Shown here: positions 1 through 64,000 of the stretch, piece by piece
Layout: each line of letters starts with the position of its first letter
Numbering within the stretch: position 1 is the first letter of the stretch
Assembly (NCBI GenBank): GCA_017469625.1
Contig: JAFUGA010000018.1
Coordinates: forward strand, 124,001-188,000
Direction of reading: 5' to 3'
Origin: Bacteroidales bacterium
GTDB taxonomy: Bacteria > Bacteroidota > Bacteroidia > Bacteroidales > P3
Length of the DNA: 64,000 bases
Notes under the pieces: model-generated
Databases searched by the model: none
What the model was told of the DNA's origin: nothing
Seen by the model: the letters and a program-made list of their open reading frames with translations, nothing else
Translations under genes and position numbers: made by a program

Positions 1-598
1 TCCAAAGGAAATCTCCACTTTGTATAAACATCTTAGCCATTTGTAAATCAGGCTTTTCAGTGAAAAGTTTTACCTTTTTTATATCATTATCTTTTGGTAT
101 AAAATCTCCTTTATCGTACTGAATGTATCCGTAACCTGTATTAGGATAAGACGGTTTTATTCCCAAAGTAACCAAAACATCATTCTCCTTTGTTATTTCA
201 AGGGCCTTAGATACTATCCTTATAAACTCTTTTTCGTTAAGTATTACGTGGTCAGATGGTGCTACAATAATGTTTGCATCTGGGTTCTTACTCATTATCT
301 TAAAGTTAGCGTAAGTAATACATGGTGCTGTGTTTCTACGAGCAGGTTCGGTTATTATATTCTCCTCGTCTATACCACTTAACTGTTGCAGTACCAAGTC
401 TTTATACACATTATTTGTTACTATGTATATATTACTCTCGGGACAAATCTTTTTGAACCTTTCATATGTCATCTGTATCAAAGATTGTCCTATACCCAAC
501 ACGTCCAAAAACTGTTTTGGTTTGGATATACGACTCATAGGCCAAAACCTACTGCCTACACCCCCTGCCATTATTATGCAATAATTGTTTTTATTCAT
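1..598 (-). CDS. manC: Mannose-1-phosphate guanylyltransferase, partial (C-terminal part beyond left edge)
   Basis: Translating the minus strand from the ATG at 598 gives an open frame of about 199 residues that runs off the left edge. It begins MNKNNYCIIMAGGVGSRFWP, the nucleotide-binding start of the NTP-transferase family (GGxGxRxWP). The sequences EPARRNTAPC and APSDHVI follow; both are hallmarks of GDP-mannose pyrophosphorylases. The known reaction is mannose-1-P + GTP to GDP-mannose, feeding capsule, O-antigen or glycoprotein sugars. A Bacteroidota -7 box lies about 57 bp upstream. The C-terminal part and any fused isomerase domain cannot be seen. The family call is secure; substrate specificity is taken from the family. 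Confidence 0.9.
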   Translation of the reverse strand, partial: MNKNNYCIIMAGGVGSRFWPMSRISKPKQFLDVLGIGQSLIQMTYERFKKICPESNIYIVTNNVYKDLVLQQLSGIDEENIITEPARRNTAPCITYANFKIMSKNPDANIIVAPSDHVILNEKEFIRIVSKALEITKENDVLVTLGIKPSYPNTGYGYIQYDKGDFIPKDNDIKKVKLFTEKPDLQMAKMFIQSGDFLW

Positions 599-654
599 TA
601 TATGTTATAATGTTGTTTAATTAAACAAATATTTACCCATCGTTTTTCAACCTA

Positions 655-662
655 CAAAGTTA
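655..662 (-). promoter_or_regulatory. Promoter -7 box for manC
   Basis: The plus strand reads CAAAGTTA, so the minus strand carries TAACTTTG, which matches the Bacteroidota -7 consensus TAnnTTTG. It sits 57 bp upstream of the manC ATG. No -33 TTTG at 19-21 bp is visible, so the call rests on the -7 box and position. Confidence 0.5.
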
Positions 663-808
663 GTAAATTTATTTCAAACCCTATATATTTTTACTACAAA
701 AAATAAAATATCTACTCATTTTTAGATAGATATAAAACCAAAAGTTTAAAACAAGATAATCTACTTTCATAAATTGTTGTTTAATGATTTTGTAGCAAAT
801 TTTTATAT

Positions 809-1013
809 AGTTAATATTTTAATAATCAGCATAGTTACAAGATTTACCTAAAGTACTACTTGAGGTAAACCGTATAAATAATTGTATTACAATAATTAAA
901 GTATATTTTAAAAAGTTAATAATTTAATAATCAGAATAGTTACGAGGTTTACTTAAAGTACTACTTGAGGTAACACTTGTAACTTATTCTATTACAATAA
1001 TTAAACATATTTT
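809..1013. repeat. Two-copy tandem duplication, about 100 bp per copy, each with an internal dyad
   Basis: Copy 1 (about 809-908) and copy 2 (about 914-1013) align with a 105-bp offset and roughly ten substitutions. Both start AGTTAATA and end in ATTACAATAATTAAA. Each contains a near-palindrome, TACCTAAAG-(5 nt)-CTTGAGGTA in copy 1 and TACTTAAAG-(5 nt)-CTTGAGGTA in copy 2. Neither copy carries a convincing ORF. The region lies between divergent genes (manC and the operon starting at 1497), so it could be a duplicated regulatory site or a remnant of a small element. Confidence 0.75.
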
Positions 1014-1042
1014 TTCTAAATAAAAGATTTTGACTATAATTA

Positions 1043-1193
1043 TAAAACAAGAATTTACTCTAACGAAACAAAGTTTTAATTTCATAGAACTTTGTTTTAA
1101 TTTTCTATCTCTTCGTTTTAGAATTCTCTTTCTTTGTTTCGTGAGCGTAAAACTTCGTTTTATTTTCACAAAACAAAGTTTTATTTCGGTAGA
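1043..1193. repeat. 21-bp tandem repeat array, locus 1 (degenerate)
   Basis: Degenerate 21-bp units built on the core TAAAACAAAG and its complement CTTTGTTTTA, in both orientations. Interspersed blocks are TCTATCTCTTCG, TTCATAGAACTTTG and TTTCGTGAGCG. The same units recur at six other places in the window. Short frames read through the array on both strands and encode basic heptads (KQRKRIL, KRRDRKL). They lack promoters or signal sequences, and I take them to be by-products of the 21-bp period. Confidence 0.85.
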
Positions 1194-1294
1194 GAAAAAA
1201 ATAACTTATTTTTCATTTAAACTTCTACAAAATCAACACCTTACTATCTCACCACAAAAAAAATTTCAACAAAAAACGTAACCTTAAAGACGAA

Positions 1295-1345
1295 AAAAAC
1301 GTACCAAACAAACATTGCTTTGTGCAGTTTGTTTGGTACGTTTTT
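1295..1345. other. Perfect 19-bp inverted repeat (hairpin) between divergent genes
   Basis: Left arm 1295-1313 (AAAAACGTACCAAACAAAC) and right arm 1327-1345 are exact reverse complements, separated by 13 nt. The arms end in A/T runs, so it looks like a bidirectional intrinsic terminator. No recognised gene ends nearby on either strand: manC starts at 598 going left and the next gene starts at 1497 going right. It may end an unrecognised transcript from 660-1290, or act as a protein-binding or attenuator structure. Confidence 0.6.
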
Positions 1346-1468
1346 CAGTCAAAGGTTAAAATTGAAAAACAGTGTGAAATTTCTGTGTCAATACAATTTA
1401 CCTCATCAAAAACTTTCAGTAAAAAACTCTATAAAAAACATCTTTACTATTTTTTGAAATAAATTTAT

Positions 1469-1476
1469 TATCTTTG
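1469..1476 (+). promoter_or_regulatory. Promoter -7 box for the 1497-mutL transcript
   Basis: TATCTTTG followed by C, 21 bp upstream of the ATG at 1497, matches TAnnTTTG. No good -33 match was found at 19-21 bp. Confidence 0.6.
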
Positions 1477-1496
1477 CAAAAAAATAAATACTTATT

Positions 1497-1766
1497 ATGG
1501 CACTATTTCAATATAAAAGACCAAGACAATTTGAATACAAACCAAGGTTTTACGACCCTAAAAAAGAACAACTTGAGCAATTGAAAGCCAAGTACGGAGA
1601 AAACCAAGGCGAAGACTATAGCAGAAAAATAAATTTCCGCAAAGTTTTTGAACAACAGAAAGCAGAGAAAATAAAATCTCCTATATCTTCTTCTAAGATA
1701 ATACTTTACGCTTGTATTGTTGTAATATTGATATATGTTATAATAATTGTGTTAGAAAAATTTTAA
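1497..1766 (+). CDS. Small conserved-type membrane protein upstream of mutL
   Basis: An 89-residue protein. The N-terminal half is basic, polar and aromatic (FQYKRPRQFEYKPRFYDPKKEQ). It is followed by a charged stretch and a single C-terminal transmembrane helix (about residues 66-86), giving a tail-anchored layout. Similar small proteins are common in Bacteroidota genomes and are sometimes annotated as riboflavin synthase subunit beta, a name nothing in the sequence supports. It lies 14 bp upstream of mutL and is probably co-transcribed from the -7 box just upstream. The function is unknown. Confidence 0.75.
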   Translation: MALFQYKRPRQFEYKPRFYDPKKEQLEQLKAKYGENQGEDYSRKINFRKVFEQQKAEKIKSPISSSKIILYACIVVILIYVIIIVLEKF

Positions 1767-1780
1767 CTCTTTAGAACACT

Positions 1781-3550
1781 ATGTCTATAAATATTCTTCC
1801 ACCTATAGTTGCAAACCAGATAGCAGCAGGAGAGGTTGTCAATCGTCCCGCTTCTGTAGTCAAAGAACTTATGGAAAACTCCATAGATGCAGGTGCAGAC
1901 AATATTTCTTTGATAATAGAAAACGCTGGCAGACAACTTGTTCAGGTTACTGATAATGGTTGTGGAATGAATGAAGAGGACTGTAAAAAATGTTTTCTTG
2001 CTCATGCTACAAGCAAGATTTCAAAGGTAGAGGATTTGCACAACCTTTATACCATGGGGTTTAGAGGTGAAGCCTTAGCCTCTATTGCAGCCATAGCACA
2101 GGTAGAGTTGAAATCAAAAAGAGAAGACGAGGATTTAGGAACCAAAGTTATCATAGAGGGCGGACAGGAAAAAGAAACTTCGCCTATTTCTTGCAAAAAA
2201 GGAACAGATATTAAGGTAAAAAATATCTTTTTCAACGTACCTGCTCGCCGTAACTTTCTGAAAAGCGACCAAGTAGAACTTTCGCACATAACAAACGAAT
2301 TTCTAAGAATAGCCATAATACACAACGATATTTCTTTTTCTTTTTACAACAGTGGCAAGGTTGTTTATAAATTGGAAAAAGCAAGTTTTAAAAAAAGGAT
2401 TGTAGATATTTTCGGCGATAGTTTCAACAAAAATCTTCTGCCTGTAGAAGAGAATGTGGATATAGTAAAGGTTAAGGGTTTTGTTTCTTCGGCTTCGCTT
2501 ACCAGAAAGAACAAAAACGAACAGTATTTCTTTGTAAATAAAAGGTTTATGAAAAATTCTTATCTTGCAAACGCTGTAGAAAGAGCATATCAAGGGCTTT
2601 TGCAAGAAAAGAACTTTCCTTTGTTTTTCATCTCTTTGGAGGTAGAACCAAAGAACATAGACGTAAATATACACCCTACCAAAACAGAGATTAAGTTCTT
2701 GGACGACAAACTTATATATTCTGTATTGTATGCCACAGTAAGAAAATCTTTGGGACAAACTCTAAACTCCAATTTGGATTTTACTGAAAAAGATATAGTC
2801 TTTCCTGCAAAACAGAACAAAAATTTCTCGTATCAACCAAATATTTCTTTCAACAAGTCTTACAATCCTTTTGCAAATGGTTTTCAAAACGATGATTTCT
2901 CCACACCTTCTTTTAACGACAACTCTCTTAGTCAGACAGAGATAACCTTTTCAAAAGAAGGAATAAAGCAAGAGAAGACAGAGGATAATTTTGATGCTTT
3001 TCAGTTTCTGAATAAGTATATTGTAGTGAAAATGCAAGGCTCTATACTTATCATAGACCAACACAGAGCATCTAAAAATATTATTTATCATAAACTATCT
3101 TTGCAGGAGGATTTAGAGATAGTTTCTCAAAGACTTTTAATGCCTATAAACATAAAATTTTCTCCTACAGACAACTATAAAGTGCTTGATAATAAGGAGA
3201 GATTGGAAAGTTTGGGTATAGAATTGAGTTACAAGAATGATGGTAGTTTTGATGTTGTATCTATGCCTGTCGGACTTTCTGGTGAGAATATTTCAAAAAC
3301 CATAGAGGAATACATATATTCTTATGATACAGAGATAGAAAACCAAGAGGAAAAACAGAGATACAACCTTTCTATTGCAGAAAGACTGGCTATAAAATAC
3401 GATGTAATTTTAAACAAAGAAGAAATTATACACCTAATAGCAGAATTGTTTAAATTACCTGCTTTAGAAACTTTGCCAAATGGAGATAAGGTTATACTAA
3501 AAGTAGATGAAAATTATTTAAACCTAATGTTTTTGAAAAAAAATTCTTAA
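1781..3550 (+). CDS. mutL: DNA mismatch repair protein MutL
   Basis: A 589-residue GHKL ATPase that couples MutS mismatch recognition to strand removal. The N-terminal ATPase motifs are all present: ENSIDAGA (about 31-38), TDNGCGM (about 56-62), GFRGEALASI (about 93-102) and the transducer NVPARRNFLKS (about 153-163). The C-terminal dimerisation domain is present, but the endonuclease motifs are not. DQHAxxExxxxE is replaced by DQHRASKNIIYHKL, the ACKxAIK position reads ERLAIK, and the CPxGRP position reads LPNGDK. Strand incision by this protein is therefore doubtful, although related Bacteroidales may share this. The start ATG follows the upstream small gene by 14 bp. Confidence 0.95.
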   Translation: MSINILPPIVANQIAAGEVVNRPASVVKELMENSIDAGADNISLIIENAGRQLVQVTDNGCGMNEEDCKKCFLAHATSKISKVEDLHNLYTMGFRGEALASIAAIAQVELKSKREDEDLGTKVIIEGGQEKETSPISCKKGTDIKVKNIFFNVPARRNFLKSDQVELSHITNEFLRIAIIHNDISFSFYNSGKVVYKLEKASFKKRIVDIFGDSFNKNLLPVEENVDIVKVKGFVSSASLTRKNKNEQYFFVNKRFMKNSYLANAVERAYQGLLQEKNFPLFFISLEVEPKNIDVNIHPTKTEIKFLDDKLIYSVLYATVRKSLGQTLNSNLDFTEKDIVFPAKQNKNFSYQPNISFNKSYNPFANGFQNDDFSTPSFNDNSLSQTEITFSKEGIKQEKTEDNFDAFQFLNKYIVVKMQGSILIIDQHRASKNIIYHKLSLQEDLEIVSQRLLMPINIKFSPTDNYKVLDNKERLESLGIELSYKNDGSFDVVSMPVGLSGENISKTIEEYIYSYDTEIENQEEKQRYNLSIAERLAIKYDVILNKEEIIHLIAELFKLPALETLPNGDKVILKVDENYLNLMFLKKNS

Positions 3551-3555
3551 TTTTG
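3548..3555 (+). promoter_or_regulatory. Promoter -7 box overlapping the mutL stop codon
   Basis: TAATTTTG followed by C overlaps the mutL TAA (3548-3550) and lies 30 bp upstream of the rhomboid ATG. It matches TAnnTTTG and suggests separate expression of the rhomboid/Usp genes. Confidence 0.5.
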
Positions 3556-3584
3556 CAATCATAAATAAAACATAAATAAAGAAA

Positions 3585-4280
3585 ATGTACGATAATAATT
3601 ATTCCCCACAAAGATTTCAGTTATTGCCTCCTGTTTGCAAACATTTGTTAATTATAAATACTTTGTTGTTTCTGCTTTCTTATGTATTGCAGATGAGAGG
3701 TATAAGATTGGACAATGTATTTGGATTACACTTTTTTGCAAGCGACAATTTCCATATTTGGCAGTTGGTAACTTATTCTTTATTTCACGCAAATTTTTCT
3801 CATCTTTTCTTTAATATGTTTGCCATTTGGATGTTTGGTTACACGTTGGAAAACATCTGGGGTAGCAAAAGATTTATAATATACATAGTTGTAGCCTGTT
3901 TAGGTGCTGCTTTAATGCAGGAATTGACCTATTGGTTTATGTATTCCGACCTTTTGACTGACAAATATAGCGGAGTAAATATTGGCAATGGTCATATAGT
4001 GGAGAACAAAGCCTTTCTTAATACTCTAAACACTATAGGTGCTTCTGGTATATGCTTTGGTTTATTGGCAGTTTTTGGTCTTATGTTTCCAAATACATAC
4101 GTTTATTTCTATTTCCTTATACCTATAAAAACAAAATGGTTTGTTTTGGGTTATATGACCATAGAATTGTTCAACGGTGTTGTAGGTACATCTGACGGAG
4201 TAGCACATTTTGCTCACCTTGGTGGTGCTTTGGCTGGTTTGTTATTGGTTCTGTATTGGAGAAAACGTATAAGATACTAA
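3585..4280 (+). CDS. Rhomboid family intramembrane serine protease
   Basis: A 231-residue, six-helix membrane protein. Rhomboids cut substrate transmembrane segments inside the bilayer with a Ser-His dyad. The nucleophile motif GASG is at 152-155 (Ser154), and the catalytic histidine lies in the AHLGG motif (His211). The conserved HxxxN of helix 2 is at His73-Asn77 (HANFSHLFFN). Length and topology fit the basic bacterial six-TM rhomboid. It sits directly after mutL and 10 bp before the Usp-like gene. The substrate is unknown. Confidence 0.93.
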   Translation: MYDNNYSPQRFQLLPPVCKHLLIINTLLFLLSYVLQMRGIRLDNVFGLHFFASDNFHIWQLVTYSLFHANFSHLFFNMFAIWMFGYTLENIWGSKRFIIYIVVACLGAALMQELTYWFMYSDLLTDKYSGVNIGNGHIVENKAFLNTLNTIGASGICFGLLAVFGLMFPNTYVYFYFLIPIKTKWFVLGYMTIELFNGVVGTSDGVAHFAHLGGALAGLLLVLYWRKRIRY

Positions 4281-4290
4281 GAGAATTTCT

Positions 4291-5148
4291 ATGCGTCATT
4301 ACAAAAAAGGAGAATACAGGGACCAATTCATCATTGCGTATATTACGGATTTGGATAATTGCGATGATGTGGTAAAATGGAGTGAGAAATTGGCACTTAT
4401 GCTGAATAAGGGTATAATTCTTCTGCATATTTCAGACCCACAATATACTCCCCTTTCCACCTCTGAGGCAGAAGTAAAATTAAAGAAAATTAACGAGAAA
4501 ATAAACATACCTCTCTCCCACTCTTATGCTGCTGTAAAGGGAAAGACAAAGGATATAATCCATTCTGTAGGAGATTTGCTTAACGGAGTAGTAATAGTAT
4601 CTAAGGTTCTAAACTCAAAAAACGATAATAACAAAACATCTCCTTTGAGTGTAAAAAGCATACTTAAAAATTTCTCTACAAGTCGTTTGGCTTATTTTGT
4701 TTTTAGCAGTGAATACACTGAACAGAATTTTGAAGAAGTAATACTAAGTATGAACGCTCTGAAAGAATCCAAAGAAAAAGTTTTGTGGGCTTCTTATTTT
4801 GGCAGATTTTCTCACAGTAGGATAAATATCTTTTACCATAGATACAAAGACGAATATTTGCAAAAACAACTAAACCTCAACATTGGTTTTTGCAGAAAGA
4901 TGTTTAAAAACTTTAAGATTGAAACTCTGAATGTACATATTTTAAACAGAAAGAAAAACATTGACCTCCAAGCTATAGAATATGCAGAAGAGAAAGAGAA
5001 AAATCTTTGTATCTTTCAGACAACAAACAACAAAAGCATAGTGGATTTTCTTTTTGGTTCTTCTGAAGAAAAAGTACTAAAAACCATGCAAAAAGTCCCT
5101 GTTTTGTTTCTAAATCAGAGAGATGATATTTTCGTAATGTGCGAATAG
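4291..5148 (+). CDS. Usp-like (universal stress protein fold) protein, divergent
   Basis: A 285-residue soluble protein with no signal peptide. The first half resembles a Usp alpha/beta domain: IIAYITDLDNCDDVVKWSEKLA, then GIILLHISDP, then a VKGKTKDIIHSVGD helix. The second half looks like a second degenerate copy ending VPVLFLNQRDD, the usual last beta strand of Usp proteins. The canonical ATP-binding GxxGxxxxxxxxGS/T signature is not recognisable, so nucleotide binding is doubtful. It follows the rhomboid gene by 10 bp and probably shares its transcript. The family call is moderate and the function unknown. Confidence 0.6.
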   Translation: MRHYKKGEYRDQFIIAYITDLDNCDDVVKWSEKLALMLNKGIILLHISDPQYTPLSTSEAEVKLKKINEKINIPLSHSYAAVKGKTKDIIHSVGDLLNGVVIVSKVLNSKNDNNKTSPLSVKSILKNFSTSRLAYFVFSSEYTEQNFEEVILSMNALKESKEKVLWASYFGRFSHSRINIFYHRYKDEYLQKQLNLNIGFCRKMFKNFKIETLNVHILNRKKNIDLQAIEYAEEKEKNLCIFQTTNNKSIVDFLFGSSEEKVLKTMQKVPVLFLNQRDDIFVMCE

Positions 5149-5154
5149 TATATA

Positions 5155-5310
5155 ATGAACCTTATTGCCATACTTATAGTTATTTACCTTGTATTTCGTA
5201 TATGCACAAGTTATGTTTTTCCTAAAATAAGTCATTGGAGACTAAACCGTTTTAAAGAGAAATTCAAGGAAGACAATCCCCATATTTTCAAAGATAAAAC
5301 AGATTTATAA
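5155..5310 (+). CDS. Very small membrane protein
   Basis: ATG at 5155 to TAA at 5310 encodes 51 residues: one N-terminal hydrophobic helix (NLIAILIVIYLVFRI) followed by a basic, polar tail (HWRLNRFKEKFKEDNP). It starts 6 bp after the Usp-like gene, which supports a real operon member. It resembles small single-pass Bacteroidota proteins of the DUF4834 type, but that assignment is from general appearance only. Confidence 0.55.
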   Translation: MNLIAILIVIYLVFRICTSYVFPKISHWRLNRFKEKFKEDNPHIFKDKTDL

Positions 5311-5374
5311 AGAAAATAACAACGTTTTGTTGATTATTAGGTATTATTTCAGTCATCAAGTGTAATATTTTTTG

Positions 5375-5382
5375 TAAATTTG
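5375..5382 (+). promoter_or_regulatory. Promoter -7 box for clpC
   Basis: TAAATTTG followed by CA, 33 bp upstream of the ATG at 5416, matches TAnnTTTG. No heat-shock operator (CIRCE or CtsR type) was seen nearby. Confidence 0.55.
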
Positions 5383-5415
5383 CACAATTATTAACAATAT
5401 ACTTTTTGAAATTTA

Positions 5416-7965
5416 ATGAATAATAACTATACAAACAATGCTCAGAAAGCGTTGGAAAATAGTGCAAACGAATCCTCAAGAATGAAATGCTCTTTCATAG
5501 AGACAGGTCATATTGTTTTGGGTATTCTTAGAATTCCTTCCTGCACTGCATATCAGATTATAAATGATTTTGTACCAAATATTACATCTTTCAAAGCAGA
5601 AGTAGAACAAGCCATAAAAAACAACAACCCTTCTGTAGTTTCTATTGGTAATTCTAATATGCCATTTTCAAGCGATGCTACAGGAGTACTTATGCTTGGA
5701 AGACTTGCAGCCAGAGATACTATGTCTTCGGCTATGGGTACTATACATCTGCTTATGGGTATAACCAAACTAAAAAGGTCTTCTGTAAAAGACTTACTTG
5801 CTTTCTATGGAATAGACTACAACACTGTAAGACAGTATTATATAAAGAACATTTCTCAAGAAGAAAATAAAAAGAACACTCCATCTATAAACAGCGAGAT
5901 AAACTTTATATTCCCTATGGCGAACATAGGAGGAGATAGCAGTGAAGATAGAGAGTATAATACACCGAAGAAAAACAGCAAAAGAAACAGCAAAGACAAC
6001 GATAACGAAATCCATTACTTAGAAAGTTTTGGCAAAAATCTTTCATTGGCTGCACAAAGAGGAGATTTAGACCCTGTAGTTGGTAGAGAAAAAGAGATGG
6101 AAAGAGTTATACAAATCCTAAGCAGAAGAAAGAAAAACAACCCTGTACTTGTGGGTGAAGCAGGTGTAGGTAAGAGTGCTATAGCAGAAGGTATCGCTAT
6201 AAAGATAGCAAACAAAGATGTACCATATACAATAGCAGATAAGGTTATATATGCTTTGGATTTGGCCTCTATAGTGGCTGGAACAAAATACAGGGGACAG
6301 TTTGAAGAAAGACTTAAAGGCCTTATAACAGAGATACAGAAAAATCCTAATATAATAGTTTTCATAGACGAAATACATACCATAGTAGGAGCAGGAAGTG
6401 CAGAAGGTTCTTTAGATGCTTCTAATATTTTAAAGCCTGCACTTGCAAGAGGTGAAATACAGTGTTTAGGTGCTACAACTTTAGAAGAGTACAGAAAACA
6501 TTTTGAAACCGATAAAGCTTTGGAAAGGCGTTTTCAGAAAGTACTTATAGAGCCTGAAAGCATAAATGAAAGCATAGAGATACTTCATAATATAAAGAGT
6601 AGATACGAGGAATTTCACAAAATAAAATATACAGATGCTGCTATAGAAGCTTGTGTAAAACTTACAGATAGATATGTCAGCGATAAGTTTCTACCAGACA
6701 AAGCCATAGATGCTTTGGACGAAGCAGGAGCAAGAGCCCATGTAAAAGGAGTTCAGATACCTAAAGAATTGTCTGAAATAGAACAACAGATGCAACAAAC
6801 TCGCTTGGAGCAGAAAAAATACGAAGAAACTCAACAATACGAACAGGCAAACATCTTTAAAAACAAATATGAAGCCTTAAAAGATGCCTACAACACTAAA
6901 AAAGAAAAATGGGAAGAGGACTTAAAGAATAACCCTATAATTGTAGATGAACAAGATATAGCAAACGTTATCTCTTCTATGACAGGTGTTGCTGTGGATA
7001 AGGTTTCAAAAGACGAAACAAAGAAACTGTTGGATATAGAGAAAATTCTTAAAAACAAGATAATAGGACAAGACGATGCTATAGAGAAGATAGCAAAAGC
7101 AGTAAAACGTTCTCGTACAGGACTGAAAGACCCTAACAGACCTATAGGCTCATTTATCTTTGTAGGTCCTACAGGTGTAGGAAAAACTTTCTTAGCCAAA
7201 TCTTTAGCAGAATATCTCTTTGATTCGGATAAAAATCTCATAAGAATAGATATGAGTGAATACATGGAGAAATATTCGGTTTCAAGACTTATAGGTTCCC
7301 CTCCGGGATATGTAGGCTATGATGAAGGAGGTCAATTGACAGAAAAAGTAAGACAACACCCATATTCTATTATACTTTTTGACGAAATAGAAAAGGCACA
7401 TAAGGACGTATTCAATATTATGCTACAAATACTTGATGAGGGTCATATTACAGACTCTCAGGGTAAGAAAGTAGATTTTAAGAATACTATTATAATAATG
7501 ACTTCTAACGTTGGTTCTCGTACTTTGCAAGATTTTGGAACAGGAGTAGGTTTTGCTACAAGAAATATGAACGAGAACATAAACGAAATTCGACAAGGAG
7601 TTATTGACAAAGAAATACAAAAGACTTTTGCACCTGAATTTCTAAACAGGATAGACGATATTATCTTCTTCTCTGCTCTTACTGAAGAGAATTTGTTGAA
7701 GATAATAGATATAGAATTGAGTTATTTGCAAAAGAGAATAAAAGAAATAGGTTACACTCTAAATGTTTCTTTGGGGGCAAAACAGTATTTACTTGACCTT
7801 GACAGAAAGAAAGAATTTGGTGCAAGACCTATAAAGAGGACTATTCAAAAGGAAATAGAAGACCCATTGTCTGATTTACTTTTAAGTAACCACGAAGACA
7901 AAAAACAAATAGATGTAAAAGTAAGCAACGGAAAGGATAAAAAACTAAAAATAGAACTAAACTAA
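5416..7965 (+). CDS. clpC: ATP-dependent Clp protease ATP-binding subunit ClpC
   Basis: An 849-residue Hsp100 unfoldase with two AAA+ modules, which feeds substrates to the ClpP peptidase. An N-terminal Clp repeat domain (about 1-145) is followed by a low-complexity Asn/Lys/Ser linker. The first Walker A is GEAGVGKS (247-254), with IVFIDEIHT as its Walker B. The middle coiled coil is short (EQQMQQTRLEQKKYEETQQYEQ), as in ClpC and unlike the long ClpB propeller. The second Walker A is GPTGVGKT (about 584-591). A GVGF tripeptide loop near residue 711 matches the ClpP-docking loop, supporting ClpC over ClpB. It has its own promoter-like box upstream. Confidence 0.93.
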   Translation: MNNNYTNNAQKALENSANESSRMKCSFIETGHIVLGILRIPSCTAYQIINDFVPNITSFKAEVEQAIKNNNPSVVSIGNSNMPFSSDATGVLMLGRLAARDTMSSAMGTIHLLMGITKLKRSSVKDLLAFYGIDYNTVRQYYIKNISQEENKKNTPSINSEINFIFPMANIGGDSSEDREYNTPKKNSKRNSKDNDNEIHYLESFGKNLSLAAQRGDLDPVVGREKEMERVIQILSRRKKNNPVLVGEAGVGKSAIAEGIAIKIANKDVPYTIADKVIYALDLASIVAGTKYRGQFEERLKGLITEIQKNPNIIVFIDEIHTIVGAGSAEGSLDASNILKPALARGEIQCLGATTLEEYRKHFETDKALERRFQKVLIEPESINESIEILHNIKSRYEEFHKIKYTDAAIEACVKLTDRYVSDKFLPDKAIDALDEAGARAHVKGVQIPKELSEIEQQMQQTRLEQKKYEETQQYEQANIFKNKYEALKDAYNTKKEKWEEDLKNNPIIVDEQDIANVISSMTGVAVDKVSKDETKKLLDIEKILKNKIIGQDDAIEKIAKAVKRSRTGLKDPNRPIGSFIFVGPTGVGKTFLAKSLAEYLFDSDKNLIRIDMSEYMEKYSVSRLIGSPPGYVGYDEGGQLTEKVRQHPYSIILFDEIEKAHKDVFNIMLQILDEGHITDSQGKKVDFKNTIIIMTSNVGSRTLQDFGTGVGFATRNMNENINEIRQGVIDKEIQKTFAPEFLNRIDDIIFFSALTEENLLKIIDIELSYLQKRIKEIGYTLNVSLGAKQYLLDLDRKKEFGARPIKRTIQKEIEDPLSDLLLSNHEDKKQIDVKVSNGKDKKLKIELN

Positions 7966-8010
7966 ATAGTTGCATAACATAAATAGGTATAATAAAACAA
8001 ATAGTGTAAG

Positions 8011-8760
8011 GTGAATAGTATTAAGAATTTTATAACTGAATTCGGAAGATACCTTCTGTTGATGAAAGAGGCTTTCAAATCTCCTCAGAATTGGAGAGTC
8101 TTTTATAGGAAAGTTGTGTTTGAGATGAAGGCTTTGGGTATAGATTCTATAACTATAGTATTATTCATTAGTATATTCATAGGGGCAGCCATTGTTATAC
8201 AAATCATACTTAACATGGACAGTCCTTTGTATCCTAAATGGATATATGGTTTTGCATCAAGAAAGGCTATAATACTTGAACTTGCTCCTACTATTATCTC
8301 TCTTATTTTAGCAGGAAAATGTGCTTCAAGAATAGCCTCTGAAATAGGAACTCAAAGAATAACAGAACAGATAGACGCTTTGGAAGTTATGGGAGTAAAT
8401 ACTGCCTCTTATCTTATACTTCCAAAGGTTATGGCTTGCGTTTTGTTCTTCCCTTTACTTATGATTATGAGTATATTTTCTGCTATAATAGGTGGAGGAC
8501 TTGGAGGTGTGAGTACAGGTGCTATGACTGTATTTCAGTATATAGAGGGTTTAAGATTGGAATTTAGTAGTATGGAAATAGTCTATGCTTTAGTAAAAGC
8601 GACTATAAATGCTATAATTATTTCTACTATTGCTTGTTATAGAGGTTATACTATAAAAGGTGGAAGTGTGGAAGTAGGACAAGAATCTACAAAGGCTATA
8701 GTACAAAGTAGTATAGTTATAATGATATTTAATATTTTGATTACAAGTTTGTTCAATTAA
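8011..8760 (+). CDS. mlaE: MlaE-like ABC transporter permease (phospholipid transport)
   Basis: A 249-residue inner membrane permease of the MlaE/YrbE family, which moves phospholipids between inner and outer membrane to keep the outer membrane asymmetric. It has several hydrophobic helices and the family stretch LELAPTIISLILAGKCASRIASEIGT, followed by EQIDALEVMGVN. The GTG at 8011 gives an N-terminus (NSIKNFITEFGRYLLLM) that fits the family better than any later ATG. It lies 15 bp before mlaF. The MlaD (MCE) subunit is not in the window. Confidence 0.92.
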   Translation: MNSIKNFITEFGRYLLLMKEAFKSPQNWRVFYRKVVFEMKALGIDSITIVLFISIFIGAAIVIQIILNMDSPLYPKWIYGFASRKAIILELAPTIISLILAGKCASRIASEIGTQRITEQIDALEVMGVNTASYLILPKVMACVLFFPLLMIMSIFSAIIGGGLGGVSTGAMTVFQYIEGLRLEFSSMEIVYALVKATINAIIISTIACYRGYTIKGGSVEVGQESTKAIVQSSIVIMIFNILITSLFN

Positions 8761-8775
8761 AAAATTGGAGAAATT

Positions 8776-9528
8776 ATGATTAAAGTATCTAATGTTTGTA
8801 AATATTTCAATGGTGTAAAAGTTTTGGATAACATAAGCACAAACTTTCTACCGGGAAAATGCAATCTTACTATAGGCAAATCTGGCAGCGGAAAGACTGT
8901 GTTACTTAGGGCTATAGCAGGATTGTATCAACCAGAAGAAGGATTTATTTCTTATGATGAGAGAGTATTTGCCAATATGACAAGAGAGCAAAAAATATCT
9001 CTAAGAAAGGATATTGGCTTTATTTTCCAAGAAGGTGCTTTGTTTGACTCTATGAACGTGGAAGAGAATATTATGTTTCCTTTGCGTATGTTTACAAATA
9101 TGAGAAGAAAAGAGAGATTGGAAAGAGTTAATTATTGCCTTGAAAGAGTAAATCTTAAGAATGTGAATAAAATGTTTCCATCTCAACTTTCTGGTGGTAT
9201 GAGAAAAAGGGTTGCTATAGCGAGGGCTATATCTGCACAACCTAAATATTTGTTTTGCGATGAACCAAATTCAGGCCTTGACCCTGTTACTTCTATAGTT
9301 ATAGATAAACTTATAATGGATATTACGCACGAGTATAATATGACTACCATTGTAAATACTCACGATATGAATTCTGTAATGGAGATAGGTGAAAACATAA
9401 TATTCATAAACAAAGGCAAATTGTGGTGGCAGGGAGATAATAACAACGTACTTACAACCGACAACCAAGAGTTGAATGATTTTATATTCTGTTCGGCTTT
9501 AACAAAGAAAATAAAAGAAAAGATATGA
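8776..9528 (+). CDS. mlaF: MlaF-like ABC transporter ATP-binding protein
   Basis: A 250-residue ATPase that energises the MlaE permease. Walker A is GKSGSGKT (about 35-42), Q-loop GFIFQEGALFDSMNV, signature LSGGMRKR and Walker B YLFCDEPNSGLDP; the H-loop region reads NTHDMNS. The phrase EGALFDSMNVEEN is typical of Mla/Mkl ATPases rather than sugar or peptide importers. The gene is translationally coupled to the next one (ATGA overlap at 9525-9528). Confidence 0.93.
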   Translation: MIKVSNVCKYFNGVKVLDNISTNFLPGKCNLTIGKSGSGKTVLLRAIAGLYQPEEGFISYDERVFANMTREQKISLRKDIGFIFQEGALFDSMNVEENIMFPLRMFTNMRRKERLERVNYCLERVNLKNVNKMFPSQLSGGMRKRVAIARAISAQPKYLFCDEPNSGLDPVTSIVIDKLIMDITHEYNMTTIVNTHDMNSVMEIGENIIFINKGKLWWQGDNNNVLTTDNQELNDFIFCSALTKKIKEKI

Positions 9529-11609
9529 AAAACTTCTTACAAAGAAAAAACATTTTGTTATATACCAATCGTGTCATTCAGATACTGTTGGCTGCACTGT
9601 TGATTGTTATTATTACACCAACAAAATCTTCTTTCAAATACGAGTTTCAACAAGGTCATTATTGGAAACACGAAACTCTCACTGCACCTTTTGATTTCGC
9701 TATACAAAAGACTGACAAAGAATTAGATGATGAAAAAAACGAACTAATACTAAATCATAAACTTTATTTTGAATACAAAGATATTTCTTCCAACACTCAA
9801 AACGAGATGGAGAAAAATCTTCAGAACAAACTAAAAGATTATGAGTCTTCTTCACAAGATTTAGAGAGAATAATAAAACAATGCGATAAAATACTTGACA
9901 AAATATTATCTCACGGTGTAATCTCAAACTACAAAACAAATTCTAAACAAGAAGATAACATTCAGTCTATTATAGTAATAAAGAACAACACTGCACAAGA
10001 ACACGATATAGATGAATACTACAAGATAAAAGATGTAGAGAATATAGTAAGCGATTTGATAAAACAAAATGCTGCTTCTTTTAATGAAAATGAAATAGAT
10101 GTAATAACCGAAATAATAACAAAAAGTATATCTCCAAACATTGTTTTTGACAAAAAGAAAACAGACGAAATTTTGCAATCAATGTTAGATGATATTTCTT
10201 TAACCAAAGGTCTTATCTCAAAGAATGACAAAATAATATCCAAAGGAGAAATAATTACACCGGAGAAATATCAGATACTTTCTTCTTTTAGAAACGAGTA
10301 CGAGGGAAACGAAGCAGGTTCAAACAGATATATTGCAGATATTGGACAATATTTGCTCATAGTTATATCTCTTATAGCCATGGTTTTGTTTATATACAAC
10401 TCCGATAAATCTATCTTTTTCAACACAAGAAAGATACTTATGATTTATATGGTTATCCTGCTTATGATAGCAATGACTATGGGTGTTTTATACATAGACC
10501 AAAAATATTTGTATATAGTTCCTCTCTGCCTCTCTCCTATCCTTATAAGAACTTTCTATGATACAAAAGTTTCTCTTTATGTTTTCCTTGTATCTATTAT
10601 CATTATAGGATTTTCTGTTCCTAATAGTTTTGAGTTTATTTTCTATCAACTTATTGCAGGTATGATAGCCATAATAAGTGTAGAACATTTGGAAAAAAGA
10701 AGTGAGTTTTTCAATACTGCCGTTATGGTATTTCTTACCTATTCTGCTATATATGTTGCTATGACTTTGATACAAGATTCTAACCTAAAACAGTTGGATA
10801 TTTATCGTTTTATATACTTTGCTATAAATGCTGTAATGTTGCTTTTTGCTTTCCCTATCGTGTTTATCTTAGAGAAGATTTTCGGACTTATAAGTGAAAT
10901 GTCTTTGATGGAGTACTCAAATACAAACTCTAAAGTCTTAAGAGAACTTTCTGTAAAAGCACCAGGCACTTTCCAACATTGCATACAAGTAGCAAACATA
11001 GCAGAAGACCTTGTGCATGAGATAGGTGGCAACGCTCTTTTGGCTCGTGCTGGTTCTCTTCACCACGATATAGGTAAGATAATGACGCCTATGTATTTTA
11101 TAGAAAACCAAACTACTAATCTTAACCCACTAAACGAAATGAGTAATGAAGAGTCTGCAAGCATAATCATTGCTCACGTAATAAACGGTATAAAGTTAGC
11201 ACACAAATACAAACTACCAGAACCTATAATAGATTTCATAAGAACTCATCACGGAACAAGTAAGACTAAGTATTTTTACAACAAAGAGGTAAATGAAAAC
11301 CCAGACCAGACTATAGACGCTTCAAAATACACTTATCCGGGACCTCGTCCTTTTTCCAAAGAAACTGCTATCGTTATGATAGTAGATAGCGTGGAAGCCG
11401 CTTCTCGTAGTCTTAAAGAACATTCTGAACAATCTATAAGTAATCTTGTAGATAATATTATTGACGGTCAAATAAAAGATAACCAATATTCCAATGCAGA
11501 TATTACCTTTGCAGATATAGATAAGATAAAACAAATCTTAAAGAATAAACTGCAAAGTATATATCATGTGAGAATAGAATATCCTGTAAATCAAAAAGAA
11601 CAAAAGTAA
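9525..11609 (+). CDS. 7TM-HD phosphohydrolase, PgpH-like cyclic-di-AMP phosphodiesterase
   Basis: A 694-residue membrane protein. An N-terminal TM helix precedes a large external domain (about 40-270, 7TMR-HDED-like), then a cluster of seven hydrophobic helices (about 275-460) and a cytoplasmic HD domain. HD motifs are visible: FQHCIQVANIAE, LHHDIGK, IIAHVINGIKLA and THHGT. The same architecture in Listeria PgpH hydrolyses c-di-AMP to pApA, so a signalling role in osmotic and wall control is a family inference. The start overlaps mlaF by 4 bp, linking it to that operon. A c-di-AMP cyclase is not in this window. Confidence 0.88.
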   Translation: MKNFLQRKNILLYTNRVIQILLAALLIVIITPTKSSFKYEFQQGHYWKHETLTAPFDFAIQKTDKELDDEKNELILNHKLYFEYKDISSNTQNEMEKNLQNKLKDYESSSQDLERIIKQCDKILDKILSHGVISNYKTNSKQEDNIQSIIVIKNNTAQEHDIDEYYKIKDVENIVSDLIKQNAASFNENEIDVITEIITKSISPNIVFDKKKTDEILQSMLDDISLTKGLISKNDKIISKGEIITPEKYQILSSFRNEYEGNEAGSNRYIADIGQYLLIVISLIAMVLFIYNSDKSIFFNTRKILMIYMVILLMIAMTMGVLYIDQKYLYIVPLCLSPILIRTFYDTKVSLYVFLVSIIIIGFSVPNSFEFIFYQLIAGMIAIISVEHLEKRSEFFNTAVMVFLTYSAIYVAMTLIQDSNLKQLDIYRFIYFAINAVMLLFAFPIVFILEKIFGLISEMSLMEYSNTNSKVLRELSVKAPGTFQHCIQVANIAEDLVHEIGGNALLARAGSLHHDIGKIMTPMYFIENQTTNLNPLNEMSNEESASIIIAHVINGIKLAHKYKLPEPIIDFIRTHHGTSKTKYFYNKEVNENPDQTIDASKYTYPGPRPFSKETAIVMIVDSVEAASRSLKEHSEQSISNLVDNIIDGQIKDNQYSNADITFADIDKIKQILKNKLQSIYHVRIEYPVNQKEQK

Positions 11610-11616
11610 TACGACT

Positions 11617-12336
11617 ATGGAAGCGATGATATTTTGTGCAGGATTAGGGACAAGAATGCAACCAATAACAGACCATAAACCAAAAGCCCTTGTAAAAGTG
11701 AACGGTGTAACGTTATTGGAACGCAATATTCTGAAAATGATAAGTCATGGTATAACAAAGATAATAATAAACGTACATCATTACCCTGATTTGATAATAG
11801 ACTTTCTAAAGCAAAAGAATTTTGACTGTGAGATTATTATTTCAGATGAAAGAAACGAACTTTTGGATACAGGTGGTGGGCTGATGAAGGCAAAGAAATA
11901 TTTTTCTTTAAAAGATAATATTTTATTGCATAATGTGGATATTCTTTCAGATTTAGATTTCAATCTTTTAGAACAGTACCACAATAGTTTAAACACCTCT
12001 ATTGCTACCTTAGCTGTTAGAAATAGAGAAACTAAGAGATATTTACTTTTCAACGAAGAAAATATACTTGTAGGTTGGAAAAACATTGCAACTAAAGAAG
12101 AAAAAATAAAAAGAGTATCTTCTAAACAAATACCTTTTGCCTTTAGTGGAATACAGATAGTTTCAAAAGATATTTTCAACCTAAACTCCTTAAATGGAAA
12201 GTTCTCTTTAACAGATATGTATCTTTCTTTGGTTGAGGAAAATAACATATATTCTTATTGTCATAATGAAGGAAAATGGATAGATGTTGGCAACCCTTTA
12301 CTTATAAAAAAAGCAGAAGAAATGTTTGAAAAATAA
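11617..12336 (+). CDS. MurU-like sugar-1-phosphate nucleotidyltransferase
   Basis: A 239-residue single-domain NTP transferase. The N-terminal loop MIFCAGLGTRMQPITDHKPKAL matches the GxGTRxxPxTxxxPK signature. NVDILSDLDF supplies the metal/sugar-binding region, and GKWIDVGNP near the end is the usual closing motif. Size and motifs fit the family of Pseudomonas MurU, which makes UDP-MurNAc in peptidoglycan recycling. A partner MurNAc/GlcNAc kinase (AmgK) is not adjacent, so the substrate is uncertain. It starts 7 bp after the PgpH-like gene and probably ends that operon. Confidence 0.75.
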   Translation: MEAMIFCAGLGTRMQPITDHKPKALVKVNGVTLLERNILKMISHGITKIIINVHHYPDLIIDFLKQKNFDCEIIISDERNELLDTGGGLMKAKKYFSLKDNILLHNVDILSDLDFNLLEQYHNSLNTSIATLAVRNRETKRYLLFNEENILVGWKNIATKEEKIKRVSSKQIPFAFSGIQIVSKDIFNLNSLNGKFSLTDMYLSLVEENNIYSYCHNEGKWIDVGNPLLIKKAEEMFEK

Positions 12337-12366
12337 GTAAAAGTTTTTTATTTATTTTTTTTATTG

Positions 12367-12374
12367 TATCTTTG
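12367..12374 (+). promoter_or_regulatory. Promoter -7 box for the PorP-like envelope cluster
   Basis: TATCTTTG followed by TAG, 30 bp upstream of the ATG at 12405, matches TAnnTTTG. It lies in a T-rich gap after the nucleotidyltransferase gene and probably drives the five envelope genes to 17954. Confidence 0.6.
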
Positions 12375-12404
12375 TAGTCTGAAAATAAAAAGTATAGAAA
12401 CGAT

Positions 12405-13394
12405 ATGAATAAGTATAGAAAATTATTATTTACAGCATTATTTTTAATAGCGTCAAGTAGTTTTGCTCAAAACATAACAACAAACGATTATAACTTACTT
12501 GGTTATCCAAAGTCTGTAAGGTATATGAAGTTTGAAGCAGATACCAACATCAAAACACAAAGAGGTTCTTTCATAGAAGATTATCAACTTATCTTTGATG
12601 ATAAAAGACTTCTTTCTGAAAGAATAAATTTCATAGGTGGTAAAAAGGATAGAAGTATTTCTTATGAATACAACAACAAAAGACAACTTGTGAAAGAAAC
12701 TCTAAAGGAAAACAATGGCAAAATAGTTAGCACTGTAACCTATACATATAATAATATAGGACGTTTGGCTACTGCTATAGAGGTTGTTTATCCTGAATCT
12801 AAAGGAGGAGCAAACAGAATTGTAAAAAACGAAGTCTATACTTATAACACAAAAGGTTTGCTTGTGGAGAAAGATATTACAAGCGACAACTCTTACGGTA
12901 ACAAAAATATAAAGTATTATTATGGTCCTGCCGATTCTCTTATATCCACTGTAACAACTTATTCGTATAATTCCAATGTAGATAAGGTAAATTATAAACG
13001 TGCTTTCAATAATATGTTGATGGAAGCAATATGGTTTAGAAACGATAATTTGGTAAGACGTGAAGTATATGAATGGAACGATGATGCTTTGCTTCAAACA
13101 AAAGAAGTTTATTCAAAGAAAAACAAAAAACTATTAACCTATACATATACTTACGATGAACACGGTAATGTTTTAAGTGAAGTAGCCGTTGATAATAAAG
13201 ACGTGAAAACTATAGAGTACTATTATAAATATGAAAAAGACAAGTATTTCAATTGGACTAAAAGAATAATGTACGATGCTTGGGATATAAAATATACTGA
13301 AATACGTAGTTTTGAATATTTTGATAAGACTCATTTTTATGAAGATTTAAAGGATTACGACACTAAACGTATAATTGTTAATGAAGAAAAATAA
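12405..13394 (+). CDS. Secreted YD-like repeat protein
   Basis: A 329-residue protein with an N-terminal signal peptide (KLLFTALFLIASSSFAQ). The mature part is made of repeats in which a YxYNxxG/R core alternates with polar stretches: YEYNNKRQLVKE, YTYNNIGRLA, YTYNTKGLLVEK, YTYDEHGNVLSE. These resemble degenerate RHS/YD repeats, which form beta-strand wraps. The protein at 17100-17954 is a paralog, sharing the opening KSVR and closing WxxRIM...EY segments. It is the first gene of a co-directional envelope cluster with a PorP-like barrel. The specific function is unknown. Confidence 0.7.
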   Translation: MNKYRKLLFTALFLIASSSFAQNITTNDYNLLGYPKSVRYMKFEADTNIKTQRGSFIEDYQLIFDDKRLLSERINFIGGKKDRSISYEYNNKRQLVKETLKENNGKIVSTVTYTYNNIGRLATAIEVVYPESKGGANRIVKNEVYTYNTKGLLVEKDITSDNSYGNKNIKYYYGPADSLISTVTTYSYNSNVDKVNYKRAFNNMLMEAIWFRNDNLVRREVYEWNDDALLQTKEVYSKKNKKLLTYTYTYDEHGNVLSEVAVDNKDVKTIEYYYKYEKDKYFNWTKRIMYDAWDIKYTEIRSFEYFDKTHFYEDLKDYDTKRIIVNEEK

Positions 13395-13408
13395 AAAATA
13401 GATTGTAT

Positions 13409-14101
13409 ATGAAAAGAATTGTATTTTTATCATTGGTTATTGCTGTTGTTTCTATTTCATGCAAAAGTTTAAAAGAGGATACTTTTCACTCAGATTACCA
13501 AAACATAGATTTACTTCCAAGACTTACTTGTTGGATAGACCAACCTTCTTTTGAAAATGCTTATGGAGCAAATAGTTATTCTGTAAAAACATCAGATGAT
13601 TTGGAACACCCTTATGGACTAACAGAAACACCATACGGAAAAGGTGTCTATGAAATAACAGAAAAGACAAAACTTTACACAGCGGAAAAGAGAATACAAG
13701 ATGCTGCTAATATTTTTGTTTATGATGTTTATGAAAACATATCCGACCCTACTACCCTAAGGGCTGGCAATATTGTTTTAAGAGCAGGTGCTATCTATTG
13801 CAAAAACAATTACAAATGGTCTTGGTTAAGTGGTTTCACTTTAGGAATATTCAACGCTATGGGTATGCCTATGGCTACCAATACTACAGAGTTGGAAGTT
13901 ATAGTAGAGATATATGATAAGAGAAACAATTTAGTAGCCATGTACAATGAAAGAGGATATGCAAAAGTCCCTATGGCAGCATACCATGGTTATTATGAAT
14001 TTCAAAGACGTGCAGGAGATTTAGCCTTACAAGATGGAATGATGAAAATAAAAGAGTTGATAGCAAGAGATTTTGATATGATAAATGCCAAACTTAAATA
14101 A
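13409..14101 (+). CDS. Lipoprotein of unknown function in PorP-like cluster
   Basis: A 231-residue protein from ATG 13409; a TTG two codons upstream is less likely. The signal sequence MKRIVFLSLVIAVVSISC ends in a lipobox-like cysteine. A central hydrophobic patch (WSWLSGFTLGIFNAMGMPMATNTT) and an alternating-polarity region (TELEVIVEIYDKRNNLVAMYNERGYAKVP) suggest a beta-rich periplasmic fold. It lies between the YD-like protein and the PorP-like barrel, and its stop is 2 bp before the next GTG start. I do not recognise a family. Confidence 0.65.
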   Translation: MKRIVFLSLVIAVVSISCKSLKEDTFHSDYQNIDLLPRLTCWIDQPSFENAYGANSYSVKTSDDLEHPYGLTETPYGKGVYEITEKTKLYTAEKRIQDAANIFVYDVYENISDPTTLRAGNIVLRAGAIYCKNNYKWSWLSGFTLGIFNAMGMPMATNTTELEVIVEIYDKRNNLVAMYNERGYAKVPMAAYHGYYEFQRRAGDLALQDGMMKIKELIARDFDMINAKLK

Positions 14102-14103
14102 GT

Positions 14104-15114
14104 GTGAGTGTTAATCTGAAATATTATGTATTGTTATTCATATCTTTATTTGCCTTTTCGCAAATAAAATCTCAGGATATTCACTTTTCTTCTTTGAATT
14201 TCAACCCTATGTTTACCAATCCTTCATATACTGCTTTTATGAATTCTAAGTTCAGAGTTTCAAGTATATACAGAAATCAATGGTCTACAGTGTCAAAAGG
14301 TTACAACACCTTTTTGGCAAGTGTGGAGTATCAACCATATCTCAGCAGTAATTCTCGTAGTGGAATAGGTGTAGGATTGATGTTTGTAAATGATGTAGCA
14401 GGAACTCTTTCCTATGGAGAACAAGATATAGGTTTGTCTTTGAGTTATTTTCTTGCATTAAACAGAGATAAAAATTCTTATATCTCCATTGGTGTAAGTG
14501 CAAAAAAAGATACATGGGGATATAATTCTTCCAATGCCGATTTTAATAGAGAAGGTATTTACGATGATGATATTCGCTATGAAGATTTGAGTACTTATAG
14601 TTTTGCATCTGGTTTAAGTTTTCAGTATTCACCTACAAACGACAAACAGTTTCAGTTGGGTGTTGCTATGTTCAACATAAACGAACCTTACCTATCATAC
14701 TTTGAAAGCAAAAACTCTGTAGATAAAATACATAGACGATATTCTCTTAATGCTTCTTATATGTTTGCAACTACAGAAAGTTTTTCTCTAAAACCACAAC
14801 TACTAATCAATCAACAATATAAATACAACGAATTCATCATAGGAACAGACTTTATCTTTAACCTAACCGACGCTATCTTTACTTCACAAATCTTTTCTAT
14901 GGGTGTATATCTTAGAAACACAGAATCCATAATTCTTTCTCCTAAATACAAGTACAACAATTTTCTCATAGGCTTGTCTTATGATGTAAATGTTTCCAAA
15001 CTTTCCAAAGTTTCAAATACTTATGGAGGTTTAGAGTTGTGGCTTTCTTATTCTTTTGACCCGATTTATAAATATAAAAACAAAAATACAAAAATACCAT
15101 GTCCAATATTTTAA
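14104..15114 (+). CDS. PorP/SprF family type IX secretion-associated outer membrane protein
   Basis: A 336-residue predicted beta barrel with signal peptide (YYVLLFISLFAFSQIKSQD). The mature N-terminus, DIHFSSLNFNPMFTNPSYTAF, is the PorP/SprF hallmark, and RNQWSTVSKGYNTFLASVE is the conserved second strand. PorP/SprF proteins belong to, or sit beside, the type IX secretion and gliding machinery of Bacteroidota; many family members of uncertain role pair with OmpA-like proteins, as here. GTG at 14104 is the start. The 3' end overlaps the next gene by 16 bp, indicating coupled expression. Confidence 0.88.
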   Translation: MSVNLKYYVLLFISLFAFSQIKSQDIHFSSLNFNPMFTNPSYTAFMNSKFRVSSIYRNQWSTVSKGYNTFLASVEYQPYLSSNSRSGIGVGLMFVNDVAGTLSYGEQDIGLSLSYFLALNRDKNSYISIGVSAKKDTWGYNSSNADFNREGIYDDDIRYEDLSTYSFASGLSFQYSPTNDKQFQLGVAMFNINEPYLSYFESKNSVDKIHRRYSLNASYMFATTESFSLKPQLLINQQYKYNEFIIGTDFIFNLTDAIFTSQIFSMGVYLRNTESIILSPKYKYNNFLIGLSYDVNVSKLSKVSNTYGGLELWLSYSFDPIYKYKNKNTKIPCPIF

Positions 15115-17096
15115 AACGTTTTAGTTTCATAATCATTTGTTTGGGTATATTCTTTAATACCTGTCAGCCTGTTTTTGCTCAAAAGAAATATGCCGATGAG
15201 TACGAACAAGCAGGCGATAAAGCCATGAAAAAAGGCGACTATCAGCAAGCATTAGATTATTATATGTTAGGTAGGAAGTTTGTAAAACAAAATCTTAGTC
15301 TAATGTATAAATGTGGCGAAGCCTGTTTGTCTATGCACGACTATGACAAGGCAGAATATTGGTATCAAAAAGTGTTGATCGAAAATGATACTATGAATAT
15401 AAACGAGGCTTTTCCTTTGTTGTATCTGCATTTAGCACAAAGTTCCATTTCAAATGGTAACATCATTCAGGCACAAAGTTTTCTGAATACTTGTCTTATG
15501 GATTGCAACGATATAAACATAAGAAAACAGTGCAAAGCAGAGTTGGAACGTATTGATTGGATTATAGATAACGAAAAACCTTTAAACTTTACTATAAAGA
15601 ACTTAGGCAACAATATAAACAACGAAACATCTCAACTAAATACTTTCACAATAAGAGATAGTATTCTATTTTTCACCACTCCTGAATACAAGACAAAGAC
15701 AAAGGACAATCAAACTTATTACACCGATATTTACAACCAAATCTATTATAGTTTCATAGATGAAGACTATTACACTCCTGCAAAAAAACTTGAATGGGGA
15801 AACATAAACAAAAAGGGAACAAACTGCAGCGACTTTTTCTTTGATAGTGTTACTGCAACAGCATATTTTACTTATAGTAAAGAAAAGAATAACAAAACAA
15901 TAACAAATATTTATTACTCCACTTTCTCTAATGGAAAATGGTCTAAACCACAGATATTCAAACCTACTTACCATAAAGACTATTCTTCTTCACACCCTGT
16001 CATAGCAAGAAATAATGGCGAGTGTATTATGTATTTTGCTTCCGATAGAATAGGAGGATTTGGCAATATGGATATTTGGTACGTGGATATGATAAAAGAG
16101 AACTCTCTTCCTGTGAATTTGGGAAACACTATAAACACGGCTGGAAACGAGATTACACCGTTTTATTTAGAGAGCGAAGAAGAGTTATATTTTTCTTCAG
16201 ATACACATAAAGGTTTTGGTGGGTTTGATATTTTTCGTTCTGTTGGTTGGAAAGAAAGATGGACACAGATTGAAAACCTTATGCAACCTATCAACTCTTC
16301 TGCAAATGACACCTACCCTTTCATAACAGATTCAGACAACGAAGGTTATTTCACTTCAAACCGTCCTACAGAGAACAATAGTGAGAATAAAACTTGTTGC
16401 AATGATTTGTACAAGTTCTCAAGCAACCTACCAGACGAACCTACTATGGTAAGCATAGAAAAGAAGATGAACAAGTTCAATCCTGCTTTTGATTTGCCTG
16501 TGGCTTTGTATTTCCACAACGATTCTCCTGATGCAGGAAGCGAAAAACCTGTTACAGACCTATCTTATACAGATTGTTACAAATTGTACAACTCTCTTAC
16601 AAACCAATATAAAGCCGTAAGAACAAAAGGTTTAGATGATTCTGTAGCGAAAAACGAGATAATGTATATAGACAATTTCATAAACGATAAACTGAAAAAA
16701 GGATATGAAAAACTGAATGAAATTTGCGAATATCTATACTCTAAACTACAGGAAGGAAACAACGTAACTGTCCAAATAAGAGGTTATTGTTCATCTTTGT
16801 TTGAAACAAATTATAACTACAATCTTGCAGAGAGAAGAATAAACTCTGTAGAGAACTATATAAAACAATGGAATAACGGTGTGTTGAAAGAATATATGGA
16901 AACAGATGCTGAAGACAATCTAAAAAAACTTGAGATAGAACATTTGGCTATAGGCAAACTGCAATCCACTTCTCCAAACCCTACCAATTTAGAAGAAAAA
17001 AGACGTAGCGTTTATTTGCAACAGTCTATGAATGAAAGACGTATAGAGATTAAAGTAATACAAATAAGAGATAATAAAGCATTTTCAGTAGACTAA
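15099..17096 (+). CDS. TPR / PD40 / OmpA-like envelope protein
   Basis: A 665-residue exported protein with signal sequence (SFIIICLGIFFNTCQPVFAQ). TPR-like helices cover about 32-155 (AGDKAMKKGDYQQALDYYMLGRKF and following). A PD40/WD40-like propeller spans about 180-440, with blades such as MYFASDRIGGFGNMDIWYVD and LYFSSDTHKGFGGFDIFRS. The C-terminus has an OmpA-like segment (VQIRGYCSSLFETNYNYNLAERRINSVENYI, about 552-582) that is divergent at the usual NxxLSxxRA site. This order of domains is the one seen in PorE-like partners of PorP/SprF proteins and suggests anchoring of the neighbouring barrel to peptidoglycan. Confidence 0.82.
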   Translation: MSNILKRFSFIIICLGIFFNTCQPVFAQKKYADEYEQAGDKAMKKGDYQQALDYYMLGRKFVKQNLSLMYKCGEACLSMHDYDKAEYWYQKVLIENDTMNINEAFPLLYLHLAQSSISNGNIIQAQSFLNTCLMDCNDINIRKQCKAELERIDWIIDNEKPLNFTIKNLGNNINNETSQLNTFTIRDSILFFTTPEYKTKTKDNQTYYTDIYNQIYYSFIDEDYYTPAKKLEWGNINKKGTNCSDFFFDSVTATAYFTYSKEKNNKTITNIYYSTFSNGKWSKPQIFKPTYHKDYSSSHPVIARNNGECIMYFASDRIGGFGNMDIWYVDMIKENSLPVNLGNTINTAGNEITPFYLESEEELYFSSDTHKGFGGFDIFRSVGWKERWTQIENLMQPINSSANDTYPFITDSDNEGYFTSNRPTENNSENKTCCNDLYKFSSNLPDEPTMVSIEKKMNKFNPAFDLPVALYFHNDSPDAGSEKPVTDLSYTDCYKLYNSLTNQYKAVRTKGLDDSVAKNEIMYIDNFINDKLKKGYEKLNEICEYLYSKLQEGNNVTVQIRGYCSSLFETNYNYNLAERRINSVENYIKQWNNGVLKEYMETDAEDNLKKLEIEHLAIGKLQSTSPNPTNLEEKRRSVYLQQSMNERRIEIKVIQIRDNKAFSVD

Positions 17097-17099
17097 AAA

Positions 17100-17954
17100 A
17101 TGAATAATATTTTCAAATATAGTGTTTGTGTTTTTTCTATAATATTTTTTTTCACTTCTTGTCAAACGAATGAAAAAACAGATGTAGAAAATGCGGGACT
17201 GAAAGGCAATGTAAAGTCCGTAAGAGAAATATCTTACGAGGCTTTTGGCAATGCTGATACTTTAGTAAAAGGAGATATTATTTCTACAAATGATAGCAAG
17301 AATTGTTTTATATCATATAATAGGAATGGGTACATAACCAATGTTACCGAATACGATGAGTACAACGAAAAAAATAGTACTTGGCTATACAGATACGACA
17401 AGAAGGGAGAAAGGATTTTGAACAGTGTTTTCTTATCTCCAAACAATGAAGTAATTGACTCTATTTCTTATATTTATGGTAAATACAGACAAGCCAAAGA
17501 ATACGTCAGATACTCAGAAGGTGAAGTTGTGAAAAAATTTCAACGTACTTTTGACAAAAAAGGTAATATTACATCTGAAAAAATCCTTACTTCTGACAAT
17601 AGCATAGAAAGAATAAGCAAATTTTTGTATAGCAATGATTTACTGAAAGAAGTACAGGTTTTAGACGATAATAACAATATTCTCTCAGAATGTTATTACA
17701 CCTATGACAATAAAAAAAATATGTCCTCTATGACACTCTTTGGAGGTGATAAAAAATACATAAGCAAGGGCAAGTATCTATATAATAAAGAGGGTTTTAT
17801 CTCTTGCGAAGTCATTTCTCGTCCTGGTTATACAGATTTAAATCTTAACTACATATACACAACAGACGCCAAAGGCAATTGGGTTCAAAGGATAATGTTG
17901 TCTGACAATGAAGCCTACAAAATAACTACAAGACAAATAGAGTATTACGATTAG
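17100..17954 (+). CDS. YD-like repeat lipoprotein, paralog of the 12405-13394 protein
   Basis: A 284-residue protein whose signal peptide ends in a lipobox (IIFFFTSC, Cys about 21). YD-like repeats follow: CFISYNRNGYITNVTEYD, WLYRYDKKGERI, FQRTFDKKGNITSEKI and CYYTYDNKKNMSSM. The opening LKGNVKSVREISYEAFG and closing WVQRIMLSDNEAYKITTRQIEYYD align with the paralog at the start of the cluster. The upstream gene stops 3 bp before this ATG. Surface or periplasmic location is inferred from the lipobox; the function is unknown. Confidence 0.7.
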   Translation: MNNIFKYSVCVFSIIFFFTSCQTNEKTDVENAGLKGNVKSVREISYEAFGNADTLVKGDIISTNDSKNCFISYNRNGYITNVTEYDEYNEKNSTWLYRYDKKGERILNSVFLSPNNEVIDSISYIYGKYRQAKEYVRYSEGEVVKKFQRTFDKKGNITSEKILTSDNSIERISKFLYSNDLLKEVQVLDDNNNILSECYYTYDNKKNMSSMTLFGGDKKYISKGKYLYNKEGFISCEVISRPGYTDLNLNYIYTTDAKGNWVQRIMLSDNEAYKITTRQIEYYD

Positions 17955-17996
17955 AAATTCATTGCAGAGGTACAACACAACAAGTTCTTAAAAACT

Positions 17997-18722
17997 ATGA
18001 AATCAGACAAAAAGACAAACAAGAATGGTAAGTTTTCTATAAAGAAGTTTTTTAAAATATTGGGTATAGTTTTTCTATGCTACATTACTTTTACAGTACT
18101 TATTACAGCCTTGTATCGTTTTGTCAATCCGCCTATTACCATTCTTATGGTTCAGCGTTGCATAGAACAAACTTTTTCTTCAGATAGAGAAGTTAGGTTG
18201 AAGAAAGATTGGGTAAAACTTGAAGATATATCCCCTAATATTGTAAGGGCCGTTATTGCAACAGAAGACAATAACTTTTTAAAACACAAAGGTTTTGATT
18301 TCAAAGCCATAGAAAACGCAAAGAAAACCAACGAACGTACAGGCAAAAAGGTTTTAGGTGGTAGCACTATCACACAACAGACTGCAAAAAACGTCTTTCT
18401 ATGGATTCAGAAAAGTTATATACGCAAAGGTTTAGAGGCTTGGCATACTATACTTATGGAATTGTGGTGGCCAAAATCTCGTATTATGGAGGTGTATCTA
18501 AATGTTATAGAGTTTGGGGACGGTATCTATGGAGTGGAAGTAGCAAGTATGTACTATTTTCATAAACATGCTTCAGAACTCTCTAAACGTGAGGCTGCAC
18601 TACTTACAGCCGTACTGCCCAACCCTCTTCACAGAAATCCAGCCAACCCAAGCAGAAAAGTACAACGAAGAGCCGATATGATTCAAAGACGAATGAACAT
18701 AATAGGAAGAATAAGATTATAG
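17997..18722 (+). CDS. mtgA: Monofunctional peptidoglycan glycosyltransferase
   Basis: A 241-residue GT51 enzyme that polymerises lipid II into glycan strands. One N-terminal TM helix (about 21-42) is followed by the GT51 motifs: ATEDNNFLKHKGFDF with the catalytic Glu (near residue 89), GGSTITQQTAKNVFL, the WPKSRIMEVYLNVIEFGDGIYGVE block and REAALLTAVLPNP. No transpeptidase domain is present, so it is MtgA-type rather than a class A PBP. It lies 42 bp after the envelope cluster. Confidence 0.93.
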   Translation: MKSDKKTNKNGKFSIKKFFKILGIVFLCYITFTVLITALYRFVNPPITILMVQRCIEQTFSSDREVRLKKDWVKLEDISPNIVRAVIATEDNNFLKHKGFDFKAIENAKKTNERTGKKVLGGSTITQQTAKNVFLWIQKSYIRKGLEAWHTILMELWWPKSRIMEVYLNVIEFGDGIYGVEVASMYYFHKHASELSKREAALLTAVLPNPLHRNPANPSRKVQRRADMIQRRMNIIGRIRL

Positions 18723-18757
18723 TTTGTTCTCTACACTAATTGTCTATATAAATAAGT

Positions 18758-19714
18758 ATGGCTGAAGAATTTACAACATGGGACAATCTTCTGAAAGAGT
18801 TTAAGTTCTATATGACTATGGAACGTTCTTTTTCTCAAAATACAAGTGAATCTTATATTTTTGATTGTTCTCGTTTTGTGGATTTTATGAAAGAAAAGCA
18901 TAAGGATATTTCTCCTAACGAAGTGTCGGTGAATATTTTAGAAGAGTTTATTTTTTCCCTTGAAAAAAAACAGTACGATGACGAAGAAGACATACTCCTA
19001 AAATCTACAACACAAACACGTATCATTCAGGGAATAAGGGCTTTCTTTAAGTTTCTAATCTTAAATGACAACATAGACTCCAACCCCTCTGAATTATTGG
19101 TAACACCCAAACTTGAAAAAAAATTACCCGATATTTTGGAAAGAGAGGAAGTTAAAGCACTGTTGAATATTTTTGACACAAGCACTTCACATGGTTTTAG
19201 AAACAGATTGACCATTGCCCTACTCTACTCTACAGGCCTCAGAGTGAGCGAGTTCATAAACTTAAAACTCTATGAAATAAATTTCCGTGAAGAGTTCCTT
19301 GATATAATAGGCAAAGGCAACAAAGAACGTTTCGTACCTGTGGAAAGTAGTGTTTTAAATGAATTAGAATATTACATAGAGCATTTTCGTGCAAACCAAT
19401 ACATAAAAAAAGGTGAAGAGGATTATGTTTTTATCTCTAACAAAAGAGGTTCTAAACTTACAAGACAATTCATTTTCAAAATGTTAAGAGAATCTGCCGC
19501 AAAAGCAGGAATAAACAAAACCATACACCCCCACATTCTAAGACATAGTTTTGCTACCGAACTTATACGTTCAGGTGCCAACATTATAGCCGTAAAAGAG
19601 ATGATGGGACATACAAGTATCCGTTCTACAGAGGTTTATATCAACCTTGACACCAAAGACCTTAGAAAAACACTCTTAGAAAACCACCCTTTCTACCAAA
19701 AAGATTTTTTCTAA
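18758..19714 (+). CDS. xerD: Tyrosine recombinase XerC/XerD
   Basis: A 318-residue site-specific recombinase of the kind that resolves chromosome dimers at dif. The N-terminal SAM-like DNA-binding domain covers about 1-110. The catalytic residues are all in place: Arg in STGLRVSEFINL, Lys in IIGKGNKERFVP, HPHILRHSFATEL (His-x-x-Arg), then MMGHTSIRSTEVYI with His and the nucleophilic Tyr. Length is standard for XerD. It is chromosomal and lies next to mtgA rather than next to mobile genes. XerC versus XerD cannot be settled from this window. Confidence 0.88.
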   Translation: MAEEFTTWDNLLKEFKFYMTMERSFSQNTSESYIFDCSRFVDFMKEKHKDISPNEVSVNILEEFIFSLEKKQYDDEEDILLKSTTQTRIIQGIRAFFKFLILNDNIDSNPSELLVTPKLEKKLPDILEREEVKALLNIFDTSTSHGFRNRLTIALLYSTGLRVSEFINLKLYEINFREEFLDIIGKGNKERFVPVESSVLNELEYYIEHFRANQYIKKGEEDYVFISNKRGSKLTRQFIFKMLRESAAKAGINKTIHPHILRHSFATELIRSGANIIAVKEMMGHTSIRSTEVYINLDTKDLRKTLLENHPFYQKDFF

Positions 19715-19731
19715 TTATAACATTATCAACC

Positions 19732-19818
19732 TTTTCTATCTCTTTGTTTTAGAACTCTAAAACAAAGTTCTACGAAATTAAAACAAAGAGATAGAAAATT
19801 AAAACAAAGTTTCGTGAA
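19732..19818. repeat. 21-bp repeat array, locus 2
   Basis: TTTTCTATCTCTTTGTTTTAG is followed by units in the opposite orientation: CTAAAACAAAGTTCTACGAAA, TTAAAACAAAGAGATAGAAAA and TTAAAACAAAGTTTCGTGAAA. The switch in orientation lets the array fold into a long imperfect hairpin. It lies directly downstream of the xer gene. Confidence 0.9.
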
Positions 19819-19896
19819 AACAACAGAAGGTACCAAAAAGAATTAGATATAAAATAAACAAAACAACCGAAAACTAATAACAAAATAACAAAAGCA

Positions 19897-19924
19897 GGCA
19901 CACACACTATTTAAAGTGTGTGCC
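19897..19924 (+). terminator. Hairpin terminator downstream of xer
   Basis: GGCACACACACT - ATTTAA - AGTGTGTGCC forms an 8-bp perfect inner stem, extended after a 2-nt bulge, and is followed by a T-rich tail (TTTGTTATGTTATT). It is plausibly the terminator of the mtgA-xer transcript. Confidence 0.6.
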
Positions 19925-19947
19925 TTTGTTATGTTATTACTTCAATA

Positions 19948-20076
19948 CTTACCAACTTTTACATATATATATAAGTTGGTAAGTTGGTAAACTAAAATAG
20001 ACATGTTAAATATTTGATTATTAACTATTTTATATAAAATACAGTAAAACGATAGAGCAATAACAAGTTGGTAAAC
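19948..20076. repeat. Iterated motif AAGTTGGTAA (three direct, one inverted)
   Basis: CTTACCAACTT at 19948-19958 is the exact reverse complement of AAGTTGGTAAG at 19973-19983. AAGTTGGTAAAC follows at 19981-19992 and recurs at 20065-20076. It lies in the ~650-bp gap between xer and the GlmU-like gene, 200-400 bp upstream of that gene's promoter. Iterated dyads like this can be operator sites, but no regulator is encoded nearby. Confidence 0.6.
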
Positions 20077-20279
20077 TTTGGAACATTATCTTCAGTTTGA
20101 CTAACAAGTAATAAAGCCTATTATTTTTTATGCGTTGGAAAAAAGTTTAGAGAAAATTATATAGATTTATTTATTTGAATGAAGAAATAAATAACTGAAA
20201 GAGTTATCTTTAGAAGAGTTATATAATATATAGTAGATTATATAAATATATATTGAAAAAGAAATTTTGATTAAAATCC

Positions 20280-20310
20280 TTTGTCTGCAATAAAAAAAGT
20301 TGTACCTTTG
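20280..20310 (+). promoter_or_regulatory. Full Bacteroidota promoter (-33 and -7) for the GlmU-like gene
   Basis: TTTG at 20280-20283, a 19-bp spacer, then TACCTTTG at 20303-20310. Both boxes and spacing match the Bacteroidota primary sigma consensus TTTG-(19-21)-TAnnTTTG. The ATG is 55 bp further on. The rest of 19993-20279 is AT-rich DNA in which I see nothing else. Confidence 0.75.
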
Positions 20311-20365
20311 TAACTAAATATTAGAAAAAACAGTATAAGTACTAAACCACAAAAAACAACAGATT

Positions 20366-21538
20366 ATGAATTACATATTATTTGACGATGCTACAAGAGA
20401 AGCACTGAAACCATTGACCTATACAAGACCTTTATGCGAAATAAGAGTAGGTATACTTACCATAAGAGAAAAATGGGAAAAGTATCTACAACAGCAAACT
20501 TCTACATTGACAGACGATTATCTATCAAAGAAATATCCTATGGAAATGTCAGAAGCCATGATGTTGATAAACGGTTCTGTATGTCCTACAAAAGAAATGA
20601 CTGAGGCTATAAAGAAGATGACACCGGGACAAACTCTTATAAACGGTGAAGTAGTTTTAGCCATGTACAAAACAAAAGAAGGTTTCTTGAGTGATGAGGA
20701 AGAAAGCAGTGAGAGATTGGAATTTTGTGGAGAATATACTAAATTAAACGCTTTAGCCGATATATTCTTATTGAATGACAAAGAGATAAGATGCGATTTT
20801 GACTTATTGTGCAAAGGAAGAAAATCTCAAAAATTGTCTTCAACTAATACGGTTATAGGCGATGATATTTTTGTAGAAGAAGGTGCAGTAGTAGAGTGTG
20901 CAACTTTGAATACAAAAGAAGGACCTATATATATAGGCAAAGATGCTGAGATAATGGAACAATCTACCATAAGAGGACCTTTCGCACTATGTGAAGGTGC
21001 TATGGTAAGAATGTCTGCAAAAATCTATGGTGCTACAACTATAGGACCTCATTGCAAAGTAGGTGGAGAGTTGAGCAATGTAGTTATGTTTGGTTATTCA
21101 AACAAAACTCACGATGGATTCTTTGGCAACAGCGTAATAGGAGAATGGTGCAATATAGGTGCAGATTCTAATGCTTCAAACCTAAAGAACACTTACGAAG
21201 AAGTTAGACTATGGAACATAGAAAAGAATACATTTGTTCCTACAGGCACTATATTCTGTGGTACTATTATGGGCGACCATTCTAAATGCGGTATAAACAC
21301 TATGTTTAATACAGGTACTGTTGTAGGAGTAAATTGCAATATATTCGGACACGGTTATCAAAGAAACTATATTCCTTCTTTCACATGGGGAGGAAACAAT
21401 AGTGTAAAGGTTTATGATATAGAAAAAGCAATAGAAGTAGCCCAAATAGTAGAACAAAGAAGACACATAGAAATGTCTGATAATGACAAAGAAATATTGA
21501 GGTATCTATATAAAACAACTCTTAGAAATAGAAAGTAA
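20366..21538 (+). CDS. GlmU-like putative sugar nucleotidyltransferase with left-handed beta helix
   Basis: A 390-residue cytosolic protein of a Bacteroidota-type GlmU family. The N-terminal third (MNYILFDDATREALKPLTYTRPLCEIRVGI) is a divergent nucleotidyltransferase-like domain in which the canonical GxGTR loop is absent. The C-terminal half has hexapeptide repeats (IGKDAEIMEQSTIRGPFALCEGAMVRMSAKIYGATTIGPH) building a left-handed beta helix. This layout is known in proteins annotated as putative sugar nucleotidyltransferases. Because the catalytic loop looks degraded, activity and substrate are uncertain. It has its own promoter and is followed 10 bp later by lon. Confidence 0.75.
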   Translation: MNYILFDDATREALKPLTYTRPLCEIRVGILTIREKWEKYLQQQTSTLTDDYLSKKYPMEMSEAMMLINGSVCPTKEMTEAIKKMTPGQTLINGEVVLAMYKTKEGFLSDEEESSERLEFCGEYTKLNALADIFLLNDKEIRCDFDLLCKGRKSQKLSSTNTVIGDDIFVEEGAVVECATLNTKEGPIYIGKDAEIMEQSTIRGPFALCEGAMVRMSAKIYGATTIGPHCKVGGELSNVVMFGYSNKTHDGFFGNSVIGEWCNIGADSNASNLKNTYEEVRLWNIEKNTFVPTGTIFCGTIMGDHSKCGINTMFNTGTVVGVNCNIFGHGYQRNYIPSFTWGGNNSVKVYDIEKAIEVAQIVEQRRHIEMSDNDKEILRYLYKTTLRNRK

Positions 21539-21548
21539 CAAAAAATTT

Positions 21549-23978
21549 ATGGCAGAAAGAGAAAAGAAAAGCGTTATTGAACAATTATTGCAGAGTGTAA
21601 GAGGTGAAGATGCAGAGATAATTCCCACGATAATAACCAACGGCAATAGTGTTGATGATAATGAACTTAATCTTGCAATACCAGAAGAAGTACCAATACT
21701 TCCATTAAGGGGTAATGTTTTCTTTCCAACTATTCTTATGCCGGTAACAGCCGGTAGAAGCAAATCTATATCTCTTATAAAAGATGCTTATAGAAACAAA
21801 AAGGTTATAGGTATAGTAACACAAAAGAACGATACCGATGAACCAAAGAATGAAGATTTGTTTGAGGTAGGCACTTTTGCAAGAGTTATAGAAACATTTA
21901 CAATGCCAGACGATAGTCTTATGGTAATATTGCAAGGTCTTGATAGATTTAAATTCAAAGGCTTTACAGTAACAGAACCTTATTGGAATGGCTTGTATGA
22001 AAACTATGCAGATACTTGTAGAAAGACAAGCAAGGACGCTGATTTGATGGCTGAAACGTTGAAGGATATGTATATGAAACTTCTGAAACTTACACCAAAT
22101 ATCCCTCCTAATCTTGTTTTAGCACCAAAGAATATAAAGAATGCGTATTATTTGTTGAATTACGTTGCATCTCAGTTGAATATTGCTTTAGAAGATAAAC
22201 AAAAACTCCTTGAGATAAATGATTTCTCAAAGAGAATGAAGAAGGTAATGGCTTATCTTGATAAAGAGATACACGAACAAGAACTAAAGATGCAGATACA
22301 ACAAAAAGTATCTACAGATATAGATAAACAACAAAGAGAATACTTTTTACATCAACAGTTAAAAACTATACAAGAAGAACTTGGAGGCAATCCTGCAGAA
22401 CAGACTATACAAGAGTTGAAGGATAAAGCCAAAAAGAAAAAATGGAGTCAAAGCGTACAAGAAATATTTGATAAAGAAATAAGCAAATTATCAAACATTC
22501 ACTCCTCTTCTCCTGATTATTCTGTGGAATTGAATTACGTTAATTTCATCTTAGACCTACCTTGGAACAATGAAGGTGAAGATAATTATGATGTAATCAA
22601 AGCCAGAAAAGTTCTTGATGAAGACCATTACGGATTAGAGAAAGTAAAAGAGAGAATAATAGAATATCTTTCTGTACTGAAGTTTAAAAAGGATATGACA
22701 GCACCTATACTTTGCCTTGTAGGTCCTCCAGGAGTAGGAAAAACATCTTTAGGCAAGAGTATAGCAAAAGCAATGAACAGAGAGTATATAAGAATTGCTT
22801 TAGGTGGTGTAAATGATGAAAGTGAGATAAGAGGTCATAGACGTACATATATAGGGGCTATGCCTGGTAGAATTTTGAAATCTTTGTCTAAGGTGAAGTA
22901 TTCTAATCCTGTATTTGTTTTAGACGAGATAGACAAAATAATGGGAATGAGTATAAACGGCGACCCTGCTGCTGCTATGCTTGAAGTACTTGACCCTGAA
23001 CAAAACACGGCTTTCCATGACAATTATTTGGATATAGATTACGACCTTTCAAAAGTTATGTTTGTTGCTACTGCCAATTCTTTGGCAAACGTTCACCCTG
23101 CACTTATAGACCGTATGGAGATAATAGATATATCCGGTTATATAGAAGAGGAAAAGATAGAGATAGCAAAAAGACACCTTATTCCAAATAATATAAAGGC
23201 CAATGGGTTGAAAAAATCTCAAATATCTTTTTCAGATAAGGTTATATCAAACATAATAAACAACTACACAAGAGAATCTGGTGTAAGACGATTAGATAAA
23301 GTTATTGCAAAGATTATAAGACACAGAGTTGTAGAAATAGCAGAAGAAAAAGAATATAAAAAATCTGTTGCCGAAAAAGATTTACAACCAATACTTGGTT
23401 TGCCAACATCTTATCACGATTTATCATTGGATAAAGATTATATAGGAGTTGTAACAGGTTTGGCTTGGACAGAAGTAGGCGGAGAGATACTATTTGTAGA
23501 AGCCTCTGTATCTAAAGGGAAAGGAATGATAAACCTAACAGGTAATCTTGGCAATGTAATGAAAGAATCTGCTACTTTGGCTTTTGAATATCTGAAATCA
23601 AATGTTTCTATTTTAGGAATAGACGAGAATATTTTTGAAGAAAAAGACCTAAATATTCATTGCCCAGAAGGAGCCACACCAAAAGACGGACCTTCTGCTG
23701 GTGTAACTATGTTTACTGCTATGTTGAGTGTATTTACCAACAGAACAGTAAAGCATAATTTTGCTATGACAGGAGAGATTACTCTTAGAGGAAAAGTACT
23801 TCCTGTCGGAGGAATAAAAGAGAAGATTCTTGCAGCCAAAAGAGCCAACATAACGGATATAATCTTGTCAGAGAAAAACAGAAAAGATATAGAGGATATA
23901 AATAAACTATATCTTGAAGGTCTGACTTTCCATTATGTAGATTTGATAGCAGAAATACCAGATATAGTACTTAATTAG
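21549..23978 (+). CDS. lon: ATP-dependent protease Lon
   Basis: An 809-residue LonA protease. The N-terminal LAN domain (about 35-240, VPILPLRGNVFFPTILMPV) is followed by a coiled coil and an AAA+ module with Walker A GPPGVGKTS (about 391) and Walker B PVFVLDEIDKI. The C-terminal peptidase domain has the catalytic Ser in KDGPSAG (about 716) and Lys in GGIKEKILAAKRA (about 758). It degrades misfolded and regulatory proteins. It lies 10 bp downstream of the GlmU-like gene and is probably co-transcribed with it. Confidence 0.96.
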   Translation: MAEREKKSVIEQLLQSVRGEDAEIIPTIITNGNSVDDNELNLAIPEEVPILPLRGNVFFPTILMPVTAGRSKSISLIKDAYRNKKVIGIVTQKNDTDEPKNEDLFEVGTFARVIETFTMPDDSLMVILQGLDRFKFKGFTVTEPYWNGLYENYADTCRKTSKDADLMAETLKDMYMKLLKLTPNIPPNLVLAPKNIKNAYYLLNYVASQLNIALEDKQKLLEINDFSKRMKKVMAYLDKEIHEQELKMQIQQKVSTDIDKQQREYFLHQQLKTIQEELGGNPAEQTIQELKDKAKKKKWSQSVQEIFDKEISKLSNIHSSSPDYSVELNYVNFILDLPWNNEGEDNYDVIKARKVLDEDHYGLEKVKERIIEYLSVLKFKKDMTAPILCLVGPPGVGKTSLGKSIAKAMNREYIRIALGGVNDESEIRGHRRTYIGAMPGRILKSLSKVKYSNPVFVLDEIDKIMGMSINGDPAAAMLEVLDPEQNTAFHDNYLDIDYDLSKVMFVATANSLANVHPALIDRMEIIDISGYIEEEKIEIAKRHLIPNNIKANGLKKSQISFSDKVISNIINNYTRESGVRRLDKVIAKIIRHRVVEIAEEKEYKKSVAEKDLQPILGLPTSYHDLSLDKDYIGVVTGLAWTEVGGEILFVEASVSKGKGMINLTGNLGNVMKESATLAFEYLKSNVSILGIDENIFEEKDLNIHCPEGATPKDGPSAGVTMFTAMLSVFTNRTVKHNFAMTGEITLRGKVLPVGGIKEKILAAKRANITDIILSEKNRKDIEDINKLYLEGLTFHYVDLIAEIPDIVLN

Positions 23979-24009
23979 AAAGTAAAACAATCAAAAGATA
24001 GCAAAACCT

Positions 24010-24237
24010 ATGGCTTTTGAATTAAATACTATACTTTTCTCTTTGATATTGGTTATAAGTCTTATAGCCATAGTTTATTTTGTTGGCAAAGGCAAACTTT
24101 TCAACAAAAAAAGAAAAGATAAAGACTTTGTCTATCTATCAAAAACGGGAAGTATAATATTTTATGTTTTTATGCTGTTGCTTCTTTTGTTTTTTGTAAT
24201 AATGTATATAAAATGGAGGGCATATCTTAATGCTTAA
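24010..24237 (+). CDS. Small two-helix membrane protein
   Basis: A 75-residue protein with a TM helix at about 7-27, a short basic loop (GKLFNKKRKDKD) and a second helix at about 48-68. It begins 31 bp after lon, and its end overlaps the sufS start by 8 bp, which supports real translation. I do not recognise a family; context gives no clear role. Confidence 0.6.
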   Translation: MAFELNTILFSLILVISLIAIVYFVGKGKLFNKKRKDKDFVYLSKTGSIIFYVFMLLLLLFFVIMYIKWRAYLNA

Positions 24238-25450
24238 CGTTAATGATATAAGAAAGGATTTTCCTTTGTTGAATACGAAAGTGAGAGGTAATCAACCTCT
24301 CATTTATTTTGATAATGCTGCTACAACACAAAAACCTATATGTGTAATAAATTCATTGAGTGATTATTATCAAAATCTTAATGCAAACGTTCATAGAGGT
24401 GTACATTGGTTGAGCCAAGAGGCGACCGATAAATTTGAACTTGCAAGAGAAAGGGTAAGACATTTTATAAACGCTCCTAAAACAGAGAATATTATTTTCA
24501 CAAAAGGCACTACCGATTCTATAAACCTTTTGGCTGAATGCGTTTCCAAAACTTTTCTTTCTCAGGAAGATGAAGTGATAATAACGGAAATGGAACACCA
24601 TTCTAATATTGTACCGTGGCATATTGCACAAGAGAAATACAAATTCCAACTTAAGTACATACCTTTCAACGATAAGGGAGAATTGGATTTAGAGGCTTTT
24701 AAACAGATGGTTAGTAGCAAAACGAAAGTTCTTTCTCTTGCTCACATTTCCAACACTTTAGGAACTATAAATCCTGTAAAAGATATAATAAAATATTGTC
24801 ATACGCACAATATTATAGTTATAGTAGATGGGGCTCAAAGCATTGCTCATTTAAAGATAGATGTGCAGGATTTGGATTGCGATTTCTATTGTTTTTCTGC
24901 TCATAAAGTCTATGCTCCTATGGGAATAGGTGTCCTTTATGGCAAGAAAGATTTAATGGAAAAGATGTACCCATATCAAGGAGGTGGCGAGATGATAAAA
25001 GAGGTAACTATGTTAAAGACAACGTTTAATGATGTGCCATTTCGTTTTGAAGCAGGCACTCCGTCTGTTGCAGATGCTATAGGTTTGGGTGTTGCTTTGG
25101 ATTATTTGGACCAAATAGGAATGGAAAACATCATAGAATGGGAAGACCATCTTATGAGTTACGCCAACGAAAGACTTAAAGAGATAGAAAACATTAAAAT
25201 TTTCGGACAGTCGGACAATAAATCCTCTTGCATATCTTTTCTTGTAGGAAATATACATCATTTGGATTTGGGTACCATACTTGATATGCAAGGAGTGGCT
25301 ATAAGAACGGGACACCACTGTGCTCAACCTGTTATGCAACATTTTTCTATTGAGGGTACAGATAGAATATCTTTTGCAATGTATAATACAGAACAAGAGA
25401 TAGATACATTTATGACAGCACTGCAAAAAGCCATAAAAATGTTGTCTTAA
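24230..25450 (+). CDS. sufS: Cysteine desulfurase SufS
   Basis: A 406-residue PLP-dependent class V aminotransferase-fold enzyme that takes sulfur from cysteine for Fe-S cluster assembly. Visible features are YFDNAATTQKP at the start, ANVHRGVHWLSQEATD, the PLP lysine in FSAHKVYAPMGIG and the catalytic Cys loop RTGHHCAQPVM. The short loop marks the group II (SufS) type rather than IscS. sufBCD are not adjacent. The start overlaps the preceding small gene. Confidence 0.95.
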   Translation: MLNVNDIRKDFPLLNTKVRGNQPLIYFDNAATTQKPICVINSLSDYYQNLNANVHRGVHWLSQEATDKFELARERVRHFINAPKTENIIFTKGTTDSINLLAECVSKTFLSQEDEVIITEMEHHSNIVPWHIAQEKYKFQLKYIPFNDKGELDLEAFKQMVSSKTKVLSLAHISNTLGTINPVKDIIKYCHTHNIIVIVDGAQSIAHLKIDVQDLDCDFYCFSAHKVYAPMGIGVLYGKKDLMEKMYPYQGGGEMIKEVTMLKTTFNDVPFRFEAGTPSVADAIGLGVALDYLDQIGMENIIEWEDHLMSYANERLKEIENIKIFGQSDNKSSCISFLVGNIHHLDLGTILDMQGVAIRTGHHCAQPVMQHFSIEGTDRISFAMYNTEQEIDTFMTALQKAIKMLS

Positions 25451-26047
25451 ATGGATACTTTCCTTACAATAAAAGACCTTTCAAAAGGAGAATACAAGGA
25501 AAAGAAGAGTTCTTTTCTTGCTTTCGCCTACCCTATTAAGAACACTGAGGAAGTAAAAAACATAGTAGAAAGTCTAAAGAAAGAGTATTACGATGCAAGA
25601 CATCACTGCTTTGCATGGAAACTTGGGATAGGCAAAGAAGAACAGCACAGAGCCTTTGACGATAGAGAGCCAGCACATACAGCAGGCGATATGATATACG
25701 GAGCAATAGAATCTCATCAACTAACTAATATACTTATAGTTGTGGTGAGATATTTCGGTGGAATAAAATTAGGAGCCTCCAATCTCTCTAAAGCATACAG
25801 ACAAGCAGCAGAAGAATCCATTGCAAACGCAAATATAATAGAGAAAACTTTGGAATACACACTCTCTTTCACGTTTCCATTTTCTCTTATGTCCCAAATA
25901 AACAAGTTCTTAAAAGACAACAATTTCACAAAAGAGAACTATACTTTTACCTCTGCCAATGAAATCAACCTAACTTTTAACCTTGATAGAAAAGAAAATA
26001 TCCTCACTCAACTACAATCTATTTACGGTGTAGAGATAAAAGAGTAA
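25451..26047 (+). CDS. yigZ: YigZ/IMPACT family protein
   Basis: A 198-residue protein of the UPF0029/IMPACT family. The signature block DREPAHTAGDMIYGAI, then VVVRYFGGIKLGASNLSKAYRQAAEE, is clear in the N-terminal domain (about 60-120). The C-terminal ferredoxin-like domain covers about 135-198. Family members have been linked to translation control and nucleic-acid binding, but the biochemical role is not settled. Its ATG directly follows the sufS stop with no gap. Confidence 0.92.
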   Translation: MDTFLTIKDLSKGEYKEKKSSFLAFAYPIKNTEEVKNIVESLKKEYYDARHHCFAWKLGIGKEEQHRAFDDREPAHTAGDMIYGAIESHQLTNILIVVVRYFGGIKLGASNLSKAYRQAAEESIANANIIEKTLEYTLSFTFPFSLMSQINKFLKDNNFTKENYTFTSANEINLTFNLDRKENILTQLQSIYGVEIKE

Positions 26048-26073
26048 AAACATACAACCTTTTCCCCTACCCT

Positions 26074-26178
26074 CACGAAACTTTGTTTTAGATTTCTATC
26101 TCTTTGTTTTAATTTCGTAGAACTTTGTTTTAGAATTCTATCTCTTTGTTTTAGAAAATTTAAACGAAGTTTCGTAAA
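26074..26178. repeat. 21-bp repeat array, locus 3
   Basis: The array begins TCACGAAACTTTGTTTTAG and continues with TTTCTATCTCTTTGTTTTAAT, TTCGTAGAACTTTGTTTTAGA and ATTCTATCTCTTTGTTTTAG. It ends with an inverted ACGAAGTTTCGTAA unit, so the outer ACGAAACTT/AAGTTTCGT ends are inverted repeats. It lies just after yigZ, in the 400-bp gap before etfB. The rest of that gap (26179-26378) holds no gene I can support. Confidence 0.9.
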
Positions 26179-26378
26179 GAGTATATCAAAGGGCGGTATT
26201 TTAAAGTGTTTAATGTTATCAACAAGTTTAAAAAAGATAATAGCAAAACAAAGAAAGATAGTAGAGTATCTTTATTCTGCTATAGTTATACTTATAGAAA
26301 AGAGACATTTTTATGATGTAAGTTACCTATATTTGAGTAAAAAATATCTCAAAAAACAACTATCTCAGTTTTTTTTCT

Positions 26379-26386
26379 TACCTTTG
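26379..26386 (+). promoter_or_regulatory. Promoter -7 box for etfBA-acd
   Basis: TACCTTTG followed by CA, 65 bp upstream of the etfB ATG, matches TAnnTTTG and lies in the gap that follows the repeat array. Confidence 0.55.
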
Positions 26387-26451
26387 CAATCGTTTTAAGT
26401 GTTTTCGCAACACAAGATTAGGATAGAATATAAACGAAATTTTATAAAATA

Positions 26452-27321
26452 ATGAGTTTGAAAATAGTAGTTTTAGCAAAACAAGTACCAGATACAAGGA
26501 ATGTAGGCAAAGATGCCATGACACCTGAAGGTACAGTTAATAGACAAGCATTGCCAGCCATATTCAACCCAGAGGATTTGAATGCTTTAGAAATGGCTCT
26601 TGAGATTAAAGACCGTGTTCCAGACACAGAAATAACTATTTTGACAATGGGTCCTTCCCGTGCTGCAGAAATAATAAGAGATTCCATGTTTAGAGGTGCT
26701 GATAATGGCGTTGTGCTTTCCGATAGAAAATTGGGAGGAAGTGATACTTTGGCTACTTCTTATGCAATTTCTCAAGCAGTGAAAAAAACAGGTAAATTTG
26801 ATATAGTATTTGGTGGAAGACAAGCCATAGACGGAGATACTGCACAGGTAGGTCCTCAAACGGCAGAAAAACTTGAAATTCCTCAAATTACATACGCAGA
26901 AGAATTGGTAAATGTAGATGAAAACATCATAACCATCAAACGCCGTTTGGAAAGAGGTGTAGAGGTTGTAAAAGCACAGTTCCCTGTTCTTATTACAGTG
27001 CATTCTTCTGCAAAACCATGTAGATTTTACAATGCAAAACGTGTTATGAAATACAAACACGCCTTTTCAAAATCTGAAGCCGAAGCCAACAATTTAGATA
27101 CTAATATTTGGAATCAATTCCCATATTTGAAAATAGAAGAATGGAATGCAGCAGATGTAGAGGCTGAAGATAACAGAATAGGTCTTACTGGCTCACCTAC
27201 AAAGGTTAAGAAGATAGATAATGTTGTCCTTACTCAGAAAGAAAATATGACAATAGAACCTACTGATGAAAATTTGGACAATTTAGTTAAGAATTTAATA
27301 GATACACATATAATAGGATAA
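26452..27321 (+). CDS. etfB: Electron transfer flavoprotein subunit beta
   Basis: A 289-residue EtfB/FixA protein, the AMP- or FAD-binding subunit that passes electrons from acyl-CoA dehydrogenases. The N-terminus KIVVLAKQVPDTRNVG, the NPEDLNALEMAL segment, and FDIVFGGRQAIDGDTAQVGPQTAEKL are family signatures. It forms a three-gene operon with etfA (4 bp gap) and the acyl-CoA dehydrogenase. Confidence 0.96.
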   Translation: MSLKIVVLAKQVPDTRNVGKDAMTPEGTVNRQALPAIFNPEDLNALEMALEIKDRVPDTEITILTMGPSRAAEIIRDSMFRGADNGVVLSDRKLGGSDTLATSYAISQAVKKTGKFDIVFGGRQAIDGDTAQVGPQTAEKLEIPQITYAEELVNVDENIITIKRRLERGVEVVKAQFPVLITVHSSAKPCRFYNAKRVMKYKHAFSKSEAEANNLDTNIWNQFPYLKIEEWNAADVEAEDNRIGLTGSPTKVKKIDNVVLTQKENMTIEPTDENLDNLVKNLIDTHIIG

Positions 27322-27325
27322 GGAT

Positions 27326-28351
27326 ATGAATAATGTATTTGTTTACTGTGAAATAACAGAAGAAAATCATATTGCAGACGTTAGCCTTGAACTTATAAGC
27401 AAGGCAAGAAAACTTGCAGATGAATTGAAAGTAAAAGTAGAGGCCATAGTTGCTGGATACAATGTAGAGAATTTGGAAAACAGTCTTTATCCTTATGGTG
27501 TAGATATTATAAACTATGCAGAGGATAAACGTTTGTTTCCTTACCAAACCTTACCTCATTTCTCTATAGTTACTAAACTTATAAAGGAGAAACAACCACA
27601 AATAGCCCTTTTCGGAGCAACAAGTGTTGGTAGAGACCTTGCACCACGTGTAGCGTCTTTTCTTCGTTGTGGTTTAACAGCAGACTGTACCTCTTTGGAA
27701 ATAGGAGAATATGAAGACAAGAAAGAAGGAAAAATTATAGACAATCTTTTGTATCAAATACGTCCTGCTTTTGGTGGAAACATTATAGCAACGATTGTTA
27801 ATCCTAATACACGTCCTCAGATGGCTACAGTAAGAGAGGGCGTTATGAAAAAAGAGATTTACAACAATAATCATAAAGGAGAGGTTGTTAAACTGAATGT
27901 TAATGATTATGTAAAAGACTCTGATTTCTGTATAGAGATACTTGAGCGTCATATTGAGCAACAAAAAATAAACATCAAGGGTGCTCAGATTATTGTTTGC
28001 GGAGGTTATGGTATGGCTTCCAAACCAGATGGATTTAAACTATTACACGATTTGGCTGAAACCTTAGGTGGAGAGGTTGGAGCAACACGTGCAGCCGTTG
28101 ATGCTGGACTTACTGAACACGAACGCCAAGTAGGACAAACAGGTGTTACAGTAAGACCTAAACTATATATAGGTTGCGGAGTTTCTGGTGCTGTTCAACA
28201 TCGTGCTGGTATGCAAGAAAGTTCAAAGATAATAAGCATAAACACAGACGTTAATGCTCCTTTGAACTCTATAGCAGACTACACCATAACAGGAGATGCT
28301 TTTGAGATTATTCCAAAGTTGATTCAGTATTATAAAAAGAATAGTAAATAA
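27326..28351 (+). CDS. etfA: Electron transfer flavoprotein subunit alpha
   Basis: A 341-residue EtfA. The C-terminal FAD domain has the signature LYIGCGVSGAVQHRAGMQESSKIISINTDVNAPL, and VGATRAAVDAGLTEHERQVGQTG precedes it. It pairs with the EtfB immediately upstream. Whether this pair is the bifurcating type cannot be decided by eye. Confidence 0.96.
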   Translation: MNNVFVYCEITEENHIADVSLELISKARKLADELKVKVEAIVAGYNVENLENSLYPYGVDIINYAEDKRLFPYQTLPHFSIVTKLIKEKQPQIALFGATSVGRDLAPRVASFLRCGLTADCTSLEIGEYEDKKEGKIIDNLLYQIRPAFGGNIIATIVNPNTRPQMATVREGVMKKEIYNNNHKGEVVKLNVNDYVKDSDFCIEILERHIEQQKINIKGAQIIVCGGYGMASKPDGFKLLHDLAETLGGEVGATRAAVDAGLTEHERQVGQTGVTVRPKLYIGCGVSGAVQHRAGMQESSKIISINTDVNAPLNSIADYTITGDAFEIIPKLIQYYKKNSK

Positions 28352-28382
28352 TTTGTTTCACGAATATAAATAATCAAAATAT

Positions 28383-30113
28383 ATGGCTAATTTTTTTGAT
28401 GATAATAAGGGTTTGCAGTTTCAGTTGAACAATCCTATGATGAAAGAAATCATAAGATTGAAAGAAAGAGATTATGCAGATTATGGAAAATATGATTATG
28501 CACCAAAAGATTTTGAAGATGCAATGGATTCTTATAAAAGAGTGCTTTCTCTTATTGGAGAAATAACAGGAGAAGTCCTTGCAAATAATGCTGAAAGTGT
28601 GGATAATCAAGGAGTAAGAATAGAAGATAATGCTATAATATATGCAGACGGAACAAAGGAAAACCACAAGGTTTTGACCGATGCAGGAGTTTATGGTTTG
28701 TCTTTGCCAAGACAGTACGGTGGATTAAACTTCTCGTATGTTCCTTATGTTATGGCAGCAGAAATAGTTTCTCATGGTGATTGTGGTTTTGCAAATATTT
28801 GGGGATTACAAGACTGTGCTGAAACGATATATGAGTTTGCCAATGACGAGATTAAGGACAAATATCTCCCTATGATAAACCAAGGATATACTTGTTCTAT
28901 GGACCTAACAGAGCCAGATGCTGGTTCAGATTTGCAGTCTGTACGTCTGAAAGCAACTTTTGATGAAGCAAATAATTGTTGGAGATTAAACGGAGTAAAA
29001 CGTTTTATCACTAATGGAGATGCTGATATAAAACTTGTTCTTGCTCGTTCAGAAGAAGGAACAACAGACGGTAGAGGTCTTTCTTATTTCGTTTATGATA
29101 GAAGAGATGGAGGTGTAACTATAAGAAGAACAGAGAACAAACTTGGTATTCATGGTTCACCTACAGGAGAACTTGTTTTCAACAATGCACCTGCACAACT
29201 TGTAGGAGAAAGAAAACTTGGTCTTATCAAATATGTAATGTCTTTGATGAATGGTGCTCGTCTTGGAGTAGGAGCTCAGAGTGTGGGTTTGAGTGAAGCA
29301 GCTTACCGTGAGGCTTTACAGTATGCTAATGAAAGAGAACAATTTGGCAAACCTATCATTCACTTCCAGCAAGTAAGGGAAATGCTTGCAAAGATGAGAG
29401 CAAAGACAGACGCAACACGTGCTTTGCTATATGAAACAGCACGTTGCGTGGATATGTACAAGGTTTATGAAGCCATTTCTAAGGAAAGAAAACTTGAACC
29501 AGAAGAAAGACAAATCTTAAAACAATACACACGTTTGGCAGATATGCTTACACCTATGTTAAAGTTGTTCTCTTCTGAATATGCTAATCAAAACACATAC
29601 GATTGCATACAAGTATACGGCGGTAGTGGTTTTATGAAAGACTATCCTTGCGAAAGAATGTATCGCGATGCAAGAATACTTACCATTTACGAAGGAACAT
29701 CACAACTACAAGTTGTTGCCGCAATACGTGGTGTTGTTTCTGGTGGCTATCTTAACAGAATAAAAGAATACGAACAAGTATCTCTTACAGGCGAAAATGC
29801 AAACGCTTTACAAGAACTTAGAAACATATTACTTCCTCTAAGAGAAGATTTTGAAAAATGTGTAGAAAGAATAAACGCTTTTGGTTCTACAAGTGCTGCA
29901 CACGAATTTAATTCTCGTAGATTGGTAGAAATAGCAGGTTATCTTGTAATGGCACATTTGCTTATCTTAGATTCAGACCGCGATAGTCAGTTCTTGGCTT
30001 CTGCTCGTTTGATGACAAAGATGGCACAAGAAAAGATAGCAGAACGCAAAGCCTTTATAATGAATTTTGAAGAAAAAGACTTAGAAGATTACCTTACTCT
30101 AACAGCAGAATAA
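28383..30113 (+). CDS. Acyl-CoA dehydrogenase
   Basis: A 576-residue flavoenzyme that oxidises acyl-CoA thioesters and hands electrons to the EtfAB encoded just upstream. FAD/substrate motifs include CSMDLTEPDAGSDLQSV and NEREQFGKPI. The catalytic-base region reads MYRDARILTIYEGTSQLQ. It is longer than the ~380-residue short-chain enzymes because of a C-terminal extension after about residue 460, as in long ACADs of other Bacteroidales. Chain-length preference is not evident. The operon ends at the strong hairpin at 30135. Confidence 0.92.
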   Translation: MANFFDDNKGLQFQLNNPMMKEIIRLKERDYADYGKYDYAPKDFEDAMDSYKRVLSLIGEITGEVLANNAESVDNQGVRIEDNAIIYADGTKENHKVLTDAGVYGLSLPRQYGGLNFSYVPYVMAAEIVSHGDCGFANIWGLQDCAETIYEFANDEIKDKYLPMINQGYTCSMDLTEPDAGSDLQSVRLKATFDEANNCWRLNGVKRFITNGDADIKLVLARSEEGTTDGRGLSYFVYDRRDGGVTIRRTENKLGIHGSPTGELVFNNAPAQLVGERKLGLIKYVMSLMNGARLGVGAQSVGLSEAAYREALQYANEREQFGKPIIHFQQVREMLAKMRAKTDATRALLYETARCVDMYKVYEAISKERKLEPEERQILKQYTRLADMLTPMLKLFSSEYANQNTYDCIQVYGGSGFMKDYPCERMYRDARILTIYEGTSQLQVVAAIRGVVSGGYLNRIKEYEQVSLTGENANALQELRNILLPLREDFEKCVERINAFGSTSAAHEFNSRRLVEIAGYLVMAHLLILDSDRDSQFLASARLMTKMAQEKIAERKAFIMNFEEKDLEDYLTLTAE

Positions 30114-30134
30114 AGGTAAATAACAGTCTAAAAT

Positions 30135-30166
30135 AAAAATCCGTTACCACAAAGTAACGGATTTTT
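30135..30166. terminator. Bidirectional intrinsic terminator
   Basis: AAAAATCCGTTAC at 30135-30147 pairs perfectly with 30154-30166 around a 6-nt loop. T runs flank the stem on both strands. It separates the convergent acyl-CoA dehydrogenase (plus) and the 30228 gene (minus). Confidence 0.9.
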
Positions 30167-30227
30167 TATTTGTAAGTAAATACCGAAGATTTATTTTCTT
30201 ATAAGTCCATAGTTAATTATTACCCTC

Positions 30228-31019
30228 TTATTGTTGTCGTTGGGATTGTCGCATTTGTTCATAATATTGTCTTCGTTTTTCCTCATTTTGTCTCATTTGC
30301 TCGTAATATTTCCTTCGTTTTTCTTCGCTATCCCCTATTATTGCAAGAATAAGATACACCCAGATAGGTGTTATAATGAAACATAACAATATCCAAAGTA
30401 TAGGATTTCTTCCTCTGCTTTTTGCCATCTTGTAAGGAATTAAACCAAAGAAAATAAACAATACAGGTAAAACTACTACCAACAATATTATTAGCATAAC
30501 TATACCCACAGAATTATCTTCTGTTGTTGAAGTTTTAGTAGATACTCTATCTAAAGAAATATCTTCATAATCCTTATTTGAATTAAATACTTTTTTTATA
30601 GGTTTTGCCTTTACTTTCTTTGTACTATAATCTTTTAATTCAAAATCTATTTTGAATTTTCTCGCATTTGATGGAACAAAATCTGTCTTATAATAAACAT
30701 AATTCGCACTTCTACCAAAGGCTGGTATAGTAAAAGTTTTGGAAAGTTTAGGAGGAATTTCCAAATTTATATTTATAGGTTTGTAATCCAAAACTTCCCC
30801 ATTCATATCCTTGTATATAATATTGGCAGAAAAAGAATATATGGTTGTATCTGTATTATTTTTCAAAGAGATAGTTGCTTTTATATCTGAAATATCTTGT
30901 ACAAAAGATATAACTGTAAGAGCATTTTTATTAAACTCCTTAGTTGTTTTTTCGTTATCAGCAAATGACAACCAACAACCCAATATCAAACATATATATA
31001 CAAAAACTCCTTTTTTCAT
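30228..31019 (-). CDS. Exported protein with two TM helices and a duplicated C-terminal 14-mer
   Basis: A 263-residue protein. A signal peptide (GVFVYICLILGCWLSFA) is followed by a beta-rich external domain (about 25-165) and two TM helices (about 173-196 and 207-228). The cytoplasmic tail contains two tandem copies of a 14-residue unit, EEKRRKYYEQMRQN and EEKRRQYYEQMRQS, which reflects a recent 42-bp duplication. It is the last gene of a minus-strand group of small envelope proteins and ends near the bidirectional terminator. I do not recognise a family. Confidence 0.65.
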   Translation of the reverse strand: MKKGVFVYICLILGCWLSFADNEKTTKEFNKNALTVISFVQDISDIKATISLKNNTDTTIYSFSANIIYKDMNGEVLDYKPININLEIPPKLSKTFTIPAFGRSANYVYYKTDFVPSNARKFKIDFELKDYSTKKVKAKPIKKVFNSNKDYEDISLDRVSTKTSTTEDNSVGIVMLIILLVVVLPVLFIFFGLIPYKMAKSRGRNPILWILLCFIITPIWVYLILAIIGDSEEKRRKYYEQMRQNEEKRRQYYEQMRQSQRQQ

Positions 31020-31045
31020 AATAGATTTCTTTATTTTGTGTTATT

Positions 31046-31648
31046 TCATAAATCTTCTATACCATTTTCTCTATCTATCTTTCCATTATTTTTACCTATA
31101 TAGTCTATAAGTCTATCAATATATTTTAAATTTACTTGACCATAACCTAATACATCTGAAATGCACATGGATATAAGACCACCATTTACGTAAAATGAAG
31201 TATAATATTTACATTTTCCATTTCTAACAGCAGTCATCTTTTCGTAATCTGTAGTTGGTTTTACACCGTCCCATTCTTCTTCGTCGCTCATAGGCTTTCC
31301 GTATTTTTTTATGAGCATATTTTTTATTGTTATGTAATCTGTTTGCAAATTTTTCCAATCATCTCTATAGGTAAGATATGTTGCACAGCATTGAACTTTG
31401 TTTTCACTATTTGGAAATATGAATATATTACAATTATTATGACCTGCAAACTTGCCTGTTAATACAATTAGTTTATTATCTTCTTTAACATAAATTAAAC
31501 CTTTTTGTTTCAATTTCTTTACAAATGAATTAACATTCATATCCATTGAAATACCCATAAATTTCAAATGTTCCCTGTTCTGTGCTAATAAATTTGTGTT
31601 TGATAACAGCAACACTGCACTAAATATTACCAATAATACTTTTTTCAT
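31046..31648 (-). CDS. Secreted protein, paralog of the 32298-33014 protein
   Basis: A 200-residue protein with a signal peptide (KKVLLVIFSAVLLLSNTNLLAQ) almost identical to that of the gene two places upstream. The mature start (FMGISMDMNVNSFVKKLKQKGLIYV, then LTGKFAGHNNCNIFIFP) aligns with FLGIAVDGTKTVFEQKLKNKGFVY...GQFNGRDVNVHVV in that paralog. The pair therefore arose by local duplication and then diverged. The function is unknown; the periplasm is likely. Confidence 0.65.
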   Translation of the reverse strand: MKKVLLVIFSAVLLLSNTNLLAQNREHLKFMGISMDMNVNSFVKKLKQKGLIYVKEDNKLIVLTGKFAGHNNCNIFIFPNSENKVQCCATYLTYRDDWKNLQTDYITIKNMLIKKYGKPMSDEEEWDGVKPTTDYEKMTAVRNGKCKYYTSFYVNGGLISMCISDVLGYGQVNLKYIDRLIDYIGKNNGKIDRENGIEDL

Positions 31649-31666
31649 AGTTATATACTATATTTT

Positions 31667-32281
31667 TTATAAGTTTTTCAATTCTATTGCTTTTAAAGAC
31701 ATTTCATAGATTTTATAATCATCTGACTCCATATCATAAGTTTTTATTATCTTCTTTATATCTTTGTCAAACAAATAATAAACCTTTCCAAATGTAATAT
31801 CTCCTCTATTATTCTTTGCTCTATAAGTATGAACTGCTTTAAAACCTATAAATTTCTTGCCTTGCTTTTCTAATTGTCTTCCCAACTCATCATTATTTTT
31901 CTTTATTTGCTCACCCTTTTTCTCCAATTTTGCCCTTAGTTCTGAATATTTTTCATACTCCTGTTTTGCTTCTTCATATTGATATTCACTAAGAAGAGAA
32001 CTTTTAAATGACATATCGGATTGTGCATTCTCTATCTTTGACTTTATACTTTCCATTTCCTGTGCCCACTCGTATGCTTCCATTATTATATCATAAATAA
32101 CAGGGTCATCTTGTGGAGCAAAAGCACTGTCAATTATTGTTTCCGCAGGGTCATAACTCTCTGGGTGATACAGTACTTTTTTCATATTTTCTTTTATCAA
32201 AGCATTTGCTTTCTTCTCTGGGGATTTACCGCAAGCAGTCATAAGTACAACAACTGCAAATAACAAAACTATCTTTTTCAT
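31667..32281 (-). CDS. Lipoprotein with coiled coil, unknown function
   Basis: The preferred start is the ATG at 32281, not the longer frame, because it begins directly with a lipoprotein signal (KKIVLLFAVVVLMTACGKS, Cys about 17). That gives 204 residues. A predicted coiled coil follows (EEAKQEYEKYSELRAKLEKKGEQIKKNNDELGRQLEKQGKK). The last third (FIGFKAVHTYRAKNNRGDITFGKVYYLFDKDIKKI) is beta-rich. It lies between two paralogous secreted proteins in the same minus-strand group. No family is recognised. Confidence 0.65.
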   Translation of the reverse strand: MKKIVLLFAVVVLMTACGKSPEKKANALIKENMKKVLYHPESYDPAETIIDSAFAPQDDPVIYDIIMEAYEWAQEMESIKSKIENAQSDMSFKSSLLSEYQYEEAKQEYEKYSELRAKLEKKGEQIKKNNDELGRQLEKQGKKFIGFKAVHTYRAKNNRGDITFGKVYYLFDKDIKKIIKTYDMESDDYKIYEMSLKAIELKNL

Positions 32282-32297
32282 AATATCATTTGTTTTT

Positions 32298-33014
32298 TTA
32301 TAAGTCTTCACCATTTGATTGATTTAATTCATTATCGTAATACATAAGGATTTTATAACCGCTAATAATATCATCACTTATCATAAACCAAACTTTACGA
32401 TGACGCATTCTACTCAAAGCCAACTCTATACCCATATTAAAAAAGTCTCTTTGCATTTCCTCTGTAGGATTTTCAAGTTCTTCTTCTGAATATCTTGACA
32501 AAACCATTTGCATAGCTTGTTCTTGCATAGCGACTGTATCTTGAAAAAATTTCAAATCTTCATCTGTACACTGGTAAAAAGCAGCCTCGTATCTTTTTTT
32601 ATTTACCATAATATTATATGAAATATCTTCATCATCATCTATCATATAATCTCCTGTCAAATTCATAGGAACATATTTCCCATTGTTTAAAAATTGCTGA
32701 CAAAGTTTATTAAAACGTATTTTAATATCGGTTTCACTTGAAGAAACAGCGTCTGCAACCATAACCCTATATACTTTATTGTTGTTAGTTACCACATGAA
32801 CATTAACATCTCTACCGTTAAACTGACCTTTATAACTTTTGGTAGAAGCGTTATAAACAAAACCTTTGTTTTTAAGTTTTTGTTCAAAAACAGTTTTTGT
32901 TCCATCTACTGCAATACCAAGAAACTTTGTTACTTCTTTTTTGTTTTGTGCTTGTAAATTTGCATTTGACAACAGCAACACTGCACTGAATAGTACCAAT
33001 AATACTTTTTTCAT
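32298..33014 (-). CDS. Secreted protein, paralog of the 31046-31648 protein
   Basis: A 238-residue protein with signal peptide (KKVLLVLFSAVLLLSNANLQAQ). The N-terminal domain (FLGIAVDGTKTVFEQKLKNKGFVY, GQFNGRDVNVHVV) matches the shorter paralog downstream. A C-terminal extension contains helical segments (DTVAMQEQAMQMVLSRYSEEELENP). It is the first gene of the group and lies about 110 bp downstream of a minus-strand -7 box. The function is unknown. Confidence 0.65.
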   Translation of the reverse strand: MKKVLLVLFSAVLLLSNANLQAQNKKEVTKFLGIAVDGTKTVFEQKLKNKGFVYNASTKSYKGQFNGRDVNVHVVTNNNKVYRVMVADAVSSSETDIKIRFNKLCQQFLNNGKYVPMNLTGDYMIDDDEDISYNIMVNKKRYEAAFYQCTDEDLKFFQDTVAMQEQAMQMVLSRYSEEELENPTEEMQRDFFNMGIELALSRMRHRKVWFMISDDIISGYKILMYYDNELNQSNGEDL

Positions 33015-33124
33015 TTTCTTATTCTTTTTTATTATGTTAATATTTAATTATTTATCCTTATTCTTTTACAAAAAAAATACACGAAAAAAGATTTACCTTA
33101 AATGGATAGGTAAATTATTTCGTG

Positions 33125-33132
33125 CAAATATA
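33125..33132 (-). promoter_or_regulatory. Promoter -7 box for the secreted-protein group
   Basis: The plus strand reads CAAATATA, so the minus strand carries TATATTTG, matching TAnnTTTG. It would give a leader of about 105 nt before the ATG at 33014. Confidence 0.4.
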
Positions 33133-33253
33133 TTTGTACAATCTCTTTGCGTTGTACAAAGATTATTTATAATAAATTGTGTTGTTAAATTTCTAAGATT
33201 GGTTTTATAGAAAAGACTATTTATTAACGTAATACATTGATAATAAACACATT

Positions 33254-33263
33254 CCCCCCCCCT
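33254..33263. repeat. Ten-C homopolymer in AT-rich intergenic DNA
   Basis: Ten consecutive C residues stand in a stretch otherwise made almost wholly of A and T. They lie about 120 bp upstream of the -7 box of the minus-strand secreted-protein group. Runs like this can change length by slippage. Confidence 0.9.
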
Positions 33264-33416
33264 TATAAAATTTATCTATTGTTTGGTTAATATGTTGTAT
33301 GGTCTGTGTCATTATGTATTATATTTTTATATATTTTGTGATTGCAAAGTTATAGATTTTTCTTGTTTCAACAAACTTTTTGCATAGAAAAATTTTATAC
33401 TTCTTTATTATGTTTT

Positions 33417-33501
33417 CACGAAACTTTGTTTTATTTTTCTAAAACAAAGAGATAGAATTCTAAAACAAAGTTCTACGAAATTAAAACAAAGAGATAGAAA
33501 A
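33417..33501. repeat. 21-bp repeat array, locus 4
   Basis: It begins TCACGAAACTTTGTTTTATT, then reverses to CTAAAACAAAGAGATAGAATT, CTAAAACAAAGTTCTACGAAA and TTAAAACAAAGAGATAGAAAA. It lies 180 bp downstream of ino1. The 33015-33685 gap otherwise holds only the promoter box, the C run, a terminator and AT-rich DNA. Confidence 0.9.
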
Positions 33502-33592
33502 TATTGATAATGTTATAATTACAAAGGTATAAAATAAAATAAAACAAAAAAGAAGTAGGTGTTTTGGTGTGGTAATAGTTTGTTTTGTGTTG

Positions 33593-33640
33593 GAATAAAA
33601 AACATAGGACTTTTCTTGTTAAGAAAAGAAAAGTCCTATG
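33593..33640 (-). terminator. Intrinsic terminator of the inositol-lipid operon
   Basis: CATAGGACTTTTCT (33603-33616) pairs with 33627-33640 as a perfect 14-bp stem. On the minus strand the hairpin is followed by a run of six T's. It lies 46 bp after the ino1 stop. Confidence 0.88.
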
Positions 33641-33685
33641 CAGTGTATAAGAATATAAATCTTTAAATGGATTTATACTAATAGT

Positions 33686-34843
33686 TTATTTCTTTTTTAC
33701 TTGTGGAGCAGTAAGGTCTGTCAATCTTCTTGCTGCAAGTTCTCTACATTCAAACTCAGCTGCTTCAAAAGTCATAGGTGTAGGAGGTGTTTTTTGAGTG
33801 AAAGCACTTGCTCCTCTTAGAGAACCACATATACCCATTTCTTTTGCAACTTTTAGATAACGTATAGCATCTATAACAACGCCTGCTGAATTTGGAGAAT
33901 CTATAACAGAAAGTCTTGCATCAAAAGTAACAGGAGAACCACCAAAACCTTCAAGCTCAAGATGGAAGTTTGCTACTTTGTTGTCCTTGTAGTAAGCCAT
34001 ATAGTTGCTTGGTCCAGCAAACAAGAAAGAATCTCCTACAGGTATTCCTCTAATATCGTTTTGGCAACGTATAACGTTTTCTTTTGATATTTTCTTGCTC
34101 TTAAGTCTGTTTTGGTTAAGCATATTCATAAAGTCTGTGTTTCCACCTACGTTTTCTTGAATATGACATTTTACTTTATGGCCACGAGCGAAAGCCAACT
34201 CTTGAAGCATTTGTGAAAGTATAGATGCACCAAACTGACTCTTCATATCATCGCCTATAATAGGAAGACCAGCATCTATAAATTTTTGTTCCCATTCAGG
34301 GTCTGAAGCGATGAAAACAGGTATACAGTTACAGAAAGCAACACCTGCATCTATAGCACATTGAGCATAGAATTTTACTGCTTCTTCACTTCCTACAGGC
34401 ATATAGTCTATAAGAATATCTGCTTTAGTTTCTTTCAATACTTTTACAACATCTACATCTGGAGTTTCAGTATCTACTACAAAAGTAGTGTCTTGTGGAT
34501 ATTTTTCATAATCTAACATATGTTCTGAAACACCGTCCAAAACAGGTGCTTTCATTACAACGACATCACTCTTAGGAAAGTTTTCTGGTTCTATGATGTT
34601 TATGGTACAATTTGGCTTTGCATATATTGCTTTGTCCAATGTTTGTCCCACTTTTCTTTTATCTATATCAAAGGCTGCTACTACCTCAATATCTTGTGCA
34701 GTATATCCTCCAATATTTTTTGCCATCATTCCCTCAGGTGCGTTTTCCTGTTGATGTTTAGGGTCGCTGTAATAAACCAAGCCCTGAATAAGTGCAGAGG
34801 CACAGTTTCCTATACCTGCAATTGCAATTCTTATTTTTTCCAT
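33686..34843 (-). CDS. ino1: myo-Inositol-1-phosphate synthase
   Basis: A 385-residue NAD-dependent enzyme that converts glucose-6-phosphate to inositol-3-phosphate (also named L-myo-inositol-1-phosphate). The N-terminal NAD site is IAIAGIGNCASALIQGL. Family motifs follow: IDYMPVGSEEAVKFYA, GDDMKSQFGASILSQML, NVGGNTDFMNML and SPNSAGVVIDAIRYLKVA. Length fits the short bacterial/archaeal class. It is the last gene of a six-gene minus-strand operon with a CDP-alcohol phosphotransferase and a nucleotidyltransferase, which points to inositol-lipid synthesis. Confidence 0.95.
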   Translation of the reverse strand: MEKIRIAIAGIGNCASALIQGLVYYSDPKHQQENAPEGMMAKNIGGYTAQDIEVVAAFDIDKRKVGQTLDKAIYAKPNCTINIIEPENFPKSDVVVMKAPVLDGVSEHMLDYEKYPQDTTFVVDTETPDVDVVKVLKETKADILIDYMPVGSEEAVKFYAQCAIDAGVAFCNCIPVFIASDPEWEQKFIDAGLPIIGDDMKSQFGASILSQMLQELAFARGHKVKCHIQENVGGNTDFMNMLNQNRLKSKKISKENVIRCQNDIRGIPVGDSFLFAGPSNYMAYYKDNKVANFHLELEGFGGSPVTFDARLSVIDSPNSAGVVIDAIRYLKVAKEMGICGSLRGASAFTQKTPPTPMTFEAAEFECRELAARRLTDLTAPQVKKK

Positions 34844-34909
34844 TTTAGTTTTGATTTAATATATTTTTAATTATTACTTATTACTTTATAAATTTTATAA
34901 CTATGTTTC

Positions 34910-35635
34910 TTAAACTATTATTCTTTTTAAATCAGAAATATCCGATATTATCTCATCTGCAAAAGGTGTGTTTGTAGGATTACCCATCCAACTCTTACCT
35001 TTCAACCATATGGTGGAACAACCCAACTGTTTGGCTGGAACAATATCTTTTTTATATGAGTCCCCTATCATTATAGTATCTATAGGACTTACGTTTATCT
35101 TATCTAAAGCGTATTGTAACAGTCTTTTGTCCGGTTTAGATATACCTACAATAGCACTTTCCACTACTATATCAAAATATTCTCTTATTTCAAAATCTCT
35201 AAGCACTTCTTCCAAATTGCCATAAAAGTTTGAAACCAAAGCCATTTTATATCCGAGAGAAAAATCCTTTAGCATAGGTTTCACATTCATAACATTCTGT
35301 TTAGCGAACAAATAACAACTTTCTGCTATTTCTTCTACATGACGCATAGAACTTAGTATTATACCCTGAGTTTCAAGATAATCGTATTGCAAACCAACTT
35401 TTATAAGCAAAGTATCTTTAAAATCATGCATAGATTCTACACTATGAGAAGCAGAAAGCGTCCTTTCTCCATACACATAAGCATCTCTCATCTGTTGTTC
35501 TGAAAGAAATGAGTTGTGTTTTTTATGCTCTTGTGCAAAGATATGATACCAATGCACACCATTAGTATCCAAAGTTGCACCATAATCAAAAACTAAAGCC
35601 TTGTCTTTATTTGTCTGTATTTCCATAATTTCCAA
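34910..35635 (-). CDS. HAD-superfamily hydrolase in inositol-lipid operon
   Basis: A 241-residue HAD protein. Motif I reads FDYGATLD, so the residue two after the nucleophile Asp is Gly, not the Asp usual in phosphatases. Motif II is LVSNFYGN, motif III has Lys in GISKPDKRLL, and motif IV is IMIGDSYKKDI. In this operon it could dephosphorylate an inositol-phosphate or phosphatidylinositol-phosphate intermediate, but the missing general acid makes that an open question. The N-terminus overlaps the preceding gene by 29 bp; ATG at 35626 is an alternative start. Confidence 0.8.
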   Translation of the reverse strand: MEIMEIQTNKDKALVFDYGATLDTNGVHWYHIFAQEHKKHNSFLSEQQMRDAYVYGERTLSASHSVESMHDFKDTLLIKVGLQYDYLETQGIILSSMRHVEEIAESCYLFAKQNVMNVKPMLKDFSLGYKMALVSNFYGNLEEVLRDFEIREYFDIVVESAIVGISKPDKRLLQYALDKINVSPIDTIMIGDSYKKDIVPAKQLGCSTIWLKGKSWMGNPTNTPFADEIISDISDLKRIIV

Positions 35636-36647
35636 AACGTTTTACTTTTATCATACCCATACCTATTATTATCCAAGCAAGTTCGCTTATTCTTGTAATC
35701 ATTCCTACAAAAACTCCCAATTTGCTATTGAACCCTATACAAGCCAAAGCAGCAGAAAGACTACCCTCTCTTATTCCTACCTGCATAGGAAAGATAAATA
35801 TAAGGTTTGCTATAAGAGAAGTTATTGTGCTAATGATTATAGACTCTACCATACCTATACAGAATACACCATTCACAGCCCACATTATTATCATAATCTC
35901 TGTAACGGACATTATTCTGCTAAGTGTTTCATAGAACAAAGAACGAGAAAAAGATGCTCTATGCTCGTTAAACAGTTCTTTGAATTGAGAGTCTATCTCT
36001 ATAATGGTATTATTAAATTCTTCTGTTAGTTTTTTCTTTACAAAGGTTTTTATTATAGGTATTTTTTTCAAAATATTGAAAAACCCTACTACTATTCCGT
36101 TTTTGTAGGCTCTTATCATAAAGATGATAGCAACAACACATATTACTATAAATATACAACCAAAAACAAGTATGCTTCTTCTGAAAGATGTGAGTTCTAA
36201 ACCTGAATACATGAAAAAGAAAAACAAGCAAACAAATCCTATAATCCAAAATACAAAATGAGATAATATGTGCATCATAGCATAAGTAAGTACAGAAGAA
36301 GTTGCTCTTTTGGTGCCAATATCTTTTTTCATGGCTACTATTCTATAAGGTTCGCCACCTAAAGCCATAACAGGTGTAATGTAGTTGATAGCATAACCAC
36401 TTATAGTCAGTCTAAACATTCTTAGCCACGAAACTTTTTTCTCTTGTTTGTTGTAAAAAGTTAGTTCTCTCCAAGAACAAGTATTCAAAGGGTACATCAG
36501 CAACCTTGTTGCTATTATAGGAATAATCCACCACCCTACTTTCTTAATATAAAACAAAAGTTCGCTCCACCCTAAGTTGTTTATCATCACAACTATTAGG
36601 ATAATACCTATAAAAAATAATAATATGTTTATATGTTTCTTTTTCAA
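35607..36647 (-). CDS. Lysylphosphatidylglycerol synthase TM-like (UPF0104) membrane protein
   Basis: A 346-residue integral membrane protein with about eight hydrophobic helices. The conserved family segment is YAINYITPVMALGGEPYRIVAMKKD, with RATSSVLTYAMMHILSHFVFW after it. This is the flippase-like domain found in MprF and AglD, here without a synthase domain. In operon context it may flip or modify an inositol-containing lipid. It sits 6 bp downstream of the CDP-alcohol phosphotransferase gene and overlaps the HAD gene. Confidence 0.82.
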   Translation of the reverse strand: MKKKHINILLFFIGIILIVVMINNLGWSELLFYIKKVGWWIIPIIATRLLMYPLNTCSWRELTFYNKQEKKVSWLRMFRLTISGYAINYITPVMALGGEPYRIVAMKKDIGTKRATSSVLTYAMMHILSHFVFWIIGFVCLFFFFMYSGLELTSFRRSILVFGCIFIVICVVAIIFMIRAYKNGIVVGFFNILKKIPIIKTFVKKKLTEEFNNTIIEIDSQFKELFNEHRASFSRSLFYETLSRIMSVTEIMIIMWAVNGVFCIGMVESIIISTITSLIANLIFIFPMQVGIREGSLSAALACIGFNSKLGVFVGMITRISELAWIIIGMGMIKVKRFGNYGNTDK

Positions 36648-36653
36648 AAGCAG

Positions 36654-37613
36654 TTAGCGTTTTATATTGTTTATCTGTTTTATCTCTTTATCGTAAGCAT
36701 AGAAGAGTTTTTCTTCTTTTAGTATAAGATAGATAAGTATGGAGTTCATAACTACTATATCAAAAATAAAATACAACCAAACTTGATTTATAAAGATAGT
36801 AAAGAAAAGAAAGATAACCCTTGTATTGAACTGAAGTATATTTGTCAAAGGCATATATTTTTTGTTCTTTTCTCTTATCTCGCTACTCAAATCTGTAGGT
36901 ATTTTATTAGGATAGGCTGTTAGCAAAGTTTTGAAAAAAGATTTAACCTTTGTAGATAAGGTTTCTTGTGTTTTTGTGTAGTTGCAGTAAAAGAACAGAG
37001 ATACTTTGGTAAATGGTTGTGAAGAAAATTTTATCTTCTTGTAATCTTCTTTTAGTTTATCGTAAAAATCGTGTTCGCTACCGTCTTTTCCTTTAACGAA
37101 GAACAAATGAACGTTTCTGTAATAGTCTGCCATAGCCGCTGCAAGTACGTGAGAGATACCAGCAAGTATTGCTATAGTCCAAATAAAATAAGGAGAGAAA
37201 CTACTGTAACGTAACAAACGCAAGACTAAACAAAGATATATAATTATAAACCAAATATCTCCAGCCAAACCATCAAGTATTCTACCCAATCTTGTTTTGT
37301 TGTTGGTAAGTCTTGCAAGTTGTCCATCAGCACTATCAAAGGTATTGGCCAAGGTTAGCAAAAGCATACCTATTATATTTATCCAAAGATTGTTGTAAAT
37401 AAAAAGATAACTACCAAATGCACCAATAAATATACTTGCAATAGTTATCATATTTGGTGTAATTCCCAAAGGAATGGCAAGTTTCGCCCACAAAAAACCT
37501 ACTTTTCTTGTAAAATGAATATCTATCCATTCTTCGGTATCCTCGGATTTGAGTGAGGCTTGCAAAGATATATTTTCCGTGTCTGTATTATGTTCTTTAT
37601 CTTTTTGTTGCAT
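36654..37613 (-). CDS. CDP-alcohol phosphatidyltransferase family protein
   Basis: A 319-residue membrane enzyme of the family that moves a phospho-alcohol from a CDP carrier to an acceptor alcohol. The signature runs from Asp93: D93-S-A-D96-G97-Q-L-A100-R101, eight residues, then G110-R-I-L-D114. The fourth Asp of the consensus is expected at 118, but 118 is Gly and Asp is at 119. Several TM helices follow. Beside ino1 and a nucleotidyltransferase, the likely substrates are CDP-inositol or CDP-lipid with inositol phosphate. Confidence 0.88.
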   Translation of the reverse strand: MQQKDKEHNTDTENISLQASLKSEDTEEWIDIHFTRKVGFLWAKLAIPLGITPNMITIASIFIGAFGSYLFIYNNLWINIIGMLLLTLANTFDSADGQLARLTNNKTRLGRILDGLAGDIWFIIIYLCLVLRLLRYSSFSPYFIWTIAILAGISHVLAAAMADYYRNVHLFFVKGKDGSEHDFYDKLKEDYKKIKFSSQPFTKVSLFFYCNYTKTQETLSTKVKSFFKTLLTAYPNKIPTDLSSEIREKNKKYMPLTNILQFNTRVIFLFFTIFINQVWLYFIFDIVVMNSILIYLILKEEKLFYAYDKEIKQINNIKR

Positions 37614-37638
37614 AATTATGTTTTATATTCTCTTTGTT

Positions 37639-39183
37639 TTAATTTATACCTGCTTTGTCTAAAAATCTTTTTGTAATCTCTTTGGCCGCCTGCTCTCTAC
37701 AAGATGAAAATGATGGAAAATCATTCATATCTATTATGAAGAAACAACCGTTTTTATCTATGATAGCATCTCCTCCATATATATCTAAATCCAACACTTT
37801 CGCTGCTTTCTGTACCTCTTTTGTAAATCTATCTTTGTCAAATGATATACGAGAATTACCAAAATTTATTTTATTATGAAATTTATCTTCACTTGGATAA
37901 TAAGAATAAAACCATTCGCTACCATTTACACCATAAAATTTTATAACATCGCCTTCTATATGTTTAGAAAGAACAGCCTTTTCTATACCTCTTTGTTTAT
38001 AGTTTTCCAACACTTTTTCTGCAGTAACAAAATCTTTTACCCTAACTACATCTATTTCTTCTACAGTTTGAAAATCTGCTCTTTTTATCCAAAAATCTCC
38101 TTCTTGTAACCAATATATATCTTTTAGATTGTAGTCTTTTGTATCTACCACAGTACTTTTTGCAATGGATATATTGTTTTCTTCAAGTTTCTTTGTCTGA
38201 ATAAGTCTATAACAATTTTTACAAGCAGTAGAAGAATTCACAACTATACTTCCCTGTTTTTCTCTTTCAGATAGATAATCTACAACCTTAGGATTTCTTG
38301 CCATAGATATAATATAAGGGTATGTTTTCATAGAAAAATCTATCTCACTTTCGTTTTGTTTATCCACATCATAACCCTGCAAACGTAAATTCTCTATAAC
38401 AGAGTTTAATATCTTATCATCTTTATCTTCAGAGTTAGGAGAATATTCTGAAAAACGACCTAAAGCAAGTATAGGCTTTTTCTGTAAATCCAAAAGTCGT
38501 TCTGCCTTTTTTATATCTTCTACATGGTCTATATCTATTACTTTTCCAAAAGAAAAACTACAAACATTCAATTTCTCTGAAACCAACATTCTTTGATAGT
38601 TTCTCATTCTGGAAACGTTGTTATTTATAGCAGTATCTACCACTTGAAGAGCCTTTTCTCGCAAACAATATATACCAGCAGATACACTGTTTATTTTTTC
38701 AGAGGTTCTTTCGTCTAAAAATGCAGTAATCTTATTATCATCGTTTATTTCTATAAACAGAGGTTTTTCATCATCAATAAATTTTGTTGTAGCCATTAAA
38801 GCATCTACTTGTTTATTGGTTTGGAAAGAGGAGATATATTTTTTGAAATCTTTTTCACTGAAAATAGTATCTACTGTCGTAAGGCAACATTCTGAAAAAG
38901 AAGAGTGATGAATGATATTCCAAAAACTATGCAAAGAAGACGGTGTACTTTTTACTATAAGGTTTATTTTAACGTTCCAATCTCTCTTATCCAAAAACTC
39001 CTTTAACTCTTCACTCTCTTCATTTATAATAATAGAAATCTGTTCTGCATCATTATCTTTAAATATTCTTATAAGTCTTTCTATCAAATATTCATTATGC
39101 AACCTAACTAAAGGTTTCTCACTTTTAAAACCTTCTTTTCTCAAACGAGAACCCTCACCTGCTGCTATTATTGCGTAATTCAT
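37639..39183 (-). CDS. Nucleotidyltransferase/ATP-grasp fusion protein in inositol-lipid operon
   Basis: A 514-residue soluble two-domain protein. Residues 1 to about 230 are an NTP transferase: YAIIAAGEGSRLRKEG (loop 7-14), then KPLV, a catalytic-region LTTVDTIF, and SVSAGIYCLRE. The rest looks like an ATP-grasp enzyme. IVVNSSTACKNCYRLIQTKKL and ISIAKSTVV resemble its pre-ATP and hinge region, and FFIIDMNDFPSFSSCREQA (481-499) is the metal-binding DxNxFP end motif, similar to ITPK/RimK-like enzymes. Inference: the first domain may make CDP-inositol; the second may phosphorylate or ligate an inositol-linked substrate. The substrates are unproven. Confidence 0.75.
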   Translation of the reverse strand: MNYAIIAAGEGSRLRKEGFKSEKPLVRLHNEYLIERLIRIFKDNDAEQISIIINEESEELKEFLDKRDWNVKINLIVKSTPSSLHSFWNIIHHSSFSECCLTTVDTIFSEKDFKKYISSFQTNKQVDALMATTKFIDDEKPLFIEINDDNKITAFLDERTSEKINSVSAGIYCLREKALQVVDTAINNNVSRMRNYQRMLVSEKLNVCSFSFGKVIDIDHVEDIKKAERLLDLQKKPILALGRFSEYSPNSEDKDDKILNSVIENLRLQGYDVDKQNESEIDFSMKTYPYIISMARNPKVVDYLSEREKQGSIVVNSSTACKNCYRLIQTKKLEENNISIAKSTVVDTKDYNLKDIYWLQEGDFWIKRADFQTVEEIDVVRVKDFVTAEKVLENYKQRGIEKAVLSKHIEGDVIKFYGVNGSEWFYSYYPSEDKFHNKINFGNSRISFDKDRFTKEVQKAAKVLDLDIYGGDAIIDKNGCFFIIDMNDFPSFSSCREQAAKEITKRFLDKAGIN

Positions 39184-39196
39184 TTTTTCTTCTCCC

Positions 39197-41758
39197 TTAG
39201 AAAGTAAATCTTAGTCTAAATCTTATACCCCATTTTGCTATACCAGGGTGTTCCAAATAAGTAAAACGTCTAACATAATCCACTCTAAGCACTTTAAACA
39301 AATTATCTATTCCCACGTTTGCTTCTAAATATGGAGTATTATCTAAATAGTAAGTCTTGTACTCACCGTTATTGTCTTTAGAAAAGTCTATAAGTTCTGG
39401 GTTATTTGCAGAAGGACGATTGTCTTTAGTAATTCCTCCCCATATAGCCTTAACAGCAAATACTTCTCTAAGTTTCAAATGTTTTACAAGTGGAATTCTG
39501 TTGAAGATATAACCGTTGAAATTATAGTTAAACACCATCTGTCCATAGTAATCACTGACAAATTCAAAGTAATTCATAAGGTTGAAAGATTCATCTTGAT
39601 ATGCCCAATTCTGGTTGGCTTGATGAACGAACAACAACGGATAAGCAGCCTTTCCAAACACTTTTCCACCCTCTAAAGTAAGGTCTGCAAAACCAAAATT
39701 CAAAATAAACCAACGTTTGTTTATGCTTGCTTTCAGTTTATGGAAAGTGTAACTTGCGTCAAGTATATCTGCTGCGTATGAATAATTGATAGTGTATATA
39801 GGAGCAGTGGAATTGGTAGTCATACGGTATTTTTGAGATTGTATAAACTGTTCATTTTTTGCGTATCTCAATTCTAAATTGAATGTAGTCGTCTTTATGG
39901 GGTTGTAAGTCTTTGTTCCATCATAAGAAGTAAATGTTAGCATAGCCAAAGGTTCCATTTCAAAATATTCTACTCTGAATTTGGTAGAAAATTGCTTCAT
40001 AGTTTCATACCAATATTCTGCATACAACTTTGTATTCAAAGTCATCATATCTATATTTCCTCTATTGAATGAAAGGAAAAGTCTATCGTATGTTCCCATT
40101 AGAAGTCTTTGACCCGGTATTTCTGTGTTGTGTTCTATACCTACAGTAAGTAAGTTTATTGGAAACTCCCATTGGTGATACAGTTTATCGGCAAAACTGT
40201 ACATTACCTCTGCATTGTATTTTACTTCTTTGTCTTTAGTTCCATAAGCCACAAATCCGTTTAAGAACCAATGTTTATTGAAATTTACATTAGTTTTTCC
40301 ACCCACACGAAAACGAACACCCTCAACAGAGTTCCAACTTAGAGTATTTTCTACAGGACCATAATCAAACCAACCCAAATCTACATAACCTGAAACAAAG
40401 GCCATAAGTGTGTTCATAATGATTTTGTAACCTGTAAAGTTGTTCAATTTTGAAGGTATATCGTATGTATTTTGTTCATTTGTAGTTAGAGGACTTATTC
40501 TATTTTCTTCCCACCAAGAATTTGTCCTTTTATTGTAACCATCTACCCTTGTAGTTACATCGTTATTTGTATAGAATTTATCGCCAAGATTTTTTCCAAA
40601 AACATAGTCTGAATAGAAGATTTGTTTCTTTCCATACATATTCATACCATAAAAAGAACCGTCAAGCAATGTTTTATCCTCAACCAAACAAAGTTGTCCG
40701 TCTATTCTCTCATATTCTTGCCAAACAGAAAGATTTTTTACGAAATTTATACTTGATTTTTTTGGAAAGTCCAGGAATATTTTCTTTACAGCATAGTTAG
40801 AATCCTTTGTTATCCAAAGTTTTCCACTGAAACCTATATCTCGCATATTTGCAGGATTAAAAGCCAATACTATGCAACTATCACCTTTCAGTTCTGTAGT
40901 ATCTGTAATAAAAAACTGATAAAAACGTGTTCCGTATGAAGCCAAAGGAGATACTATATCATTACTCAACAAACGTATATAATTATCATAAACATTTATC
41001 TTGCCAAAAGCATCTGTGAGCATAAACTCCACTGTCTGAGGTTCAATAAACTTACTCAATGCAAGAGTTTTTTGTCCCATCAACATACTTTTTTGACATT
41101 CTGGCTTCTTTCTATATTGCTTTTCAAACAATTGTTCCATGAAATAAACAGGCATATATTTCCTTTCATCAAATTCTGAAGTTTGCAGATTATCAAAAAG
41201 AAAGCCCATTTTTTTGAATGCTATGTTGTTTCTCAAAGAATCATTTATACCAAGCAAGGAAAGTTCTGTTTTTTCGTGAGAACGATATTGATAAAAAGAT
41301 TGATTAGTTATGTTGTTCTGGTCTTTATGTGCTTGCACATTTTCCATAAGTATGACAGCAGGATTGTTTTTTCTGGAATATTTTTCTCTTTTCGCCACAA
41401 CTTTTGCTTCTGATAACTGTGTAGAAACAGGTTTCATATCTATGTTTAAGCGTTGTGTTTGATGAGGTTTTATTTTCTGTTTTACAGTTTCATAACCTAT
41501 GAATTGGAATATAACAGAATCAAAATTTTGTGCTACCTTTAATGTATATACTCCTTCTACATTGGTCATCGTACCTTGAGCAGAAGAAGATTTAGAATTG
41601 GTTGAGATATTCACAAACGGCAATGGTTCACCTGTTTTAGCGTCTTTTATTATTCCTGTAATGACTGTATTTTGTCCAATAAGATTAAAACTCAGACAAA
41701 TACAAACACAAAAAAACAGAACAATATATTTTATTTTACAAAATATCATTTCTTTCAT
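39197..41758 (-). CDS. DUF5686-type outer membrane protein with carboxypeptidase-regulatory-like domain
   Basis: An 853-residue exported protein with signal peptide (IVLFFCVCICLSFNLIGQ). A CarboxypepD_reg-like domain (about 31-115: TGIIKDAKTGEPLPFVNIST...GVYTLKVAQ...FIGYETVKQKI) is followed by the DUF5686 block starting near QLSEAKVVAKREKYSRKNNPAVILMENV. The C-terminal half has alternating aromatic strands and ends in RLRFTF, a barrel-type C-terminus. It is the first gene of the inositol-lipid operon, 13 bp upstream of the fusion gene. A role in placing lipids or glycans at the outer membrane is only inferred. Confidence 0.82.
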   Translation of the reverse strand: MKEMIFCKIKYIVLFFCVCICLSFNLIGQNTVITGIIKDAKTGEPLPFVNISTNSKSSSAQGTMTNVEGVYTLKVAQNFDSVIFQFIGYETVKQKIKPHQTQRLNIDMKPVSTQLSEAKVVAKREKYSRKNNPAVILMENVQAHKDQNNITNQSFYQYRSHEKTELSLLGINDSLRNNIAFKKMGFLFDNLQTSEFDERKYMPVYFMEQLFEKQYRKKPECQKSMLMGQKTLALSKFIEPQTVEFMLTDAFGKINVYDNYIRLLSNDIVSPLASYGTRFYQFFITDTTELKGDSCIVLAFNPANMRDIGFSGKLWITKDSNYAVKKIFLDFPKKSSINFVKNLSVWQEYERIDGQLCLVEDKTLLDGSFYGMNMYGKKQIFYSDYVFGKNLGDKFYTNNDVTTRVDGYNKRTNSWWEENRISPLTTNEQNTYDIPSKLNNFTGYKIIMNTLMAFVSGYVDLGWFDYGPVENTLSWNSVEGVRFRVGGKTNVNFNKHWFLNGFVAYGTKDKEVKYNAEVMYSFADKLYHQWEFPINLLTVGIEHNTEIPGQRLLMGTYDRLFLSFNRGNIDMMTLNTKLYAEYWYETMKQFSTKFRVEYFEMEPLAMLTFTSYDGTKTYNPIKTTTFNLELRYAKNEQFIQSQKYRMTTNSTAPIYTINYSYAADILDASYTFHKLKASINKRWFILNFGFADLTLEGGKVFGKAAYPLLFVHQANQNWAYQDESFNLMNYFEFVSDYYGQMVFNYNFNGYIFNRIPLVKHLKLREVFAVKAIWGGITKDNRPSANNPELIDFSKDNNGEYKTYYLDNTPYLEANVGIDNLFKVLRVDYVRRFTYLEHPGIAKWGIRFRLRFTF

Positions 41759-41815
41759 TCAAGTTTTAGTATAATTTTTTTCTTTTTCCACCTTCAAAAA
41801 CGAAAAATGGATTTG

Positions 41816-41823
41816 CAAAGATA
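41816..41823 (-). promoter_or_regulatory. Promoter -7 box for the inositol-lipid operon
   Basis: The plus strand reads GCAAAGATA, so the minus strand carries TATCTTTGC, a strong TAnnTTTG match 58 bp upstream of the ATG at 41758. All six downstream genes run in the same direction with gaps of at most 66 bp. Confidence 0.65.
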
Positions 41824-42032
41824 CATATTTTTAATTTAATACTAAAAAAACAAGGTTTCATTTTTGCTGTTATAGAGTTCAGTTTTTCTGTTCTTAAATA
41901 CATAAAAAATATTCTTTACTACTTATATTTTGTTTTTTAATCCCGTATTTTTTAACGAAAATTTTAGAGAAATAAAAACTTATAACATTTTTATAAAATG
42001 TGTTTGTAATTTTGCCTTTATTTATAATACTT

Positions 42033-42160
42033 TTGTATCTCTTTATTCTAATTTTCTATTTCTTTGTTTTAGAATTCTATCTCTTTGTTTTAATTTTCTA
42101 AAACAAAGTTTCGTAAAAATCTTTCTTTGTTTCGTAAAATTAGAATAAAGTTTTAGAAAA
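42033..42160. repeat. 21-bp repeat array, locus 5
   Basis: Units TTCTATTTCTTTGTTTTAGAA and TTCTATCTCTTTGTTTTAATT are followed by reversed CTAAAACAAAGTTTCGTAAAA and then TTTCTTTGTTTCGTAAAATTAG. It lies between divergent promoters (inositol-lipid operon and tpiA). The remainder of 41824-42301 holds AT-rich DNA and a weak 9-bp hairpin (42231-42259). Confidence 0.88.
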
Positions 42161-42301
42161 CTACTTATTCGTTTAACAACATTATCTTTTGAAAAGAAAA
42201 AATCAAAATGAAAAAAGGTGAAAATAGTTTCAAAACAAGAAGAAAATAGTCTTGTTTTGCTGAAATAATAAACAAAAGATGGTTTTGTCATTTATTTTTT
42301 A

Positions 42302-42309
42302 TAAATTTG
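42302..42309 (+). promoter_or_regulatory. Promoter -7 box for tpiA
   Basis: TAAATTTG followed by CAA, 30 bp upstream of the tpiA ATG, matches TAnnTTTG. Confidence 0.6.
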
Positions 42310-42338
42310 CAACCTAAAACTTAATAAAACAAAAACAA

Positions 42339-43100
42339 ATGAGAAGAAGAATAGTAGCAGGCAATTGGAAGATGAATAAACAATTTGCCGAAGCAGATGA
42401 CCTGATAAATGGTATATCAGAACAGTTGAGAGAATTTGATACAACAGATGTAGATGTAATAGTTTGTCCTCCTTATCCTTTCTTGGAATTGGTTAGCGAT
42501 GTGGCAGAAGATGCAGAGTTTTTTGTAGGGGCTCAAAATGTGGCTCATTTTGATGACGGAGCATACACAGGCGAAGTATCTGCAAGTATGTTAAAAAGTC
42601 TTGGAGTAGATTATTGTATAGTTGGACACAGTGAAAGAAGAAAATATTTTTGCGAAACCAACGAACAAATAGCAGAAAAAATCAACCGTCTTTTGCAACA
42701 AGATATTACTCCTATTATATGTGTAGGAGAAAGCCTTGAAGAAAGAGAAGCAGGAAAACATTTTGATGTTATAAAACAACAAGTTACAGAAGGTATATTC
42801 CACCTAAAAGCAGACGATATGCAAAGATGTATAATAGCATACGAACCTGTTTGGGCCATAGGTACAGGAAAAACTGCTACAAAAGAACAAGCACAAGAAA
42901 TACATGCCTTTATCCGTAACCTTATTACAGAACACTATAATGACGATGTAGCACAAGAAGTTTCTATTCTTTATGGAGGAAGTTGCAATCCTAAAAACGC
43001 AAAAGATTTGTTTGCAATGCAAGATGTAGATGGAGGATTGATAGGTGGTGCTTCTTTGAAAGCAAAAGATTTTATAGAAATAGCATGTAGTTTCGAATAA
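42339..43100 (+). CDS. tpiA: Triosephosphate isomerase
   Basis: A 253-residue glycolytic enzyme interconverting dihydroxyacetone phosphate and glyceraldehyde-3-phosphate. The active-site Lys is in AGNWKMNK (about 7-14), the catalytic His in VGHSERRKYF, and the catalytic Glu in AYEPVWAIGTGKTAT; the phosphate loops ILYGGSCNPKNA and GGLIGGASL are also present. It lies 6 bp upstream of prmA. Confidence 0.97.
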   Translation: MRRRIVAGNWKMNKQFAEADDLINGISEQLREFDTTDVDVIVCPPYPFLELVSDVAEDAEFFVGAQNVAHFDDGAYTGEVSASMLKSLGVDYCIVGHSERRKYFCETNEQIAEKINRLLQQDITPIICVGESLEEREAGKHFDVIKQQVTEGIFHLKADDMQRCIIAYEPVWAIGTGKTATKEQAQEIHAFIRNLITEHYNDDVAQEVSILYGGSCNPKNAKDLFAMQDVDGGLIGGASLKAKDFIEIACSFE

Positions 43101-43106
43101 AAAACG

Positions 43107-43952
43107 ATGAATTATATTCAGATTGTATTTTCTTTGAACAGGCAAGAAGAATGGAAAATTGACCTGTTCAAAGATTCTTTGTTAGATATAGGAGCAGATT
43201 CTTTTGTTGATACACAATATGGCTTTGAAGCATATTGTCCAGAGAAAGATTTCAAAGAAGAACTTTTGAAACCATTGATAGATAACTCTTTATTGGATAA
43301 CAAAGAAGATATTTCATATATTACAAATGTTATATTAGACCAAAATTGGAACGAAGTATGGGAAGAAACTTCGCCCTCTGTACGTTTTGGTAATGAATGT
43401 CTTATACGAAAAGACACTCACGAAAAAGACGATAACGTAACCTATGATATAATCATAAATCCAAAACAAAGTTTTGGTACAGCCACCCACCCTACTACTG
43501 CTATGATAATAAGGAGTCTTCTTTCTATGAAAACACTAAAAGGTTGTAGTGTTATGGATATGGGGTGTGGTACAGCGGTATTGGCTATTCTGGCGAAGAA
43601 AATGGGCGCTGAATACGTGGAAGCAATAGACAATGATACGTGGGCTTATAACAATGCTTTGGAAAACGTGAATAAAAACAATGTAGATATTTGTGTAAAA
43701 CTTGGTTCTTCAAATGAGATAAGTGAAAACAAATTGTTTGATATTTTTATTACAAATATCAATCTCAATATCCTAATGGATAATATGGAAAGTTTCACCT
43801 CTCATGTTAAAACAAAAGGTTTGCTTATTTTGAGTGGTTTTTATAAAACAGATGTAAAAGAGTTATGCGATAAAACAAAACCGTATGGTTTTACGTTTAT
43901 ATCTGAAAGTACTCAAGACGATTGGTCTGAAATTATATTAAGAAAGGATTGA
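43107..43952 (+). CDS. prmA: Ribosomal protein L11 methyltransferase
   Basis: A 281-residue SAM-dependent methyltransferase that modifies ribosomal protein L11. The N-terminal substrate-recognition domain is followed by the SAM loop VMDMGCGTAVLAILAKKMGA (about 152-170), then VEAIDNDTWAYNNALEN and the NINLNILMDNM region, where other PrmA proteins have N(I)xxxxL. Length and order fit PrmA. It shares a transcript with tpiA and the large secreted protein downstream. Confidence 0.93.
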   Translation: MNYIQIVFSLNRQEEWKIDLFKDSLLDIGADSFVDTQYGFEAYCPEKDFKEELLKPLIDNSLLDNKEDISYITNVILDQNWNEVWEETSPSVRFGNECLIRKDTHEKDDNVTYDIIINPKQSFGTATHPTTAMIIRSLLSMKTLKGCSVMDMGCGTAVLAILAKKMGAEYVEAIDNDTWAYNNALENVNKNNVDICVKLGSSNEISENKLFDIFITNINLNILMDNMESFTSHVKTKGLLILSGFYKTDVKELCDKTKPYGFTFISESTQDDWSEIILRKD

Positions 43953-43954
43953 AA

Positions 43955-46900
43955 ATGAAAAAGGTTTTAGTGTTTGCATTTTTTGCAATAATATTTGCAA
44001 GTAGTAATGTATTTTCTCAAAGATTTGCTGGATTTTCTGGAAACAACGACAAGTATATTTCAGAATTGGAAGAGTTGTACAAGACTGACGCAAATATGAA
44101 CAAGGAACAGAAAAAAGAATGGGAATCCTTGATACAAGTATATGATAGTGTTTGGAATACATTTAATTCTACTCACAAGAGAGATATTGTAAAACTATCC
44201 CAATTGATGCTTAAAAAGAACATAAGAGCAAGGAATGGTTTTTATCAATTTTTGCAAACACAGGTGGCTTTTACTTATTCCAAACAGTCTGCCGAAAGTT
44301 ACAATCAATGGTTAAAAGGTATGCAAAAGTATTTATCAGAGCATAATATAAAGATATATAACGATGCTATGGTGGCTACTTATAACCTTTTGTCAAAGAA
44401 TTGTATCTATCTTTCCAATCAAACAAAGTGGTCATTTGATGATAACGCTCGTTACATATTCAGAGAAGACACTGCAAGAGGTGTTTATGCAGATTTCTCT
44501 TCACCTATCAACCTTACATACGCAACAAAAAAAGATAGCAATACTATATATAATACTATTGGAAAAGTATTTCTAATGGAGGGTCAATGGGAAGGAGAAA
44601 ACGGAGTAGTAAATTGGCAAAAAGCAGGTCTAAATCCAGATAGTGTTTTTGTCAATCTAAAGAAATACAACGTCATTCTTAAGAGTCCGGGATTTATGGC
44701 TGACAGTGTAATATTTACAAACAAAGAATATTTCTCTCATACCTTAGAGGGTTCTTTTGAAGATGTGTGCACAGACAAAGTGGCTGGAACTTCTAAATAC
44801 CCTCAATTCAATTCTTATAAACGTGAAGAAATAATAAAGAATATTTTTCAAGATGTAGATTATGTTGGAGGTTTTACACAACAGGGAGGTAGATTTCTTG
44901 GAACAGGAAGTCAGAAAGAACCAGCAAGACTTGTCTTTTACAAAGAAGGAAAAGTCTTTATGGTAGCAAAAGCCATTGCTCACCCATTTTCTCGTGATGG
45001 TATAATAACACAAGATTGTCAAGTAACGTTTTACGTTCAAGAAGATTCTATCTACCACCCTGGTTTAAAGATGAACTATAACAAATCTACACGTCAAATC
45101 TTATGTTCAGACAATAAAGTAGGTATTTCTGCTTCTCCTTGGATAGATTCTTATCATGCTATAGATATTTATACAGAAGCAGTCTATACAGGATTGGGAG
45201 AACATACTATAGAATTTACTTCTATCAAAGGACCGTCAAAGAAATCTTTTGCAACCTTTGAAAGCAACAATTATTACTCTGATATGCGTTGGTACAAAAT
45301 TCAGGGAGTAGATGAAATAAGTCCTCTTTATAGAGTAAAAGCCTACACAGATAAATATGGAAAAGAACAATTTACAGTAAAACAATTTTCTAAATTTACA
45401 GGCTTGGATATTACTCAATGCAAACTTCTTCTTATGAACTTATCCTTAAATGGTTTTATGAGTTATGAAAGTTATAGAGAAACTGCCATAGTAAAGGAAA
45501 AACTTTACGACTACATAAAAGCAAATCAAAAACGAAAAGACTATGATGCACTTCGTTTCCTTTCTTCAACAACAGACGGCGAAGCAAATGCAGTGCTGAA
45601 TATTTATGATATGGATTTACGTCTTAGTGGTGTAGAAACATTCTCTTTAAGTGACTCTCACAGTGTAGCCATAACACCTTTAAACGGTAAAATGGTTATG
45701 CAGAAAAATAGAGATTTTTCATTTGATGGTTCTATAGCAGCAGGACGTTTTAGAATGGCAGGAGTAAATTGTAAGTTCTCTTATAAAGATTTCCTTATAG
45801 ACTTACCTCAATTGGATTCTATGAGATTTTTCGTCCCTTCTTTCAATGATACTAATACTTTAGTAATGATACAAACTCCTATACAAAATCTACAGTGTCA
45901 AATGGTTATAGATTCTTCTAATAACAAGAGTTCTATAAAGAAGATAGACGGTTATCCTATGCTTACTTCACTAAAAAATTCTTATGTTTATTATGATTAT
46001 CCTCATATACAGAAAAGTGTTTATCATAGAGATAATTTCTACTATGAATTAGAGCCTTTCGTAATCAAAAATATGTTTTCATTCAAAACAGATAGTTTAA
46101 AACTTAAAGGAACTTTGAAATCTGCAGGTATTTTCCCTGATATAGATGAAAAACTTGTTGTTATGAGGGATTATTCTTTAGGATTTAAGAAAGATTTGGA
46201 CGCAAAAGGTTTGCCTGTTTATGGAGGTAAGGCTACTTATCATAATTCTATAGACCTTAGTTGCAATGGTCTTTTAGGAACAGGAGAATTTGTATATGGA
46301 GCATCTAAATCTATTTCTAAGATGTTTGTCTTCCACCCAGACTCAATGTTTTGTAACACTGAAAAGTTTGACTATACTTCCCCTGAAGTTCATGTTACAA
46401 AAACAGCAGAGCATATGTATCCGCACTTAGATTATATGATAGTAGAACAGAAAGCAGAACCGTTTAATATGTACGCATCAAATAACTCTAATCATAAAGG
46501 ATACTTAAAGGTAACTTCATCTTCACTTATGGGTAGCGGAGAAAACAAAACCAATGAAATGATAGTTGTTGCCGATGATTTCAAATACTACCCAGATAGT
46601 TACACTTCAGATTCTGCAACCTTTACCCTACTTTCTTTAGATGGTAACAGTGTAGCATTCAAAGCAAACAATGTAAAAGCCAATGTAAGTCTTAAAGCAA
46701 GAAAAGGAGAATTTACAGCAAAATCTGGCTTACAGAAAAACGAACTTCCATACCTTGAATACGAATGTTTTGTAGATAGATTTTCATGGGATATGAACGA
46801 AAAGTTATTATCTCTTCAGAATTCTTCATCTACCAACGGTAATGGTTTTGAATCAAAAGATATAAACGATATTATAGATTTGGAACAACCAGGAGCAGAA

Positions 46901-48433
46901 TTCGTTTCAGTTCATCCATCTCAAAACAATCTTTCTTTCCATGCTGTGAATGCGAAACTAAATCTTAACACTAACGAATTAAATGCCGATGGTGTCTATC
47001 TAATAAAAAGTGCTGATGCTGCTATAAAACCAGAGCCTGCAAAGATAGTTCTTCACCCTGGAGCACAGATGGATACTATAGAAAAGGCAACAATTGTTTT
47101 CAATATGGAAAACCGTATGCACAGAGTATATGATGCAAGAGTGCATGTAGCCTCTTCCAATCTTTATTCTGCAAATGGATACATAGATTTCAAAGATGCT
47201 GATGGCAAAAAAGCACCTATTTTCTTCAAAGAAATAACTTCTGCTACAGGTTATTCGGTGGGTTATGCAGATATATTGAAGGAAAACGCTCTTAATCTTA
47301 GCCCTGCCTTCAAGTTTTACGGTGAAGTATCTGTTATAGCACCGGATAGTTTGATGTCATTCAACGGAGGTGTTACTTTGGCACTTAATTGTAGTGATAA
47401 AGAATACCCTTATCTGAAATTCAAATCAAGGTTGGACCCAACAAATATAGAGATACCTATAAACGAAGCCCCTGTAGATGTAGAAGGAAACAGAATTACA
47501 ACTTCTATACTATTTGATGAAAATAACCTAAAACCTATCATTGCTTTCTTTACTTCAGACAAAGAGGCTGATAATGTTTTCATTAAGGCACAAGGATTTT
47601 TGACTTACGACAAGAAATCAAACGAATATCGTATTGCCTCAAAAGAAAAACTTGCAGATATGGAGAACGTTGTAGGCGATTATCTTTCTATAAACAAGTC
47701 TAACTGCAAAGCAAAAGGTCAAGGTAATATTCAACTTGGTTTGCCTTTAGGTGGTGTTGTTAAGACAAATAATTATGGAGAAATAAAAGCCTCTTCTGGT
47801 ACAGATGAAAATGTAAATATAAGAATGACTCTTGCACTTAATTTCCCATTCTCTGTAGAAGCCTTAGATGTTATGGGAAGAAATATGGCAGACGATATGA
47901 ATTTATCTGAGATAGATTTTGAAAAATCAAGGTACAGAAACTTCTTGCATTACTTATATGGAGAAGAAAAAGGTGAGGATTTGTTCTTGGACTTGGTAGA
48001 ACATGGAGATTGGGAAAAAATACCAGACAAAATAAACTATACTATATTGCTTCCAGATGTTAGTCTTAATTGGGACCCTGTCAGAAATTCGTATCTTGCT
48101 CTTTCAGATGCAGAAGTGGGAATGATAGGCAAAAATCAAGTAAATAGAAAGATGAAAACTCGTATTCAAATGATAAAGAGTGGAATTTCTACCGAGATAC
48201 GCATCTATTTGGAACAAGATATAGATAATTGGTATTATTTTGCATACAACGGAGCCTCTATGTCGGCTATCTCCTCTGATGAAAACTTTAACGATTATGT
48301 GAAAAACTCAAAAAATAAAGAGTTCAAAGGAGAAAATGGTAAGATTTACACCTTCCGTCTTGCTACTGAAAATGATAAACGTAAGTTTATAAGAAACATA
48401 GAACTTATGCAGTACGAAGATGACGAAGATTAG
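43955..48433 (+). CDS. Very large secreted protein of unknown function (1492-1494 aa)
   Basis: The ATG at 43955 is preferred over a TTG two codons earlier; it lies 2 bp after prmA. A signal peptide (KKVLVFAFFAIIFASSNVFSQ) leads a helical N-terminal part (about 30-130, ELEELYKTDANMNKEQKKEW). A long beta-rich body follows, with many alternating segments such as VYHRDNFYYELEPFVIKNMFSFKTDSLKLKG and RVYDARVHVASSNLYSANGYIDFKDADGK. There is no T9SS C-terminal domain, lipobox or clear enzymatic motif. The repeated layered strands could fit a periplasmic scaffold or lipid-transport bridge, but this is speculation. It is the largest gene here. Confidence 0.8.
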   Translation: MKKVLVFAFFAIIFASSNVFSQRFAGFSGNNDKYISELEELYKTDANMNKEQKKEWESLIQVYDSVWNTFNSTHKRDIVKLSQLMLKKNIRARNGFYQFLQTQVAFTYSKQSAESYNQWLKGMQKYLSEHNIKIYNDAMVATYNLLSKNCIYLSNQTKWSFDDNARYIFREDTARGVYADFSSPINLTYATKKDSNTIYNTIGKVFLMEGQWEGENGVVNWQKAGLNPDSVFVNLKKYNVILKSPGFMADSVIFTNKEYFSHTLEGSFEDVCTDKVAGTSKYPQFNSYKREEIIKNIFQDVDYVGGFTQQGGRFLGTGSQKEPARLVFYKEGKVFMVAKAIAHPFSRDGIITQDCQVTFYVQEDSIYHPGLKMNYNKSTRQILCSDNKVGISASPWIDSYHAIDIYTEAVYTGLGEHTIEFTSIKGPSKKSFATFESNNYYSDMRWYKIQGVDEISPLYRVKAYTDKYGKEQFTVKQFSKFTGLDITQCKLLLMNLSLNGFMSYESYRETAIVKEKLYDYIKANQKRKDYDALRFLSSTTDGEANAVLNIYDMDLRLSGVETFSLSDSHSVAITPLNGKMVMQKNRDFSFDGSIAAGRFRMAGVNCKFSYKDFLIDLPQLDSMRFFVPSFNDTNTLVMIQTPIQNLQCQMVIDSSNNKSSIKKIDGYPMLTSLKNSYVYYDYPHIQKSVYHRDNFYYELEPFVIKNMFSFKTDSLKLKGTLKSAGIFPDIDEKLVVMRDYSLGFKKDLDAKGLPVYGGKATYHNSIDLSCNGLLGTGEFVYGASKSISKMFVFHPDSMFCNTEKFDYTSPEVHVTKTAEHMYPHLDYMIVEQKAEPFNMYASNNSNHKGYLKVTSSSLMGSGENKTNEMIVVADDFKYYPDSYTSDSATFTLLSLDGNSVAFKANNVKANVSLKARKGEFTAKSGLQKNELPYLEYECFVDRFSWDMNEKLLSLQNSSSTNGNGFESKDINDIIDLEQPGAEFVSVHPSQNNLSFHAVNAKLNLNTNELNADGVYLIKSADAAIKPEPAKIVLHPGAQMDTIEKATIVFNMENRMHRVYDARVHVASSNLYSANGYIDFKDADGKKAPIFFKEITSATGYSVGYADILKENALNLSPAFKFYGEVSVIAPDSLMSFNGGVTLALNCSDKEYPYLKFKSRLDPTNIEIPINEAPVDVEGNRITTSILFDENNLKPIIAFFTSDKEADNVFIKAQGFLTYDKKSNEYRIASKEKLADMENVVGDYLSINKSNCKAKGQGNIQLGLPLGGVVKTNNYGEIKASSGTDENVNIRMTLALNFPFSVEALDVMGRNMADDMNLSEIDFEKSRYRNFLHYLYGEEKGEDLFLDLVEHGDWEKIPDKINYTILLPDVSLNWDPVRNSYLALSDAEVGMIGKNQVNRKMKTRIQMIKSGISTEIRIYLEQDIDNWYYFAYNGASMSAISSDENFNDYVKNSKNKEFKGENGKIYTFRLATENDKRKFIRNIELMQYEDDED

Positions 48434-48455
48434 GATGTTTATTTTTTTGTTGTTA

Positions 48456-48712
48456 TAAAATAAAACAAAGTTTTAGTGTAGCGAAACGAAGTTTTAGAAA
48501 TTTAGAATCAAGTTTTAGAATTCTAAAACGAAGAGATAGAAATCTAAAACAAAGTTCTATAAAATTAAAACAAAGAGATAGAAATCTAAAACAAAGAAAT
48601 AAAATTCTAAAACAAAGTTCTACAAAATTAAAACAAAGAGATAGAATTCTAAAACAAAGTTTCGTAAGAATGAAATCAAGTTTTATGGTAGTGAAACGAA
48701 GAGATAAGAGTA
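48456..48712. repeat. 21-bp repeat array, locus 6 (longest)
   Basis: About 12 units in one orientation, for example CTAAAACGAAGAGATAGAAAT, CTAAAACAAAGTTCTATAAAA and TTAAAACAAAGAGATAGAAAT. The period is 21 bp and the last clear unit is TAAAACAAAGTTTCGTAAG. It fills nearly the whole 306-bp gap between the large secreted protein and plsY. A frame through it reads as repeated basic heptads (KQRDRNL, KQSSTKL), with no sign of being a gene. Confidence 0.95.
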
Positions 48713-48739
48713 TAAAATTATTAAAATTTAAGATAAAAT

Positions 48740-49447
48740 ATGGAAATATTAACAGCAACTAAGATTTTGCAACTGTTTTTCGGTGTTGTAACTGCCTATA
48801 TATTAGGAAGTATTCCTTCAGCCGTTTGGATAGGAAAAAGTTTTTATGGTATAGATGTGCGGGAACATGGTTCTCATAATGCAGGAGCAACGAATACTAT
48901 TAGGGTACTCGGTCTTCTGCCGGGGATATTTGTTTTGGCTATAGACATAGTAAAAGGCTGGTTTGCAGTATATCTTAGTAGCAATGTATTTGGTTCATTC
49001 CTAAAGGATTGGGGCTGGTTGAACGAATTTTCTTATTACTCTCTAAGCATAGCAATAGTAGTTGTAATAGGTCATGCACTTCCTATTTTTGCGAAATTCA
49101 AAGGTGGCAAAGGAGTTGCAACAATGCTTGGAGCTGTTATAGGTTTGTTTAACAACATTATACCTTTCGTTTTGGCAGTATTTCTTCTTACTTTCATACT
49201 TACAAGATACATATCTCTATCCTCCATAATGGCTGCTATATCCTTCCCTATCCTTTATTTAACAAGCAAACTTTGGCTTGCAAAACACGAAGATATTACC
49301 GTGCCTATGGCAATATTTTCTATTATTGTTGCCATCTTCATAGTTTGGACACACAGAAAAAACATCAGACGTTTGCTCAACCATCAAGAACCTAAGTTCA
49401 AACTTCACAGAACAATACAAACAACCAACGAGAAAAAGAAAAAATAA
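48740..49447 (+). CDS. plsY: Glycerol-3-phosphate acyltransferase PlsY
   Basis: A 235-residue membrane enzyme that transfers acyl from acyl-phosphate to glycerol-3-phosphate, the first step of phospholipid synthesis. The three PlsY motifs are clear: GSIPSAVWIGKSFYGIDVREHGSHNAGATN, KFKGGKGVATMLGA and the later SLSSIMAA region. It has multiple TM helices and a basic C-terminal tail. It starts just after the longest repeat array. Confidence 0.95.
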   Translation: MEILTATKILQLFFGVVTAYILGSIPSAVWIGKSFYGIDVREHGSHNAGATNTIRVLGLLPGIFVLAIDIVKGWFAVYLSSNVFGSFLKDWGWLNEFSYYSLSIAIVVVIGHALPIFAKFKGGKGVATMLGAVIGLFNNIIPFVLAVFLLTFILTRYISLSSIMAAISFPILYLTSKLWLAKHEDITVPMAIFSIIVAIFIVWTHRKNIRRLLNHQEPKFKLHRTIQTTNEKKKK

Positions 49448-49469
49448 TAAATAATAAAGTTTTGACAAT

Positions 49470-51626
49470 ATGAAAAAGACAGTTTTAGCCCTTATGTGTG
49501 CATCTTTGATTTTCGGTTTCAGTTCTTGTACAAAGAAGACAGAGCAAGAAAATATCTTGCTTCAAAATTGGGACACACCTTTTCAAACAGCACCATTTTC
49601 AAAGATAAAAAACTCTGACTATGAACCCGCTTTCAAAGAAGCTATCAAAGTTCATAACTCAGAGATTGATTCCATAATAAACAATAAAGAGAAACCTACT
49701 TTTAAAAATACCATAGAGGCTTTTGATTATAGTGGAGCATTGTTATCAAAGGTTGAGGGAGTTTTCTACAATCTAACTTCTTGTAATACAAACGAAGAGT
49801 TGGAAAAACTACAAGAAAAAATATCTCCCGTAATTGCTGTACACTCAGACGAGATTATGATGAACGAGGCTTTGTTCAACAGAATAAAAACCGTTTGGGA
49901 TAACCGTTCAAAAGAAAACCTTAATGCAGAACAGCAACATTTGTTGAAAAAAATCTACACTTCTTTCATAAGACACGGAGCCTTGCTTGACAAAGACAAA
50001 AAAGAAAAGTTAAAGACTGTAAATCAACAACTAACATCTTTGAACGATAAATACAACGCTAACGTACTGAAAGAAACAAAAAACTATAAACTTATTGTTT
50101 CCAACAAAGAAGATTTGAAAGGACTACCTCAATGGCTTATAGATGCAAGCGCAAAAACAGCAGAAGAAACAGGAAATAAAGGCAAGTGGGTATTTACACT
50201 TGACAACGCATCTTGTCTTCCTTTCCTTACCTATTGTGAAAACAGAAACCTAAGAAAAGAAATCTTCCAAGCCAGAATAAACAGAGGAAACAACTCTAAT
50301 CAATATGACAACAACAAGATAACAGAACAAATCCTCTCTCTTAGAGCCAAATATGCAGAAATATTAGGTTATGAAAATTATGCACAATGGGAACTTGAAG
50401 ACCGCATGGCTAAAACTCCTCAAACAGCAGAAAATCTTATCAAAGATTGTTTAAAAGTTTCTATATCTGCAGCAAACAGTGATATAAAAGAGTTTCAAAG
50501 ATTGCTTTCTTTAGATGAAAAAGGTGCAAAACTTGAAGGTTGGGATATGTACTACTATGCTGAAAAATTGAAAAAACAAAAATATGATTTTGATGAAGAA
50601 CAAACTCGTCCTTATTTTGAAATAGAGAACGTAAAGAAAGGTTGTTTTGACAATATCACTAAACTATATGGACTAACTTTCACAAAGATAGACAATGTAG
50701 AAACATACGCAGACGATGTTTCGGTTTATGAAGTGAAAAACGAAAAAGGAAACCATGTAGGTTTACTTTATTTTGACCCTTATACAAGAGACGGTAAGGC
50801 AGGTGGTGCTTGGTGCAACACTTTCCAAAACCAATACAAGAAAGACAGTAAAAACATAGACCCTATAGTTATAGTATGTTTCAACTTCGCAAAACAAAAA
50901 GACAGAACAACACTTACAGCAGACGAAGCCAAAACAGTATTCCACGAAATGGGACACGCAACCAATGAATTCTTATCAGACGGTAATTACCCTTCTACTT
51001 CGGGAACCAATGTTCCGAGAGATTTTGTAGAAGTTCCTTCTCAGATAGCAGAACATTGGTGTATGCAACCAGAGGTTTTGAAAACCTATGCTAAAAACGA
51101 AAAAGGCGAACTTATACCTCAAAACTTAGTGAATAAGATTCAGCAAGCAGAAACATTCAATCAAGGATTTATGTTCACAGAACTGCTTGTAGCAGCATAC
51201 CTTGATTTAAAAATGCACGAGGTTTCAGTTTCAGATACTATAAGTCTTCAAGCCTTTGAAACCAAAACTATGAAACAAATAAACCTTCCTTCACAAATAC
51301 CTCCAAGATACCGTTCTACATACTTTACACACATATTTGGAGGAGGTTATTCTGCTGGATATTATTGCTATGTTTGGTCAGAGATGTTAGATGCTGACGC
51401 TTTCGTTGCTTGGAAAGAAACAGGAAATATTTTCAACAAAGAAGTATCTGCCAAATTCAAAGAATACATACTTGCCAAAGGAGGAACTGAAGAAGCAGAT
51501 ATACAATATATGAAATTTAGAGGAAAACAACCAGAAGTGAAATATATGTTACTAAATCGTGGTCTTATTCCTGTAGAAATCATTGCTTTTTCTGATAGAG
51601 ATAATTCTGAAACAAAAGCCAAATAG
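49470..51626 (+). CDS. dcp: M3 family peptidase (Dcp-like), lipoprotein
   Basis: A 718-residue zinc peptidase. The signal sequence ends in a lipobox (LIFGFSSC, Cys about 20), placing it at the outer membrane or periplasm. The zinc motif FHEMGHATNEFL and downstream EVPSQIAEHW (third ligand Glu) are typical of M3; the C-terminal YRSTYFTHIFGGGYSAGYYCYVWSEMLDADAF is the Dcp signature. Dcp enzymes release dipeptides from peptide C-termini, which suits a peptide-using Bacteroidales lifestyle. Its stop overlaps the next start by 1 bp. Confidence 0.93.
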   Translation: MKKTVLALMCASLIFGFSSCTKKTEQENILLQNWDTPFQTAPFSKIKNSDYEPAFKEAIKVHNSEIDSIINNKEKPTFKNTIEAFDYSGALLSKVEGVFYNLTSCNTNEELEKLQEKISPVIAVHSDEIMMNEALFNRIKTVWDNRSKENLNAEQQHLLKKIYTSFIRHGALLDKDKKEKLKTVNQQLTSLNDKYNANVLKETKNYKLIVSNKEDLKGLPQWLIDASAKTAEETGNKGKWVFTLDNASCLPFLTYCENRNLRKEIFQARINRGNNSNQYDNNKITEQILSLRAKYAEILGYENYAQWELEDRMAKTPQTAENLIKDCLKVSISAANSDIKEFQRLLSLDEKGAKLEGWDMYYYAEKLKKQKYDFDEEQTRPYFEIENVKKGCFDNITKLYGLTFTKIDNVETYADDVSVYEVKNEKGNHVGLLYFDPYTRDGKAGGAWCNTFQNQYKKDSKNIDPIVIVCFNFAKQKDRTTLTADEAKTVFHEMGHATNEFLSDGNYPSTSGTNVPRDFVEVPSQIAEHWCMQPEVLKTYAKNEKGELIPQNLVNKIQQAETFNQGFMFTELLVAAYLDLKMHEVSVSDTISLQAFETKTMKQINLPSQIPPRYRSTYFTHIFGGGYSAGYYCYVWSEMLDADAFVAWKETGNIFNKEVSAKFKEYILAKGGTEEADIQYMKFRGKQPEVKYMLLNRGLIPVEIIAFSDRDNSETKAK

Positions 51627-53473
51627 TGAAAAAACAAAACAACATACTTAAGTATCTTTGTCTTATAATAAAAATATATGTCTTTTGGATGGTAATATTT
51701 GCCGTCCAAAAGCCTGTATTTATGCTATTTAATCATCAAAACGGAATTTCATTTTTTGACTATATACAAGTAATTCTTCACGGTGTAAAATTGGATTTTT
51801 GTTTCACTGCTTATCTTTTGTTTATTCCTATAATCGTTTTGATGTTGTCTTTATTTATAAACTTAAATCTTAAGAAAATTATTTGGGTTTACCATATAAT
51901 AATAAGCGTCCTACTTTCTATAATCTTTTCTGTAGATTGTATTTTGTTCTCTTATTGGGGTTTTCGTATGGATGCTACATTGGTTTTCTATCTAAAAGAC
52001 GCAAAAGACGCTGCATCGTCTGTTACTTTTAAAGATGTAGTGGAGTTTATTCTTATTCTTGTTCCACATTTATTCGTTTGCTTGTTTGCTTATAAAAAAT
52101 GGATAATAAACTATATTACAATAGATAATCATTCTAAATACAAAATTTTACACTCTATTATTCTATTGGTTTTACTTCCTATATTCTTCATCTTTACACG
52201 AGGAGGTTTATCCACTGCTACAGCAAATATAGGTATGGTTTATTATTCTACAAATCAGTTTCTAAATCTTTCGGCTATAAATCCTGCTTTCTCTTTGTTA
52301 AGTTCTTGGACAAAGAAAGAGGATTTTTCAAAAGAATATCAGTATATGCCACAGCAAGAGGCAGATGATTTGTTTTCAGAACTGTATTTTCAAACTTCAC
52401 AAGACACAGAATACATTTTAAACACACAATCGCCAGATATACTTATTATTCTTTTGGAAAGTTTTTCTGCCAATGCTATCTCCTGTGTAGGAGGTGAAGA
52501 TGGAATATTTGAAAACAAAGAAGTAACACCAAATATCAACAACTTAGCCAAAGAAAGTTTAGTTTTCACAAACTGTTATGCAAATGCTATGCGAACAGAT
52601 AGAGGTATAGTTTCTGTTTTAACAGGTTTTTTGGCACAACCTACTATGTCTATAATCAAATATCCTGAAAAAACTCGTTCCTTACCTACCCTTGCAAAAG
52701 TTTTTTCTAAGAAAGGTTATAACACTTCTATGCTTTACGGTGGAGATATAAACTTTGCAAATATGAGGTCTTACTTTGTATCTTCTTTGTATAAGGATAT
52801 AGTTTCGTTAAACGATTTTTCACTAAAACATCGTCTAAGTAAATGGGGGGTAAATGATGAAACAACTTTTGATTATCTGTTCCAATATATACAAAAACAA
52901 GACACAAACCACAGATATTTCAAAACATTCCTTACACTCTCTTCTCACGAACCATTTGATGTAAGTATGAAAAAATTTTCTCACCCTTACCTTAATAGCG
53001 TTACTTATACCGATAGTTGTTTAGGAAGTTTTATAAACAAGATAAAATCTTTGCCACAGTGGAAAAATCTATTGATAATCTTGGTTGCAGACCATGGTTT
53101 TGCTTATCCTAATGGCACAAAAGATTATGAAAGAAAGAAATATCATATTCCTATGATTTGGACAGGTGGAGCATTGAAAACTCACAAACAAATAACACGT
53201 TACGTAAATCAAACAGATATACCTGCTACCCTTTTGCAACAGATGAACATTTCCTCTAAAGATTTCGTTTATTCTCGTAATGTTCTCTCACCGCACACTC
53301 CAAACTTTGCATACTATGTTTTCAATAATGGTTTTTGTTTGCAAGATTCTTTAGGATATATCATTTATGATTGCAACGCAAACTATATTATAGAGGGCGA
53401 GGATAAAAATCAAAAAGAAAAGAAAGGCAAAGCCGTATTGCAGAAACTTTACAGAGATATAGAAAAAAAATAA
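51626..53473 (+). CDS. LtaS/EptA-like sulfatase-fold membrane enzyme
   Basis: A 615-residue protein with about five N-terminal TM helices (to about residue 200) and a periplasmic alkaline-phosphatase-fold domain. Metal and nucleophile motifs are PDILIILLESFSA, ANAMRTDRGIVSVLTG (Thr nucleophile) and ILVADHGFAYPNG. This family moves phosphoglycerol or phosphoethanolamine to glycans or lipids, so envelope modification is likely. GTG at 51626 overlaps the stop of the peptidase gene by one base. The donor and acceptor are unknown. Confidence 0.85.
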   Translation: MKKQNNILKYLCLIIKIYVFWMVIFAVQKPVFMLFNHQNGISFFDYIQVILHGVKLDFCFTAYLLFIPIIVLMLSLFINLNLKKIIWVYHIIISVLLSIIFSVDCILFSYWGFRMDATLVFYLKDAKDAASSVTFKDVVEFILILVPHLFVCLFAYKKWIINYITIDNHSKYKILHSIILLVLLPIFFIFTRGGLSTATANIGMVYYSTNQFLNLSAINPAFSLLSSWTKKEDFSKEYQYMPQQEADDLFSELYFQTSQDTEYILNTQSPDILIILLESFSANAISCVGGEDGIFENKEVTPNINNLAKESLVFTNCYANAMRTDRGIVSVLTGFLAQPTMSIIKYPEKTRSLPTLAKVFSKKGYNTSMLYGGDINFANMRSYFVSSLYKDIVSLNDFSLKHRLSKWGVNDETTFDYLFQYIQKQDTNHRYFKTFLTLSSHEPFDVSMKKFSHPYLNSVTYTDSCLGSFINKIKSLPQWKNLLIILVADHGFAYPNGTKDYERKKYHIPMIWTGGALKTHKQITRYVNQTDIPATLLQQMNISSKDFVYSRNVLSPHTPNFAYYVFNNGFCLQDSLGYIIYDCNANYIIEGEDKNQKEKKGKAVLQKLYRDIEKK

Positions 53474-53477
53474 AATT

Positions 53478-54494
53478 ATGAACAGGGATAATATAATATT
53501 GGCCCTATCTTTACTTAGAGAGGATATAGAAAAAAACATTTCTTCTTTGGAATACGAGGCTATGTACAGAAAAGTAGAACAACAAAATGCATGGTTTATA
53601 AAACAGCACGTGCAGTATAGTTTAAAAGCCATACTTCCTTGTCTTAAAGAAGATTATCTAAGAGAATTTTGTTCAAAATATTCTTTTGTTGCCTCAGAGA
53701 AAACTATTGCAGTAATAGCAGCAGGAAATATTCCCGGTGTTTGTTTGCATGATGTTTTTGAAGTTTTGCTTTCTGGTAATAAACTTTTATTAAAACTATC
53801 TTCTGTTGATAATATATTAGTACCCTTTCTCTTAGAGAGGTTGAATAAATATCATTTGACTATTGCAAATGAAGAACTACCTATAAGATATACAGACAAG
53901 ATTTCTTCGTTTGATGCTGTCATAGCAACGGGTAGCAACAGTACATCTTTGTATTTTGAAACATATTTTGCAAAATATCCTCATATAATAAGGAAAAGTC
54001 GTTCTTCTATTGCGGTTATAGACAAAGAGGATAATATATCTGGTTTAGAGGACGATATTATGATGTATATGGGGCTTGGTTGCAGAAATATTTCTCATCT
54101 GTTTTTACCAAAGGGTTTTGATTTCAATGTTTTGCAAACTCTATTAAAAAAATACGATTACCTTATAAATCATAGCAAATACAGAAACAATTATGATTAT
54201 TACAAGGCTGTATTTCTTATGAACTCTATAGGTTTTAAGGATTTCAAATCTTTACTTTTGGTAGAAAACTTTGAACTTCATTCACCTGTAAGCGTGGTTT
54301 ATTATACTTATTATGATGATGTAACAGAGGTAAATAACTATCTCATAGAACATAAAGAAGAAATACAATGTATAGTTGCAGATAAGTTTCCTTTGCAACA
54401 AGGTTTCACAAAGATACCTTTTGGAAAAGCCCAACTACCTCTTTTAGATGATTTTGCAGATGGAGTAGATACTATGCGATTTTTAGAATTCTAA
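53478..54494 (+). CDS. LuxC-like acyl-CoA reductase
   Basis: A 338-residue protein of the acyl-CoA reductase/LuxC group within the aldehyde dehydrogenase superfamily. NAD-site-like stretches are IAVIAAGNIPGVCLHDVFEVLLSGNKLLLK and VIATGSNSTSLYFETYF. The likely catalytic Cys is in MYMGLGCRNISHLFLPKGF. It is shorter than LuxC. It converts acyl-CoA to aldehyde by family inference, possibly in lipid metabolism. It follows the LtaS-like gene by 4 bp and its stop overlaps the convergent ABC gene. Confidence 0.78.
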   Translation: MNRDNIILALSLLREDIEKNISSLEYEAMYRKVEQQNAWFIKQHVQYSLKAILPCLKEDYLREFCSKYSFVASEKTIAVIAAGNIPGVCLHDVFEVLLSGNKLLLKLSSVDNILVPFLLERLNKYHLTIANEELPIRYTDKISSFDAVIATGSNSTSLYFETYFAKYPHIIRKSRSSIAVIDKEDNISGLEDDIMMYMGLGCRNISHLFLPKGFDFNVLQTLLKKYDYLINHSKYRNNYDYYKAVFLMNSIGFKDFKSLLLVENFELHSPVSVVYYTYYDDVTEVNNYLIEHKEEIQCIVADKFPLQQGFTKIPFGKAQLPLLDDFADGVDTMRFLEF

Positions 54495-56377
54495 GCATCA
54501 AAAACAGAAGATAGAAGTTTTTTAGTATAATCTTGTTGAGGGTGTTCATATACTTGTTCAGCAAAATTACTTTCCACTATTTCACCGTTTTTCATTACCA
54601 AAATTCTGTCTGACATATATTTCACCACCCTTAAATCGTGAGAAATGAAAATATAGGTAAAACCGTGATTTTCTTTCAATTCGTTCAATAAATTCAAAAC
54701 CTGTGCTTGCACACTAACATCTAAAGCCGACACAGATTCATCGCATATTATCAACTCAGGATTTAAACACAAGGCTCTTGCAATACCTATCCTTTGTCTT
54801 TGACCTCCAGAAAGTTCATGTGGATAACGGTTGTAAAACTCCTCACTTAAACCCACCTGATTTAAAATATTTATAGTCTTTTCTCTTCTTTCCTTTGCAT
54901 TGGATATATGATGTACTTCCATAGGTTCTTCTATCATATAACCAATTGTTTTTCTTGGATTAAGCGAAGAATAAGGGTCTTGAAATACTATCTGTATTTT
55001 CTTCCTTATCTCAAGTTTTTCTTTTGATGATAAGTCGTCTAATTTCTTTCCTTTAAAGATTATGTTTCCGCTTGCATTATCTACAAGTTGCATTATAGCC
55101 CTACCTATAGTCGTTTTACCACAACCACTTTCACCTACCAAACCCAAAGTTTCTCCCTTATAAACATCAAAACTTGCGTTCTTCACAGCATGGAAAGTTT
55201 TTGTAGTTTTACCAAACAAATTCTTTTTCAAAGAGTAGTCTATATTTAGATTATTTACCTGTAATATAGGTTCTTGTGCGTAAATCTTCTCTCTACTCTC
55301 TTGGGTTTCTGTTTCAGTAATATTATGTATCTCTATCTTTTTTTCAGACAAAAGATCGCTGACTGTAAGCAGTCTTGTAGGTTTATAATTCACAGGAGGA
55401 CGAGAAGCAATCAAACCTTTGGTATAGGCTTGTTTTGGAGAAGAAAAAATATTCTCTATGCTATCTTGTTCAACTATAGAACCTTTGTATATTACTGCTG
55501 CTCTGTTGGATATACCTTTTACAACGCCTAAATCATGCGAAATAAAAAGCACACTCATATTATGTTTCTTTTGCAGGGAAGTAATAAGCGAAAGTATAGT
55601 TTTTTGCACCGTAACGTCCAATGCTGTAGTTGGCTCGTCCGCTATAAGTATCTCTGGCTCACAACTTATAGCCATTGCTATCATTACTCTTTGCCTTTGA
55701 CCACCAGAAAGTTCAAAAGGATAGGAATTATAAACTCTTTCTGCATCTGGAAGAAGTACTTCGTTGAATAATTGTATAGTTCTTTCTTTTGCTTGCTTTT
55801 TAGATAGGTGTTTTTTGTGCGTAAGAATCATCTCATCAACCTGACAACCACATTTCTTCACAGGATTTAGTGCAGTCATAGGTTCTTGGAATATCATAGC
55901 AATATTTTTACCCCTTATCTGCTGAAACTCTTTTTCTGTAAGTTTCTCTAAATGAATTTCTTTTTGTTCATTTTCTATAGAATGAGATTCTGCATTTACG
56001 AAACTTTGTTTTAATTTTCTATCTCTTTGTTTTAATTTTATAAAACTTGATTCTAATTTTCTATCTCTTTGTTTCGCTGACGTAGAATCAAGTTCTATTT
56101 TTTTAGAATCAAATTCTACAGAATTATTATCTAATCGTAAAACTATTTCTCCTTGTGTTATTTTTGCTATTTTTTTATCCAAAAGTCCCATTATTGCCAA
56201 AGAAGACACACTTTTACCCGAACCACTCTCCCCTACAAGAGAAAGTATTTCACCTTTTTTTAAAGAAAAATTTACAGAGTGAATAACTTCTTTCCACACC
56301 TTTTCTTGCTTAAAAGCAATGCTTAAATTTCTGAGTTCTAATATAGTAGTATTTTCTTTTATTGTGTTCTCTGACAT
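54491..56377 (-). CDS. Dual-ATPase peptide-type ABC transporter protein with repeat-encoded insertion
   Basis: A 628-residue fusion of two Opp/Dpp-type ATPases (DppD-DppF, YejF or GsiA layout). First domain: Walker A GESGSGKS (49-56), Q-loop IFQEPMTALNP (Gln164), signature LSGGQ (223-227) and Walker B ILIADEPTTALD. Second domain: GESGCGKTT, VFQDPYSSLNP, LSGGQRQRIGIARAL and LIICDESVSALD. Between Walker A and the Q-loop of the first half, residues about 84-128 are extra and consist of six heptads encoded by the 21-bp repeat family. The frame stays open, so the protein is probably made. The matching permeases are not in the window. Confidence 0.92.
   Translation of the reverse strand: MSENTIKENTTILELRNLSIAFKQEKVWKEVIHSVNFSLKKGEILSLVGESGSGKSVSSLAIMGLLDKKIAKITQGEIVLRLDNNSVEFDSKKIELDSTSAKQRDRKLESSFIKLKQRDRKLKQSFVNAESHSIENEQKEIHLEKLTEKEFQQIRGKNIAMIFQEPMTALNPVKKCGCQVDEMILTHKKHLSKKQAKERTIQLFNEVLLPDAERVYNSYPFELSGGQRQRVMIAMAISCEPEILIADEPTTALDVTVQKTILSLITSLQKKHNMSVLFISHDLGVVKGISNRAAVIYKGSIVEQDSIENIFSSPKQAYTKGLIASRPPVNYKPTRLLTVSDLLSEKKIEIHNITETETQESREKIYAQEPILQVNNLNIDYSLKKNLFGKTTKTFHAVKNASFDVYKGETLGLVGESGCGKTTIGRAIMQLVDNASGNIIFKGKKLDDLSSKEKLEIRKKIQIVFQDPYSSLNPRKTIGYMIEEPMEVHHISNAKERREKTINILNQVGLSEEFYNRYPHELSGGQRQRIGIARALCLNPELIICDESVSALDVSVQAQVLNLLNELKENHGFTYIFISHDLRVVKYMSDRILVMKNGEIVESNFAEQVYEHPQQDYTKKLLSSVFDA
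55995..56129. repeat. 21-bp repeat array, locus 7, in frame inside the ABC ATPase gene
   Basis: The array begins TTTACGAAACTTTGTTTTAAT, the same boundary unit seen at loci 3 and 4, and continues with TTTCTATCTCTTTGTTTTAAT units and degenerate TAGAATCAAGTTCTA units. On the coding strand it gives heptads VEFDSKK, IELDSTS, AKQRDRK, LESSFIK, LKQRDRK and LKQSFVN. It holds no stop codon in the gene's frame. Confidence 0.93.
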
Positions 56378-56399
56378 AGGAAACTTTATTTTTGAAATG

Positions 56400-56407
56400 C
56401 AAAGATA
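56400..56407 (-). promoter_or_regulatory. Promoter -7 box for the ABC ATPase gene
   Basis: The plus strand reads GCAAAGATA, so the minus strand carries TATCTTTGC, 23 bp upstream of the ATG at 56377. It matches TAnnTTTG. Confidence 0.6.
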
Positions 56408-56437
56408 AAAAAATTTTATAAAAAATATTAAAAAAAT

Positions 56438-56468
56438 TTTGCGAGATTAAAAAATTGTTCTACCTTTG
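56438..56468 (+). promoter_or_regulatory. Full Bacteroidota promoter for tRNA-Gln
   Basis: TTTG at 56438-56441, a 19-bp spacer, then TACCTTTG at 56461-56468. The tRNA begins 17 bp after the -7 box. Both elements and spacing match the consensus. Confidence 0.8.
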
Positions 56469-56484
56469 CAAACCGAAACGAGAT

Positions 56485-56555
56485 TGTCCTATGGTGTAAT
56501 GGCAACACAACTGATTTTGGTTCAGTCATTCCTAGTTCGAATCTAGGTAGGACAA
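56485..56555 (+). tRNA. tRNA-Gln (UUG)
   Basis: A 71-nt cloverleaf. The acceptor stem TGTCCTA pairs with TAGGACA, followed by an A discriminator; CCA is not encoded. The D arm is TGGTGTAATGGCAACA. The anticodon stem ACTGA/TCAGT encloses loop TTTTGGT with anticodon TTG. The T arm CCTAGTTCGAATCTAGG is perfect. It is single, with its own promoter and terminator, and lies upstream of the restriction-modification pair. Confidence 0.95.
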
Positions 56556-56557
56556 CA

Positions 56558-56596
56558 AAAGGAGGTAACTTTTAAAGGTTGTCTCCTTTATTTTTT
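56558..56596 (+). terminator. Terminator of tRNA-Gln
   Basis: AAAGGAGGTAAC and GTTGTCTCCTTT form an imperfect 12-bp stem around an 8-nt loop, followed by ATTTTTT. It comes directly after the tRNA. The 56597-56900 stretch downstream is AT-rich, and I see no gene or repeat in it. Confidence 0.75.
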
Positions 56597-56900
56597 AAGG
56601 GGTTATGAGGTTACTATAAACAAACACCGCACCACCTCTGCAAAACACAAATTCAGTTTTTTAATTAAAAAGAATAATTCTGTTTCTACCTTGTTCTATA
56701 TAGTAAAGAAATTCTACACTTATATAAAAGTAGAGTTAATTTCTATAGATTAGTTGAAACATAAACATAAATTCTCTACAACAAAACCTACAAACTTTAT
56801 CACCATAATTTAGTTTTCTTCTTACATTATTTTGATAATCATTCTTCGTTTCGTTATGAAAAGTTTTATACATTATTTAGTATAAAATGAAAAAATATTG

Positions 56901-56908
56901 TATTTTCG
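56901..56908 (+). promoter_or_regulatory. Weak promoter -7 box for the restriction-modification pair
   Basis: TATTTTCG followed by CA differs from TAnnTTTG by one base and lies 19 bp upstream of the methyltransferase ATG. No -33 box was found. Confidence 0.3.
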
Positions 56909-56927
56909 CAAAAATTATTACAGTAAA

Positions 56928-57713
56928 ATGATAGTCGAATATAAAAGTACACAAATTTTCAATCAAAAAGATATTTTATTACTACAAGGAGATTGTCTAA
57001 AAGAAGATAGTTTTGAAAATCCATTTATTGATTTAATAGTTACATCTCCCCCATATAATGTGGGCATAGAATATAATTCAAACGATGATGAATTATCCTA
57101 TGACCAATATTTAGAATTTTCTCGCAAATGGATAAAAAACTGCTATGAATGGTCAAACAATCAAGCAAGATTTTGTATGAACATACCTTTAGATAAAAAT
57201 AAAGGAGGCAATCGTTCTGTAGGTGCAGATTTGACCTTGATAGCACAAGAAGAAGGTTGGAAATATAAAAGTACAATAATCTGGAATGAAGGAAATATTT
57301 CCAGAAGAACTGCTTGGGGAAGTTGGAAAAGTGCTTCAGCCCCCGTTGTTATTGCCCCTGTAGAACTGATAGTAGTATTGTATAAAAATGAATGGAAAAA
57401 GACAGGCGGCAGTAAAATTTCCGATATAACTTCTGATGAGTTCAAAAATTGGACACAAGGGGTTTGGACTTTCAATGGAGAAAGCAAAAAACGCATAGGA
57501 CACCCTGCCCCTTTTCCAATAGAGTTACCTTATAGATGTATAAAGTTATTCTCTTATCAAAATGACGTTGTTTTTGACCCATTCTCTGGAAGTGGGACTA
57601 CACTATTAGCATCTTATTTGACAAATAGAAAAGGAGTCGGTTTGGAAATAGATGAGCAGTATTGTGAATTAGCAAAAAATAGATTAACAAAAGAAATTAG
57701 CAATATTCTATGA
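56928..57713 (+). CDS. Type II DNA methyltransferase (beta class, N4-cytosine or N6-adenine)
   Basis: A 261-residue enzyme from the ATG at 56928; upstream in-frame codons lie in the probable promoter. Motif IV is DLIVTSPPYNVG (about 35-46), and motif I comes near the C-terminus (VVFDPFSGSGTTLLASYL), with GVGLEIDEQYCELA as motif II. That order (IV before I) is the beta class, and TSPPY is common in m4C and some m6A enzymes. It protects host DNA from the nuclease encoded next, whose start overlaps its stop (ATGA). The recognition sequence is not predictable from the sequence alone. Confidence 0.9.
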   Translation: MIVEYKSTQIFNQKDILLLQGDCLKEDSFENPFIDLIVTSPPYNVGIEYNSNDDELSYDQYLEFSRKWIKNCYEWSNNQARFCMNIPLDKNKGGNRSVGADLTLIAQEEGWKYKSTIIWNEGNISRRTAWGSWKSASAPVVIAPVELIVVLYKNEWKKTGGSKISDITSDEFKNWTQGVWTFNGESKKRIGHPAPFPIELPYRCIKLFSYQNDVVFDPFSGSGTTLLASYLTNRKGVGLEIDEQYCELAKNRLTKEISNIL

Positions 57714-58282
57714 CACAATTAGATTTAATAAAAGAATTTTTCACTTCTCACCCAAACAAAGATATTCATCACCCTGAAGTTGTAGACTGGGCTGTTGAAC
57801 AATGGAAGAAGCAGACAGGGGAAGTATTCAGAGACCCTGACAGAGCAATTAGAAGTCTTGCTCAAAAAGGTTTGCTAATCAAGGTTGCGAAAGGAATTTA
57901 TAGATACGACCCTGATTTTGTTAAGAATAGAGAATTAGAAGATTTTACAGCAGAGCAGAAGAAAATTATATTGGAAAGAGATGGTTATAAGTGTGTTATC
58001 TGCGGTAGAGGTAGAGAAGATGGGATTGAGTTACACGTAGACCATATTAAACCAAAAGAATTTGGTGGTAAAGCCATTATTGAAAATGGACAAACATTAT
58101 GTGCACAACATAATTTTCTAAAGAAAACTTACAAGCAAACTGAAACAGGAAAAAAGATGTTCATTCGTCTTTATGAACTTGCAAAAAAAGAAAATGACGA
58201 ATTACTTATGAATTTTACAAGCGAAATTCTTGCTATATTTGATAAATATGGAATAAATGGACACATAGAATGGGATAAGTAA
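57710..58282 (+). CDS. HNH restriction endonuclease (type II)
   Basis: A 190-residue protein. The N-terminal half looks like a small DNA-binding helix domain (VVDWAVEQWKKQTGEVFRDPDRAIRSLAQKGLL). The C-terminal HNH nuclease has the metal/zinc motif CVICG, the catalytic block ELHVDHIKPKEFGG and NGQTLCAQHNFLKK. The start overlaps the methyltransferase stop by 4 bp, the standard layout of a compact type II RM operon. It cuts unmodified DNA by family inference. It could instead be a methyl-directed nuclease, but the coupled methylase favours type II. Confidence 0.88.
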   Translation: MTQLDLIKEFFTSHPNKDIHHPEVVDWAVEQWKKQTGEVFRDPDRAIRSLAQKGLLIKVAKGIYRYDPDFVKNRELEDFTAEQKKIILERDGYKCVICGRGREDGIELHVDHIKPKEFGGKAIIENGQTLCAQHNFLKKTYKQTETGKKMFIRLYELAKKENDELLMNFTSEILAIFDKYGINGHIEWDK

Positions 58283-58349
58283 TTTTTCTTATTTTCAAAG
58301 GTTTATGAAGAAATTAACATTTATAAGTTGAAAACTTTGTTGAAAGGTT

Positions 58350-58381
58350 CTTGTGGAGGTAAATCTTTGTAGTTACCTTTG
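58350..58381 (+). promoter_or_regulatory. Promoter for rpoD
   Basis: CTTG at 58350-58353, a 20-bp spacer, then TACCTTTG at 58374-58381, 23 bp upstream of the rpoD ATG. The -7 box is exact, and the -33 box has one mismatch to TTTG. Confidence 0.65.
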
Positions 58382-58404
58382 CATAAAATATTTTTTGGCG
58401 AATT

Positions 58405-59271
58405 ATGAGACAACTTAAGATTTCAAAGTCCATTACCAATAGAAGCACGAACTCGCTTTACCAATATCTACAAGATATTAGTAAGGAAGAGTTAATATCT
58501 CCTGAAGACGAAGTTGTTCTTGCTCAGAGAATAAAAAACGGTGATAAAGACGCTTTGGACAAACTTGTAAAAAGCAATATGCGTTTTGTTGTTTCTGTTG
58601 CTAAACAATATCAAAATCAAGGTCTTTCTCTTCAAGACCTAATCAACGAAGGAAATATTGGTCTTATAAAAGCAGCTCAACGTTTTGATGAAACAAGAGG
58701 TTTTAAATTTATTAGTTTTGCTGTGTGGTGGATACGTCAAAGCATTCTTCAAGCCATTGCAGATAAATCTCGTATAGTAAGACTTCCTTTGCATCAAGTG
58801 GGTATGCTTAATAAAGTAAAAAAGGAAAGAGCAAAACTTGAACAACTCTATGAACGTACTCCTTCAGAAGAAGAAGTGGCAAATTCTTTAGGTATGGAGT
58901 TGGAGAAATTACACGAGACTGTTTCTGCTGGAAATAGGATAGTATCTGTAGATGCACCTATAGGAGAAGATGAAGAAACAAACCTTATAGATATACTAAG
59001 ACCTGAAGAAGAAAATAGTCCGGATGATAGTGTTATGCAAGAGTCATTGCATAAGGATTTGCAAGATGCTTTATCTACTCTTTCCCTTTTGGAAAGAAAA
59101 GTTATATTCCAATATTTTGGAATAGGTTATACGCATAACAAAACACTTGAAGAGATTGCTAACAATGAGAATATTACAAAGGAAAGAGCAAGAAAGATAA
59201 AGGAAAGAGCCCTTAATCATTTAAGGAAAAGTGAATCTGCAAAAAAACTCACAAAATATTTATGCCAATAA
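58405..59271 (+). CDS. rpoD: RNA polymerase primary sigma factor (RpoD/SigA type)
   Basis: A 288-residue sigma-70 without region 1.1, the usual Bacteroidota primary sigma. The start MRQLKISKSITNRSTNSLYQYLQDI is lineage-typical. Region 2 reads NMRFVVSVAKQYQNQGLSLQDLINEGNIGLIKAAQRFDETRGFKFISFAVWWIRQSI. Region 4.2 is unusual: ENITKERARKIKERALNHLRK replaces the near-universal LTRERVRQIKEKAIRRLR. The Val-to-Ala and Gln-to-Lys changes lie in the helix that contacts the -33 box. It overlaps dnaX by 10 bp. Confidence 0.95.
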   Translation: MRQLKISKSITNRSTNSLYQYLQDISKEELISPEDEVVLAQRIKNGDKDALDKLVKSNMRFVVSVAKQYQNQGLSLQDLINEGNIGLIKAAQRFDETRGFKFISFAVWWIRQSILQAIADKSRIVRLPLHQVGMLNKVKKERAKLEQLYERTPSEEEVANSLGMELEKLHETVSAGNRIVSVDAPIGEDEETNLIDILRPEEENSPDDSVMQESLHKDLQDALSTLSLLERKVIFQYFGIGYTHNKTLEEIANNENITKERARKIKERALNHLRKSESAKKLTKYLCQ

Positions 59272-60410
59272 AGGAGAATAATAATTATATAGTTTCCGCA
59301 AGGAAATATCGTCCTGCAACATTTGAGTCTGTTGTGGGGCAAAAGCATATTACATCTACTTTGCAGAATGCTATTTCTTCGGGGCAATTGGCACAAGCCT
59401 TTCTTTTTTGTGGTCCTCGTGGAGTAGGTAAAACTACTTGCGCACGTATTTTGGCAAAAACTATAAACTGTACTAATATTACTAAGGATACAGAAGCGTG
59501 CAATGAGTGTGAATCTTGCAAAAGTTTCAACGAAGGTTCTTCTGTGAATGTTTTTGAACTTGATGCTGCTTCTCACAATTCTGTTGAAGATATTAGAAAT
59601 TTAGTAGAGGAAGTTAATCGTCCTCCAATGAACGGCAAGTATAAAGTATATATAATAGACGAAGTTCATATGCTTAGTTCAAGTGCTTTCAATGCTTTTT
59701 TGAAAACATTGGAAGAACCTCCTGCATACGCAAAATTTATACTTGCAACAACAGAAAAGCATAAGATTTTGCCAACTATACTTTCTCGTTGCCAGATTTT
59801 TGATTTCCACAGAATAACTAACATAGATATTTCCAATCATTTGGAATATATTGCCAAACAAGAAGGTATCCAATATGAGAAAGAAGCATTGGATATAATA
59901 GCAACAAAATCCGATGGTGCGTTGAGAGACGCCCTTTCTACATTTGATACTATGGTTGCTTTCTCAAACGGTAACCTAACCTATAAAGAAGTCTTGTCTT
60001 CTTTGAATATATTGGATTATGATTATTTCTTTGAATTTGTAAATCATATACTTGCAGGAGATATTACTAATACATTACTTTTGTTTGACAAGGTTTTGAA
60101 ACAAGGTTTTGAAGGTGATACTTTTATAAACGGTTTAGCATCTCATCTAAGAAATCTTTTGGTTTGCAAAGACGAAAGGACTGTACAGTTATTAGATGTT
60201 CCAGCAAATATTCAGCAAAAATACATTCAACAAAGCCAATCTTGTGTTAGTTTATTCTTATTGCGTTGTTTAGATTTTGCAAACAAATCTGCTCAAGAGT
60301 ACAGAACATCTAACAATAAAAGACTTTGCACAGAACTTATGCTGTTGAAGATGTGCAATGTTATGAACAAATTAAAAGGGGCTGAAAAAAAAACTCCAAT
60401 AGTGATATAG
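59262..60410 (+). CDS. dnaX: DNA polymerase III gamma subunit (short product of dnaX)
   Basis: A 382-residue clamp-loader ATPase. The AAA+ module has Walker A GPRGVGKTT (about 50-58), a four-cysteine zinc site (CTNITKDTEACNECESC), Walker B YIIDEVHMLS and the sensor TILSRCQIF. The 0 frame stops at 60408, seven codons after a run of nine A's. The rest of the protein continues in the -1 frame to 61078. Without the C-terminal domain this product is gamma-like. It starts inside the last codons of rpoD. Confidence 0.92.
   Translation: MPIKENNNYIVSARKYRPATFESVVGQKHITSTLQNAISSGQLAQAFLFCGPRGVGKTTCARILAKTINCTNITKDTEACNECESCKSFNEGSSVNVFELDAASHNSVEDIRNLVEEVNRPPMNGKYKVYIIDEVHMLSSSAFNAFLKTLEEPPAYAKFILATTEKHKILPTILSRCQIFDFHRITNIDISNHLEYIAKQEGIQYEKEALDIIATKSDGALRDALSTFDTMVAFSNGNLTYKEVLSSLNILDYDYFFEFVNHILAGDITNTLLLFDKVLKQGFEGDTFINGLASHLRNLLVCKDERTVQLLDVPANIQQKYIQQSQSCVSLFLLRCLDFANKSAQEYRTSNNKRLCTELMLLKMCNVMNKLKGAEKKTPIVI
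60385..60393 (+). promoter_or_regulatory. A9 slippery run in dnaX (gamma/tau frame switch)
   Basis: Nine consecutive A's (GAA AAA AAA A in the 0 frame). Adding one A, removing two, or a -1 ribosomal slip moves translation into the open frame that encodes the tau C-terminus. A 6-bp hairpin (TTCTCA-AAC-TGAGAA, 60442-60456) lies 48 nt downstream. Thermus thermophilus makes gamma and tau by transcript slippage at a comparable A run. Confidence 0.75.
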
Positions 60411-61078
60411 TCGCAACAGAAAATAGTGTTATAAATACTGCTTCTCAAACTGAGAATTCCTCTTTTTTAGGTAATACACAACAAGTTAAAGATAATATTT
60501 CAGGGATTGCAAGTACAACTTTGCAAAATGAAAATGTTATTTCTAATATTGCAAATACCTCTTCGCAAGTTGAAAATCCAACAGAACAAAACACAGAAAC
60601 AACTATAAAAAGAATAAATCCTCTTTTGCAGAGAAAAGGCTCTGCTTTTTCTATCAACGTTTCATCTCAAGACAATCTACCTATAACAAGTGAACAAGCA
60701 AAAGAAAAACCTTTTAATTTAGAGAATGTTAAACAGGTTTTAAAAGATTTGGCTGAAAATGTAAATAAAAACAGTGAAAATGTTTCGTTGTATTTTGCTA
60801 TTTCAGGTGCAGAAATAGAGTCTTCTACAGATTATATTGTAAAAATAACAGCCAACACATCTATTAACAGAGGAGTATTAGAGAAAAACAAGACTTTGCT
60901 TGTTACAACTATAAAAGAAAAACTGTCTTACAATCATCTGAAAATAGAAATAGCACTACAACATATTGAAGAGGAGAAACAAATATATAATCCTATGGAT
61001 AAGTATTTTGAGATAATAGAAGAAAATCCTAATATAAAGCAACTTAAAGACTTTTTCTCAGCAGAAATAACTTATTAA
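60392..61078 (+). CDS. dnaX: C-terminal tau region of dnaX, in the -1 frame
   Basis: This frame is open from before the A9 run to the TAA at 61076. It reads NSNSDIVATENSV, a low-complexity Ser/Asn/Thr linker, then a folded domain ending IYNPMDKYFEIIEENPNIKQLKDFF, which resembles the last domain of Bacteroidota DnaX. Joined to the upstream frame it would give a 605-residue tau, the usual family length. An independent start (ATG at 60521) is possible but would lack promoter and function. Tau links the clamp loader to the polymerase and helicase. Confidence 0.8.
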   Translation, partial: NSNSDIVATENSVINTASQTENSSFLGNTQQVKDNISGIASTTLQNENVISNIANTSSQVENPTEQNTETTIKRINPLLQRKGSAFSINVSSQDNLPITSEQAKEKPFNLENVKQVLKDLAENVNKNSENVSLYFAISGAEIESSTDYIVKITANTSINRGVLEKNKTLLVTTIKEKLSYNHLKIEIALQHIEEEKQIYNPMDKYFEIIEENPNIKQLKDFFSAEITY

Positions 61079-61082
61079 AAAA

Positions 61083-61113
61083 GAAAAATCCTTGAAACTA
61101 ATCAAGGATTTTC
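61083..61113. terminator. Bidirectional terminator between convergent dnaX and dnaA
   Basis: AAAATCCTTGA (61085-61095) pairs perfectly with TCAAGGATTTT (61102-61112) around a 6-nt loop, flanked by A and T runs on both sides. The dnaA stop codon (61098-61100) falls inside the loop. Confidence 0.88.
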
Positions 61114-62522
61114 TTTTCTATTTCATCTAAACTTTGTTTAAACGTTTTGTCTGTTTCACATATGTTTTCCACAGTCTTACACCCGTGAAGAACAGTAGCA
61201 TGATTTCTATTACCACACTTCTCCCCTATTGTAGTCAAAGAAGATGCTGTTAGTTTGCGAGAAAGATACATAGTAATATGTCTTGCCTCTACTATATCGT
61301 GCTTACGTGAATTTGAAAGAACTTTTTCCAAAGGAACATTAAAATAACCACAAACAACCTTTTGAATATAATCTATAGTTATCTCTCTTGTGTTGCTTTT
61401 TACAAAACCATCTACTATTTGTCTTGCCAAATCTATTGTTATCTCTTTTTTAGATATTGTAGATTGTGCAATAAGAGAAATCAACGCACCCTCCAATTCT
61501 CTTACAGAAGTATTAACACTAAAAGCCAAATATTCTATAACTTCTTCTGGCATTTTAACTGCTCCTCCGTTATTGAATAATTTTTTCTTTATAATGTTTA
61601 TTCTTGTATTCAAATCTGGCACTTGCAACTCTGCATTCAAACCCCATTTCAAACGAGATAACACTCTTTCTTCCATTCCTACAATATCTGCAGGGGCTTT
61701 ATCTGAAGTAATTATCAACTGTTTGCCTCCTGAATGTAATCCATTGAATATTTGAAAAAATACATCTTGTACTTTTTCTTTTTTCATAAACTGTATATCG
61801 TCTATAATCAAAACATCAATCATTGATTGGTAAAACTGCAAGAAATCATTTACAGTCCCTTTCTTTGCTGCCTCTACAAACTGTCTGAAAAATGTATCTG
61901 CACTTACATATAATACAGTCTTCTCTGGGTGTAATTTTTTCGTCTCAAGACCTATTGCATGTGCAAGATGTGTTTTTCCCAAACCTACATTTGAATATAT
62001 TAAAAAAGGATTGAAAGCAGTTTTTCCGGGATTTAAAGCCACTGCATGACCAGCACTTCTTGCCAATTGGTTACAAGGTCCTTCTATAAAATTATCAAAA
62101 CTGTAGTTTTCGTTAAGTTGAGATTCTATCTTTATAGGACGAATACCCGGCATTACGAAAGGATTTGGCAACTCTTTAGAAGTTTCGTCTGAAAGTATTA
62201 CAGGAATTTTTTGAGGTCTGTTATTTTTCAAGTCTTTATCTACAGAAGGATATACAGAACTTACATGTGCTACAGGAACATCGTATAATAGTTTTGCATC
62301 TGGACCTAATTCTTTTCTAATAGAAGCCCTTAGTATCTTTATATAATGAGCCTCTATGTATTCGTAAAAATATGAACTTGGAACTCTTAACTTTAATGCA
62401 CCGTTTTCCAAAGAAACCACTTCCAAAGGTTTGAACCAAGTTTCAAATTCTACCTCTGAAATGTTGGCTTTTATGGTTTCAAGGCATTTGTCCCAAATCT
62501 TATGAAAATCAAACTTTTCCAT
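61098..62522 (-). CDS. dnaA: Chromosomal replication initiator DnaA
   Basis: A 474-residue AAA+ protein that binds DnaA boxes and opens oriC. Domain I covers about 1-80 (IWDKCLETIKANISEVEFETWFKPL). Domain III has Walker A YSNVGLGKTH (177-184 with Ser at the first Gly position) and Walker B IDVLIIDDIQFM. Domain IV ends with the box-binding signature CGNRNHATVLHGCKTV. It is convergent with dnaX. Upstream (62523-62957) I see no clear TTATCCACA boxes, so oriC is probably elsewhere. Confidence 0.96.
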   Translation of the reverse strand: MEKFDFHKIWDKCLETIKANISEVEFETWFKPLEVVSLENGALKLRVPSSYFYEYIEAHYIKILRASIRKELGPDAKLLYDVPVAHVSSVYPSVDKDLKNNRPQKIPVILSDETSKELPNPFVMPGIRPIKIESQLNENYSFDNFIEGPCNQLARSAGHAVALNPGKTAFNPFLIYSNVGLGKTHLAHAIGLETKKLHPEKTVLYVSADTFFRQFVEAAKKGTVNDFLQFYQSMIDVLIIDDIQFMKKEKVQDVFFQIFNGLHSGGKQLIITSDKAPADIVGMEERVLSRLKWGLNAELQVPDLNTRINIIKKKLFNNGGAVKMPEEVIEYLAFSVNTSVRELEGALISLIAQSTISKKEITIDLARQIVDGFVKSNTREITIDYIQKVVCGYFNVPLEKVLSNSRKHDIVEARHITMYLSRKLTASSLTTIGEKCGNRNHATVLHGCKTVENICETDKTFKQSLDEIEKKILD

Positions 62523-62571
62523 TTATATCTATAGTTAAATAATCGTTTTTTTCCTCTATTTTTTCACTTAG

Positions 62572-62579
62572 CAAAGATA
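62572..62579 (-). promoter_or_regulatory. Promoter -7 box for dnaA
   Basis: The plus strand reads GCAAAGATA, so the minus strand carries TATCTTTGC, 50 bp upstream of the dnaA ATG. The 62580-62911 stretch beyond it is AT-rich with T and A runs and no gene. Confidence 0.6.
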
Positions 62580-62911
62580 TAAATTTATTCAATTCAATTT
62601 TTTTTATTTTTTTTTGGAACTTGTCAAAACTTTTTGTATATAGCAAAAAATGGGGTTGAAATTTCTTTTTATGTTTTAGTTTCTTATTTGCTTTTTTCTC
62701 ATCGTTGATTTTATGCAATTTAAAAGAAACTTTAGTCTATTTTCACCATTTTTGCGGATTATATAACTTTTTTTTGAGAAAAAAAATTTTTTAAGCACAT
62801 TTTTTTATTTTTACAAAAATTTCTAAATATTATGTAATAATTTATCTAACAACTCTTTATAGAATATTTAAATATTTTTCGGCACAAAAATCTTCAAAAT
62901 TCTTTTCAACA

Positions 62912-62941
62912 AAAAAAAGTTGATAAATTTTCTTATCAACT
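62912..62941 (-). terminator. Intrinsic terminator of the TPR protein gene
   Basis: On the minus strand AGTTGATAA - GAAAAT - TTATCAACT is followed by a T run (TTTTTTT). The 9-bp stem lies 17 bp after the stop at 62958. Confidence 0.88.
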
Positions 62942-62957
62942 AAAAACTTTTTAAAAT

Positions 62958-63875
62958 CTACTTTATGGAATCCATAAACTCCTTTGCTTGCTGTTTTGCG
63001 TAAGATGTACTATTTTCATTGTTAGACACCCTTTCACAGTATTCTATAGCCATCTGTTTATCTCCACTTTTCAAAAACGCATTGGCAAGATTTAGCAACA
63101 CCAACTCATTATTTGGCTCTATGCGTTCTGCTTTTTTCAAATAGTCAAGTGCTTTTTCTGTTTCATAATTGGTAAGATATGCTGAACTCAACAAAACAAG
63201 AACTTCTACATTGTCAGGGTAAAATCTTTGAAGTTCATCGCATATCTTTATAACTTGCTGAATTTTTATAGAATCTTCTGTTTTATAATCATTTGCATTA
63301 GCAGACCATAACAATAACTCTGTATAATCCAACATATTTGCAACAAAATCTCTTTCTCCATAATTTGGTGAAGTCGTTTCCCATTTATTATTTATGACGT
63401 TTGAGTAATCTATAACAGAAATCATCTCTTTCTCAAAAGTATTCCAATCTTCCAACTCCGCTGCCAAAGCATAAATTTTCATCTGTCTTAAATCCATATT
63501 ATTAGGAAACTTATGTATTCCCTCATCTATTTTTTTCATAGCCTGTTTCAAAAGGTCTTCATCTACAGAAGCTTTAACCAAATAGGCTACTATTTTACCT
63601 GTAGAATCTGGTATTTCATAATACTTTTTATTTACAGGTTTTTCTGTTGTCAAACTATCTTTTGCATTCCACGCCCTTGAATAATAGTAATCAAAATAAT
63701 AACCGTACAAATATGGGTCATTACTATTTACCTTTTCCCATTCGGTAAGAATTTGTTTTTGTTTGATAGTATCATTTTCTCTTTCAGCCCTTAACATCTC
63801 GGCTCTAAAATCCTGTGCTTCTACTGTGCAAAGTGCAAAAAATATACTTATAAGTGCAAATACCTGTCTTTTCAT
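62958..63875 (-). CDS. Exported TPR-repeat protein
   Basis: The preferred start is the ATG at 63875. A longer frame would begin with TTG at 63905, which lies inside the -7 promoter box, so it cannot be translated from that promoter. That gives 305 residues with signal peptide (KRQVFALISIFFALCTVEAQ). TPR helices are clearest at the C-terminus (ALDYLKKAERIEPNNELVLLNLANAFLKSGDKQMAIEYCERV). A periplasmic scaffold role is likely; partners are unknown. It has its own promoter and terminator. Confidence 0.8.
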   Translation of the reverse strand: MKRQVFALISIFFALCTVEAQDFRAEMLRAERENDTIKQKQILTEWEKVNSNDPYLYGYYFDYYYSRAWNAKDSLTTEKPVNKKYYEIPDSTGKIVAYLVKASVDEDLLKQAMKKIDEGIHKFPNNMDLRQMKIYALAAELEDWNTFEKEMISVIDYSNVINNKWETTSPNYGERDFVANMLDYTELLLWSANANDYKTEDSIKIQQVIKICDELQRFYPDNVEVLVLLSSAYLTNYETEKALDYLKKAERIEPNNELVLLNLANAFLKSGDKQMAIEYCERVSNNENSTSYAKQQAKEFMDSIK

Positions 63876-63902
63876 AATCTTTCCAATTTTTAAAAATCTT
63901 TG

Positions 63903-63910
63903 CAAAGATA
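63903..63910 (-). promoter_or_regulatory. Promoter -7 box for the TPR protein gene
   Basis: The plus strand reads GCAAAGATA, so the minus strand carries TATCTTTGC, 27 bp upstream of the ATG at 63875. It decides the start of that gene. Confidence 0.65.
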
Positions 63911-63986
63911 ATAAATATTGATGAATTTTTTACTTATTTGTACTATTTTTATAAGGATATAACAAGATAATTGCAAATAAAAATTG

Positions 63987-63994
63987 TAATTTTG
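63987..63994 (+). promoter_or_regulatory. Promoter -7 box for a gene beyond the right edge
   Basis: TAATTTTG followed by CA, 6 bp from the right end, matches TAnnTTTG. It would be divergent from the TPR gene and point out of the window. Confidence 0.45.
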
Positions 63995-64000
63995 CAAAAC

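Follow-up and report, generated by a model that had tools for sequence, protein, structure and literature searches.

A putative ATP-grasp enzyme as the constant partner of the nucleotidyltransferase in a predicted CDP-inositol lipid pathway of Bacteroidota

Results and discussion

Within the window, by which we mean the whole 64,000-nucleotide stretch of DNA that was analysed, one open reading frame joins an intact NTP transferase to a complete ATP-grasp domain, far above what chance would give. The ATP-grasp unit appears to accompany the NTP transferase constantly, either fused to it or encoded next to it, and from these genomic patterns we take it to be a core and overlooked part of the CDP-inositol route, located in a gene cluster that is already known. 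We read the fusion protein as a bifunctional enzyme, and put the probability that it belongs to the CDP-inositol branch of Bacteroidota inositol-lipid synthesis at roughly 85%.

The fusion is the second gene of a six-gene run on the minus strand, which begins with a DUF5686 gene and continues through the CDP-alcohol phosphotransferase, LPG-synthase-TM and HAD genes to ino1, with intergenic gaps of 66 bases or less (Table 1). The DUF5686 gene adjoins the cluster in other loci too. Judging from the residues described below, both halves of the fusion seem to be catalytically intact.

Table 1. Coordinates of the fused gene, its parts and its neighbours in the window
Feature	Position	Strand	Basis or remark
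NTP transferase–ATP-grasp fusion	39183..37639	minus	514 aa, ATG start
NTP transferase half, residues 1-231	38491..39183	minus	PF00483, NF041135, 4jd0 fold match
ATP-grasp half, residues 235-514 + stop	37639..38481	minus	PDB profile search, fold, 70-row conservation
Metal-site motif IIDMNDFPSF, residues 483-492	37708..37737	minus	read from sequence
CDP-alcohol phosphotransferase, 319 aa	36654..37613	minus	PF01066 2e-13; PDB 4o6m 8e-13
LPG_synthase_TM membrane protein, 346 aa, flippase-like by family	35607..36647	minus	PF03706 3e-25
HAD-IA hydrolase, 241 aa, motif I DYGATLD	34910..35635	minus	PF13419 8e-16
ino1, inositol-3-phosphate synthase, 385 aa	33686..34843	minus	TIGR03450 3e-108, under family cut-off
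DUF5686 outer-membrane-type protein, BT_1527-like	39197..41758	minus	PF18939 2e-44

Relation to the published inositol-lipid cluster

Heaver et al. (2022) found the BT genes missing from B. vulgatus and P. veroralis, although both species make phosphoinositol dihydroceramide, and proposed an alternative route consisting of an NTP transferase, a CDP-alcohol phosphotransferase and a HAD protein (BVU_RS13095, RS13105 and RS13115; PMC9246714). In the window the same three genes lie near MIPS, the combination by which that cluster is recognized, and the LPG-synthase-TM and BT_1527-like neighbours are likewise common to both. The window also shares its gene order with P. nigrescens (NZ_CP082843). 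Both in this genome and in that of P. distasonis (NZ_OY725779), the NTP transferase and the phosphotransferase directly flank the ATP-grasp gene, which is annotated as 'hypothetical protein', while the NTP transferase is called 'NDP-sugar synthase'. The term 'ATP-grasp' is absent from the main text of Heaver et al. (PMC9246714), and no such enzyme figures in their model, whereas in our data it is found as regularly as the NTP transferase. The numbering of tags BVU_RS13095 and RS13105 alone leaves room for a gene between them. A literature search, in which subscription journals were thinly covered, found no paper on the cluster's ATP-grasp gene.

The nucleotidyltransferase half

The first 230 residues had been read in the original prediction as a sugar/inositol-phosphate-type NTP transferase, and profile and fold comparisons agree with this. 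A Pfam scan of the window protein matched PF00483 over residues 5-182 (7e-10), and the model for inositol-1-P cytidylyltransferase/DIPP synthase, NF041135, matched at 7e-13 with 48 bits against a cut-off of 580. The modelled structure of residues 1-237 aligned with T. maritima inositol-1-P cytidylyltransferase (4jd0; Z 22.5, 3.1 Å over 227 residues), and the model also matched A. fulgidus IPCT-DIPPS (4mnd; Z 22.8, 2.5 Å over 209 residues). R13, K23 and D105 are kept in at least 93% of 67 aligned rows, and D219 is conserved; the first three correspond to the active-site residues R16, K26 and D112 of 4jd0 (PMC12275187), matched by spacing and signature and not by superposed atoms. Because several sugar nucleotidyltransferases score equally, the fold leaves both the base and the sugar free, and rmlA_long slightly outscores the inositol enzyme model on this half. 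We infer that the N-terminal half is an NTP transferase of the cytidylyltransferase type, with a predicted CDP-inositol-forming activity.

The archaeal and Thermotoga IPCT-DIPPS proteins (4jd0, 4mnd, NF041135) have in common with it the NTP-transferase fold, the R..K..D pattern and the pairing with a CDP-alcohol phosphotransferase. They are without an ATP-grasp domain, whereas the NTP transferase half in the window is fused to one and those of its relatives are paired with one. The known archaeal CDP-inositol route works without an ATP-grasp kinase, a point against the kinase reading set out below.

Fold and conserved site of the ATP-grasp half

The remaining 280 residues, which had been proposed to form an ATP-grasp domain, had no Pfam match, and single-protein Pfam and phmmer searches gave no confident identity for them. 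TIGR00768 (rimK_fam) matched residues 263-509 at 1e-5, with 25-27 bits against a curated cut-off of 143.4. A profile built from 35 homologues and searched against PDB found E. histolytica ITPK as its best match (1z2n, 5.7e-9, summed from weak stretches), with PsnB (7drm, 2.5e-7), plant ITPK4 (7pup, 9e-6) and RimK (5e-5 and weaker) behind it. As full-length fold matches were dominated by the first domain, residues 235-514 were folded alone with AlphaFold2 (4 aligned sequences, pLDDT 80.6, pTM 0.80). The resulting model has an ATP-grasp fold, matching LysX (3vpd) with Z 21.8 and 3.0 Å over 246 residues, and LysX, ArgX and RimK were the closest among the matches listed (Z 21-22, ~3 Å, ~250 residues). 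Foldseek gave 4e-14 for ArgX and 7e-12 for StITPK1, and D-Ala ligases were also among the nearest folds. ITPK entries were absent among the best 50 fold matches listed, an absence that excludes nothing. The profile search and the modelled structure together indicate that the second half has the ATP-grasp fold.

Conservation was assessed over 70 homologous ATP-grasp rows, some of which come from overlapping loci. The expected metal ligands are kept (D472 in 69 rows, D485 in all 70, N487 in 69), which agrees with the earlier reading of IIDMNDFPSF as an ATP-grasp metal motif, and the phosphate-binding lysines K367 and K415 are present in every row, as are P490 and S491 of the motif. R243, D255, E278, M294, D378, G411, Y417 and G470 are also invariant, and S248, P249, N250, R326 and D488 join D472 and N487 as nearly invariant positions. 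An N-domain motif, R-x4-SPN-x4-D, is found in the loop behind the first strand. The polar N-domain residues R243, S248, N250, D255 and E278 suggest a pocket for a polar small molecule.

Co-occurrence and fusion across the order

The survey covered 393 genomes of the order, with the NTP transferase counted at strong matches; the counts ignore kinship, and few candidates were scored per genome. The NTP transferase was found in 51 genomes and the ATP-grasp protein in 52, with 50 carrying both. This leaves one genome with an NTP transferase and no ATP-grasp gene and two with the reverse. The lone NTP transferase (G039) results from an in-frame deletion that extends from the end of the NTP transferase gene into the phosphotransferase and has removed the ATP-grasp gene. 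Of the two lone ATP-grasp genes, one (G137) is cut by a contig end, while the other (G139) occurs in a genome with the BT route.

At the G039 locus, L051, an open reading frame on the plus strand (620-1897) runs from the NTP transferase straight into the middle of the phosphotransferase, whose catalytic motif is gone; this is either real decay or an assembly error. We considered L051 as an NTP transferase–phosphotransferase route without ATP-grasp and rejected it, since the deletion also took the phosphotransferase motif.

In most genomes the NTP transferase and ATP-grasp genes are separate neighbours on the same strand, many of them within ~60 bases of each other or overlapping. True fusions were seen in the window, in L001, L002, L007 (where the phosphotransferase forms a third domain, giving a triple fusion) and L018, and in L023, L024 and L031, which belong to one family. 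Fusion is the rarer state and accounts for four changes on the maximum-likelihood tree, at least three of which are forced by well-supported branches. The original prediction had made the fusion its main point. The fusion is real, but the emphasis shifts, as most relatives have adjacent separate genes and the cluster was already partly described. That most relatives are unfused might be taken to mean that neighbouring genes were joined by chance and that the fusion is functionally meaningless; given the constant adjacency and near-perfect co-occurrence of the two genes, we find this hardly credible.

Three loci (L050 4716-6307, L053 4379-6008 and L055 5025-6653) have a second, divergent phosphotransferase and NTP transferase pair directly upstream of the main cluster. 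These extra pairs are without an ATP-grasp or HAD gene of their own.

Association with ino1 and separation from the BT route

The Ino1 protein of the window belongs to the mycothiol/actinobacterial type (TIGR03450), and a protein search recovered it only in the window and in G183 among the 393 genomes. As this query was too narrow, being of a different subtype, ino1 was counted with the Pfam family PF01658. The window protein differs in subtype from the Ino1 of the clusters of the Heaver type. In the other clusters the subtype is a longer one, and Ino1 appears to have been replaced inside a conserved operon.

The ino1 family was present in 62 of the 393 genomes, including 47 of the 52 with the ATP-grasp gene and often in the same gene run, so the proposed link to ino1 held beyond the window. 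The question of whether the fusion always accompanies ino1 received a narrower answer: five of six sampled fused genomes have ino1, that is, not all. Fifteen genomes have ino1 and no ATP-grasp gene, and 14 of these match NF052609 (BT_1522-type PhinosDhcerSyn), five of them over the curated cut-off. Because these 14 carry the phosphoinositol dihydroceramide synthase of the BT route, the ATP-grasp gene can be regarded as a marker of the CDP-inositol route, and the two routes were almost mutually exclusive in this sample. The BT_1522/1523/1525 phosphatidylinositol-phosphate route of B. thetaiotaomicron likewise starts with Ino1 and ends in phosphoinositol dihydroceramide; it differs in having neither an NTP transferase nor an ATP-grasp enzyme.

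No ino1 was detectable in five of the 52 ATP-grasp genomes, among which G289 and G352 are 99% complete. These five would need inositol or inositol phosphate from outside. At least four of their clusters retain the HAD gene, which is a poor fit to a HAD protein that acts only on the product of Ino1. Loci L084, L085 and L086, where ino1 was undetected, retain the NTP transferase, ATP-grasp, phosphotransferase and HAD genes. The five genomes, like the slightly higher rmlA_long score, could be explained if the NTP transferase activated another sugar or polyol phosphate and the proximity of ino1 were incidental. We consider this very improbable in view of the 47 genomes that do have ino1 and of the phosphoinositol dihydroceramide made by B. 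vulgatus and P. veroralis.

Two genomes show altered metal ligands. In G139 the ATP-grasp gene directly adjoins the BT genes, which comprise NF052609 over its cut-off, a BT_1523-like PIP synthase, a GtrA-type protein and ino1, and its product has the change D472E, the sole case in the 70 rows. In G377 there are only weak HAD matches and no NTP transferase gene beside the ATP-grasp gene, with a divergent NTP transferase gene elsewhere; here the change is N487D, again the sole case. These substitutions fit a role linked to the NTP transferase and HAD, with the count at two related genomes. Locus L044, which has no NTP transferase gene, was considered as an ATP-grasp enzyme acting alone and rejected, since it is a cluster of the BT route whose ATP-grasp protein is altered.

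Kinase or ligase

The partner of the NTP transferase had been expected to be either a kinase or a ligase, and both resemblances were found. The rimK_fam model weakly matched 34 of the 35 members (best 1e-11), and the ITPK Pfam model PF05770 matched four (best 6.4e-6), the window protein not being among them. Neither curated family seems to claim the cluster's ATP-grasp protein. With ITPK (1z2n, 7pup, PF05770) it shares the ATP-grasp fold and the D...D-x-N-x-h-P-S-F/Y metal motif, the site here being D-x-N-D-F/W-P-S-F as compared with DLNYLPSF in ITPK4 and DVNVFPSY in E. histolytica ITPK. At the position of the invariant Lys415, ITPK also has Lys, whereas RimK and PsnB have Arg. The resemblance to ITPK is otherwise weak in sequence, and the R-x4-SPN-x4-D motif is particular to the cluster's domain. 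The RimK, LysX and ArgX ligases are nearest in overall fold and give a weak profile match along most of the length; most of the clusters, however, are without an evident amine substrate. The R-S-N segment is a hallmark of the RimK family. The RimK segment FRSN..GG (R-S-N-x3-G-G) is absent here, with KFG.E..NG in its place. The metal-site details and the best PDB profile match thus lean towards ITPK and the overall fold towards the ligases.

Eight loci from other classes of the phylum (L072, L073, L074, L075, L078, L079, L080 and L081) add two genes, one for a class-III aminotransferase and one for an oxidoreductase that most resembles inositol 2-dehydrogenase (IolG-like). Most of them also have MlaE/ABC/MlaD-type transport genes, and four loci have two tandem ATP-grasp genes. 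The family-library scan covered L078 among these. Their gene content suggests amino-inositol lipids and the transport of them.

The ligase resemblance admits a reading in which the ATP-grasp enzyme forms amide bonds in the manner of RimK or LysX. It would attach an amino acid or some other carboxylate to an amine derived from inositol or from lipid, or else to a carrier, and the head group or its donor would thereby be decorated. The fold matches and the nearly universal weak rimK_fam match speak for it, as do the aminotransferase and IolG-like genes of the eight loci, which could make amino-inositol. We nevertheless regard it as rather unlikely, since the rimK_fam score is far under the cut-off, the R-S-N segment is missing, most clusters have no amine-supplying gene and the reported lipid head is plain inositol-phosphate. 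The last point also bears on the suggestion that the fusion could make a modified inositol head group: the species credited with the cluster are reported to yield ordinary phosphoinositol dihydroceramide, so a modification is not required to account for it.

A kinase chemistry of the ATP-grasp half on inositol or inositol phosphate is our tentative prediction, held at somewhat below even odds. We prefer it to a ligase chiefly on the grounds that phosphate chemistry is required by the pathway and that ITPK1 is reported to take inositol 3-phosphate, the product of Ino1 (PMC8024741). Enzymes of the ITPK type have been described from eukaryotes and archaea (PMC8024741).

Unusual residues in the phosphotransferase and HAD proteins

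The phosphotransferase family motif D1xxD2GxxAR..GxxxD3xxxD4 reads DSADGQLAR..GRILD in the window, with D4 replaced by Gly118. D1, D2 and D3 are kept in all 50 rows; the position of D4, a catalytic base or metal ligand, holds Gly in 49 and Ser in one, with D or N one residue later. The divergent phosphotransferase paralogues of L050, L053 and L055 retain the D4 Asp. Replacement of D4 by Asn nearly abolishes the activity of PIP synthase (PMC4634129), and about 15% activity is left in human CEPT1 D158A (PMC10156783). His155 is invariant in the 50 rows and might serve as the base instead of D4. In the HAD proteins, motif I is D-x-G and not D-x-D in 37 of 38 sequences, so that the usual phosphatase acid/base Asp is missing. 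Together, these two departures weaken a plain Kennedy-type model and also the role that it gives the HAD protein, that of an AUR1-like transferase.

If the pathway does depart from a Kennedy-like model, the ATP-grasp protein could act away from the head group: its target could be the lipid acceptor or a side product, or it could bind nucleotide as a regulatory subunit of the NTP transferase. This seems unlikely to us: the near-invariant metal ligands and phosphate-binding lysines favour catalysis, and the conserved polar residues of the N-domain suggest a small-molecule pocket.

Proposed pathway and implications

For the preferred reading as a kinase, we propose the following scheme. Ino1 would form inositol 3-phosphate, and the ITPK-like ATP-grasp kinase would phosphorylate inositol or inositol 3-phosphate at the ring position used for lipid linkage. 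The HAD protein would take off the 3-phosphate, before or after the ATP-grasp step. The NTP transferase half would then produce CDP-inositol, from which the CDP-alcohol phosphotransferase would hand phosphoinositol to diacylglycerol or dihydroceramide. As kinase and phosphatase would together shift the phosphate, the linkage would be the same as in the BT/mycobacterial route. A bolder version holds that an undescribed bacterial ATP-grasp inositol(-phosphate) kinase and the HAD protein relocate the phosphate group of inositol 3-phosphate ahead of the activation step, and that the distant clusters with two ATP-grasp copies and aminotransferase and IolG-like genes make amino-inositol lipids; in this full form we think it doubtful.

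The CDP-inositol route in gut Bacteroidota is a prediction, and its published scheme is without an ATP-using enzyme. Since the ATP-grasp protein is as constant as the nucleotidyltransferase, that scheme is probably short of one step, and we predict that the NTP transferase, phosphotransferase and HAD proteins alone would not reconstitute the route. Should the protein prove to be a kinase, Bacteria would have an ATP-grasp inositol kinase. Gut-type bacteria on the CDP-inositol route appear almost always to carry an ATP-grasp enzyme beside, or fused to, their nucleotidyltransferase.
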